NCBI GenBank assembly: GCA_024709245.1
Contig: JANJXB010000110.1
Coordinates: 1 to 43,744 of the forward strand
From: Acholeplasmataceae bacterium
Lineage (GTDB): Bacteria > Bacillota_I > Bacilli_A > Acholeplasmatales > Acholeplasmataceae
Reading direction: 5' to 3'
DNA length: 43,744 nt
Shown: positions 1 to 43,744 of the stretch, piece after piece
How positions within the stretch are numbered: position 1 is the stretch's first letter
How the letters are laid out: each line of letters begins with the position of its first letter
Translations under genes and position numbers: made by a program
Notes under the pieces: generated by a model
The model's database searches: none
The model's input: only the letters and a program-made list of their open reading frames with translations
Told to the model about the DNA's origin: nothing

Positions 1-706
1 TGATGTTAAGCGTGGCGAAATATTTGGGCTCATCGGACCCAACGGTGCTGGTAAGACCACTGTATTCAACTGCATCACTCAATTTTACAAGGCGACACAA
101 GGTCATATGTATTACCGGAGTCGTTTATCCGATATCATCACACTCAATCATGTGAAAGTTCACGATGTCATCAAACAAGGGATTGTACGAACTTTCCAAA
201 ATGTTGAATTAATTTGGGAACTGAATATCTTAGACAATATGCTGGTCGGAGCCCATTCGAAGTATCGTTCCTCATTCTTTGACCACACCTTCCAAACCAG
301 ACGCTTCAAGCGTGAAGAAGCAATCATCCGTGCGAAAGCAGAAAAAATACTATCTGATCTCGGATTACTTCCCTATAAATATTTCTATCCACTTGGACTT
401 CCTTACGGTGTTTTGAAAAAGATTGAACTTGCGCGTACACTCATGACCAATCCCTCACTCATCATCCTAGATGAACCTGCAGCGGGTTTAAATGACTTGG
501 AAACTGAACAACTTGCCCATACCATTCAAAAGATTCAAAAAGAGTATGACACCACCATTTTCCTTGTAGAACACGACATGGGTCTTGTCATGAGCATCTG
601 CGACACCATTTGTGCCATTTCATTTGGAAAGAAACTTGCGATTGGAACACCGCAGGTCATTCAAAAAGATCCTGTAGTCCAACAGGCATATCTCGGAGGT
701 GAATAA
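1..706 (+). CDS. livG: LivG-like branched-chain amino acid ABC transporter ATPase (5' truncated)
   Basis: ATP-binding subunit of a HAAT-family (branched-chain amino acid type) importer; it hydrolyses ATP on the cytoplasmic face to drive uptake. The reading frame enters from the window edge, first full codon at position 2, so the N-terminus is missing. Visible motifs are Walker A GPNGAGKTT at the start, the Q-loop region RTFQNVEL, Walker B LIILDEPAAGL and the H-loop LVEHDM. The signature reads LPYGVLKKIELART instead of LSGGQ; LPYG/LSYG variants are usual in LivG, but the V-L after it is less common. One base separates its stop from the livF start. The permease genes (livH, livM) should lie upstream of the window. 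Real substrate unknown. Confidence 0.9.
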   Translation, partial: DVKRGEIFGLIGPNGAGKTTVFNCITQFYKATQGHMYYRSRLSDIITLNHVKVHDVIKQGIVRTFQNVELIWELNILDNMLVGAHSKYRSSFFDHTFQTRRFKREEAIIRAKAEKILSDLGLLPYKYFYPLGLPYGVLKKIELARTLMTNPSLIILDEPAAGLNDLETEQLAHTIQKIQKEYDTTIFLVEHDMGLVMSICDTICAISFGKKLAIGTPQVIQKDPVVQQAYLGGE

Positions 707-707
707 G

Positions 708-1478
708 ATGGCATTACTCGAAATCAAAGATCTTGTCATCGATTATGGCATCATCCGAGCAGTAAAAGGTGTCAATCTCAACGTCGGTGAAGGACAAATC
801 GTTGCAATCCTCGGAGCAAACGGAGCTGGCAAATCAACCTTAATCCGAAGCATCTCAGGTGTGACGAAAATCAAATCCGGATCCATCACTTACAATGGAG
901 AGAACATTACCAATCAAGAATCCTTCAAAATCACTTCGAAAGGGATTTTACAATCACCTGAAGGACGGATGATTTTCCAAGGTTTGACCGTTGAAGAAAA
1001 CTTACTTGTCGGTGCTTATTCACTCAAAAAAGAACAGCGTACCACCACGATTGACGGGATTGAAACTACCATCACCGTCTCTGTGAAGCAACAAATCAAA
1101 GAACTCTTAAAAGAAGTTTATGATTACTTCCCCATCCTTGGTGAACGCAAGAAACAACAAGCATCAACACTTTCAGGAGGCGAGCAGCAAATGCTAGCCA
1201 TCGGTAGAGCTTTGATGGGAAAACCCAAGTTATTGCTGTTGGATGAACCTTCACTAGGACTTGCGCCATTGATTGTCCGAGACATCTTTAAGATCATCAA
1301 TGAAATCAAGCGACGTGGAAGAACCATTCTGATTGTTGAACAAAACGCGTACCAGACCTTGAAGATTGCAGATTATGCATATCTCCTCGAACTTGGACTC
1401 GTGAAAAAGGAAGGAACTGGGGCAGAATTACTTGCGGACGAAGAACTCGTCAATGCTTACCTCGGTCAACAAAAATAG
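708..1478 (+). CDS. livF: LivF-like branched-chain amino acid ABC transporter ATPase
   Basis: Second ATPase of the importer, 256 aa. Walker A GANGAGKST, signature LSGGEQQMLAIGRAL, Walker B LLLLDEPSLGLAP and H-loop LIVEQN are all intact. The EPSLGLAP stretch is typical of LivF rather than LivG. Residues about 110-135 carry a short extra segment (TTTIDGIETTITVSVK) between the helical-domain strands that most LivF proteins lack. I chose ATG 708 because GGAGG at 695-699 sits 8 bases upstream; a GTG at 699 would overlap that site. It heterodimerises with LivG and is translated from the same mRNA. Confidence 0.93.
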   Translation: MALLEIKDLVIDYGIIRAVKGVNLNVGEGQIVAILGANGAGKSTLIRSISGVTKIKSGSITYNGENITNQESFKITSKGILQSPEGRMIFQGLTVEENLLVGAYSLKKEQRTTTIDGIETTITVSVKQQIKELLKEVYDYFPILGERKKQQASTLSGGEQQMLAIGRALMGKPKLLLLDEPSLGLAPLIVRDIFKIINEIKRRGRTILIVEQNAYQTLKIADYAYLLELGLVKKEGTGAELLADEELVNAYLGQQK

Positions 1479-1537
1479 GTTAAAACTGCGTAAATGCAGC
1501 AAACAATAAATAGCCTTAAGGCAAAAAAGGAGAAAAT

Positions 1538-3298
1538 ATGAAAAAAGTATTATTGTTACTCGTAGCATTGTTTACCGTTTTCGGGTTTGCAGCCTGCACA
1601 CCTGAAGAAGAAACAGTCGTTACTCTTGAGAACTTAATCGTTGTGACCAATGCCACAAAGACTGAGTATCAACTGAACGAAACATTGGATATGACTGGCT
1701 TCTCAGTCAAAGCTGTCTTCTCAGACGGTACTGACAGAGTCCTTGCAGCAAACGAATACACAGTCACAGGCTTCAGCTCAACAGCAATTGGTGAAAAGAC
1801 CATTACTGTCACCTTTGAAACCAAATCAGTGACTTTCACTGTCCTCGTATTTGATGCAACACTTCCAAGAGAACTCTTAGTCATTCAGATCATCTCATTA
1901 CCCACGAAGCAGACATATGCAATCGGCGAATCCTTCAATAATGAAGGTATGGTCGTTGAAGCAGTCTACAACAACGGCGATAGAGAAACAACGACTGAAT
2001 ATACACTCAGTGGATTTGTCACTACAGCAGTCTTGAATGACGGTGTTGCAACCATCACTTTCGGTGGTAAAGTTGCTACATTCGGTTATAAAGTCAGAGA
2101 AGTCATTGTTCAAGGTGTCACTGAAACAACCATTACTGTTGGTAATACTGCAGCAACTTCCGGTTTCTTTGCAGCAGTCGGTGTTCCTTTCAATGAAGGT
2201 ATCAAAGCTTACTTCAAGAAGATTAACGATGCGGGCGGGGTTGCAGGTCGTACCATCAACTTTGTCACTTATGATGACACATTCAACGCAGAAACAGGTT
2301 TGAACTACACAAAACAACTCGTTGAAGAAGATAACATCTTTGCACTCGTTGGTCATTTCGGTACTCCAACTGTCGGTGCTACATTAGGTTACATCCAAGA
2401 AGTTGGCGTTCCTATGGTTTATGCAGCAACAGGTATCAACGCACTCTATTTTGAAAAAGCTCAAGGTCTTGGCAATCCAGTCATGGCTGTACAGCCCATT
2501 TACAAGACTGATGGTAGAATCATGGCAGCGCGTGCACTCAATGAATCCTTATTTGGTGCAACTAAAGATGCTAAACTTCCATCCAACGCGAAGATTGGCG
2601 TTCTCTATACACCAGATGATGTAGGTAACTCCATTAAAGCCGGTATTGAAGTTCAAGCAATCGTTGAAACCAGAGTCACTTCATTCGTTTACAAATCCTT
2701 TACAGCTGCAGATTCTGCTGCATTAAACAGTGCTGTTCTTGACTTGATTGCAAGTGGTGTATCCGCAGTCATCGTTGCAGCAAACCAAGCGCCATTCAAG
2801 GCTGCTGTCGGTGCGCTCAATGCGAATGGTGTTACTGTTCCTGTCTTCACATCTTATGTCAATGCGGACGCAACTTCAGTCGATCCAACCGTTAACTATG
2901 GTTTTGATATGTATGCCAATGCATGGCTTGATATCGTTGATCCAGCAGGTGTGAATGGTTTATCTGCTGCATATTGGACATTTGCTAACGACATGATCGC
3001 TGCAGGTCAAGCAGGTTATGCTGCCAACGCATTTGCGATGGCTGGTTATATCGCAGCTGCAGTCTTTGTTGAAGGTTTAGTGAGAGTTGATGATGAAACA
3101 CTCACTTGGGAATCCTACATCAAAGCAATGGAATCTGCTCCAATCACCATTCCAATGGGTGGTATGATTGACTTCACAGAAGGCAAACGTTGGGGTATTG
3201 CTTCCATGGCATTACTGAAGCTTTCACTCGCTACTGGAACTCCAGCATGGGCGAAGGTTAGAAACATCGAAACAATTACTCAAATTCAGGCAAAATAA
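1538..3298 (+). CDS. Solute-binding lipoprotein (Peripla_BP_6 type) with two N-terminal Ig-like domains
   Basis: Extracellular substrate-binding lipoprotein of the importer, 586 aa. A signal peptide ends in lipobox GFAAC with Cys20 as lipid anchor. Residues about 30-110 and 115-190 look like two group-3 bacterial Ig-like (Big_3) repeats: both have the pattern K-x-x-Y-x-x-x-(E/D)-x-(L/F) followed by G-(F/M)-x-V-x-A-V-(F/Y)-x-(D/N)-G. From about 195 on it is a LivJ/LivK-type type I periplasmic binding fold (starts ITVGNTAATSGFFAAVGVPF; contains LVGHFGTPTVGATL). Family members are normally 370-420 aa, so the Ig pair is an added stalk. AAGGAG lies 5 bases before ATG 1538. Ligand unknown; amino acids, short carboxylates and aromatic acids are all known for this fold. 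Confidence 0.88.
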   Translation: MKKVLLLLVALFTVFGFAACTPEEETVVTLENLIVVTNATKTEYQLNETLDMTGFSVKAVFSDGTDRVLAANEYTVTGFSSTAIGEKTITVTFETKSVTFTVLVFDATLPRELLVIQIISLPTKQTYAIGESFNNEGMVVEAVYNNGDRETTTEYTLSGFVTTAVLNDGVATITFGGKVATFGYKVREVIVQGVTETTITVGNTAATSGFFAAVGVPFNEGIKAYFKKINDAGGVAGRTINFVTYDDTFNAETGLNYTKQLVEEDNIFALVGHFGTPTVGATLGYIQEVGVPMVYAATGINALYFEKAQGLGNPVMAVQPIYKTDGRIMAARALNESLFGATKDAKLPSNAKIGVLYTPDDVGNSIKAGIEVQAIVETRVTSFVYKSFTAADSAALNSAVLDLIASGVSAVIVAANQAPFKAAVGALNANGVTVPVFTSYVNADATSVDPTVNYGFDMYANAWLDIVDPAGVNGLSAAYWTFANDMIAAGQAGYAANAFAMAGYIAAAVFVEGLVRVDDETLTWESYIKAMESAPITIPMGGMIDFTEGKRWGIASMALLKLSLATGTPAWAKVRNIETITQIQAK

Positions 3299-3316
3299 GT
3301 TAAAATTGACTTGTGG

Positions 3317-3340
3317 AGGGGGAGGGGCGACTCTCCCCCT
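3317..3340 (+). promoter_or_regulatory. Intergenic mRNA hairpin
   Basis: A perfect 8-bp stem (AGGGGGAG at 3317-3324, CTCCCCCT at 3333-3340) with an 8-base loop lies between the binding-protein gene and the CoA-transferase gene. No T-run follows directly (TATCAC comes next), so it is not a classical terminator. It may protect the 3' end of the abundant binding-protein mRNA or partly attenuate the enzymes downstream. Confidence 0.55.
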
Positions 3341-3370
3341 TATCACAATGTTTTTAAGAAAGAGGCATTT

Positions 3371-4681
3371 ATGAAATCTCCAAAAATCATTACTGCAAAA
3401 GAAGCAACGCTTTTGGTCAAATCCAATGATGTCATCGTTTTAGGGATGGCTGGTGCGGAACCCAAGTCATTCTTACAAATCTTGCATGAACGCGCCGATG
3501 AACTCAAAGGAGTGCGTGTCACAAATTGTTTACCATTTGAAAATGCTGAGTTTATGATCAATCCTCAATATAAATCATCATTTTCAGTTGACAGCTGGTT
3601 TTATGGTGCGTCCTTAAGAAAGGCACACGACAACGGCAACATCAGTTTTATACCGAATCACTTGCACCTGGCTGGTCGTAAGCGTTTTGAACATGTGAAA
3701 CCAAATCTTTTTGTGGGGACTGCGACGCCTCCCGATAAGCACGGATTCATGTCTTTATCTTTATCAAATGTCTATGAGAAGGAAGCCGTCGATCTTGCGG
3801 ATATCGTGATTTTGGAAGTATCTCCTTATTTCCCAAGAACATTTGGTGATTTAGAAGTGCATATGAGTGAAGTGGATTATATCGTGAATGTCGATTATTA
3901 TCCACCCGTTTTACCCGATGCAGAACCCAATGAAAAAGATATCAAGATTGGTAACTTTATCGCTGAGAAAGTCAAGAATGGAGCAACCCTTCAACTTGGC
4001 ATTGGTGGCATTCCAAATGCGGTTGCGCATGCACTGATGCATAAAAAGGATTTAGGGATTCATACGGAGATGTTTACCACAGGTTTGATGAAACTCGTGA
4101 AAGCGGGTGCTGCAAACGGTAAACGTAAGAAAACACACAATGGGAAACATGTGTGCTGTTTTGCTTTAGGTACGCAGGAACTTTATGACTTTATCGATAA
4201 TAACCCTTCCGTTCAAATTTTAAACGGTCATTACGTCAATGATCCTGCAATCATTGGATTAAATGACAATCAAGTATCCATCAATACCACCATTGAAGTC
4301 GATTTGACTGGACAGTGTGCTTCAGAATCGATTGGTCACCGTCAGTTCTCAGGAACTGGTGGACAAGTCGATACAGCAGTCGGTGCACAAAACTCCAAGG
4401 GTGGCATGAGTTTTATCACACTTTATTCGACAGCATCTGTGAAAAATCCTGTCACCGGTGAACGGGAAGAGATTTCGAAAATTGTCCCCTTCCTGAAACC
4501 TGGTGCTGCAGTCACATTGTCTCGTGCCGATGTCGATCATGTGGTCACTGAATATGGCTGTGTTTCCTTAAGAGGGACATCGGTTGCTGAACGTGTTCGA
4601 TTACTCATTTCCATCGCACATCCGAAATTTAGAGACGAGCTTAGAGCTGAAGCCGTCAAACTGGGTTATATCCAAGACTGA
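3371..4681 (+). CDS. Acetyl-CoA hydrolase/transferase family protein (4-hydroxybutyrate/butyrate-type CoA-transferase)
   Basis: 436 aa enzyme that probably moves CoA between acetyl-CoA (or another acyl-CoA) and a carboxylate in the cytoplasm. It resembles 4-hydroxybutyrate and butyryl-CoA:acetate CoA-transferases: LQLGIGGIPNAVAHAL, then GIHTEM where Glu233 sits in the place of the family's catalytic glutamate, then DLTGQCASESIG and the glycine-rich SGTGGQVD. I chose ATG 3371 (AAAGAGG a few bases upstream); an in-frame TTG at 3311 falls inside the intergenic hairpin. The stop overlaps the next start by one base (TGATG), so translation is probably coupled to the hydrolase. The exact acyl substrate cannot be read from sequence. 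Confidence 0.85.
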   Translation: MKSPKIITAKEATLLVKSNDVIVLGMAGAEPKSFLQILHERADELKGVRVTNCLPFENAEFMINPQYKSSFSVDSWFYGASLRKAHDNGNISFIPNHLHLAGRKRFEHVKPNLFVGTATPPDKHGFMSLSLSNVYEKEAVDLADIVILEVSPYFPRTFGDLEVHMSEVDYIVNVDYYPPVLPDAEPNEKDIKIGNFIAEKVKNGATLQLGIGGIPNAVAHALMHKKDLGIHTEMFTTGLMKLVKAGAANGKRKKTHNGKHVCCFALGTQELYDFIDNNPSVQILNGHYVNDPAIIGLNDNQVSINTTIEVDLTGQCASESIGHRQFSGTGGQVDTAVGAQNSKGGMSFITLYSTASVKNPVTGEREEISKIVPFLKPGAAVTLSRADVDHVVTEYGCVSLRGTSVAERVRLLISIAHPKFRDELRAEAVKLGYIQD

Positions 4682-5502
4682 TGGCCATCTTAAATTTCAA
4701 AGGCAGAAATGTCTACTATGATGTTCAAGGTGAAGGTAAACCCATCCTCATCTTAAATGGCATCATGATGAGTACACGAAGCTGGGAACCCTTTGTACCC
4801 TCACTCACGTCGAATAATCAGCTCATTCGATTGGATTTCATCGATCAGGGTCAAAGCGATCGTTTAGAAAACAGCGAGTACACACAATCCATCCAAGTGG
4901 ATGTCATTGAAAGTTTACTTAAAGAATTAAAACTCATCAAAGTCTCAATCGTTGGTATTTCGTATGGTGGCGAAGTGGCGATTCTGTTTGCTGCAAAATT
5001 TCCTTCCAAAGTGGATCGAATGGTGCTTTTCAACACGACACCCTATACATCCCCTTGGCTTGCTGAAATTGGAAAACAATGGATTGCGATTGGTAAAACC
5101 AGAGATGGAGCAACCTATTATAAAGCAACCATACCCGTCATCTACTCACCCAGCTACTATGAAGCGAGACTCGATTGGATGAAGAAGCGTGAAGCGTTTC
5201 TTCTCCCCATCTTTTCCAATCCTGCATTTCTGGATGCCATGGAGCGTTTAACGAAAAGTGCTGAATCCTTTGATGCAAGACATGAACTGCATCAAATCAC
5301 CGCACCGACATTGATTGTTGCTGCTGATGAAGATTATCTCACACCCATTGCCAATCAAAAGGCACTCAAACAAGCCATACCGAATGCAGAGATGGTGATC
5401 TTGCCCGGTGTCGGTCATGCTTCAATGTATGAGAAGCCTTTGATTTTTATGACATTGGTTCTTGGTTTCATTAACACGAAAGATACAACCTATACGATAT
5501 AA
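4681..5502 (+). CDS. Alpha/beta hydrolase (operon copy 1)
   Basis: 273 aa, cytoplasmic (no signal peptide). Nucleophile elbow GISYGG puts Ser94 as nucleophile; Asp218 in ADEDYLTP and His246 in GVGHAS complete the triad. The oxyanion-hole strand ends LNGIMMSTRSW, with Asn-Gly where most relatives have His-Gly. Start ATG overlaps the CoA-transferase stop. It resembles the third hydrolase (6448-7251) more than the second: the same NG-x-M-x-S-T-x-S-W motif and a nucleophile at the same residue number. Esterase, lactonase or thioesterase activity is possible. Confidence 0.85.
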   Translation: MAILNFKGRNVYYDVQGEGKPILILNGIMMSTRSWEPFVPSLTSNNQLIRLDFIDQGQSDRLENSEYTQSIQVDVIESLLKELKLIKVSIVGISYGGEVAILFAAKFPSKVDRMVLFNTTPYTSPWLAEIGKQWIAIGKTRDGATYYKATIPVIYSPSYYEARLDWMKKREAFLLPIFSNPAFLDAMERLTKSAESFDARHELHQITAPTLIVAADEDYLTPIANQKALKQAIPNAEMVILPGVGHASMYEKPLIFMTLVLGFINTKDTTYTI

Positions 5503-5524
5503 AAAATTGAAAAAGGGGATTTTT

Positions 5525-6412
5525 ATGGAAAAAAGACAAGTTGTTCTTAAAAACGGTGAAGTCATTCACTACTTAGAACAAGGAGCAGGTCAACAAACCA
5601 TTCTGCTCATTCATGGTAACTTTTCATCATCCATGCACTACACACCACTCTTGAATCGCTTACCGAAAGACATCAGGGTTCTTGCACCCGATTTAAGAGG
5701 TTATGGCGATTCAACCTATTACCGCAGAATTTCGTCTCTCTATGATTTTGCAGAAGACATGAAGCTCTTCATGCAAGCCAAAGATATTCAAAGCGCTGTC
5801 GTTGTTGGATGGAGTTTGGGTGGGGGTGTTGCTCTCGAACTTTCAGCACATCATCCTGAACTTGTAGAAAAACTCGTTCTCATCAATTCAACGACTCATC
5901 GTGGTTATCCTATTTTCAAGAAGGGTGAAAACAATCAGTTCTTATTTGGACAAGCATATGAATCCCCTGAAGAAATGGGCAAAGATCCGATTCAGGTCGT
6001 TCCACTTCTCGAGGCGATGAAGCAAAAGAATTTCCCAGTGATGAGTTATATTTTTGACAAAACCATTTATACTGTCAAGAAACCATCGACAGAAGACAAT
6101 ACACTCTGGATCAATGAATCACTCAAGCAAAGAAACTTAATCGATGCAGACTGGGCTCTGGCAAACTTGAACATGTCAGAAACGCATAACTTCTACAATG
6201 CAGGAACACAAAATATTGGGAAGATCAAATGCCCAGTGCTTCATACATGGGGTAAACAAGATATCGTTGTTCCAGAATACATGGTCACGGATAATTTCAA
6301 AGCCTTAGAAAGTGTTTCTAAACTTGTGGTTTATGATCAATGTGGACATTCGCCTTTGGTGGATGTACCGGATCAATTGACCCAAGACATCTTAGATTTC
6401 ATCAACACATAG
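5525..6412 (+). CDS. Alpha/beta hydrolase (operon copy 2)
   Basis: 295 aa. Canonical LLIHGNFSSS oxyanion segment, nucleophile elbow GWSLGG (Ser97), acidic residue in WGKQDIVVP and His in CGHSPL. The GWS-x-GG box followed by LVLINSTTHRGYPIFK recalls intracellular hydrolases that include short-chain polyhydroxyalkanoate depolymerase-like proteins; this is a resemblance from memory, not a search. Start ATG 5525 follows AAAGGGGA at 5510-5517; an upstream in-frame TTG at 5462 lies inside the previous gene. The TAG stop is the first part of a small terminator stem. Confidence 0.85.
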   Translation: MEKRQVVLKNGEVIHYLEQGAGQQTILLIHGNFSSSMHYTPLLNRLPKDIRVLAPDLRGYGDSTYYRRISSLYDFAEDMKLFMQAKDIQSAVVVGWSLGGGVALELSAHHPELVEKLVLINSTTHRGYPIFKKGENNQFLFGQAYESPEEMGKDPIQVVPLLEAMKQKNFPVMSYIFDKTIYTVKKPSTEDNTLWINESLKQRNLIDADWALANLNMSETHNFYNAGTQNIGKIKCPVLHTWGKQDIVVPEYMVTDNFKALESVSKLVVYDQCGHSPLVDVPDQLTQDILDFINT

Positions 6413-6430
6413 GGCTTTCGAGCCCTTTTT
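6411..6430 (+). terminator. Weak UUCG-loop terminator overlapping a stop codon
   Basis: GGGCT (6412-6416), loop TTCG, AGCCC (6421-6425), then TTTTT. The stem is only 5-6 bp and begins in the TAG stop of the second hydrolase, so it probably reduces rather than ends transcription into the third hydrolase. Confidence 0.6.
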
Positions 6431-6447
6431 GATTGGAGGACGAATGC

Positions 6448-7251
6448 ATGATTAGAATCAAGAACTTTGAATTGCATGTTGAAGATTTAGGATATCCAAA
6501 AGGTGAAGCCGTTGTCTTTTTAAACGGTGTGATGGCGTCGACAAGTAGTTGGTATGGATTCATGAAATACTTCGTTAAAAACGATTTTAGAGTGGTTTTG
6601 CATGACTTCAAAGGACAGCTGAAAAGCGATAAGCCTGAAGGTCCTTATACATTTAGGGAACATGCTGAAGAAACGATCATGATTCTAAAACAATTGGGGA
6701 TACACCAGGCTCATTTTGTTGGAACGAGCTATGGAGGAGAAGTCGCTCTAACAATTGGATTTCGGTATCCTGAGTACGTCAAATCGCTTGTCATCATTGA
6801 TTCGACGAGTGAAATCGATGGCAAGATGAAAACTGAGATTGAGCGCTGGATCGAATTGTGTCAAGCGAAGGATGGATATCAGTTTTTCAAGGGAATTGCA
6901 AGAAGCATTTATGGGAAACGATATCGGGATGAAAATAAAAGTGCTCTTGAAGATCGTGCAAAAGCAACAGCAAAAGTACCTGCATCGTATTTTGAGGGAC
7001 AAGTGACTCTCTATCGCACATTTCTAAATGATGTTTATATGACCGATCGATTGAAAGAGATTCAGGCACCAACACTGATCATCTGCGGAGATCAGGACAA
7101 GTTGAAGCCACTGAAGTTTTCGAAGATCATTCATCAAGAGATCAAACACAGTGAACTTGTGGTCTTAGAAGACTGTGGACATGTGGCCATCTTTGAGAAG
7201 CCAAATGAAATTGAAACATTGATGATAGGTTTCATTCATAAGAATAAATAG
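6448..7251 (+). CDS. Alpha/beta hydrolase (operon copy 3)
   Basis: 267 aa. LNGVMASTSSW oxyanion region, nucleophile elbow GTSYGG (Ser94), acid in GDQDKLKP and His in CGHVAIF. It is a paralogue of the first hydrolase in the cluster. Start ATG 6448 follows GGAGG (6435-6439) by 8 bases; the TTG at 6433 would overlap that site and is rejected. Last gene of the accessory run. Substrate unknown. Confidence 0.84.
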   Translation: MIRIKNFELHVEDLGYPKGEAVVFLNGVMASTSSWYGFMKYFVKNDFRVVLHDFKGQLKSDKPEGPYTFREHAEETIMILKQLGIHQAHFVGTSYGGEVALTIGFRYPEYVKSLVIIDSTSEIDGKMKTEIERWIELCQAKDGYQFFKGIARSIYGKRYRDENKSALEDRAKATAKVPASYFEGQVTLYRTFLNDVYMTDRLKEIQAPTLIICGDQDKLKPLKFSKIIHQEIKHSELVVLEDCGHVAIFEKPNEIETLMIGFIHKNK

Positions 7252-7286
7252 GTATAACAAGACAAAAAGATACCCTAAAGATTAGG

Positions 7287-7316
7287 CGGAGCAGCAATGC
7301 TTCGTTTTTATTTTTA
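7287..7316 (+). terminator. Strong intrinsic terminator
   Basis: CGGAGCA (7287-7293), GCAA tetraloop, TGCTTCG (7298-7304) with one G-U pair, followed by TTTTTATTTTT. Ends the transporter/CoA-transferase/hydrolase transcript. Confidence 0.85.
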
Positions 7317-8412
7317 CCCTGTAAGAATAAAAGCAAAAAAATAATCTAAAAAACTGTGTTTAGTATTTGTAAACTTTTTGACGATTTTTATGTTATTGAT
7401 AAAAACCATTATTTTCAGGATGAAGTAATCTAAAATCCCAAATAATCAAGGAGCATCGAATCCATAGCACAAGAGCGAGTGTGCTTGTATCGGTGATGGT
7501 ACAGAGGACGAAAGATAAAACAATGATTTATAATATTGAAAGTTCGAAATAGCAATCAGACATGTGATAAAGAAATTTTTCTTAGGTTGTTTCAACTAAG
7601 GATATACCCGTGAGAAGAAGAAACTCAAAATCACATAGATCATCGACAATTTCGGATTTGGTATGAGATGACTGATGAGAGATCAATGATCAAGTAAGGT
7701 GTAAGATCAATGAGATGCAATCCATCACTTAGAGGTAAGAGTAATATAATGGATAAAGCAATCTTGAAAAAACGAATTGTATGGTATCAATCAAAATAAA
7801 CTCACGAACAACCAAAATTGAAAATCATGAATGAACAGTCTTGCCATAAAATTTCAAAGCTTCTTCTGATCACGCGTTTTGAGAGGGTGAAGTCAAACGA
7901 GATGAATCTTGGTTGATCTCAACAAATGATACACCTACCCATGGAAAGAAGAAGAACTGTAGCAAGAAAAAGTGAAAAATGGAAAAGACTAAAAAATCCA
8001 CGAATACGCTTTTTGAGCGTTTGAAAGCCATAAACACACCAATCATCAACTATGAGTAGTTCAAACGCTTAAAAACTACTCTTCAATATTTTTATTACAT
8101 TCATTTTTATATTATGACTATGTTTATGGATGGAAGAAGGGCATATTTTTGCATATAAATATATGAATGCCCTCATTCTTAACATTGATTATTCACCACC
8201 GTCCCTACTCTTTTATTTTACATTTGTTCGTATAATATATATTATGTTAACTATACATGCGCGGCTTTACTGTGCTAACAAGTTCGTTCGTGTTGATAAG
8301 TTGGATAAGTTGGTTCTCTTAAATTTTGACTTCTTAACTCGCTACATCGTGTCACCTATTGAAAAACGACTAATATTAAACTTATCTTTTTCGATTTCTA
8401 AAATTGACGCAA
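7317..8412. other. Gene-poor 1.1 kb stretch
   Basis: No frame on either strand holds a convincing gene. Several short open stretches (for example about 7452-7550 and 7830-7910 on +) are broken by TAA/TGA stops and have no recognisable domain. A 95-codon ORF at 8130-8417 has no ribosome-binding site and runs through the asparaginase promoter. The stretch has local hairpins (7581-7600; 8010-8081). It could be a decayed gene or an untranslated RNA region; I cannot tell which. Confidence 0.5.
8010..8081. repeat. Overlapping inverted repeats
   Basis: Arm 8010-8025 (TTTTTGAGCGTTTGAA) pairs with 8060-8075 over 16 bp with one G-U. A second perfect 8-bp stem, GAGTAGTT (8054-8061) with AACTACTC (8074-8081), uses the same bases, so the two folds exclude each other. 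Confidence 0.6.
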
Positions 8413-8432
8413 TATGATACAATAAATATGGT
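8413..8432 (+). promoter_or_regulatory. ansA extended -10 promoter
   Basis: TATGATACAATAA at 8413-8425 contains TG-A-TACAAT, an extended -10 with TACAAT at 8418-8423. No good -35 is visible. The expected start near 8430 leaves a leader of about 9 bases that is essentially the ribosome-binding site GGTGATCC. Confidence 0.6.
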
Positions 8433-8438
8433 GATCCT

Positions 8439-9419
8439 ATGAAGAAAAAGACGATTTTAATCATTTTTACAGGTGGTACAATCTCAATGACGAAGCATCA
8501 AGTTACCAGTAAAGCTGTCATCAATGACAACCATTCTGAGTTGCTTGAAAACATCAGTTCTGAGCTCAAGAACATTCAACTCGAGTCTTACCAATTTTCC
8601 TTGAAGCCTTCCCCTTCAATTACTCCAGGTGATATGTTTGAATTGGCTAAACTTACGCAGCAATACATCAATAATCCACAAATTGATGGTATAGTGATTA
8701 CGCATGGTACTGACACTCTTGAAGAGTCTGCTTACTTTTTAGATTTGTATTTAGACACAAAAAAACCTGTCGTTTTTACAGGTTCTATGCGCAATTTTTC
8801 TGAACTTGGATTCGATGGTTTGAGCAATTTGGTTTCTTCTATTTATGTTGCTGCATCGCCTGAATCAATTAAAAAAGGCGTTTTAATCGTCATGAATGAT
8901 GAAATCAATGCTGCTGCTGAGGTCACAAAGTCTCATACTCTCGCTCTTGATACATTCAAGTCCATGGAGTTTGGACCTATTGGAATCGTTGAACAAACCA
9001 ACGTTTTATACTATCGTGAGACTCACTATCCCCAGACGATACTCGCTCCTGATCGTATTGAGACAAACGTTGAAATCGTCAAAGTCTATTCTGGTTCAAG
9101 TTCACTTATACTAAACCTACTGATTGACCATGGTGTTAAGGGTATTATTCTTGAAGCATTAGGTCGTGGCAATGTTCCACCGATGATGTTGCCTGGAATC
9201 ACGCGTGCCATTGAACAAAACATTCCTGTACTCATTACTTCACGTTGTCCCAAAGGTCGTGTATTGGATAGTTATGGTTATGAGGGTGGTGGTCATCACC
9301 TAAGACAACTTGGTGTCATCTTCACTGAAAACTTGAATAGTCAAAAAGCTCGTATCCGATTGATGCTAACTTTAGGCCTTACATCGGACGTTTCAAAAAT
9401 TAAAAATTACTTCTCGTGA
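8439..9419 (+). CDS. ansA: L-asparaginase
   Basis: 326 aa; hydrolyses asparagine to aspartate and ammonia. Catalytic motifs are visible: TGGTIS near the N-terminus (first catalytic Thr), THGTDTLEE (second Thr plus Asp) and the Lys in EVTKSHTLALDTF. ALGRGNVPP is also family-typical. There is no signal peptide, so it is a cytoplasmic type I-like enzyme. The ribosome-binding site is GGTGATCC directly before the start, an 8-base match to the region of 16S rRNA 5' of the usual anti-SD core. Alone between a gene-poor stretch and a membrane-protein gene, with no pathway neighbour. Confidence 0.93.
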   Translation: MKKKTILIIFTGGTISMTKHQVTSKAVINDNHSELLENISSELKNIQLESYQFSLKPSPSITPGDMFELAKLTQQYINNPQIDGIVITHGTDTLEESAYFLDLYLDTKKPVVFTGSMRNFSELGFDGLSNLVSSIYVAASPESIKKGVLIVMNDEINAAAEVTKSHTLALDTFKSMEFGPIGIVEQTNVLYYRETHYPQTILAPDRIETNVEIVKVYSGSSSLILNLLIDHGVKGIILEALGRGNVPPMMLPGITRAIEQNIPVLITSRCPKGRVLDSYGYEGGGHHLRQLGVIFTENLNSQKARIRLMLTLGLTSDVSKIKNYFS

Positions 9420-9425
9420 TCAACT

Positions 9426-10115
9426 ATGAAAAACATCACACGCGTTTTGAGAGATCGAAAGTCGTATCGATTGATATTTCCCTATCTCGTTTTAATCTTC
9501 GGATTGCTCGGTATTTTGATGTTGTATGGAGATTCACTCTACGATCCAACAGCATCACGCACAGTACTCACAACATCTTTTTATTTCACAACTCAATCCA
9601 ACATCATCATTACGGTAATAGCATTGCTCTATTTACTCAACCAAGAATCAAAACCCTGGTTTAAATATTTAGCCTTCATTGCTCTAGTGAACATCTTCAT
9701 GACTGGAATCATTTTCCATATTCTGATTACACCTTATATGAGTGGAGTCAGTTTTCTCAATCATTTGTTACACACCATCAATCCTATACTTTATATCGCA
9801 TTTTACTTTCTGATCCTCAAGGATTTCATCACTCAAAAAAAGATATGGTTAGGTCTTATCTACCCACTCATTTACGTTGCTTTTGTGTTCCTATTGGTCG
9901 AACCCATCTTTGGTGATTTACTTGACCAGCAATTGCCTGATTTCGTAGGAGCAAGATATGTCTATCCCTTCCTAGATCCAAGGGAATATGAACAGGGATT
10001 TCGAGGGTTATTGCTCTTCAATTTAGGAATTGTCACACCACTCATTGTTGCTGCAACTTCACTCATGATATTTCTTAAAACACAGTTTGAAAAAAAATTC
10101 TTCTCTTCAAAATAA
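9426..10115 (+). CDS. Pr6Pr-like multipass membrane protein
   Basis: 229 aa with about six hydrophobic helices (roughly residues 18-38, 48-70, 78-100, 112-130, 138-160, 192-216). SFYFTTQSNIIITV near helix 2 and the conserved HTINPILYIAFYF segment match the pattern I associate with the Pr6Pr / FAR-17a-AIG1-like family, whose function is poorly known. It starts 6 bases after the ansA stop, with GTGATC from the ansA end as the only Shine-Dalgarno-like sequence, so it is likely cotranscribed with ansA. No catalytic residues are recognised. Confidence 0.7.
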   Translation: MKNITRVLRDRKSYRLIFPYLVLIFGLLGILMLYGDSLYDPTASRTVLTTSFYFTTQSNIIITVIALLYLLNQESKPWFKYLAFIALVNIFMTGIIFHILITPYMSGVSFLNHLLHTINPILYIAFYFLILKDFITQKKIWLGLIYPLIYVAFVFLLVEPIFGDLLDQQLPDFVGARYVYPFLDPREYEQGFRGLLLFNLGIVTPLIVAATSLMIFLKTQFEKKFFSSK

Positions 10116-10156
10116 AAAAGCGAATTTTTCCAAATCATGGAAATTTCGCTTTTCAT
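10112..10156. terminator. Bidirectional terminator
   Basis: AGCGAA with TTCGCT and TTCC with GGAA form an imperfect stem at about 10119-10150, flanked by an A-run on the left and a T-run on the right. It serves the convergent membrane-protein gene (+) and deoB (-). Confidence 0.7.
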
Positions 10157-10164
10157 TTTATGTT

Positions 10165-11343
10165 TTATTGAACAATCCATTTCAAGAATGATTTTCCATA
10201 TTTTGGTTTTTCAGTCTTAAAATTGTCATTGATACTATAACCAACATCTGCAAATGTGTTTAATACTGGGAGTTGCTTCCCTTGAATGAATCGCTTCGAA
10301 TAGACCAGTAAAGGAACATACTCTCTTGTATGATCTGTTCCATGGAATGTTGGGTCATTGCCATGATCAGCAGTCAGGATGAGCAAATCATCTTCATTCA
10401 AGTTCTGTACCAGTAATGGCAGTTGAAGGTCAAAATCTTCAATGGCTTTCCCATATCCAATCGGGTCTCTGCGATGACCATAAAGTGCATCAAAATCAAC
10501 CAGATTCAAGAAGCATAATCCTGTAAAATCTCGCTTTGCCATCTCGGTGATCTGTGCCATTCCATCATCATTAGATTTGGTTTTACTGTATTCAGTGATA
10601 CCATATCCATCAAAAATATCATTGATTTTTCCAAGTGCAATCACATCGTATCCTGCTTCGGATAAGAAATTCAGTGTTGTTTTTTCGTGAGGTTTTAATG
10701 CATAGTCATGTCGATTTGCTGTGCGTTTGAAATCATGTGCACTATTTCCCAGAAAAGGTCGAGCAATAATTCTTCCCACTTTCCATTCTGGTTTCATGGT
10801 GATTTCACGGGCAATCTCACAGATTCGATATTGCTCTTCAATCGGAATGATCTCTTCATGCATCGCAATTTGCAGCACTGAATCCGCCGATGTATAAACA
10901 ATCAAATCACCTGTTTTCACATGGTGCTCACCTAAATCACGCATGATATCAGTTCCTGATGCAGATATGTTCCCAACGATTTTTCTTCCCGTTTTTGTTT
11001 CCAATTCGTGAATCAATTCAGCAGGAAACCCAGTATCTGTGAACGTTTTAAATGGTTTGGTGATGTACATGCCCATCATTTCCCAGTGCCCTGTCATGGT
11101 GTCTTTTCCAAGTGATGCTTCTTTAATTTTTGTATAGAAAGCAGATGGGCTTTTGACAGCTGGCACACCTTTGATGGGTGCAATATTCCCATATCCAAAT
11201 TGAGTCAAGTGCGGTAAATTGAGATTCATTTTTTCAGCAATATGTCCAATGGTATTGGATCCAACATCATTGTATGCTTTTGCATCTGGGGCTTCTCCAA
11301 TCCCTAAACTGTCTAGCACAATTAAGAAAATACGTTTATACAT
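10165..11343 (-). CDS. deoB: Phosphopentomutase
   Basis: 392 aa; interconverts ribose-1-phosphate (or deoxyribose-1-phosphate) with the 5-phosphate, linking nucleoside salvage to the pentose pathway. An alkaline-phosphatase-superfamily metalloenzyme: N-terminal [14 protein letters not shown], the DTMTGHWE phospho-threonine region and C-terminal [19 protein letters not shown] metal ligands. The open frame extends upstream, but GGAGG 6 bases before ATG 11343 fixes the start; an adjacent ATG at 11346 is possible. It overlaps the end of xerD by 8 bases. Confidence 0.95.
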
Positions 11344-12241
11344 CATGTTCCTCCTTCGCACGTGGATGTGCGCTCTTGTATATTTCTTTGATTCTTTGTT
11401 GACTGATGTGTGTGTAAATTTGTGTCGTTGATATGTCTTCATGTCCGAGCAAGGACTGAAGTGTTCTTAAATCCATCCCATTTTCGAGTAAGTGCGTTGC
11501 AAATGAATGTCTCAGCGTATGTGGCGAACATTCCGTCTCAACTCCTGCATCATGTGATAATTTCTTGAGCAACTTGAAGAATCCCTGTCTCGATAAACGT
11601 TCACCTTTTTGATTCAGAAACAAATATGAGTTTTTAAAGTTTCCAAGTAGCTGATCTCTTCCCTTGACCATATAGTTTCTGAGTGCAATCATGCTCATGT
11701 CTGAGATCGGAACCATACGTTCTTTTGCTCCTTTACCCTTGACAACAACATATCCCTGATTGATATGGATATCTTCCATTTCGATGTCAAGAAGTTCAGT
11801 CACTCTGAGACCAGATCCATAGATAAGTTCAAGTAATGCCATGTTTCTTAATCCCAGTGGCTTTGTCTTATCCACCTGTTCCAAGATTCTCACGACTTCA
11901 TCAACTGATAATACTTGAGGGAGTTTTTTCTCAATCTTAGGTGATGAAAAACCTTTAGCGACATCTTGATCAACTTCTTTCTCAAGCATCAAGAAATGAT
12001 GAAAACCTTTGATTGCAGTCAGTTTACGCGCTAAACTTTTGGTTGTCATTTGACGTTTCAAGCTTCTCAAATATGCCTCAATGTGTGCTTTTTCAATGAA
12101 TTTTGGTTTGGTGATGCCATGATATTTTTCAAGAAAAAAAACATACTGTTTCAAATCTCTGAGATAAGATTCAATGGTATTTTCACTGGATCCTTTTTCA
12201 TTTTTTAAATAATACTCAAAATCTTTTAGGATGTATTTCAT
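11336..12241 (-). CDS. xerD: Tyrosine recombinase XerD-like
   Basis: 301 aa site-specific recombinase, probably resolving chromosome dimers at dif. N-terminal SAM-like DNA-binding domain (1-90), then the catalytic domain with Arg in YGSGLRVTE, Lys in [38 protein letters not shown] and the nucleophile Tyr in that last motif. Length and motifs fit XerD/XerC; which of the two is uncertain from one copy. Start overlaps the hemW stop (ATGA). No att-like repeats nearby, so it is not an integrase of a local element. Confidence 0.88.
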
Positions 12242-13329
12242 ATGAACACCATAAAGACTTGATTGCCAAGAAAGATGCCTTTCTCAGTTAATTTCAGATG
12301 ATCTTCTTGTATCTCAATCAAGCCAATCTCCATTTTTTCTTTCAATTGTGGATACTTCATCATGACGTCAATCCCATATTTTTCACGAATCTCTGAGAGA
12401 TTGACACCCTCAATTTTCCGAAGTCCAAAAATGAGTTCATCTTGAAGAAGCATATTGTGATCTTGAATTTCATTTCTTTCCATGGGTTCAATGAGATACT
12501 TGGGTAGTGAATGGTGGTTATAGGTCCGAATACCACGAATGAATCCATGCGCTCCTAATCCTACACCTATGTAATCCCCAAGTGTCCAGTAAATCAGATT
12601 ATGAAGAGAGACATGACCTTGCTTTGCGTAATTGGATATCTCATAATGTGTAAATCCCTGGCTTTTAAGTTCATCCATCACAATTTGATACATGGTTGCT
12701 TCAGTATCTTCGTCCATAGATTCAAACTTACCGCGTAAATATTGATGATAGAAATACGTTTTTTCTTCAAGTATTAATGAATAACAGGATACATGTGTGA
12801 TGTCTAAATTCTTGATGTGGATTAAATCCTCTTTGAGCAATTCAATGGTTTGTCCTGGAATTGCGTAGATTAAGTCAATACTGATTCGATCAATACCGAT
12901 GGATTTTAAATGATCAACAACATCGTAGACTTGTTGATTTGTATGTTTTCGGTTTAAATACTTGAGTAATGTTTGATCAAATGTTTGAACTCCTAGACTA
13001 ATTCGATTGATTCCAAACTTTTTAAAAACGAGACCCTTGTCCGGATGATAGGATTCAGGATTTACTTCGATGGTCATTTCGATAGGATGGATGTCTTTTA
13101 AACCTTCAAGTAAATACTCAAGTTGAGCGGTAGAAAGCATCGAAGGCGTTCCGCCTCCGATGTATATGGTTTCAATCGTATGAAAATGTGCACGGTAACT
13201 TTCAATTTCACGTCGTAATGCTTGTAGATACGTGTCAATCATTTCTTGATTTTTCGGAACTCTTTTCACAAAATCACAATAATGACAGATATGTTCGCAA
13301 AATGGAATATGAATGTATAAACCTTTCAT
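12238..13329 (-). CDS. hemW: HemW-like radical SAM protein (coproporphyrinogen dehydrogenase-like heme chaperone)
   Basis: 363 aa. The radical-SAM cluster motif CEHICHYCDF (CxxxCxxC) is at residues about 10-19, followed by IYIGGGTPS and EVNPESYHPDKG, as in the HemN/HemW family. It lacks the N-terminal part of HemN, as HemW does, and HemW is known to bind heme and deliver it rather than oxidise coproporphyrinogen. ATG 13329 has GGAGT 7 bases upstream. First gene of the hemW-xerD-deoB run. No other heme gene is in the window. Confidence 0.88.
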   Translation of the reverse strand: MKGLYIHIPFCEHICHYCDFVKRVPKNQEMIDTYLQALRREIESYRAHFHTIETIYIGGGTPSMLSTAQLEYLLEGLKDIHPIEMTIEVNPESYHPDKGLVFKKFGINRISLGVQTFDQTLLKYLNRKHTNQQVYDVVDHLKSIGIDRISIDLIYAIPGQTIELLKEDLIHIKNLDITHVSCYSLILEEKTYFYHQYLRGKFESMDEDTEATMYQIVMDELKSQGFTHYEISNYAKQGHVSLHNLIYWTLGDYIGVGLGAHGFIRGIRTYNHHSLPKYLIEPMERNEIQDHNMLLQDELIFGLRKIEGVNLSEIREKYGIDVMMKYPQLKEKMEIGLIEIQEDHLKLTEKGIFLGNQVFMVFI

Positions 13330-13348
13330 GGTTTCACTCCTTATCTCT

Positions 13349-13377
13349 ATTATACCTCAAAATGGTTTACATAACAA
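13349..13377 (-). promoter_or_regulatory. Promoter of hemW-xerD-deoB
   Basis: On the minus strand TTGTTA (13372-13377), 17-base spacer, TATAAT (13349-13354). Its -35 lies in the tail of the lepA terminator. Confidence 0.7.
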
Positions 13378-13406
13378 AGAAAAAGTGACGAGAACTACTC
13401 GTCACT
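13376..13406 (-). terminator. lepA terminator
   Basis: On the minus strand AGTGACGAG, loop TAGTT, CTCGTCACT (13384-13406), then a T-rich run. The 5' arm is made from the last codons of lepA. Confidence 0.85.
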
Positions 13407-15218
13407 ATTGGATAAAATCGCCATGAATGCTTCCTGTGGGACATCGACACGTCCTAAGGATTTCATCTTTTTCTTTCCTTCTTTTTGTTTCTCTAAAAGC
13501 TTCTTTTTACGGCTGATGTCACCACCATAACACTTGGCAAGGACATCTTTTCTCATAGCCTTGATGGTTTCTCTTGCAATGATTTTGGTACCTAAGGCAG
13601 CTTGTACTGGGATTTCAAACATTTGTCTTGGGATCAATTTGACCATTTTTTCACAAATGATTTTACCTCGTTGATAAGCAAAATCTCGATGAACAATTAA
13701 AGACAATGCGTCAACCACTTCACCATTCAGGAGAATATCCATCTTCTGTAGATTCGATCTCTTATATCCACCCATCTCATAGTCAAAGGATGCATAACCC
13801 TTGGTTGATGATTTCAATTTATCGAAGAAATCGTAGACAATTTCCGAAAGTGGCAATTCATAATGGATATGAACACGATTCGAATCGATGTATTTCATAT
13901 CTCCAAAAATACCACGTTTTTTCTGTGATATGTCCATAATCGCACCGACATATTCTTTTGGGGACATGGTGGATGCTTTAATGTAAGGTTCTTCAATATA
14001 ATCAATCCGTTGTGGATCGGGTAATCTCGATGGGTTATCGACAAGAATCATCGTACCGTCTGTCAAATAAACATGATAGATAACTGAGGGTGCAGTAGCA
14101 ATCAATTCGATATTGAATTCTCGGTGAATTCTTTCTTGAATGATATCCATGTGGAGTAATCCAAGGAATCCTGTTCGAAATCCAAACCCTAGAGCTTGAG
14201 ATGTTTCAGGTTCATATTTAAGTGAGGCATCGTTTAATTTCAATTTTTCAAGTGCATCTTTTAAGTCGTTGAACTGGTCGGAATCGATTGGATAAAGCCC
14301 GCAGAACACGACAGAGTTCATGGTTCTATACCCTGGAAGTGCTTCTTTTGCATGATTGTTTGCATACGTGATGGTATCACCTACTCGGACAGTTCCAATG
14401 TCTTTGATGGATGCAGTCAAGTAGCCAACATCACCTGGACCCAGAATATCACGCTTGATAACCTTGGGCGTATGAACACCCACTTCAATCACTTCAAACT
14501 TAGCATTGGTAGCCATAAACTCAATCATATCGCCTTTTGAAATGGTTCCATTCACCACTCTGATGTATGGAATAACACCCTTGTACATATCAAAGATGGA
14601 GTCAAAAACAAGAGCCTGAAGAGGGGCTGTTGCATCACCTTTGGGTGCAGGAACATCATGAATAATACGCTCCAAAATGGTATCAATCCCGATGCCTTCC
14701 TTAGCGGATGCAAGAACAGCATCTTGAGCTGGAATACCAATAATATCTTCAATTTCTTTTTTTACTTTTTCAGGTTCAGCGGAAGGTAAATCAATTTTAT
14801 TGATGACTGGAATGATGGCCAAATCGTTATCAATTGCAAGGTAAACGTTGGCGAGTGTCTGTGCTTCAATGCCTTGTGCAGCATCAACAACCAAAATAGC
14901 TCCCTCACAAGCAGCAAGTGATCGAGAGACCTCATAGGTAAAGTCGACGTGACCTGGGGTGTCAATGAGATGCATGATGTACTCTTCCCCATTTTTCGCT
15001 TTATAAAGCATTTCCACGGCGTTAAGTTTGATGGTAATACCACGCTCTCTTTCGAGATCCATGGAGTCTAGAATTTGTTCTTTCATCTCACGATCACTGA
15101 CGGTATTGGTCACTTGTAGCAATCGGTCTGCCAGTGTTGACTTACCATGGTCGATGTGTGCGATGATGGAGAAGTTTCTAATCTTCTTTTGTCTTTCATT
15201 CAGTAATGCTTTATTCAT
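13395..15218 (-). CDS. lepA: Elongation factor 4 (LepA)
   Basis: 607 aa GTPase that acts on ribosomes stalled or mis-translocated under stress. G1 [14 protein letters not shown], switch/G2 around RERGITIK, G3 DTPGHVDF and G4 NKIDLPSA are present. Then come EF-G-like domains and the LepA-specific C-terminal domain ([19 protein letters not shown]). Full length for the family. Start ATG 15218 follows AAAGGA by 9 bases. It has its own promoter and terminator, so it is monocistronic here. Confidence 0.97.
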
Positions 15219-15243
15219 GTTTCAACGTCCTTTCGCCTGTATT

Positions 15244-15277
15244 ATTGTATCATAAAATGATACGAATAAAAGAACAA
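15244..15277 (-). promoter_or_regulatory. lepA promoter with overlapping palindrome
   Basis: On the minus strand the 13-mer TATGATACAATAA gives an extended -10 (TG-A-TACAAT, TACAAT at 15244-15249). TTGTTC at 15272-15277 lies 17 bases from the alternative -10 TATGAT. A perfect 17-bp palindrome, GTATCAT-AAA-ATGATAC (15247-15263 on +), overlaps the -10 and could be an operator. Confidence 0.6.
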
Positions 15278-15351
15278 TTCGATTCGATTCTTCAATATAT
15301 CATGAAAGTTAACAAGGAAAACGTTTTTATCGCTAAAGTTATCAAATGACG

Positions 15352-15381
15352 TTGCATATCAATTGACATTTATTGTATAAT
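15352..15381 (+). promoter_or_regulatory. Promoter of the flavin-motif lipoprotein gene
   Basis: TTGCAT (15352-15357), 18-base spacer, TATAAT (15376-15381). A better-looking TTGACA at 15363 is only 7 bases from the -10 and cannot be its -35. Confidence 0.65.
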
Positions 15382-15418
15382 GAATTCGTAAAGAAACAAT
15401 TCTAGGAGGAATTTAATA

Positions 15419-16195
15419 ATGAAGAAATTGATTGCACTTCTTTTTGTTGCGTTTCTTGCACTCGGTTTAGTCGCTTGCGCGGAAGATGAACCATCTTACG
15501 AATACGGCTACGGTGTAGGTTACGGTTTGGTACATGGTCACTATGTTGGAGTTGCCAAGGTTGTTCTTGACAAAGACGACAATGTTGTCAATGTACAGTT
15601 CGAAGAATACTATCTGCCATACAACGTTGGTCAGGTTGCTTACACTCCAGTTGAAGGCACTCCACAACCAGCAGACATTCTCACTGTTGTTGGATCCAGA
15701 GGTACAAGTTATTATGGCATGTATGTCAGTGTGAACGGCGTTCTTTTCACAGGTGCTGTTCAAGGTGAATCTGGTGCACAAAGCATCGCGTACACTGCAA
15801 CTGGTGTTGGCAATATCGAAACTTGGGTAGAAACAGAAGCAAACGCTAAGGCTTATGTCGAAGCAGTTGAAGCTAATCTCGTGTTCATTGCAAATGCTGA
15901 TGGTACAAGAAGTGCTTATGAATTCGGTAATGCAAGCGTGAAGCGCGGTTGGACTAAGTCCGCTACAGCATATTGGGCAAATGCAGCTTCTTATCCACTA
16001 GGATGGGGCGGTAACATGGCAGCAATGGCTGAAGCTATGGTTGGTACTAAACTTGATGCAACTGAAGCTGATCTCGTTAAAGACGGAACTTGGAAGATTG
16101 GAACCATCGTTACAGGTGCTACACTTTCTGACTTCGTTGATTACTATCTACTTGCACAAAGAGCATACGCTAACGCGCTTGCTGGCAAGAAATAA
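15419..16195 (+). CDS. Lipoprotein with FMN-binding-like flavinylation motif
   Basis: 258 aa. A signal peptide ends in lipobox LGLVAC with Cys20 as lipid anchor, so it is outside the membrane. Near residues 30-60 a Gly/Tyr-rich strand, YGLVHGHYVGVAKVVLDKDD, resembles the start of FMN_bind domains. Residues 231-237 read VTGATLS, matching the [S/T]GAT-x-[S/T] site at which ApbE attaches FMN to threonine in NqrC/RnfG and PplA-like proteins (Thr235 here). Inference: a surface electron carrier, or a degenerate relative. AGGAGGA sits 8 bases before ATG 15419. Monocistronic, between its own promoter and terminator. No ApbE or flavin-based respiratory gene is in the window. Confidence 0.7.
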   Translation: MKKLIALLFVAFLALGLVACAEDEPSYEYGYGVGYGLVHGHYVGVAKVVLDKDDNVVNVQFEEYYLPYNVGQVAYTPVEGTPQPADILTVVGSRGTSYYGMYVSVNGVLFTGAVQGESGAQSIAYTATGVGNIETWVETEANAKAYVEAVEANLVFIANADGTRSAYEFGNASVKRGWTKSATAYWANAASYPLGWGGNMAAMAEAMVGTKLDATEADLVKDGTWKIGTIVTGATLSDFVDYYLLAQRAYANALAGKK

Positions 16196-16210
16196 AACCT
16201 AATCGTTTAT

Positions 16211-16237
16211 AAAGGACATGCGAATGTCCTTTTTTTT
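16211..16237 (+). terminator. Strong intrinsic terminator
   Basis: AAAGGACAT, loop GCGA, ATGTCCTTT (16211-16232), followed by a run of T's. Ends the lipoprotein mRNA. Confidence 0.92.
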
Positions 16238-16253
16238 CGCATTTTTTTACAAC

Positions 16254-16287
16254 AAAAAAGCACATGCATATTGCTATGTCATGTGCT
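16254..16287 (-). terminator. Terminator of the CorC-type gene pair
   Basis: Minus-strand stem AGCACATG / CATGTGCT (16259-16287) with a 13-base loop, then TTTTTTG. It lies after the 16293-17561 gene. Confidence 0.8.
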
Positions 16288-16292
16288 ATTAA

Positions 16293-17561
16293 TCATTCAT
16301 CAGATTCTTGAACCAAAGTCATCGGTAAGACTTCAACAAGAACTTCAAGAACACGCTTGTTATCTGCCTCAGTGACTGTCACTTTTAAATATCGGAATCT
16401 AAATACATCACCAATCATCGGTATCCGACCCAGTTGATCTTGCACCCAGCCGTTGACTGTTGCATAATCCGCATCATCATCTTCTTCAATCTCAAGTGCT
16501 TCAAACAAATCATCTAAATCTGTATCACCTTTGACCTTAAAGTGTGTATCATCTATTTTTATGATCTGTTCAATGATTTCATCGTGTTCATCGAAAATAT
16601 CACCCACGATTTCTTCCAAGATATCTTCCATGGTGACAACACCGAGTGTCCCACCATATTCATCCTTGACAACTGCCATGTGAGATTTGTTTTCTTGAAG
16701 TAAATCCAGCAAGTGCGAAACTTTCATGTATTCAGTGACAAAAACTGGTTTTTTAATGATGTTCTCTAAGGGTTGGCGATCCAGAAGTACTTTATTGAAA
16801 TAATCCTTATAATTAATGACACCAATGATATGATCGATAGAACCCTCATAAACTGGTAGTCTGGAATATCCGGAATGTCTGAATGCATGCGTAATTCTTT
16901 TAATCGTTTCATCAGATGGAATGGCTACAACCTTGACACGAGGTGTAAATATTTCTTCTATCTTTAAATCGTCGAAGTCGATGACATTTCGAATCATTTC
17001 TTCTTCGTTTTCGTTGATTCCACCTTCTTGTTGTGCTTCAGAAACATAGGTGAGCAACTCCTCTTCAGTGATTGCAGGTGCATCTTCAAATTTAAAAAGT
17101 TTGCCCATAAGTTTTTGCCAAAAGCTAAAAATCACAACGAGAGGTGCTAAGATGAACATAAAAAACTGAATGGGCAATGTTACAGCAAGTGCAAACGATT
17201 CTGGGACACGTTTTGCAATGCTTTTGGGTGTGATTTCACCAAAAATGAGAACTAAAACAGTCATAACAGCTGTGGAAAGTGTTACACCTGCATTACCCCA
17301 GTACTGGATGAAAATAACAGTAGCTAGCGATGCAGATGCGATGTTAACGATGTTATTTCCGATCAAAATAGTGGTCAACACTTTATCAAAGTTTTCCGAC
17401 AAATAAAGTGTTCTTCCAGCACGTTTGTGTCCATTTTGAATCATATGCTTCAATTTAATCTGATTCAGTGACGAAAATGCGATTTCTGTTGCTGAAAAGA
17501 ATGCTGACATCATAATCAGCAATCCAATCAAAACGATGTATAATATTGTGATATCGTCCAT
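16293..17561 (-). CDS. CNNM/CorC-type hemolysin-family membrane protein, copy 1
   Basis: 422 aa. DUF21/CNNM transmembrane domain (residues about 1-175, with helices near 6-28, 58-80, 90-115 and 125-150), a CBS pair (about 195-330; FTPRVKVVAIP then HMAVVKDEYGGTLGVVTMEDILEEIVGDI) and a C-terminal CorC_HlyC domain (345-415). The family transports or regulates Mg2+ and other divalent cations; the hemolysin name is historical. One base separates its start from the stop of the paralogue upstream, so the two are cotranscribed and may heterodimerise. Confidence 0.9.
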   Translation of the reverse strand: MDDITILYIVLIGLLIMMSAFFSATEIAFSSLNQIKLKHMIQNGHKRAGRTLYLSENFDKVLTTILIGNNIVNIASASLATVIFIQYWGNAGVTLSTAVMTVLVLIFGEITPKSIAKRVPESFALAVTLPIQFFMFILAPLVVIFSFWQKLMGKLFKFEDAPAITEEELLTYVSEAQQEGGINENEEEMIRNVIDFDDLKIEEIFTPRVKVVAIPSDETIKRITHAFRHSGYSRLPVYEGSIDHIIGVINYKDYFNKVLLDRQPLENIIKKPVFVTEYMKVSHLLDLLQENKSHMAVVKDEYGGTLGVVTMEDILEEIVGDIFDEHDEIIEQIIKIDDTHFKVKGDTDLDDLFEALEIEEDDDADYATVNGWVQDQLGRIPMIGDVFRFRYLKVTVTEADNKRVLEVLVEVLPMTLVQESDE

Positions 17562-17562
17562 A

Positions 17563-18870
17563 CTATTCTACCTGTCTGTCATCTTCTTCAAGTTTCGGTT
17601 TTCTTGTTACCTTCACTTTGGAAATGACCTTGCCCTCACGTTCGAGAACTTCAAATGTAAACTGGTGATATTCAATGATGACTTTTTCTTTTTCATCCGG
17701 AAAACGACCCAGCTGTCCTAAAATAAAACCTGATAATGTATCGTAGTCATCGATCGGTAAATCAGCTTCAATGATGTCTTCGACATCGTTGATACTGATG
17801 AGTCCATCAATCTCAAATTCATCTTTATTGATTTCCATGATATCGAGTTCATCATCATCGTATTCATCTTTGATGTTACCGAGAATTTCTTCAATCAAAT
17901 CTTCGATCGTCACAATGCCAGAAGTTCCACCATATTCATCCAATACGATGGCAATATGATTCTTCTTTTTTTGCATTTCCTTGAATAGATCTGAAGTTTT
18001 TTTGGATTCTGGAATGAAATACGGAGGTCGCAGCAATCTCTTGATTGAAAATCGTTCATCTGAATTTTCAACAAATTTGAGTAAATCTTTCACATGAAGT
18101 GTTCCGATGATGTGATCAATCGATCCTTGATACACTGGAAATCTTGTGTACTGCTCTTTTAAAACATAATCAAAGATTTCTTTCTTGGTTGCTTTCACGT
18201 TAATAGCAGATATTTCAGTGCGATGTGTCATGATGGTATCAACAGTAGTATCTGAGAAATCGAAGACATTTTGGATCATTTCGCTTTCTTCTTCATCGAT
18301 ATTGCCTGACTTACTGCCTTCTTCAACAATGTTTCTTATTTCTTCTTCTGTGACTCTACGTTCACCTTCAGAAGGCAACAATCCAAAAAGACGACCTATA
18401 ATCGCAGATAAAAAAGTCAAAATGAATGTCAATGGAGTGAATAACTTCTTGAGGAAAATCACAAAACCAATCAATCCATATGCAAATACTTCGGGATACT
18501 TGTTGGCAAGGCGACTCGGAATGAGCTGACCGAAAACAACATGAAAAACCAGAAGTAACGTCGTAACGATGACCAATACAATAGGTTCAATCCAATTGGA
18601 TGCATTTGAAAACCATAACACAACATCATTAGAGAATGCATCAAGTGCAATGGCTCCATTGATGATTGCTGATAATACGGTCAATACCTGAAGTGTTGTA
18701 TGGTATTTTTTAGGATGATTTAAAACGAATAATACACGTTTCGCTTTTTTGTTTCCTGATTCTGCATCTTCCTCAACTTGATTGTCACTGACAGCTACCA
18801 AAGCTGTTTCAGCTGCAACCATCAATCCAGACATCATGATTAACAAAATCATGGCTATGATGGGTAACAT
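17563..18870 (-). CDS. CNNM/CorC-type hemolysin-family membrane protein, copy 2
   Basis: 435 aa, with the same three-domain layout as its neighbour: DUF21/CNNM, CBS pair with HIAIVLDEYGGTSGIVTIEDLIEEILGNI (split here by its conserved EYGG core), and CorC_HlyC. The frame opens at a GTG (18879) that touches the GGGGG of the ribosome-binding site, so I prefer ATG 18870 with 8-base spacing (starts MLPIIAMILL). First gene of the pair, transcribed from the promoter at 19021-19049 through an unusually long leader of about 140 bases. Confidence 0.88.
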   Translation of the reverse strand: MLPIIAMILLIMMSGLMVAAETALVAVSDNQVEEDAESGNKKAKRVLFVLNHPKKYHTTLQVLTVLSAIINGAIALDAFSNDVVLWFSNASNWIEPIVLVIVTTLLLVFHVVFGQLIPSRLANKYPEVFAYGLIGFVIFLKKLFTPLTFILTFLSAIIGRLFGLLPSEGERRVTEEEIRNIVEEGSKSGNIDEEESEMIQNVFDFSDTTVDTIMTHRTEISAINVKATKKEIFDYVLKEQYTRFPVYQGSIDHIIGTLHVKDLLKFVENSDERFSIKRLLRPPYFIPESKKTSDLFKEMQKKKNHIAIVLDEYGGTSGIVTIEDLIEEILGNIKDEYDDDELDIMEINKDEFEIDGLISINDVEDIIEADLPIDDYDTLSGFILGQLGRFPDEKEKVIIEYHQFTFEVLEREGKVISKVKVTRKPKLEEDDRQVE

Positions 18871-19020
18871 GTCTGCCACCCCCTCTTTTTATAACAAAAA
18901 AAGACATCAAAAAAAGCGACTGTTTTGCTGTCTATGTGTGTCGGGTATGTCGGATCGTCGATCCTACTACTGCTATCTTCCATTATTAATTCAATGCCTC
19001 CATCACGATGTGATAACAAT

Positions 19021-19049
19021 ATGATACACTATTTGCATCAAAAAGTCAA
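19021..19049 (-). promoter_or_regulatory. Promoter of the CorC-type pair
   Basis: Minus strand TTGACT (19044-19049), exactly 17 bases, TATCAT (19021-19026). Just downstream lies the dyad ATCAC-GAT-GTGAT (19002-19014). Confidence 0.75.
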
Positions 19050-19094
19050 TGATTTGTGACACCAGGCATCCTGTCTTTTTCGATGATTAAAAAG

Positions 19095-19123
19095 TTGTAA
19101 GGCATCTTTAAATATGATACAAT
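19095..19123 (+). promoter_or_regulatory. Promoter of the riboswitch-controlled exporter
   Basis: TTGTAA (19095-19100), 17 bases, TACAAT (19118-19123) with an upstream TG (extended -10, within TATGATACAATAA). It predicts an RNA start near 19130, right at the 5' edge of the aptamer. Confidence 0.8.
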
Positions 19124-19127
19124 AAGC

Positions 19128-19250
19128 AGTGAAGGGGAGTAGTTTTCCTAAATGAATCGTCAGTACGGCCTAAAAAACCCGGTTCATTTCAAGTTCAGCT
19201 TGTAACGAGACCTTCAAGACCATGTTTCGTGTCTTGAAGGTTTTTATTTT
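19128..19250 (+). promoter_or_regulatory. yybP-ykoY (Mn2+) riboswitch with terminator platform
   Basis: Conserved elements in order: AAGGGGAGTAG (19132-19142), ATCGTCAGTACGG (19156-19168) and AACGAGACC (19204-19212), as in the yybP-ykoY family, which senses Mn2+. P1 pairs TGAAGG (19130-19135) with CCTTCA (19211-19216). The same CCTTCAAGAC (19211-19220) is the 5' arm of a perfect 10-bp terminator with GTCTTGAAGG (19231-19240) and TTTTTATTTT. So ligand-stabilised P1 should block the terminator and switch the exporter on. Confidence 0.92.
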
Positions 19251-19284
19251 GATACCCGATCTATGCATCGAAAGGAAAAAGACT

Positions 19285-20280
19285 ATGGAAATCGTGTTGC
19301 ATATTGTTTATCTCGTTGTTGGTTTTGTATTTCTCATCAAAGGTGCAGATTATTTTGTTGTATCCTCTTCATCGATTGCACGAAAGTTTAATGTATCACC
19401 ACTCATCATCGGTTTAACCCTTGTCGCATTTGGTACTTCATTGCCAGAACTCGCGGTAAGCTTTGCTGCTTCATTATCTGCGAAAGCTCAGGGAACAACG
19501 GCAGATATTGCCATGGGTAATGTGATTGGATCTAACGTAGCGAATATCACACTCATTCTTGGCCTTTCCGCTGTTGTCATGCCCATTATGGTCAAAAAAT
19601 CCATGTTTAAAAGAGAATTCCCATTCATGATGCTTGTCACTGTTGTCATTTCAGTTCTAGCGTTCTTTTTTCAAAGTGATGCAGCAATCGTCTGGTGGGA
19701 AGCATTGATTTTGCTCATGCTTTTTGGTTACTATTTATATTTGATGTTTCGAAGTCACCAGGAGAATGAAGAACTTGAAAGCATTCCGATGGTCAATCCC
19801 AAAAAAGCTATATGGTTGTTGCTGATTGGACTCGGTGGAGTTTCATTGGGAGGTTTCTTGGTTACTGAAGGTGCTGAGTACATCGCGATTGAATTATTAG
19901 TCACTGCATTTTCCATGACTGTCACACGAGCAACGACACTCGTTGGACTCAGCGTGGTTGCCTTAGGAACATCGCTTCCTGAGTTGGTAACATCCGTTGT
20001 TGCCGCTAGAAAAGGTGAAAATGAAATTGCTCTTGGAAATGTCGTCGGATCCAATATTTTCAACATCATCTTCATCGTGGGTATATCAGGTGTTGTTACA
20101 ACCCTAGGTATCAACAGTGATGTATTGATTGACACGGTAATCCTAATCTTCATCACTGCAGTCGTGACTTGGTTCTCATTTACGGGTTACAAAATCACTA
20201 AAAAAGAAGGATATGGACTCCTTTTCATCTACATCGCTTATATCACTTACATCATATTGCGAGCACTGAATCATTTCTAA
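19285..20280 (+). CDS. CaCA-family cation exporter (YrbG-like sodium/calcium exchanger)
   Basis: 331 aa, about ten membrane helices in two inverted halves. The alpha-1 repeat is LTLVAFGTSLPELAVS with GNVIGSNVANI, and alpha-2 is LSVVALGTSLPELVTS with GNVVGSNIFNI. Both keep the acidic ion-binding Glu. The family swaps Na+ or H+ against Ca2+; the Mn2+ riboswitch in front suggests Mn2+ (possibly also Ca2+) export. The frame is open from 19222 inside the terminator loop, but AAAGGA 8 bases before ATG 19285 sets the start. Confidence 0.92.
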   Translation: MEIVLHIVYLVVGFVFLIKGADYFVVSSSSIARKFNVSPLIIGLTLVAFGTSLPELAVSFAASLSAKAQGTTADIAMGNVIGSNVANITLILGLSAVVMPIMVKKSMFKREFPFMMLVTVVISVLAFFFQSDAAIVWWEALILLMLFGYYLYLMFRSHQENEELESIPMVNPKKAIWLLLIGLGGVSLGGFLVTEGAEYIAIELLVTAFSMTVTRATTLVGLSVVALGTSLPELVTSVVAARKGENEIALGNVVGSNIFNIIFIVGISGVVTTLGINSDVLIDTVILIFITAVVTWFSFTGYKITKKEGYGLLFIYIAYITYIILRALNHF

Positions 20281-20286
20281 AAAAAT

Positions 20287-20306
20287 AAAGACCTCACGGT
20301 CTTTTT
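20287..20306. terminator. Bidirectional terminator
   Basis: AAAGACC, loop TCAC, GGTCTTT (20287-20304), with an A-rich left flank and a T-run on the right. Shared by the cation exporter (+) and the convergent hydrolase (-). Confidence 0.85.
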
Positions 20307-20952
20307 ATTTTAAAATAAGACGAAGTAAATGGTCCCCTCTAATCACGTAACTTTCATGTGTATGACCTTCCATGATGATTAATGTCGAGTTTTTAATATG
20401 TCTGGCAATCTTTTCAGTATGTCTTTTCATAATGACATCATTTGAACCTGCAACAACCACTGTTTCAGCAACAATTTGGTGGAGCATACGTTGGGTAATC
20501 ATCGGTTCTTCTAACATCATCAAAAGATATGGGTTCTTTGACCTTTCATAATCGATTAAAGTCTGTCGATTGACACTGGGCTTGACACCTTGTGGGTAAA
20601 GATTAGCACCCATCACAATGATTTTTTTCAACCATTGAGGTTGTTTTGCAGCCATCAACAAACACAAAATACCTCCATCTGAAAATCCTACCATCGTGAC
20701 TTCATCCAACCCAAGTTTCTCAATCATTCGTTCAATGTCATTGGCCATCAGATCGTAATGAAATTGATCGGTCATCGAGCTTTGTCCATGGTTTCTCGAA
20801 TCAATTGCATAGACCGTATAAATAGAACTGAGTTCATCGATGACATGATGAAATGTCTCGTGACTCTCACCGTTGCCATGAAGCAAAATAAGGGGTTTCC
20901 CTTCACCCTTTTTGACATAGAATAACGTTACATCTCCAACTTGAATTCTCAT
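20305..20952 (-). CDS. Alpha/beta hydrolase downstream of rnpB
   Basis: 215 aa. LLHGNGESHETF oxyanion loop, nucleophile elbow GFSDGG (Ser91), acidic Asp in AGSNDVI and His in EGHTHES; the triad is complete. The compact form, with little cap domain, resembles small carboxylesterases. The frame continues upstream into the RNase P RNA, which is non-coding; AGGAGA before ATG 20952 gives the true start. No separate promoter is seen between the rnpB terminator and this gene, so it may depend on read-through from rnpB. Not closely similar to the three cluster hydrolases. Confidence 0.85.
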   Translation of the reverse strand: MRIQVGDVTLFYVKKGEGKPLILLHGNGESHETFHHVIDELSSIYTVYAIDSRNHGQSSMTDQFHYDLMANDIERMIEKLGLDEVTMVGFSDGGILCLLMAAKQPQWLKKIIVMGANLYPQGVKPSVNRQTLIDYERSKNPYLLMMLEEPMITQRMLHQIVAETVVVAGSNDVIMKRHTEKIARHIKNSTLIIMEGHTHESYVIRGDHLLRLILK

Positions 20953-20965
20953 GTTATCTCCTAAT

Positions 20966-20986
20966 GAAAAGGTCCCTAAGGGACCT
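20966..20986 (-). terminator. rnpB terminator
   Basis: Minus strand AGGTCCC, loop TTA, GGGACCT (20970-20986), followed by only TTTTC. A short U-tract suggests incomplete termination. Confidence 0.7.
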
Positions 20987-20991
20987 AGTTT

Positions 20992-21331
20992 GTCAATATG
21001 CATAAGCCATGTTCTGTCTCCCTTTCGGGTCGTGACCATTTATCTCTACCAAAGTAGCGTATGTTTGCTTCGATTGGCATCCATACGTGCCCCTACCAAA
21101 TTTGGGTTGCTAGCTTGAGGGGTTTACCGCGTTTCATTTCTTTGTTTCCAAAGAACTCGTCTCTGTGGCACGTTACGTCTAGATCATAGTTTCCCTTAGA
21201 TCATCGATCGCCGTTACGATTGATCGTACCCTAGGTTATTGTTTCCCTAGGCACAAACACTACATCCATCACAGGATGTGCTAGCATGGACTTTCCTAAC
21301 CGATTACTCGGCTCGATCACCTTCTATTGAC
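20992..21331 (-). ncRNA. rnpB: RNase P RNA, type B
   Basis: Catalytic RNA of RNase P, about 340 nt, which trims tRNA 5' ends. Read on the minus strand it has the conserved core pieces AGGAAAGTCCATGCT, GTAGTGTTTGTGCCTAGG, GTGCCACAGAGACGA, AACGCGGTAAACCCCTC, CAACCCAAATTTGGTAGGGG and AACATGGCTTATGC, in the order of the Bacillus RNA. P1 is GTCAATA (21325-21331) with TATTGAC (20992-20998), which sets both ends. The predicted start from its promoter falls on 21331. Confidence 0.97.
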
Positions 21332-21337
21332 ATATGG

Positions 21338-21366
21338 ATTATATCATACTCATCACGATTCCACAA
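21338..21366 (-). promoter_or_regulatory. rnpB promoter
   Basis: Minus strand TTGTGG (21361-21366), 17 bases, TATAAT (21338-21343) preceded by TG-A (extended -10). Predicted start 21331 matches the first base of P1. Confidence 0.82.
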
Positions 21367-21374
21367 CCTGAAAC

Positions 21375-21405
21375 ATAAAAAAATGAGATTCCGAGGAACC
21401 TCATT
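21375..21405 (-). terminator. pnp terminator
   Basis: Minus strand AATGAGGTTCC / GGAATCTCATT (21382-21405) with one G-U pair and a 2-base loop, then TTTTT. It lies directly after the pnp stop. Confidence 0.88.
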
Positions 21406-21412
21406 TTGGAGA

Positions 21413-23548
21413 TTATGGTTTTGAAACAAGTGCATCTTTTCTGGACAAATCAATTCTTCCTTTTTCATCGATACCGATGCATTTGACAAGAATCTGATCC
21501 CCTAATGAAACGACACTTTCAACCTTTTCAACACGTTCTTTTGCGAGTCTTGAAATATGAACTAAGCCTTCCGTACCTGGCCACAATTCAACAAAACAAC
21601 CAAATTTTTCAATACGAGTGACTTTACCTTCATAAATTTCACCCACTTTAGCTTCTTTGACAAGGTCTTGAATCTTCTCAGCAGCTCTCTTGATCCATTT
21701 TGTTTCATGATGCATTAAGAAGACACGACCATCTTGTTCAATATCGATCTTGACATTGTTGTTGTCTTCGATGATTTGTGTAATGATCTTGCCACCGGAA
21801 CCAATGACATCTCTGATCTTGTCAGGATTAATCTTGATGAGCATGACTTTAGGTGCATAAGTTGACATCTCTGTTCTCACAGTTGGAATGGTTTCAAGCA
21901 TATGTGATAAGATATGAAGTCTAGAAATTCTAGCTTGTTCCAATGCTTCTTTCATGATTTCTTCAGTGATACCATCAATCTTGATGTCCATTTGAAGTGC
22001 AGTAATTCCTGTTTGAGTACCTGCAACCTTAAAATCCATATCGCCTTCATGGTCTTCCATGCCTTGAATATCGGATAAAATGGTATAATTGTCGCCTTCT
22101 TTGATCAGTCCCATTGCAATCCCTGCAACAGGAGCCTTGATGGGAACACCTGCTGCCATGAGCGCCATGGTACCTGCGCAGATGGTTGCCTGTGAACTGG
22201 ATCCATTGGATTCAAGAATTTCAGAGACTACACGGATGGTGTATGGGAATTCTTCTTCATTGGGCAATACCTGTAACAATGCACGTTCGCCGAGGGCACC
22301 ATGACCCACTTCACGTCTACCAGGATTACCATATCTGCCTGTTTCCCCAACAGAGAAAGGTGGGAAGTTGTAGTGGAGCATGAAGCGTTTGGAATCTTCA
22401 AGACCAAGACCATCGATGATCTGATTTTCTCTTAGAGATCCTAAGGTAACAACACCTAGAGCTTGAGTCTGACCTCTGGTAAAGAGTGCAGATCCATGAG
22501 TTCTTTGGAGCACATCAACTCTTGAGGTGAGTGGGCGGATTTCATCCACTTGACGTCCATCTGGACGTACTTTATCCACAGTAATCAGTCTTCTGACTTC
22601 TGCAGTAACAATACCATCTACAATGCGTTTGACTTGTGATAAGTAATTGTCTTGTGCTTTTTGATCAAACACTTTGACACCGTCAATCACATTGAAGAAT
22701 GATTTGGTTTGAAACTTTTCGAGTGTTTCATTGCTTAAGGCATCAATTGCATGATAGCGTTCGAGCTTATCAAAAATGGATACAGCCTTAATCAAACGAT
22801 CTGCAACAAATGCATGAACTTCTTTTTTCAATTCTGGATCAATGGCGAAATTTTCATAAGCCATCTTGGGTGTGTTGAAATCCTTTTGAATGGTTTCTTG
22901 GAATTCAACCAATTTCTTAATTTCTTCATGTCCTACCATAATGGCTTGAAGCATGACTTCTTCAGTCACTTGTTTTGCACCTGCTTCAACCATGTTGATG
23001 GCATGTTTTGTACCGGCAACGAATAAGTCAAGTTCTGACACACTGAGTTGTTCAGGTGTTGGGTTAATCACGAATTCCCCATTGATTCTACCAATTTGAA
23101 CACCGGCGACGGGTCCATTGAATGGAACATTGGAGATGCCAAGTACGAGGGATGAACCAATCAAGGATGCAACTTCGGTTGATGCTTCGGGATCACTTGA
23201 TAAAACTGTGTTAATGATCTGAACTTCATTCTTGAATCCTTCTGGAAACATTGGACGAATCGGACGGTCAATCAATCTAGAAGTCAGTGTCTCATGTTCA
23301 GTGGGTCTGCCTTCTCTCTTTAAGAATCCTCCTGGAATCTTACCTGCAGCATACAGCTTTGCCTGATATAAAACCATCAAAGGGAAGAAATCCTGATCCG
23401 ATGGCTCGCTGCTTGCTGTCACAACGCTCAATACCGTAGAGTCTCCGTAGATGATCATTGCAGCGCCAGCAGCTTGCTTGGCAACTTCACCGATCTCAAC
23501 CTTAAGTACTCTACCACCTAACGTTGTTTCATAAATCTTTTTTTGCAT
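21413..23548 (-). CDS. pnp: Polynucleotide phosphorylase
   Basis: 711 aa; 3'-5' phosphorolytic exoribonuclease and part of the RNA degradosome. Two RNase PH-like domains (1-about 220 and 310-545; [16 protein letters not shown] and [19 protein letters not shown]) flank an all-alpha linker. Then come a KH domain ([16 protein letters not shown]) and an S1 domain ([20 protein letters not shown]). Full length. Start ATG 23548. The ribosome-binding site sits in the loop of a 9-bp hairpin (23550-23574), and an extended -10 promoter is at 23602-23610. It follows rpsO, as in many bacteria, but with a terminator between them. Confidence 0.97.
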
Positions 23549-23549
23549 G

Positions 23550-23574
23550 ATATAAAATCTCCTTCATTTTATAT
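23550..23574 (-). promoter_or_regulatory. Hairpin presenting the pnp ribosome-binding site
   Basis: Minus strand ATATAAAAT, loop GAAGGAG, ATTTTATAT: a perfect 9-bp stem whose 7-base loop is the Shine-Dalgarno sequence. One base then separates it from the start codon. Confidence 0.7.
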
Positions 23575-23601
23575 GTCTATTTTTTTCTCATAGCCTTTAT
23601 T

Positions 23602-23610
23602 ATCATACCA
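23602..23610 (-). promoter_or_regulatory. pnp promoter (-10)
   Basis: Minus strand TGG-TATGAT, an extended -10 (TATGAT at 23602-23607). The -35 is weak. It lies just after the rpsO terminator. Confidence 0.55.
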
Positions 23611-23642
23611 CAAAATATATACTTTGTATAAGAATTCATCAA

Positions 23643-23675
23643 ACATAAAAAAAAAGATTGCGTGAGCAATCTTTT
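23643..23675 (-). terminator. rpsO terminator
   Basis: Minus strand AAAAGATTGC, loop TCAC, GCAATCTTTT (23652-23675), then a T-run. It starts in the rpsO stop codon. Confidence 0.92.
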
Positions 23676-23943
23676 ACCGACGCAATCCGAGCTTAGTAAT
23701 CAATGCTTGGTATCTGTTGAAATCTGATTTGCGCAGATAGTTCAAGAGACGACGTCTCTGTCCAATCATAACAAACAGACCGCGACGTGAATGAAAATCA
23801 TGAAGATGCTTTTGAAGGTGATCGTTGAGTTGATTGATCTGAGCTGTGAGTACTGCGATTTGGACTTCAGGTGAACCTGTGTCCCCTTCTTTGGTTGCAT
23901 ACGCCTTGATGATCTCATTTTTTTGTGTCTTAAGCAGTGCCAT
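23674..23943 (-). CDS. rpsO: 30S ribosomal protein S15
   Basis: 89 aa, full length; binds the 16S central domain early in assembly. [28 protein letters not shown] and [17 protein letters not shown] are diagnostic. AAAGGA lies 9 bases before the start. It has its own promoter at 24015-24042 and a leader of about 64 bases that could carry an S15 autoregulatory fold. Followed by a terminator, so it is separate from pnp. Confidence 0.98.
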
Positions 23944-24014
23944 GTGTGTGTATCCTTTCTCGAATAACTAAAGATAGGGTTTGGCATTCCCGGATCCTTG
24001 TTACCGCCTTTTTT

Positions 24015-24042
24015 ATTGTAGCATTTTTTGATGAAAATGCAA
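24015..24042 (-). promoter_or_regulatory. rpsO promoter
   Basis: Minus strand TTGCAT (24037-24042), 16 bases, TACAAT (24015-24020). Confidence 0.7.
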
Positions 24043-24052
24043 CAGATAATCT

Positions 24053-24376
24053 TTAGATTTTGACAAACTGGTCAACATTGACCACAAATACGGTTGCTCC
24101 ACCCACTTCGACTTCGATGGGTAGTGCTGAGAATGATCCAAATTCATTGACAATGGTATTTGGAACAAGTTTGGTCCGTTTCTTACTGTGAGCTTCAATG
24201 ATTTCGAGTGCTTGTGGAACTTTTTCGTCATTGACACCAATCAAAAACGTGACGTTTCCAGCTCTTAAGAAACCACCTGTTGTCGCTAAGCGAGTTGAGA
24301 AAAATCTGTCTTTTACCAATGCCTTTTGAACTTTGTTTGCATCGTCATTCGATACAATCGCAATGATCAGTTTCAT
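24053..24376 (-). CDS. darA: Cyclic-di-AMP receptor (DarA/PstA, YaaQ family)
   Basis: 107 aa PII-like trimeric signalling protein that binds c-di-AMP; downstream role unknown. Family features: MKLIIAIVSNDDANKV, ATTGGFLRAGNVTFLIG (ligand loop) and the C-terminal EVEVGGATVFVVNVDQF. It implies a c-di-AMP cyclase elsewhere in the genome. Start ATG 24376 with AGGTGAT 4 bases upstream and a predicted leader of about 14 bases. No co-directional neighbour is clearly in an operon with it. Confidence 0.94.
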   Translation of the reverse strand: MKLIIAIVSNDDANKVQKALVKDRFFSTRLATTGGFLRAGNVTFLIGVNDEKVPQALEIIEAHSKKRTKLVPNTIVNEFGSFSALPIEVEVGGATVFVVNVDQFVKI

Positions 24377-24396
24377 AAAATCACCTCGTTATCTTA

Positions 24397-24405
24397 ATTA
24401 TAACA
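24397..24405 (-). promoter_or_regulatory. darA promoter (-10)
   Basis: Minus strand TG-T-TATAAT, an extended -10 (TATAAT at 24397-24402), placed just after the ribF stop. No clear -35. Confidence 0.55.
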
Positions 24406-24414
24406 TAGATTTTT

Positions 24415-25305
24415 TTAAATGATTAATTTTCGAACGACGGATTCATCCTTATTCAGTTGATCAATCAGTTCTTTTTTGGACTTGAATTTGTATTCTTGAC
24501 GTATGTAGTGCATGAAGACGAGTTCGATTTTTTTACCATAAATGTCTTGGTTAAAATCAAGAATATGCACTTCCAAACGATTTTCAAAGCTATAGTTTAA
24601 TGTTGGATTATTGCCGATGTTTGCCATGCCATGAAACCATAAACCTTCAACCAGAACCCTCACATAGTAAACACCTGATTTGGGTAGAAAATAATGATCA
24701 TAGTCGATGTTGGCTGTTGGGAATCCGAGTTTGTGCCCGATGTTGTTCCCATGAACGATGGTTCCTCGAATGTGGTAATGTCGATTGAGAAGCTTACGCG
24801 CTGATCCTAGATCACCTATGGAGAGAAAATCTTTGATGTAGGTTGTTGATACACGGGTATGATTATAAAGTAAATCATCCACGATATCGACAAAGAAATA
24901 ACGCTTCAAATCTGCAATCGTGCCTTCTCCACGATAAGCAAATCTGGCATCTCGACCAATCACCAGACGTTGGACATGGAGTGATTTCAAAAAATTAATA
25001 AAATCTTCTACAGACAATTCCGAAAATTCGGTGTTAAACTCGACTATGAATGCATAATCGAGGGGATATCTTGAAAAAAGCTCAATTTTATCGACTTTTT
25101 GTGTTAAAGTCCGGAACGGCTGTTTTCTAAGGACTGAAGAAGGATGCGGGTCAAATGTTAAGACTGCATGTTTGGTATCTCGATACGAAAGAACGCGTTC
25201 AATCAGTTGTTGGTGTCCGAGATGAAGACCATCAAAATTCCCCATTGTGATGGTAATGGGATCTTGATTTTGCATATTTTTATAATCCGTGGAAATAATT
25301 TTCAT
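24415..25305 (-). CDS. ribF: Bifunctional riboflavin kinase / FAD synthetase
   Basis: 296 aa; phosphorylates riboflavin to FMN and adenylates it to FAD. N-terminal nucleotidyltransferase domain with TMGNFDGLHLGHQQLI and IGRDARFAYRGEG. C-terminal flavokinase domain with GNNIGHKLGFPTANI and YGKKIELVFMHYIRQE. Eight bases downstream of truB, so likely cotranscribed; truB-ribF is a common pair. It supplies the flavins that the lipoprotein at 15419 and HemW/thioredoxin partners would need; that link is general, not specific. Confidence 0.96.
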   Translation of the reverse strand: MKIISTDYKNMQNQDPITITMGNFDGLHLGHQQLIERVLSYRDTKHAVLTFDPHPSSVLRKQPFRTLTQKVDKIELFSRYPLDYAFIVEFNTEFSELSVEDFINFLKSLHVQRLVIGRDARFAYRGEGTIADLKRYFFVDIVDDLLYNHTRVSTTYIKDFLSIGDLGSARKLLNRHYHIRGTIVHGNNIGHKLGFPTANIDYDHYFLPKSGVYYVRVLVEGLWFHGMANIGNNPTLNYSFENRLEVHILDFNQDIYGKKIELVFMHYIRQEYKFKSKKELIDQLNKDESVVRKLII

Positions 25306-25313
25306 GTTGTCTC

Positions 25314-26162
25314 CTAAAAAATAAGTACTGGGTGATAGTTTTGTGCTGAAACGACTTCATAGTAAGCAATCAGTTTACCCTGAGTGTCGGTTACGATGAA
25401 GGGTTCGTTCGTATCGGTTTGTCTTCCATCTAAGTATACACCATTTTGGACTAATTTCACCATGTAGTCGTTTAAGATGATGCGTTTTGTATCTTGGAAA
25501 AAGGTCTCGAGTGTGATACCATCTTCGAATTGAATCGCATCGATAGATTTTGCCTGATCCACATGATAATTTCCCACTGAAACCCGGTGCAAAGACTTCA
25601 ATGCGCCTTCTGTTTTTAGACGATGTGCCAAATCAACAGCAAGACTTCTGATGTAGGTTCCCTTCGATACCGATGCTATAAAATCAACTTCATGATTTTG
25701 AAATACTCCCGTTGCTTCAAAACGTTTGATCTCTACAGTTCTTGCATCACGATCGACTTCAATCCCAGATCGTGCAATATCATAGAGTTTTCTACCTTGC
25801 TTTTTGATTGCGGAATACATGGGTGGTACTTGATTATAGGTACCCAAGAAAGATTTCATGGCTTCATGAAGCGCAGTTTCTGTGAATTCAACGGGTTTAA
25901 AGGATGTGATTTTGCCAGTGACATCGTAGGTATCATAATGATTTCCGAAAACAATGGTTCCTGTGTATACTTTGTCTAGATTGGAAAAAAGGTGTGCCAG
26001 TTTGGTAGCCTTACCCAGACAGAGAATCATGAGTCCACTTGCGAAAGGATCGAGTGTACCCGTATGTCCGATTTTATCGATACCTAATTTTTTCTTCAGT
26101 TTATACACAACATCGTGACTTGTCAACCCTTTTGGCTTGTTGACAAAAAGAAAACCGTCCAT
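25314..26162 (-). CDS. truB: tRNA pseudouridine-55 synthase
   Basis: 282 aa; makes pseudouridine 55 in the T-loop of tRNAs. FVNKPKGLTSHDVV, GHTGTLDPFASGLM (catalytic Asp in TLDP) and KGTYIRSLAVDLA are conserved. Its leader is only about 9 bases, GGTGATCAC then ATG, from an extended -10 promoter at 26178-26186. Possible short PUA-like tail at the C-terminus. Confidence 0.96.
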   Translation of the reverse strand: MDGFLFVNKPKGLTSHDVVYKLKKKLGIDKIGHTGTLDPFASGLMILCLGKATKLAHLFSNLDKVYTGTIVFGNHYDTYDVTGKITSFKPVEFTETALHEAMKSFLGTYNQVPPMYSAIKKQGRKLYDIARSGIEVDRDARTVEIKRFEATGVFQNHEVDFIASVSKGTYIRSLAVDLAHRLKTEGALKSLHRVSVGNYHVDQAKSIDAIQFEDGITLETFFQDTKRIILNDYMVKLVQNGVYLDGRQTDTNEPFIVTDTQGKLIAYYEVVSAQNYHPVLIF

Positions 26163-26177
26163 GTGATCACCATGAAC

Positions 26178-26186
26178 ATTATACCA
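26178..26186 (-). promoter_or_regulatory. truB-ribF promoter (-10)
   Basis: Minus strand TG-G-TATAAT, an extended -10 (TATAAT at 26178-26183). The -35 region is only T-rich. It predicts a start near 26171. Confidence 0.7.
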
Positions 26187-26193
26187 AAAAATA

Positions 26194-26223
26194 AAGAAAA
26201 TAAAAAAAGCACTTTCGTGCTTT
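26194..26223 (-). terminator. trxA terminator
   Basis: Minus strand AAAGCAC, GAAA tetraloop, GTGCTTT (26206-26223), followed by TTTTATTTTC. Confidence 0.9.
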
Positions 26224-26225
26224 GA

Positions 26226-26534
26226 TTATTTAAATTGATTCATCCAAGCTGAAATTCTTTCCTTGGGTTGATAGCCACTTTGACGGTCAACTTCTTCACC
26301 ATCTTTATAGAGTACAACGGTGGGAACACTTCTAATGCCGGCTTCAATGGCCTGAGTTCTGAATAAATCGATGTCTAAACGATAAAATTTCGCATCTGTA
26401 AACTCGGTGGAAAGTGATTCTAATACAGGTTTCAACATCTTGCATGGTCCACACCATGTTGCGAAATATTGTACAACAACCAAACCCTGTTGTCCAATCA
26501 CTTCTTGATACGCTTGTCCTTGATAATCAATCAT
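26226..26534 (-). CDS. trxA: Thioredoxin
   Basis: 102 aa, cytoplasmic disulfide reductant. Active site ATWCGPCKMLKP and the cis-Pro loop RSVPTVVLYKDG are intact. GAGGGA precedes ATG 26534. It has its own promoter (26570-26598), starting just past mutS2, and its own terminator, so it is monocistronic. It could reduce MsrA (33065-33562), as thioredoxins do in general. Confidence 0.96.
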   Translation of the reverse strand: MIDYQGQAYQEVIGQQGLVVVQYFATWCGPCKMLKPVLESLSTEFTDAKFYRLDIDLFRTQAIEAGIRSVPTVVLYKDGEEVDRQSGYQPKERISAWMNQFK

Positions 26535-26569
26535 TAAATTTCCCTCATTTCTTTATTATTAACACTAAT

Positions 26570-26598
26570 ATTATATGTGTAAAAGTGTTTATTTTCAA
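26570..26598 (-). promoter_or_regulatory. trxA promoter
   Basis: Minus strand TTGAAA (26593-26598), 17 bases, TATAAT (26570-26575). Confidence 0.8.
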
Positions 26599-26608
26599 GC
26601 CCTTCGCA

Positions 26609-28930
26609 CTATTTTAGGGTGATTATTGTCACTCCGTTCAAACCTTCGCCTTCTTGACCAAAACGAGATGATTTGATATAGGGTGAATTTCTTAGATAAT
26701 CATAGACAGCTTTTCTCACGACGCCAGTACCAAATCCATGGATCACTCGAATGACTGAAAGTCCTGATAACAGTGCTGAATCAATGGCTTGATCCATGGC
26801 TTCTTTGACTTCTTCATACCGAAATCCTCGCAAATCAACTTCAAAATTCGCTTTTTTCTCTGGTGTTGAACCGGTTTGAATCTTTTCAGGACGGACAGTT
26901 TTCTGAGGTGTTTCTTTCATTGCATCTTTTCTTAAATCGGTTGATTTAAAGGATAAGTCAAACTTGCCAAAGACCACTCTGATGTCATCTTGCTTCATCG
27001 ATTTAATCGTACCATACTGCTGATATGGAATGATGAACACCTGATCACCTACGTTGAGTTCATCCGATTTACGGTACTCATGATCTGTCTCAACACCTTG
27101 ATTGAGTTGAAATTTTAAACTTGCAATTTCAGGATTCGAGAGTTCTTTCCTATTTTGTAGATCCGCAATCAATCTGCGCGCTTCATCCTTCAGTTGGTTC
27201 CATTTGGCTTCTTCTTTCGACTTCAATGTTTCGATGACTGCATCTTGTTCCTTGATTAACTTGTCTTTAAGGGTTTGATACTCCGTCTTCTCTCTTCTCA
27301 ATTCCTTTATTTCAAAAGCTAGCTTTTCTTTTTGACGTTCAAGATAGAGCATTTCATCATTCAGCTTTTCCATGGTCTTGGCCAAATCGGTTTGTCTGCC
27401 TTGATATATGGTTTCAGCATCTTTGACCACAGATTCGCTTAAGCCCAATCGTCTTGCGATGAGAAATGCATGCGATGAACCTGTTGTTCCCATTTGAAGA
27501 TAATAAAGAGGTTTCAGTGTTTTCTTATCAAAAGCAACACTTGCTGTGGTCATGTGAGGTTCTTCGTAAGCATAGCTCTTGAGTTCTGAGTAGTGGGTCG
27601 TGACCATCATCCGAATGTCGAATTTCTTGAAATGATTCAAAATAGCGATGGCTAAAGATACCCCTTCGTTTGGATCGGTTCCAGATCCGAGTTCATCGAG
27701 CAATATCAAGGTATTTGAATCAACATTTGAAATCATATCGATGATTTTAGTGAGATGGGATGAAAATGTTGACAGTGATTGACTGATGGATTGTTCATCA
27801 CCGATGTCAGCGAAAATTTGATTGAAAATCGCAATATTGGAAGCCTCACTTGCTGGAATGAGCAGTCCACATTGTGTCATCAAAGTCAATAAACCGACAG
27901 TTTTTAATGCAACTGTTTTACCCCCTGTGTTTGGACCTGTAATGAGCAAAGTTCTAATTTCAGAATCCAGTTCAAGTTGAATCGGTACCGCAATTTTTGG
28001 ATCGAGCAAAGGATGCTTTGCTTTGACAAGGGCAATGCGACCTTCCATATTGATGCTTGGTTTGATTCCAGAGATGGTTGATGCATATCTCGCTTTTGCA
28101 CTGATGAAATCGAGAGTTAGAAATAAATCAAGATTGTCTTTCAGAGACGCTTGAGACTCATGAACGGCTTCACTCATCATGGCAATGATTTTTTGAATTT
28201 CTTGTTCTTCTAACACATGAAGAGATTCGATTTCAGCCGTAATTTGCCGTGTGGCCTCAGGTTCGATGTAGATGGTTTGTTTGGTTTGAGACATGTCATG
28301 GATGACACCTTTGATCTTGTTTTTGAATGTCTCTTTGACGGGAATACAGAAACGATCATTTCGAATCACAATGACATTTTCATTCAAATAAGATGCGTAA
28401 TCCAACATGAGTTTATGGAGTCGATCTTGAAGACTTTTTTCCAGTTTGCTCATTTCTTTCCGGATTCTGAGAAGTTCAGGAGTCGCATCATCTAAGATTT
28501 GTCCATCTTCATCCATTTTGGACTGAATGTATTCAAGAAGTCTGGCATGTGAATGAATATCTGCGAAATAGTGTTTGAGTGTGTTCAGAGGGATTCTATT
28601 TTTTTCGGTTTCTACGTAATATTTAATGATATCTCTTTCCATGGATAAGAAAAGTCTCACATTAAGCAATTCCTGAATGGAAAAAACTCGATCCAAACTG
28701 GCATATCGCAGGAGTTCATGAATGTCATAATTTTCAATCAATGGCAAAACACCGCTTCGTAAAATGAGAGCAGTCATATCCATGACTTCATCAAGATTTT
28801 TCTCAATCAAAGACGGATCTGTCATGGGTTCCAATGAGAAAATGTCATTTCGCACCGTATCCGATTTGGCATAAGATGCCACCCGATCAAGGATGAGATG
28901 AAGTTCTAATGTTTTTGTCATAAATCGCAT
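26609..28930 (-). CDS. mutS2: MutS2 family protein (endonuclease/ribosome rescue ATPase)
   Basis: 773 aa. MutS-like core and ATPase: Walker A ITGPNTGGKTVALK and Walker B LILLDELGSGTDPNEG. Then a long coiled coil (about 500-630), a KOW-like segment and a C-terminal Smr nuclease domain with DLRGFRYEEV and VIHGFGTGVVR. It lacks the MutS mismatch-binding domain. Members suppress recombination, and in Bacillus act on collided ribosomes. AAGGTG fixes the start at ATG 28930; the ORF opens further upstream, into the divergent promoter region. No terminator is seen after it. Confidence 0.95.
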   Translation of the reverse strand: MRFMTKTLELHLILDRVASYAKSDTVRNDIFSLEPMTDPSLIEKNLDEVMDMTALILRSGVLPLIENYDIHELLRYASLDRVFSIQELLNVRLFLSMERDIIKYYVETEKNRIPLNTLKHYFADIHSHARLLEYIQSKMDEDGQILDDATPELLRIRKEMSKLEKSLQDRLHKLMLDYASYLNENVIVIRNDRFCIPVKETFKNKIKGVIHDMSQTKQTIYIEPEATRQITAEIESLHVLEEQEIQKIIAMMSEAVHESQASLKDNLDLFLTLDFISAKARYASTISGIKPSINMEGRIALVKAKHPLLDPKIAVPIQLELDSEIRTLLITGPNTGGKTVALKTVGLLTLMTQCGLLIPASEASNIAIFNQIFADIGDEQSISQSLSTFSSHLTKIIDMISNVDSNTLILLDELGSGTDPNEGVSLAIAILNHFKKFDIRMMVTTHYSELKSYAYEEPHMTTASVAFDKKTLKPLYYLQMGTTGSSHAFLIARRLGLSESVVKDAETIYQGRQTDLAKTMEKLNDEMLYLERQKEKLAFEIKELRREKTEYQTLKDKLIKEQDAVIETLKSKEEAKWNQLKDEARRLIADLQNRKELSNPEIASLKFQLNQGVETDHEYRKSDELNVGDQVFIIPYQQYGTIKSMKQDDIRVVFGKFDLSFKSTDLRKDAMKETPQKTVRPEKIQTGSTPEKKANFEVDLRGFRYEEVKEAMDQAIDSALLSGLSVIRVIHGFGTGVVRKAVYDYLRNSPYIKSSRFGQEGEGLNGVTIITLK

Positions 28931-28955
28931 GATGAACACCTTTTTTCTAGTTTCA

Positions 28956-28964
28956 TGATATAAT
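28956..28964 (+). promoter_or_regulatory. rnhC promoter (-10)
   Basis: TG-A-TATAAT, an extended -10 with TATAAT at 28959-28964, 23 bases before the start codon. The mutS2 promoter must lie in the same AT-rich spacer, facing the other way. Confidence 0.65.
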
Positions 28965-28987
28965 ATAAAGTATAAAGGGAGACATCG

Positions 28988-29845
28988 ATGAAACATTACA
29001 CCATTTCAGTCAATGACGACGAGCTCGAAAAACTCAATCGTGTCTATCAGTTCCATCAAGTCGAGGTGAGTAATCCTTACCTTCTTTTTCATGCCAAGCA
29101 CAATAATATCGAAGTCCTCGCTTATAAGACTGGAAAAGTACTCTTACAGGGTCCAGAAGTGACGCATGAATTGATTTCAATCAAGCGTCATTTAAATCGC
29201 GAAGATTATGCTGCAATCGGTTCTGATGAAGTTGGAACAGGTGATGTTTTTGGTCCGATTGTCGTCTGTGCACTTTACGCAAATCCTTCTGATATTGCAT
29301 TCCTTGAAGGATTGAATGTGAGAGATTCCAAGAACATGAGTGATAAGACCATCATTCAAGTTGCACCTAAGATTGCGCAACGTCTCATCCACTCACTGTT
29401 AATCCTCACCCCTCAAAAATACAATGAATTGGTTGAACAGGGAAATAACTTAAATAAAATCAAGGCTCGTCTTCATAATCAAGCCATCATCAAGACTTCT
29501 TCGAAACTTGAAGGTACTGTTCCGGTCATTGTTGACCAATTCTGCACACCACAATTATACTTTAATTACATCAAAGATGAAACCCTGATTTATCGAGATA
29601 TCGATTTTCATGTCAGAGCTGAATCTGTTCATATCTCGGTTGCAGCTGCTTCCATCATTGCTCGGTATGCCTTTTTAGTCAAAATCAAAGAATATGGCGA
29701 CAAGCTGAATGTGAATTTACTCAAAGGCGCAAGTAAGGAAGTTGATGATCAAATCAAATCCATACACGAAGCCCATGGCAAACAATCACTCTCACTCATC
29801 GCCAAAATGAATTATAAAAACATCACAAAACAGAATCTCTTCTAA
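28988..29845 (+). CDS. rnhC: Ribonuclease HIII
   Basis: 285 aa; cleaves RNA in RNA-DNA hybrids. N-terminal TBP-like substrate-binding domain (1-75), then the catalytic core with AIGSDEVGTGDVFGPIVV (the GSDEVG motif; G rather than RG is typical of HIII), the second Asp in LNVRDSKNMSDK, and a His/Glu-rich C-terminal helix. GGGAG precedes ATG 28988. It is divergent from mutS2. Its last 23 bases overlap the 3' end of the oppositely oriented rluD. Confidence 0.95.
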   Translation: MKHYTISVNDDELEKLNRVYQFHQVEVSNPYLLFHAKHNNIEVLAYKTGKVLLQGPEVTHELISIKRHLNREDYAAIGSDEVGTGDVFGPIVVCALYANPSDIAFLEGLNVRDSKNMSDKTIIQVAPKIAQRLIHSLLILTPQKYNELVEQGNNLNKIKARLHNQAIIKTSSKLEGTVPVIVDQFCTPQLYFNYIKDETLIYRDIDFHVRAESVHISVAAASIIARYAFLVKIKEYGDKLNVNLLKGASKEVDDQIKSIHEAHGKQSLSLIAKMNYKNITKQNLF

Positions 29846-30737
29846 GTTCTTGAATCAATTGTTGAAACTCAAGGGGCAATTCGGCTGTAAAAGTCATTTG
29901 CTCCTTTTTTGTCGGATGCATGAAGGAAAGTGTCTTTGCATGTAAGTATTGACCACTATTTCCAACGACTTCTTTCGGTCCATAAACTGGATCGCCGACC
30001 ACAGGATGTCCAATGTAGGACAGATGAACTCTGATTTGATGCGTTCTTCCCGTTTCGAGTTTGAGTTCAAGCAAAGTGTAACGATCAAATCTTTCAAGTA
30101 CTTTAAAATGGGTTTTTGCTGGTTTTCCGGTCGAAATCACAGTCATTTTGAGTCTATTTTTCGGATGTCTCGCAATGGGTGCATCAATCGAACCTTCATT
30201 TTCTTTAAACTGACCATAGACCAATGCAACATAGACTCTTAAAATATCATGAACCTGAAGATCATCGGATAAAGCTTGATGAGTGAAATCATTTTTCGCA
30301 ACCACCAGTAATCCTGAAGTGTCTTTATCAATCCTGTGAACAATGCCCGGACGTATGACACCGTTGATGGATGAAAGTTCATCCATTTGGTGAAGTAAAC
30401 CGTGGACTAGAGTTGCTTCAGATGTTGTCGATGCTGGATGGACAATGAGTCCCGATGGTTTATTGATGACAGCAAGATCGTCATCCTCATAGACGATATC
30501 CAAATTCAAATTGATGGCTTCTATACCTAACTTTTTGGGTTCAACAGGTTTCATTTCAATCACATCACCAGACTTCAAAATATGTCCGGTTTTGACCGAA
30601 ATCCCGTTGACTGTGATGTGCCCATCTTTAATCCGTTGTTGGACATAACTCCGACTTTGATCTTGATAAACCTTGGAGATCAGTACATGATCAAGTCTTA
30701 ACCCAATGTCATCTGGTTCAATGCTATACTTTGTCAT
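29823..30737 (-). CDS. rluD: RluA/RluD family 23S rRNA pseudouridine synthase
   Basis: 304 aa. N-terminal S4 RNA-binding domain (RLDHVLISKVYQDQSRSYVQQ), then the catalytic domain with GIVHRIDKDTSGLLVVAKN (catalytic Asp in HRIDKDTSG) and LETGRTHQIRVHL. RluD-like by length and S4 domain; target positions unconfirmed. AGGTGG before ATG 30737; the frame is open upstream inside lspA and overlaps that gene by 14 bases. Last gene of the T-box-led run. Confidence 0.92.
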   Translation of the reverse strand: MTKYSIEPDDIGLRLDHVLISKVYQDQSRSYVQQRIKDGHITVNGISVKTGHILKSGDVIEMKPVEPKKLGIEAINLNLDIVYEDDDLAVINKPSGLIVHPASTTSEATLVHGLLHQMDELSSINGVIRPGIVHRIDKDTSGLLVVAKNDFTHQALSDDLQVHDILRVYVALVYGQFKENEGSIDAPIARHPKNRLKMTVISTGKPAKTHFKVLERFDRYTLLELKLETGRTHQIRVHLSYIGHPVVGDPVYGPKEVVGNSGQYLHAKTLSFMHPTKKEQMTFTAELPLEFQQLIQELRRDSVL

Positions 30738-31233
30738 GTGTGACCACCTTTTTTCGTTTTGTTTCAAAGAAAAACAAGTCAATCGCAAATAAAACGATTC
30801 CTAAACTTAAATAAAGATCTGCGAAGTTATTGTAAAAATTGGATGCGTTGAATAGATTTAAAATATAGTCCAGAAAGGGATAGTGCAGAAAATCAATGAC
30901 GTAACCGAGCATTGCACGGTCGATAGCATTCCCTAAGGTTCCAGCAATGAATAAAACGATGGACCAGCTGTATGTTTTTTTGATTTTAAAATCCACTTCT
31001 AAAAATAAATACCCAAACATCGCAAGCGCAATGACGGTAACAATCATGAATAAAAACTGCTGATCCTGAAGCATGGAACCAGAAGCTCCGCGATTTTCGC
31101 GATAAGCAAGATGCAGCACATGTGGAATCCACACAAGATCCGGATCAGATAATGTGATGAATGCCTTTGCCAAGTGTTTGGTCAATTGGTCAAGAAAAAG
31201 CAAGATAAAAATCAATAGTGCGCCTTTTTTCAT
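30724..31233 (-). CDS. lspA: Prolipoprotein signal peptidase (LspA)
   Basis: 169 aa, four membrane helices; removes signal peptides before the lipid-modified cysteine. Catalytic aspartates lie in GNAIDRAMLGYVIDFL and NNFADLYLSLGI; ENRGASGSM is also conserved. It would process the lipoproteins at 1538 and 15419. GGAGA five bases before ATG 31233 sets the start; a GTG one codon earlier is too close. Next to rluD, as in many Firmicutes. Confidence 0.96.
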   Translation of the reverse strand: MKKGALLIFILLFLDQLTKHLAKAFITLSDPDLVWIPHVLHLAYRENRGASGSMLQDQQFLFMIVTVIALAMFGYLFLEVDFKIKKTYSWSIVLFIAGTLGNAIDRAMLGYVIDFLHYPFLDYILNLFNASNFYNNFADLYLSLGIVLFAIDLFFFETKRKKVVTHDKV

Positions 31234-31242
31234 CACAGTCTC

Positions 31243-31629
31243 CTAAAATACAGTCGTAAGTACTACAAAACCGATGATTGCAAAAACGAATGCGAGAAGA
31301 CTACTTTCAAAGAGTTGTGGTGTTCTGGTATCCACATCTTCAATTTGAGGAAAGTAGTTTTTCAAGAGTCGATAGTAAAAGAAATAATACAGAAAACTCC
31401 AACCCATCACAACGAAAACCAATAAAACCGATAATAAAAATGTGAGTTTAGTATATATAAACATGTTGATGATGATCAAAACGATGGGAAGCAGGACTAA
31501 AACCGAAAGGAGGAGTGCACCGAGAACAGATCGAATGACACCTTGAATTGTGGTTTTGGAATCAATGAGTTTATTCAGTTTTTTGACACGGTATATGAAA
31601 CGGTCAATTCGGTCAATTAAAGTTTTCAT
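31243..31629 (-). CDS. Hypothetical three-helix membrane protein
   Basis: 128 aa, not recognised. Basic N-terminus (four K/R within the first 20 residues), then hydrophobic helices at about 35-57, 63-86 and 107-127, with an acidic linker (QIEDVDTRTP) between helices 2 and 3. It overlaps the end of the sepM-like gene by 17 bases and lies 9 bases before lspA, so it is probably translated by coupling. No cysteines or catalytic motif. The place between a membrane protease and signal peptidase II suggests a cell-surface role, but this is only context. Confidence 0.75.
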   Translation of the reverse strand: MKTLIDRIDRFIYRVKKLNKLIDSKTTIQGVIRSVLGALLLSVLVLLPIVLIIINMFIYTKLTFLLSVLLVFVVMGWSFLYYFFYYRLLKNYFPQIEDVDTRTPQLFESSLLAFVFAIIGFVVLTTVF

Positions 31630-32608
31630 GGAGCCACAAAACCGCCTCTTCTATTGTTGATACAACGACCAATTCATAGTCGAATTCAAGGTCGGAAATC
31701 TCTTGAAAATGAGTCTCTGGAATGAAGAATATATCGACTTTTTGATACATTGCAGTGACAATTTTTTGTCGGATTCCACCAATTGGACCGATGTTTCCAT
31801 CCATCTGAATGGTTCCTGTTCCTGCGATTTTAAGATCGCCAATGTTTAATTTTAGTAAACTTGCATAAATACTAAGGGTTTGCATCATCCCACCACTTGG
31901 CCCACCAACGATGTTGTTGACACCAGGTAAATCAAATGAAGGTTGTGATGCTAGGATCTCGTCATTTCTCAAGAATCGAATGCTAAGTTCTCCTGGAACC
32001 TTTTCATAATCCACAGTATGATAACTGACAGATTGACCTTCAATTCGCTTAATCGTCATCTGATACTGATCCTGTTGTGTCAAAAGGATGAATGAATCAT
32101 GCGTGTGATCTGCATAGTTTTCTCCATTGATTGATACAACTTCGTCACCAATTTGAAGTTCAGACAGTCTCGAAGGTCTCATGTAGATGTAAAGTCCACG
32201 ATATTCTGTTTCAATGGAGATTGATGAATCTTCAAGCATGGCCAGTTGATATGCTTGTATGAGTGATGTCTTCAGTGAAACCAGTTTTGAAAGCTGACCC
32301 GCTCGATACTCATCTTGAAAACTCATGTCTTTTTCTCGATCAGTTGTTTCATAGACATCCATGGTTGGATCATTGTAGAGCATAAAATACTGAAAAGCTG
32401 TGATTGGATCATATGAATAGACATATATCGTATTAAAATCACCGACAGGTTCCACACCATCGATCGTGATGAAGTTTTGAACTGGAGTGAGATTACCGGG
32501 TGCTGTTACACTATAGTCAGTTGGCATGACGAGTACCATCACCAAATAGAGATAAGGAAAAATCAATACAATGATGAGTTTCTGATACGTTTTAAGTAGT
32601 TTCAACAT
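31613..32608 (-). CDS. SepM/YlbL-like PDZ and Lon-type (S16) serine protease
   Basis: 331 aa, anchored by an N-terminal helix (about 11-29) with the rest outside. A PDZ domain is at about 125-200 (LQIGDEVVSINGENY) and a Lon-like S16 domain at 205-330, with nucleophile Ser238 in GGPSGG and general base Lys282 in GGIRQK. Relatives process signalling peptides (SepM in streptococci) or cleave cell-division inhibitors at the membrane (YlbL in Bacillus); the substrate here is unknown. It overlaps comEB by 17 bases. Confidence 0.88.
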   Translation of the reverse strand: MLKLLKTYQKLIIVLIFPYLYLVMVLVMPTDYSVTAPGNLTPVQNFITIDGVEPVGDFNTIYVYSYDPITAFQYFMLYNDPTMDVYETTDREKDMSFQDEYRAGQLSKLVSLKTSLIQAYQLAMLEDSSISIETEYRGLYIYMRPSRLSELQIGDEVVSINGENYADHTHDSFILLTQQDQYQMTIKRIEGQSVSYHTVDYEKVPGELSIRFLRNDEILASQPSFDLPGVNNIVGGPSGGMMQTLSIYASLLKLNIGDLKIAGTGTIQMDGNIGPIGGIRQKIVTAMYQKVDIFFIPETHFQEISDLEFDYELVVVSTIEEAVLWLHENFN

Positions 32609-33065
32609 AACTCAGTTCACCCACTTCAATTTGCCTGTAACGGACACCAGCAGCCTTAAGCATCTTGATGGCAGCAGCATGCTCTTTGGAATCTGAATAT
32701 TTGTTGCTTTCATAAACAATTTCTTGAATGCCTGACTGAATGATAAGCTTTGTACATTCATTGCATGGAAAAAGCGTCACGAAAATCGAGGACCCTTTTA
32801 AGTTTTGAGTCGCATTCAAAATCGCGTTCGCTTCAGCGTGAACCACATAAGGATACTTGGTTTCGGTATACTCACCTTGATTACCCCATGGAAAATCCTG
32901 ATCCTCACATCCTCTTGGCAAACCATTGTATCCGATACCTACAATACGACGGTCGCTGTTGATGATGCATGCCCCCACTTGAGTGGATGGATCTTTACTC
33001 CGTAGGGCAGATAACTTGGCAACACCCATGAAATATTGGTCCCAACTGATATAGTCCTTACGCAT
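32592..33065 (-). CDS. comEB: Deoxycytidylate deaminase (ComEB-like)
   Basis: 157 aa zinc enzyme converting dCMP to dUMP for thymidylate synthesis. Zinc and proton-shuttle motif VVHAEANAI and second zinc motif LFPCNECTKLI are present; PSTQVGACI and GYNGLPRGC are typical of dCMP deaminases. No other competence gene is nearby, so the name reflects the family only. Start overlaps the msrA stop by one base (TAATG). Confidence 0.94.
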   Translation of the reverse strand: MRKDYISWDQYFMGVAKLSALRSKDPSTQVGACIINSDRRIVGIGYNGLPRGCEDQDFPWGNQGEYTETKYPYVVHAEANAILNATQNLKGSSIFVTLFPCNECTKLIIQSGIQEIVYESNKYSDSKEHAAAIKMLKAAGVRYRQIEVGELSYVETT

Positions 33066-33562
33066 TACTTGAGTTCCTCTTTCTTAGCCATGCCCAAATC
33101 AACATGGCAATATCCACCGGGATTCTTTTTTAAGTAATCCTGGTGATATTCTTCTGCCAGTTCATAATCCAATGCTTTTTTCACTTTGGTTTGAACTTTG
33201 GGATACTTAGTTCCAAAATAAGCCTTCATATAATTGGTGATGACTGTCTCATCTTCACTTTGTTCAACATAGATGCCAGAACGGTATTGTCGACCAATGT
33301 CATGGCCTTGCTTATTGATGGAGTAGGGATCGACAATTCTAAAAAACTGTTCCAAAATTTGTTCAAGCTTAATCACTTGTTCATCATACACAACACGCAC
33401 CGCTTCCGCATGTGTTGCAAGTCCATTACAAACTTCTTTATAGGTTGGATTTTTCTTATTGCCATCGACATAACCTGTCGATGTGTCTAAAACGCCTTTG
33501 AGTTGATTAAAATAAGCTTCAACTCCCCAGAAACATCCACCGGCTAAAATGATTGATTTCAT
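33065..33562 (-). CDS. msrA: Peptide methionine sulfoxide reductase A
   Basis: 165 aa; reduces methionine-S-sulfoxide in proteins. Active-site Cys in GGCFWGVE, with GHDIGRQYRSGIY and EEYHQDYLKKNPGGYC (resolving Cys in GGYC). GGAGT with 6-base spacing supports ATG 33562; a GTG at 33568 overlapping the aspS stop (GTGA) is an alternative. Thioredoxin (26226-26534) is the usual electron donor. Confidence 0.96.
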   Translation of the reverse strand: MKSIILAGGCFWGVEAYFNQLKGVLDTSTGYVDGNKKNPTYKEVCNGLATHAEAVRVVYDEQVIKLEQILEQFFRIVDPYSINKQGHDIGRQYRSGIYVEQSEDETVITNYMKAYFGTKYPKVQTKVKKALDYELAEEYHQDYLKKNPGGYCHVDLGMAKKEELK

Positions 33563-33564
33563 GT

Positions 33565-35283
33565 TCACACTCCTGCTTTAATCTTAAGTTCTTCTAATTG
33601 AACGGGGTCGACATCACTCGGTGCCTGCATCATCATGTCTTTCGCACTTTGAGTCTTTGGAAATGCCACAACGTCTTTAATGTTGGTTGTATTGGTCATC
33701 AGCATGACGACTCTATCCAAACCAAGTGCAAGTCCTCCGTGAGGTGGTGTACCGTATTTTAATGCATCCACAAAGAATCCAAATCTGTTTTGAATATCAT
33801 CTTTGGATAAACCCAATGTATCAAACATCAAACGTTGCACTTCCTGATTGTGAATACGAATGGATCCTCCACCGATTTCATATCCGTTTAAGACAATGTC
33901 ATAAGCTTTCGCCATGGCATCTTTTGGGTTATTTTTGAGAGCTTCAGCAGAGACTGGAGCGGTAAATGGATGATGCTTCGCATAGAATCGATTTTCTTCC
34001 TCATTATATTCCAAGAGTGGCCAATCCACAACCCAAAGGAATTTATACGTGTTTGAAGGAATGAGGTTATAAAGATTCGCAAGTTCGATTCTAAGTGCTC
34101 CTAGAGCCGCAGAGACATGTTCAAAGTCATTGCCGGGGACAATGAATAAAACATTGGATTCTTTCAGCCCAAATGACTTCAATTGGTCTTCAGAAAGATA
34201 CTTGACGATGCTGCCTGAGTATTGACCTTTTTCAAACTTGATGTATGCCAGTGTATCGCCATGATTCTTTTTAACCACGTGTGAAAGATGATCGATTCTC
34301 TTTCTTGTGACATCAGAACCCTCTTCTAAGATGAGACCTCTGATGAACTTCTGATGTGTCAAAAGTGGTAAATCAACACCTGAAAAATAAGGTGCACAAT
34401 CAAAGATTTTCATTTCATAACGCATATCTGGCTTATCAGAACCATAAAGTGACAAAGCATCATGATAACTCATTCTCAAGAAAGGTGCTTTCACATCCAA
34501 ATGGAGTACTTTCTTAAATGTTTTCACGAGAATCTTTTCAACAATCGCTTGAATATCTTCCTGATCAACGAAGGAGGCTTCAATATCGACTTGAGTAAAC
34601 TCCGGTTGTCTGTCTGCTCTTAAGTCTTCATCTCTGAAACAGCGTGCAATTTGGAAGTATTTTTCCATACCTGCAACCATGAATAGCTGCTTATAGATTT
34701 GAGGTGATTGGGGAAGCGCATAAAAAGTCCCAGGATACAAGCGCGAGGGGACCAGATAGTCTCTTGCACCTTCTGGCGTTGATTTGCCTAGTATCGGTGT
34801 TTCAAGTTCATAGAACCCTTCTTCCACCAGTACACCACGAATCGCTTGCGTGATTTCGCTTCTTTTCATCAAGAATTGCTGCATGACGGGTCTTCTTAAG
34901 TCAAGATAGCGATATTTGAGTCTGGTGTCTTCTAATGCATCGGTTTCATTGGTAACCATGATGGGAGGTGTCTCTGCAGTATTCAAGATGATGAGTTCTG
35001 AAACTTCAACTTCGATGGCTCCTGTAGGTATGTTTAAATTCTTACTTTCACGTTCAATCACGACACCTTTGGCTTCAATGACATATTCATTTCGAATTTG
35101 TAGGGCAGTGCCATAAAAAGGATTCTCAGGTTTGATCACCAACTGAGTCACCCCATAGCGATCTCTTAAATCGATGAAAATAAGTCCGCCTAGATTTCTA
35201 ACTTTCGCAGCCCAACCTTTTAAATAAACCGAAGTTCCAACATGATGTTGATTCAATTCTCCATTGTGATGTGTATATTTCAT
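33565..35283 (-). CDS. aspS: Aspartyl-tRNA synthetase
   Basis: 572 aa class II synthetase. N-terminal OB-fold anticodon-binding domain (1-110), then motif 2 FRDEDLRADRQPEFTQVD, a bacterial GAD insertion domain (about 270-400) and motif 3 GLALGLDRVVMLM. Bacterial-type length. Its start overlaps the hisS stop by 4 bases (ATGA). It is under the T-box leader 1.8 kb upstream, whose specifier loop contains the Asp codon GAC. Confidence 0.97.
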   Translation of the reverse strand: MKYTHHNGELNQHHVGTSVYLKGWAAKVRNLGGLIFIDLRDRYGVTQLVIKPENPFYGTALQIRNEYVIEAKGVVIERESKNLNIPTGAIEVEVSELIILNTAETPPIMVTNETDALEDTRLKYRYLDLRRPVMQQFLMKRSEITQAIRGVLVEEGFYELETPILGKSTPEGARDYLVPSRLYPGTFYALPQSPQIYKQLFMVAGMEKYFQIARCFRDEDLRADRQPEFTQVDIEASFVDQEDIQAIVEKILVKTFKKVLHLDVKAPFLRMSYHDALSLYGSDKPDMRYEMKIFDCAPYFSGVDLPLLTHQKFIRGLILEEGSDVTRKRIDHLSHVVKKNHGDTLAYIKFEKGQYSGSIVKYLSEDQLKSFGLKESNVLFIVPGNDFEHVSAALGALRIELANLYNLIPSNTYKFLWVVDWPLLEYNEEENRFYAKHHPFTAPVSAEALKNNPKDAMAKAYDIVLNGYEIGGGSIRIHNQEVQRLMFDTLGLSKDDIQNRFGFFVDALKYGTPPHGGLALGLDRVVMLMTNTTNIKDVVAFPKTQSAKDMMMQAPSDVDPVQLEELKIKAGV

Positions 35284-36557
35284 TTTGTCTTTTTCTCCAT
35301 TTTTTCAAGCAGGTATTTCCTGATTTTAGGAATCAGTACTTCTTCCTGTACTTCTGTCTTGGTGTCCTTGATACCAACAACACCGCGATTAAATTCCTCT
35401 TCACCCAAAATAATCAAATATTGAGCATTCATTTTTAATGCTTGTTTTAACTGTCCTTTGAACGATTTTTGTGTATAGTTCGTATCAGCGACGATGTTGG
35501 CAGTTCTCAAATCATAAAGGATCTGAGTGGCTGTCGTTTTGTGTTTCGGATTGAATACGATGACATATGCATCAAGATTGCGTTCTGTCGCAAAATTGAC
35601 ATTTTCCGCTTCAAGAGCAAGAAGTAAACGTTCCATGCCACATGCAAAACCGATACCACCCAATTCAGGTCCACCCAATTCGGAGACTAGTTTTTGGTAT
35701 CGACCACCGCCACCTAAGACATTTTGAGCACCAAATCCTTCTATATCGGCCTCAATTTCGAAAACGGTATGACTATAATAGTCGAGTCCTCGAACAAGCT
35801 TAGGTGCGATTTCATAACTGATTTTAGCAGCATTCAAATGCTCCAATACTTCTTTAAAATAGTTTCTTGAAACATCATTCAAGAAATCTTGTGGCGTTGG
35901 AGCGTGTAAAACAGCTTCATGCTTTGCATCCACTTTGCAATCCAAGATCCGAAGTGGATTTTTCTCTAGTCTAATTTTGCAATCTTCACACAATGTTTCC
36001 TGGTGCGGTAAGAAATGCTGGTAGAGTGCGGATTGGAATGTCTTTCTCGACTCATCGTCTCCAAGACTATTGATTCTGACTCTGACACCTTTGAGACCCA
36101 GTCGCTTGATAAAATCGTATGCTAAAATAATCATTTCAGCATCAAGTGCAGGATCTACGGTACCAATCGCTTCCACACCAAACTGATAAAACTGACGATA
36201 TCTGCCTTTTTGAGGACGTTCATAACGGAAATTAGGTCCAATATAATAGACTTTTTCAAGTTCTTGAGATGCATACAACTTATTTTCCACATAAGCACGG
36301 ATGACTCCTGCAGTGCCTTCTGGTCTCAAAGTTAATCGGCGATCCCCTCGATCATCAAAATCATAGGTTTCCTTAGTCACCATATCGGATAATTCCGATT
36401 GTCTATGAAATACTTCACTGTACTCCATGATGGGTGTTCGAATTTCCTTGATGCCATACAAGGCGAGAACTTCCCTGATTTTTTGTTCAAGAGCTTGCCA
36501 TAAATACGATTCGGTTGGTAAAACATCATAAGTGCCTTTCACTTTGTTGACTGCCAT
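35280..36557 (-). CDS. hisS: Histidyl-tRNA synthetase
   Basis: 425 aa class II synthetase. GTYDVLPTES N-terminus, motif 2 LRPEGTAGVIR and FRYERPQKGRYRQFYQFG, HisA motif LVRGLDYYSHTVFE and a C-terminal anticodon-binding domain. GGAGG precedes ATG 36557. The hisS-aspS order is the common Firmicutes arrangement. Its first 32 bases overlap the end of the GNAT gene. Confidence 0.97.
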   Translation of the reverse strand: MAVNKVKGTYDVLPTESYLWQALEQKIREVLALYGIKEIRTPIMEYSEVFHRQSELSDMVTKETYDFDDRGDRRLTLRPEGTAGVIRAYVENKLYASQELEKVYYIGPNFRYERPQKGRYRQFYQFGVEAIGTVDPALDAEMIILAYDFIKRLGLKGVRVRINSLGDDESRKTFQSALYQHFLPHQETLCEDCKIRLEKNPLRILDCKVDAKHEAVLHAPTPQDFLNDVSRNYFKEVLEHLNAAKISYEIAPKLVRGLDYYSHTVFEIEADIEGFGAQNVLGGGGRYQKLVSELGGPELGGIGFACGMERLLLALEAENVNFATERNLDAYVIVFNPKHKTTATQILYDLRTANIVADTNYTQKSFKGQLKQALKMNAQYLIILGEEEFNRGVVGIKDTKTEVQEEVLIPKIRKYLLEKMEKKTK

Positions 36558-37116
36558 GATAATCCTCCTTGGTCATTTCATAGGTATACATGTCATCCTC
36601 GATGACTCGGGCTGCTTTTTCTATCCTAAAGGGTTCAATACTTTTAAGTTTAAAGGGTGCTTTACTGATGACTTTCTGACTCGCTATGTTTTGGCCTAAA
36701 TGTCGGATACGAATGTAGTCATAGCCAAGATAGTCAAAACCTACTTTAATCATCTCTTTTAATGCTTGGGTCATGATACCCTTGTTCCAATAATCATGAT
36801 GTAAAACAAATCCAATTTCAGCACCTTGTTCATCTTTTATTTTACTATGAAAGTCGATTGTCCCAATCATTTTTGATGTCTTTAGATCAACGATGGCATA
36901 ACCGATGGGTAAACCCTTCTTGAGTCTGGGGTAAAAGATGTGTTGAATGGATTTTTTCGCTTCCTTTGGGATACTGAAGGGTCCCCAGGATAAATAGCGC
37001 ACGACCTCATGGTTCTTTCCATAATCAAACATATCCTTATAGTCTTTTTGAGTAATGGTTCTGAGCATGATGTCATCGAATGTGATTACAGGCATGTGTT
37101 TGTAAGGTTTTTTCAT
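36526..37116 (-). CDS. GNAT N-acetyltransferase (RimJ/RimL-like)
   Basis: 196 aa. An acetyltransferase fold of the ribosomal-protein-alanine acetyltransferase type: LRTITQKDYKDMFDYGKN, IGTIDFHS, EIGFVLHHDYWNKGIMTQALKEMI (acetyl-CoA loop, with a divergent form of R-x-x-G-x-G/A) and SQKVISKAPFK. Substrate unknown. It is the first gene after the T-box leader, between the leader and hisS, and overlaps hisS by 32 bases; acetyltransferases of this type occasionally modify aminoacyl-tRNA analogues, but nothing in the sequence shows that. Confidence 0.85.
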   Translation of the reverse strand: MKKPYKHMPVITFDDIMLRTITQKDYKDMFDYGKNHEVVRYLSWGPFSIPKEAKKSIQHIFYPRLKKGLPIGYAIVDLKTSKMIGTIDFHSKIKDEQGAEIGFVLHHDYWNKGIMTQALKEMIKVGFDYLGYDYIRIRHLGQNIASQKVISKAPFKLKSIEPFRIEKAARVIEDDMYTYEMTKEDYHGSQQSERHL

Positions 37117-37274
37117 TTTTTGCTCCTAAAAAATAAAAACGTCCCCATCTCTAAGGACGTCAACGACGCGGTACCACCTTAGTTCTAGATTGCTCTAGCC
37201 CTCATTATTGTTTGTGTGTCTCATTAGGGTGTCACATCCATAAGGATCTCCTAAATCACAGACGATTGAATTAC
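37117..37274 (-). promoter_or_regulatory. T-box riboswitch leader (Asp, possibly Asp/His)
   Basis: On the minus strand: a short stem I (37218-37263) with a kink-turn-like base (GTC/GAC closing, GA on each strand), 5-bp stem TTAGG/CCTAA, an internal loop containing GACAC (37229-37233) and a 4-bp cap ATCC-TTAT-GGAT. Next comes stem III CTAGA-GCAA-TCTAG (37185-37198). The T-box sequence TGGTACCGCG (37167-37176) lies in antiterminator CTAAGG/CCTTAG (37177-37182, 37151-37156). The competing terminator is ACGTCC/GGACGT (37155-37160, 37139-37144) plus a T-run. Uncharged tRNA should favour the antiterminator and transcription. Confidence 0.9.
37126..37160 (-). terminator. T-box regulated terminator
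   Basis: Minus strand ACGTCC with GGACGT, 10-base loop, followed by TTTTATTTTTT. Its 5' arm shares two bases with the antiterminator 3' arm. Confidence 0.85.
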
Positions 37275-37280
37275 ATATTC

Positions 37281-37309
37281 ATAGTAACTGATTTGATGCA
37301 AAAAGTCAA
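37281..37309 (-). promoter_or_regulatory. Promoter of the T-box leader
   Basis: Minus strand TTGACT (37304-37309), 17 bases, TACTAT (37281-37286). The -35 abuts the dtd stop codon. Confidence 0.8.
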
Positions 37310-37744
37310 TTAAATTTCAATTAGGATGGTGACTGGACCATCATTGATGGCATGAATCATCATGTGTTGTCCAAAAACACCTTGTTTAACTTCGTGATGT
37401 TTTGATAAAATCCCACACAGTGCTTCATAGAGTGGTTCTGCTTGTTCTGGACGTGCTGCTTCAATGAAGGATGGTCTGTTGTTACCTTTTGTATTCCCAT
37501 ACAGTGTAAACTGTGAAATGGCCAAAATGGATCCAGAAACGGTAGATAAATTCAAATTCATCTTGCCTTGGTCATCTTCAAAAACTCTGAGATTATGAAT
37601 TTTTTCAGCCATTTTTGATGCGATTTCCAAAGTGTCATTGACATGGATACCGATATAAAGAAGATATCCTTTTCCAATTTGACCCATCACCTTTTGATCG
37701 ACAGTCACAGAGGCTTCCTTGACGCGTTGAACGATGACTCTCAT
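37310..37744 (-). CDS. dtd: D-aminoacyl-tRNA deacylase
   Basis: 144 aa; removes D-amino acids (and glycine from tRNA-Ala) from tRNAs. MRVIVQRVKEASVTVD, the SQFTLYGNTKGNNRPSF active-site segment and the C-terminal INDGPVTILIE (Gly-cis-Pro motif NDGPVT) are diagnostic. It overlaps rel by 4 bases; the rel-dtd pair is common in Firmicutes. No terminator is visible before the T-box promoter. Confidence 0.96.
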   Translation of the reverse strand: MRVIVQRVKEASVTVDQKVMGQIGKGYLLYIGIHVNDTLEIASKMAEKIHNLRVFEDDQGKMNLNLSTVSGSILAISQFTLYGNTKGNNRPSFIEAARPEQAEPLYEALCGILSKHHEVKQGVFGQHMMIHAINDGPVTILIEI

Positions 37745-39918
37745 TTGAAATCACGCTCCACGGTGTAGATATCTGAAATCTTTCTTAAATTAACCATGAG
37801 TTGCTGAAGTGCATTGGAATTGCTAATTGATACTTTGATTTTGATGATCAATTCAAGATTGGTTGTCGTAATTGCATTTACTTCTGCAATCGCAATACTC
37901 TGTGCATTGACTGTTGTGACGACTTCAGTCAAGAGAGTTGGCTTGTTCCCACCGACAATTTTAATCCAAGTAGGATATTTTCTGGAAATATTGGTTGCCC
38001 AGAAGGCTTCAATCAATCTGTTATCCTCGAATTGCTTACAGTTTGGACAAAAAGTGGTATGAATGACAATTCCACTGGTTTTGGATATGTATCCGATGAT
38101 GGGATCTCCTGGGATTGGCAAACAGCAGTTGGCAAGTTTGAGTTGAGGTGATGACAATCCCTCAATCACAACACCTGTTTCACTATGTGTCGTGAGTTGT
38201 TTGCTTGCTTTCTCCATTTGACGCTGTAATAAGGCATTGGGATCCGTTTCATTACCAATCAATTTGTTGACAACTGTTTTGGGGGATAAATTGCTCTTGC
38301 CGATTTCAAGATACATGTCTTCGACGGTGAGTATCATGTTCTTTTCAAAATGCTTTTTGACAAATGCATCATCGATGACTTCGGTAATCTTATGCTGTAG
38401 GAGTTCTCGCTCGAGCATATCTTTACCGATGCTCATGATCGAGTCACTTCTTAATTTATTCAGGAATCCTTTGATTTTATGTCGAGCATGCTGGCTTTTT
38501 GCAATTTTAAGCCAGTCTTCAGAAGGACCTTGTGAGTTTTTATTGATCTTGACACTGACAATGTCACCTGTATTCAATTCGTAATCCAAGGTAACAATTC
38601 GGTTATTCACCAGTGCTCCGACCATTTTGTTACCTACATCCGTATGAATACGGTATGCAAAATCAATCGGAGTTGAACCTTTCGGCAATTCTATGACTTC
38701 GCCTTTGGGAGTGAACACATAGACATTGGCATCTAAGATGTCACCTTTGATGGTGCCGACAAATTCTTCTGCACCCCCTGATGTTTCATCGGTATCTTCA
38801 CTCATTTTCAAAAGTTCGCCATACCATTTGAGTTTTTGAGCAATCTCAAACTGCTCACGCTCTTTCGAATATGTTTTATTTTCTTTATATGCCCAATGGG
38901 CTGCAATCCCATATTCTGCAATCTGATCCATTTCAGGGGTTCTGATTTGTACCTCAAAAAGCGTGCCATCATCCGAAAGAACAGTCGTGTGAAGCGACTG
39001 ATACATGTTAGGTTTTGGGACTGCGATATAGTCTTTAAAGCGTCTGGGAATCGGTGTAAAATTAGCATGAATGATTCCTAAAGCTTGGTAACAATTTTCG
39101 ATTTTATCGACAATGATTCGAACCGCTAACAAATCATAGATATCTTCAAACGCACGATTGTCTTTCACCATTTTTTTGTAAATGGAGAAAATATTCTTAA
39201 TTCTGCCTTTGATTTCAAAATCATGCAAGCTTGAATCTGAAAAGAGCGTTTTGATGTTTTCAATGACATTTTCGATTGATTTCTCGCGCTCATTCTTTTT
39301 GGTTTGAATCATGTTGGAGACTCGATAATACATCGGTGGGTCCGTGTATCTGAGGGATCGATCTTCGAGTTCTGCCTTTATTTTAAAGATACCTAGACGG
39401 TGTGCAAGAGGTGCATAGATCTCTAAGGTTTCACTGGCGATCTTATATTGTTTTTCGGGTGACATCGACTCGAGCGTTCTCACATTGTGGAGTCGATCCG
39501 CAATCTTAATCAAAACAACACGGATATCTTTTGCCATGGCTAACAACATCTTTTGGTGGTTATCAGCTTGTGATGCTTTGGTTGTAAATGAAAGTTTACC
39601 AATCTTGGTCACGCCATCCACAAGGAGAGCAATGTCGATACCAAACTCTGTTTCGACTTCTTTAAGTGTTAAAGAGGTATCTTCAACCGTATCATGCAAA
39701 AGAGATGCGATGATGGTCGCAGGACCCCCACGAAGATCAGCAATGATTTTTGCAACCGCAACTGGATGTGTGATGTAAGGTTCACCGCTCTTACGCATTT
39801 GACCTTCATGTCTTTCCTTAGCCAAAAAATAAGCTTTTTCAATGAGCTTTCGGTCAGACTCTCTTTTGATGTAGGAGTCAAATGATTCGATTAACGATTG
39901 AAGTAGCGTATCTTCCAT
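37741..39918 (-). CDS. rel: Bifunctional (p)ppGpp synthetase/hydrolase Rel
   Basis: 725 aa stringent-response enzyme, acting on ribosomes with uncharged tRNA. HD hydrolase domain (about 40-190; HPVAVAKII and LLHDTVEDT, the intact HDxxED motif). Synthetase domain (about 235-350; GRIKNIFSIYKKM, EVQIRTPEMDQIAEYGIAAH). TGS domain (about 395-455; VFTPKGEVIELPKGSTPIDF), a zinc-finger-like CC region and a C-terminal ACT domain. Both catalytic domains look complete. AAAGGA is 9 bases before ATG 39918; a TTG one codon upstream is less likely. Confidence 0.97.
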   Translation of the reverse strand: MEDTLLQSLIESFDSYIKRESDRKLIEKAYFLAKERHEGQMRKSGEPYITHPVAVAKIIADLRGGPATIIASLLHDTVEDTSLTLKEVETEFGIDIALLVDGVTKIGKLSFTTKASQADNHQKMLLAMAKDIRVVLIKIADRLHNVRTLESMSPEKQYKIASETLEIYAPLAHRLGIFKIKAELEDRSLRYTDPPMYYRVSNMIQTKKNEREKSIENVIENIKTLFSDSSLHDFEIKGRIKNIFSIYKKMVKDNRAFEDIYDLLAVRIIVDKIENCYQALGIIHANFTPIPRRFKDYIAVPKPNMYQSLHTTVLSDDGTLFEVQIRTPEMDQIAEYGIAAHWAYKENKTYSKEREQFEIAQKLKWYGELLKMSEDTDETSGGAEEFVGTIKGDILDANVYVFTPKGEVIELPKGSTPIDFAYRIHTDVGNKMVGALVNNRIVTLDYELNTGDIVSVKINKNSQGPSEDWLKIAKSQHARHKIKGFLNKLRSDSIMSIGKDMLERELLQHKITEVIDDAFVKKHFEKNMILTVEDMYLEIGKSNLSPKTVVNKLIGNETDPNALLQRQMEKASKQLTTHSETGVVIEGLSSPQLKLANCCLPIPGDPIIGYISKTSGIVIHTTFCPNCKQFEDNRLIEAFWATNISRKYPTWIKIVGGNKPTLLTEVVTTVNAQSIAIAEVNAITTTNLELIIKIKVSISNSNALQQLMVNLRKISDIYTVERDFK

Positions 39919-39931
39919 CAAAACACATCCT

Positions 39932-40444
39932 TTAATAGGTAATTAAAGTCAGTATATCATAGCCTTGAAGTTTGTCACGACCATTTAAGTCTGTAAGTTC
40001 AATTAAAAACGCTAGACCAACAACGATTCCACCTAGTTTTTCAACAAGTTTAATCGCAGCATCCATGGTTCCACCTGTTGCTAAAAGATCATCAATGATG
40101 ATGACGCGATCACCTTTTTTAACAGCATCAGCATGCAAACAGAGTTGATTGGATCCATACTCTAAATCATAAGTGACACTTACATAGTCTCGAGGTAGTT
40201 TACCGGGTTTTCTCACTGGAGCAAATCCAATGCCAAGATTGGTTGCGACAGGGCAACCAAAGATGAATCCTCTGGCTTCAGGACCTACAATCAAAGTTGC
40301 TTGATGTTTTTTGGCAAATTGTGTAAATTGATCCGCTGCATAATGATAGGCTTTGCCATCTAGCATGAGTGGTGTAATATCACGGAAAAGAATACCTTCC
40401 TTAGGAAAACCGGGTACATCTGCAATATAATCTTTTAAATTCAT
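39932..40444 (-). CDS. apt: Adenine phosphoribosyltransferase
   Basis: 170 aa; salvages adenine to AMP with PRPP. The PRPP-binding motif [14 protein letters not shown] and the N-terminal [18 protein letters not shown] are complete. GGAGG five bases before ATG 40444 sets the start. Thirteen bases upstream of rel, so apt-rel-dtd likely form one transcript; apt-rel adjacency is common in Firmicutes. Confidence 0.97.
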
Positions 40445-40497
40445 GTGTTCCTCCAATAGGTCGCCTTAAATAAAAAAAATATGATGCCTACCGTATT

Positions 40498-40526
40498 ATT
40501 TTATCTCATTTTCACGTTTTTTACAA
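40498..40526 (-). promoter_or_regulatory. apt-rel-dtd promoter
   Basis: Minus strand TTGTAA (40521-40526), 17 bases, TAAAAT (40498-40503). It overlaps the divergent rarA promoter. Confidence 0.6.
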
Positions 40527-40538
40527 GTATGCTATAAT
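40510..40538 (+). promoter_or_regulatory. rarA promoter
   Basis: TATAAT at 40533-40538 with a weak -35 (TTTCAC, 40510-40515, 17 bases). Predicted start near 40545 leaves a leader of about 12 bases that contains AAGGTGATC. Confidence 0.6.
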
Positions 40539-40556
40539 CAATGTGAAGGTGATCGA

Positions 40557-41789
40557 ATGAAACCACTCGCATACCGTATGAGACCTGAAAAATTTGAAGA
40601 TGTATTTGGACAAGACCATTTGATTGGGATGGATGGTGTTTTAACCTCTATGCTTTCAAAAAAGAAATGGCTTTCTTTCATACTATATGGTCCTCCCGGA
40701 ACTGGAAAAACGACCATTGCACAAATATTTGCTAAGTCATCGGGTCTAGATTACTATTTTTTCAATGCTTCAACCGATTCAAAAGCCAGATTAAAGGACA
40801 TCTTAGATACAACCTCCTATCACGACATTTTGATTGTGATCGATGAGATTCACCGGATGAAAACCGATGTGCAAGATTACTTATTGCCCTTCATGGAAAA
40901 CGGGAATGCAACGGTGATAGGTTTAACCACACTAAACCCATATCAATCCATCAACATGGCTATCCGCTCTCGATGTCATCTTTATGAAGTCAAAAAACTA
41001 AGTGATGAAGCCATAGAAAAAGCGCTGATGTCTGCACTACGTGAGCTCGATATTGATATCCGAATTGATAAAAATGCAGTATCTGCCATCGTGCGATATG
41101 CCAATCATGAAATCCGAACCGCACTCAATATTTTAGAAAGTGCTTCTTTGATTTTGAAGGATGGTGACCTACTCACTGCCCAAACAGTCTATCGAGTTGC
41201 AGGAAGAATCAGCCATGATTTGGATGATCATGAAGATAACTTTTATGAACTTTTGTCAGCGCTTCAAAAATCAATCAGAGGATCAGATGTCGATGCATCC
41301 CTCCATTATTTAGCAAGACTCATCACGTTAGGTGATTTACAAGCCATCATCAGAAGACTCTTGGTGATCGCTTATGAAGATATTGGACTTGCCAATCCGA
41401 TGATGGGACCCAAAGTCCTTGCTGCGTGTGATTCAGCCATCAAAGTCGGATTTCCTGAAGCTAGAATCATGTTGTCTGCCATTGTGATTGATATGGCCAT
41501 CTCACCGAAATCGAATACGGCTGTTGTTTCCATTGATGAAGCTCTCTTTGATTATGAGAATCAAGATACGGGAACAGTTCCAGATCATGCAAATAATCGT
41601 AAGATTAAAATCAATCCTGACATCTATCATTACCCACACAATGACAAGGATTCATTAAATGATCAATCCTACCTTCCAGATACCATCAAAGATAAAGTCT
41701 ATTATCATCCAAAGGATGAATCCTCTTATGAAAAAGCTTTATCGGATCGATTGAAAGTCATTGACCAGGTCAAGCGTAAAAAAAGATAA
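40557..41789 (+). CDS. rarA: Replication-associated recombination ATPase RarA (MgsA)
   Basis: 410 aa AAA+ clamp-loader-like ATPase acting at stalled replication forks. Walker A LYGPPGTGKTTIAQ, Walker B LIVIDEIHRMK, sensor 1 VIGLTTLNP, and the C-terminal tetramerisation domain with YEDIGLANP and RIMLSAIVIDMA. Full length. It is preceded by GGTGATC in a very short leader and closed by a bidirectional terminator. Convergent with rnjA. Confidence 0.95.
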   Translation: MKPLAYRMRPEKFEDVFGQDHLIGMDGVLTSMLSKKKWLSFILYGPPGTGKTTIAQIFAKSSGLDYYFFNASTDSKARLKDILDTTSYHDILIVIDEIHRMKTDVQDYLLPFMENGNATVIGLTTLNPYQSINMAIRSRCHLYEVKKLSDEAIEKALMSALRELDIDIRIDKNAVSAIVRYANHEIRTALNILESASLILKDGDLLTAQTVYRVAGRISHDLDDHEDNFYELLSALQKSIRGSDVDASLHYLARLITLGDLQAIIRRLLVIAYEDIGLANPMMGPKVLAACDSAIKVGFPEARIMLSAIVIDMAISPKSNTAVVSIDEALFDYENQDTGTVPDHANNRKIKINPDIYHYPHNDKDSLNDQSYLPDTIKDKVYYHPKDESSYEKALSDRLKVIDQVKRKKR

Positions 41790-41815
41790 AAAAAATCTCG
41801 TTTGAGATTTTTTTG
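41787..41815. terminator. Bidirectional terminator
   Basis: AAAAATCTC, loop GTTT, GAGATTTTT (41791-41812), A-run before and T-run after. Shared by rarA (+) and rnjA (-). Confidence 0.9.
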
Positions 41816-43489
41816 TTATCCTTCAGTTGAGATGATGACCGGAATGGTGATGGGAGACCGTTTGGTTTCTTGATAAACAAATCGATTGACTTCATTTCGA
41901 ACATCACGTTTGTAGTCATTCCAATTGATGTATTTTCCTTCAAGATGTTTTTTGGAAACTTCCATAAAAGCATCTTTAATTTTTGACAGTAATTCTTCAG
42001 ATTCCTGGACATAGACAAAACCTTTGGTGACAATTTTAACTTCACCTATGATTTGTTTCGTTTTCGGACTGACATGGGCAACGAGTAAAAGTGCACCATC
42101 TTCTGCAAGCAGTTCACGATCCTTCATGACGAAGTCATTCACATCCCCGACGGCTGTTCCATCAATCAAGATTTCACCAACATTGATGTCGTTTCTCGAG
42201 ACATAAGCTTCTTTCTCGTCAAGGGTGAGCACATCACCATTATCCATTAAAAAGACGTTGTCTGGCGAATATCCGATTTCTGTCGCTAAACGCTTGATCC
42301 CATATTGATGGCGATATTCACCAATGGTTGGGACAATGAATTTTGGTTTCAGTAAATTCATCATCATTTTTAACTCTTCTGCAGTGGCATGCGCCGCAGC
42401 AAGCAATCGTTTATCGATGACTTTCACCTGGGTATCACTCCGGTAAAGAATATCTAAGGTGCGGGCTGCCATCTTTTCTGTCCCTGGTACAGGAGCAGTC
42501 ATCAGGATGACTGTATCTTTTTCAGTAATATGAATCAGTCGGTCTGATTTTTTGCACATCCTTTGTAGGACAAAGAAAGGCTCATGTCGATTTCCAGTCA
42601 CTAATGCAACGATGTCATTGGCATCATTTTTATTCTTTTCATCAATGTATCTTAAATTGATTAAGGATGCTTCTGGAATGTTCAAATAACCATTTTGGAT
42701 GGCGATATCAACGATCCGTTGTGCTCTTCTGCCGATGATGGCAATCTTTTTCTTGTGCAACAAGGAAATATCAATGATGCGTTGAATTTTTCTTAAATCC
42801 GATGAAAACAGACTGACAATGATTCGACCCTCAGCATTCGTGTAGATGCTATTGAGTCGATGATTGAGTGAGTTTGAAACACCACCGGATAATTCCAGTG
42901 TTGAACCTAAGGACTCGGTCAGGAGTAAAAGTACATTTTTTTCTGACAATTCATTGATTTTTCTAAAATCCGTCTGATACTTGATATCACTGCTTTGGTC
43001 AAAAGTGAAATCGGATGTATAGACAATCACACCATCTAAGGTATGAATCGCAATCCCTACCGATTCGGGGATGGAGTGTGTTGTATTAAAGAAAGTCACA
43101 CGCACATTGCCAAATTTGATGATGGAGTTTTGTGAAATGGTATTTAACGTCAAGGTTTCAAGTTGATAGCCTTCATCTTTAAGCATATCATTGACGATTT
43201 GCATGGTAAAGTTTGTGGCATAAACGGGAACATTTAAATCTTTTAATAAATGTTGAAGTGCGCTGATATGATCTTCATGCGCATGCGATAAAAAAATACC
43301 TCGTATGCGATCCTTTGCACGAATTAGGACACGATAGTCAGGGATGATTTCATCCACCCCATAAAGTTCGGCTGAAGGGTACTTAATCCCTGCATCTAAG
43401 ATGAATAATTGCTGATCCACCTCGATGACATACATATTTTTTCCATTTTCCCCAAGCCCACCTAAAGCAAAAAATCTTATTTTGCTCAC
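41816..43489 (-). CDS. rnjA: Ribonuclease J
   Basis: 557 aa metallo-beta-lactamase ribonuclease with 5' exo- and endonuclease activity. FFALGGLGENGKNMYVIE N-terminus, zinc motif FLSHAHEDHISAL, beta-CASP domain (about 200-420, TGNRHEPFFVLQRM) and a C-terminal domain with RSPITIPVI. AAGGA lies 9 bases before GTG 43489 but only 3 before the GTG at 43495, so I prefer 43489. With pnp it makes up the RNA-decay set of the window. J1 versus J2 cannot be settled from one copy. Confidence 0.95.
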   Translation of the reverse strand: MSKIRFFALGGLGENGKNMYVIEVDQQLFILDAGIKYPSAELYGVDEIIPDYRVLIRAKDRIRGIFLSHAHEDHISALQHLLKDLNVPVYATNFTMQIVNDMLKDEGYQLETLTLNTISQNSIIKFGNVRVTFFNTTHSIPESVGIAIHTLDGVIVYTSDFTFDQSSDIKYQTDFRKINELSEKNVLLLLTESLGSTLELSGGVSNSLNHRLNSIYTNAEGRIIVSLFSSDLRKIQRIIDISLLHKKKIAIIGRRAQRIVDIAIQNGYLNIPEASLINLRYIDEKNKNDANDIVALVTGNRHEPFFVLQRMCKKSDRLIHITEKDTVILMTAPVPGTEKMAARTLDILYRSDTQVKVIDKRLLAAAHATAEELKMMMNLLKPKFIVPTIGEYRHQYGIKRLATEIGYSPDNVFLMDNGDVLTLDEKEAYVSRNDINVGEILIDGTAVGDVNDFVMKDRELLAEDGALLLVAHVSPKTKQIIGEVKIVTKGFVYVQESEELLSKIKDAFMEVSKKHLEGKYINWNDYKRDVRNEVNRFVYQETKRSPITIPVIISTEG

Positions 43490-43527
43490 AATCACACATC
43501 CTTCATGTAACGTTTTTTACTTATCAT

Positions 43528-43555
43528 ATTATACCATGATTTCCAGATATCACAA
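43528..43555 (-). promoter_or_regulatory. rnjA promoter
   Basis: Minus strand TTGTGA (43550-43555), 16 bases, TATAAT (43528-43533) preceded by TG-G (extended -10). Confidence 0.78.
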
Positions 43556-43600
43556 TGATTTTGTTTCGTCTATGTTATCATAGTACTGGGTGAATAAAAG

Positions 43601-43744
43601 ATGATCAATTATCCAATCAAACGGAAGATCCAAGAAAAAACAACCAATTATGCCAATTTGGGTATGACATTAGAAGGTGACATTGAGGTTTCCAATGCCT
43701 ACTATCTTTCTCATGACATCGCAGTCATTCATAAAAAGCCAACC
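43601..43744 (+). CDS. recU: Holliday junction resolvase RecU (3' truncated)
   Basis: The first 48 codons run off the window edge. Translation begins [18 protein letters not shown] and continues [15 protein letters not shown] and IAVIHKKPT, matching the conserved N-terminus of Firmicutes RecU (NRGMTLE, [11 protein letters not shown]). The catalytic acidic residues lie mostly beyond the window. The weak GGTGA before ATG 43601 is its only Shine-Dalgarno-like sequence. Divergent from rnjA. Confidence 0.9.

Follow-up and report, generated by a model that had tools for sequence, protein, structure and literature searches.

A genuine, compact, transcription-terminating T-box heads an operon comprising genes for a GNAT-family acetyltransferase, histidyl-tRNA synthetase (hisS) and aspartyl-tRNA synthetase (aspS) in the 43,744-nucleotide stretch of Acholeplasmataceae DNA analyzed here (the window). 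The element (37309-37128, minus strand) consists of a promoter, a 46-nucleotide stem I, a 19-nucleotide linker, stem III, an antiterminator and a terminator (Table 1). Judging from its conservation, it very probably acts as a minimal transcriptional T-box for uncharged tRNA-Asp, with the GNAT-hisS-aspS operon under its control.

Architecture of the leader

The original prediction had described a compact stem I with a kink-turn base, five base pairs, a specifier loop and a four-base-pair cap, followed by a complete antiterminator, T-box and terminator, and each of these parts is present on the minus strand. The lower helix of stem I is formed by UUAGG/CCUAA, and the 3′ strand of the loop above it reads GUGACAC (37235-37229). 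In the T-box model alignment, the T-box AAGGUGGUACCGCG lies at 37180-37167 and its UGGU bulge at 37176-37173; the T-box UGGUACCGCG, stem III, antiterminator and terminator are all complete. The leader was also said to stand in front of hisS-aspS. This holds for the operon, although the gene immediately downstream is that of the acetyltransferase, and hisS and aspS come after it. The upstream neighbor is dtd, the gene for D-Tyr-tRNA deacylase. Most leaders of the same family are found about 620 nucleotides before hisS, which leaves room for the GNAT gene; in L204, as in numerous other Bacilli, hisS directly follows the T-box.

Table 1. Leader elements and operon genes, with positions in the window and supporting evidence.
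Feature	Position	Strand	Evidence
Sigma-70-type promoter, TTGACT-17-TACTAT	37281..37309	-	Sequence; equivalent promoter at fixed T-box distance in relatives
Compact stem I, 46 nt, GUC to GAC	37218..37263	-	Covariation in 27 distinct short stem I sequences
Kink-turn 5′ strand, GUC-UGU-GA	37256..37263	-	GUC/GCC covaries with GAC/GGC in relatives
Kink-turn 3′ strand, GA-GAC	37218..37222	-	Sequence; pattern in relatives
Cap hairpin AUCC-UUAU-GGAU, 4 bp, in place of distal elbow-binding arm	37236..37247	-	Sequence varies, pairing kept in relatives
Specifier GAC (Asp); next base is purine A37230	37231..37233	-	GAC in 74/76 usable hisS leaders
CAC (His) overlapping GAC, judged incidental	37229..37231	-	His codon missing from frame in 19/76
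A-rich unstructured linker in stem II position, ending in purine stretch before stem III	37199..37217	-	Fold energy 0
Stem III, CUAGA/UCUAG	37185..37198	-	T-box model alignment; sequence
Antiterminator with T-box	37153..37180	-	T-box model alignment; UGGU/UGGC in 78/78 hisS leaders
Intrinsic terminator, 10-bp hairpin and U-run, sharing antiterminator 3′ strand	37128..37161	-	Hairpin -12.6 kcal/mol
GNAT-family acetyltransferase, operon gene 1	36526..37116	-	Pfam PF13302, 91 bits
hisS, histidyl-tRNA synthetase	35280..36557	-	PF13393
aspS, aspartyl-tRNA synthetase	33565..35283	-	PF00152, PF02938

Two domains expected in a full T-box are missing, as had been claimed. The small cap takes the place of the distal arm, and a hidden longer stem I has no space because the promoter sits just upstream at a conserved distance. 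The interval from promoter to T-box in relatives is about 102 nucleotides for most short forms, versus about 147 nucleotides for long forms. The start of the transcript, roughly UGUAAUUNAAUCGUC, is conserved from the promoter to the kink-turn (L014-L037) in short and long forms alike. Stem II is absent because the 19-nucleotide linker to stem III is unstructured, and folding leaves this linker open in nearly all short relatives as well.

The Rfam T-box model (RF00230) matches the leader weakly, with 39.6 bits and an E value of 2e-7. This does not reach the gathering cut-off of 93, which is a threshold set by the curators and not a biological feature. The model expects domains that the leader lacks; the features by which RF00230 members are recognized, namely a UGGN bulge in the antiterminator, a specifier codon plus purine in stem I and a competing terminator, are all found. 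The only Rfam match within the window that exceeds its cut-off is a bacterial class B RNase P RNA (20998-21328, minus strand, 251 bits). Folding of the single leader sequence is unremarkable (z -1.07), and therefore the case for more than chance structure rests on conservation and covariation among relatives.

Short leaders in relatives

The short form is common to 30 leaders, including that of the window, and one further leader is shorter still. All 30 contain a G(U/C)C-type kink-turn strand, a helix, a cap, GUGAC plus a purine, a second helix strand and GA-GAC, a pattern that was itself demanded by the regular expression used to collect them. Leaders were compared by a covariance model and by fixed-length pieces, since with MAFFT alone the cap and the seven-nucleotide loop variants came out misaligned. 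Among the 27 distinct short stem I sequences, 96.9% of cells are paired, compared with 75.0% in shuffles, and 70 cells carry double changes, compared with 18.1; because the cap pairs were chosen by best complementarity, these values are inflated for the cap helix. Double changes are also found in helices 1 and 2, whose pairs were not chosen in this manner. Sliding the partners relative to one another lowers pairing to 35-53%.

Short forms occur in the genera coded g1, g3, g4, g18, g20, g22 and g23, and long forms that retain the full elbow-binding arm occur in g1, g16, g17, g22 and family f5, some of them belonging to the family and genus of the window. An intermediate hairpin is present in L032. 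The shortest leader (L088, 2282-2387) apparently carries its GAC specifier, here within GACAA, in an 11-nucleotide apical loop above the kink-turn. Genome G057 has the same leader (L213). The genome of the window is grouped by its family code with Acholeplasma sp. OttesenSCG-928-E16, and G057 bears that code as well.

In a tree of HisS proteins (49 rows), short and long forms are interspersed. Parsimony requires seven switches between them, compared with about 15 in shuffles, and at least five are forced by well-supported branches. The arm appears to have been lost repeatedly from a full T-box ancestor. The tree itself gives no direction; loss is favored since one arm motif is common to the long forms. 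The interspersion might also stem from gene transfer or conversion involving the leader. Long-armed hisS leaders of the same family and order, when read individually, apparently also lack stem II, and so this domain seems to have been the first to go.

Candidate tRNA ligand and alternative readings

The specifier was read by eye in 76 usable hisS leaders, omitting the truncated L017 and counting L088/L213 once, and the UGGN base was tabulated in 78. GAC is present in 74 of the 76; among the 78, 49 have U and 29 have C as N, and none has A or G. The leaders are related, so neither these counts nor those for the overlapping codon are independent. As originally proposed, this combination favors Asp over His, since UGGU and UGGC suit G73 and never C73. 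In relatives, tRNA-Asp carries G73. No tRNA-Asp was detected in the incomplete genome of the window, for which G73 is taken from those relatives and would form only a wobble pair with UGGU. The tRNA-His of this genome has C73 and an encoded G-1. One of the two exceptional specifiers, AAC in L097, apparently specifies Asn and would fit if the AspRS of that organism also charges tRNA-Asn. The other is GGC in L192 (also L225 and L242), a long-armed hisS leader of the same family in which the overlapping CAC is retained; this possibly reflects a change in specificity or an assembly error.

The original prediction went further in suggesting that GACAC might serve two tRNAs, tRNA-Asp through GAC and tRNA-His through CAC after a two-base register shift, and it looked to relatives that keep only one codon as evidence to the contrary. 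Both codons are present in the window and in 48 of the 76 leaders, the operon encodes both synthetases, and PMC4342826, citing Gutierrez-Preciado 2009, mentions sensing of both tRNAs by hisS-aspS T-boxes. In addition, CAC persists in L192 despite the loss of GAC, and its last C may be unpaired in the window, where the seven-nucleotide loop variant is shared with L014 and L020. However, the overlapping frame reads CAC in 49 leaders (48 as GACAC, plus L192), CAU in eight and no His codon in 19, and these 19 are spread over several genera and Bacillota lineages. In two of five g20 leaders and one of two g4 leaders CAC is gone, so that its loss must have occurred repeatedly, even inside single genera. 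Moreover, the base after CAC is a pyrimidine, and in most short relatives the last C of the codon pairs with G to open the lower helix. The absence of G at UGGN leaves C73 of tRNA-His unmatched, an argument that is strong but not absolute because this base can be internally paired (PMC7778990). Dual decoding is therefore improbable, and many leaders indeed keep a single codon.

Another reading, which we consider very unlikely, is that the leader is a decaying T-box remnant whose sensing arms are gone and whose response to tRNA has been lost. It would account for the lack of both domains that normally aid tRNA binding and for a score far under the Rfam cut-off. Yet long-armed hisS relatives miss that cut-off too, and continued selection is suggested by 30 leaders of several genera in which the stems covary, GAC and the T-box are conserved and the terminator is intact. 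There is hardly any likelihood that part of stem I, or a stem II, has been overlooked. The Rfam alignment does pair sequence further upstream, but the standard full-length stem I that it suggests in a covariance search covers the promoter (37309-37281), whose distance from the T-box is fixed in relatives, and this alignment was rejected as wrong. Furthermore, the linker does not fold, and leaders throughout the family are matched by a covariance model derived from the short form.

A minimal T-box for tRNA-Asp is thus preferred. The GAC specifier would pair with the GUC anticodon of tRNA-Asp, and the kink-turn and flexible linker might give the tRNA 3′ end (GCCA) access to the UGGU bulge. Base pairs formed at this bulge would stabilize the antiterminator and allow transcription to continue. 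Conversely, charged tRNA-Asp would be unable to engage the bulge, such that the terminator would form. The overlapping CAC would be incidental, and the leader presumably descends from a full T-box that lost stem II first and the distal arm of stem I later. Binding of tRNA could be weak, given that both known affinity aids are missing.

Relationship to known T-box classes

A GACAC loop in hisS-aspS T-boxes is already published and hence is not new; PMC5313534, citing Gutierrez-Preciado 2009, describes mainly Asp sensing for these RNAs. The published T-box and that of the window have the same operon genes, the same loop, transcriptional control and Asp as the presumed main ligand. However, homologous long hisS leaders keep the distal stem I arm, and those of many Bacilli also keep stem II, whereas the window element has neither.

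T-boxes are divided into four classes, in which binding is augmented by an elbow-binding motif, by stem II or by both (PMC10482949). The distal motif that marks classes I and II is missing from the window element, as is the stem II domain of classes I, III and IV. Like class II (Bacillus subtilis glyQS), the element is transcriptional, lacks stem II and has a flexible linker after the kink-turn, but the stem I of glyQS is long, bears the elbow-binding motif and reads Gly, whereas the window element is predicted to read Asp. Class IV (Actinomyces odontolyticus ileS) is similar in its intermediate stem I, internal-loop specifier and lack of the motif, yet it has stem II and is mostly translational, where the window element has a terminator. 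Class III (Nocardia farcinica ileS) likewise combines a short stem I with no such motif, but differs in its apical-loop specifier, required stem II and translational control. The L088 leader resembles class III in its apical specifier loop, although it too lacks stem II.

For the gatCAB T-box of Clostridium acetobutylicum, Saad reportedly proposed in 2013 that a single specifier loop carries codons for two tRNAs. The hisS leaders share the proposal with this RNA, but their second codon is not conserved, and a two-codon T-box would need both codons to be conserved and a T-box base suited to both tRNAs.

In the open-licence literature, we found no description of short or minimal transcriptional T-boxes or of T-boxes from Mollicutes. 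As far as could be found, therefore, a natural T-box without the elbow-binding arm and stem II is new and falls outside the four described classes. We lean toward regarding it as a fifth architecture, one that would work during transcription through codon-anticodon pairing, the kink-turn and the 3′-end contact alone, with the L088 form as its extreme, and that arose on several independent occasions within the Acholeplasma family. If so, such RNAs would define the minimum for tRNA sensing during transcription. Because close relatives have long, intermediate, short and apical forms at the same locus, it should be possible to measure directly what each part contributes.

Elements of this type score under the standard annotation cut-off and probably escape notice. 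Short-looking model matches outside hisS leaders turned out to be T-boxes of tyrS, alaS and ileS with a full arm; such T-boxes were also the strongest non-hisS matches among those opened in an order-wide search. The Rfam model finds ten stronger T-boxes in the genome of the window, and all ten keep the distal stem I arm on reading. Other T-boxes of this genome, L009 and L010 (ileS), likewise keep the arm but apparently lack stem II.
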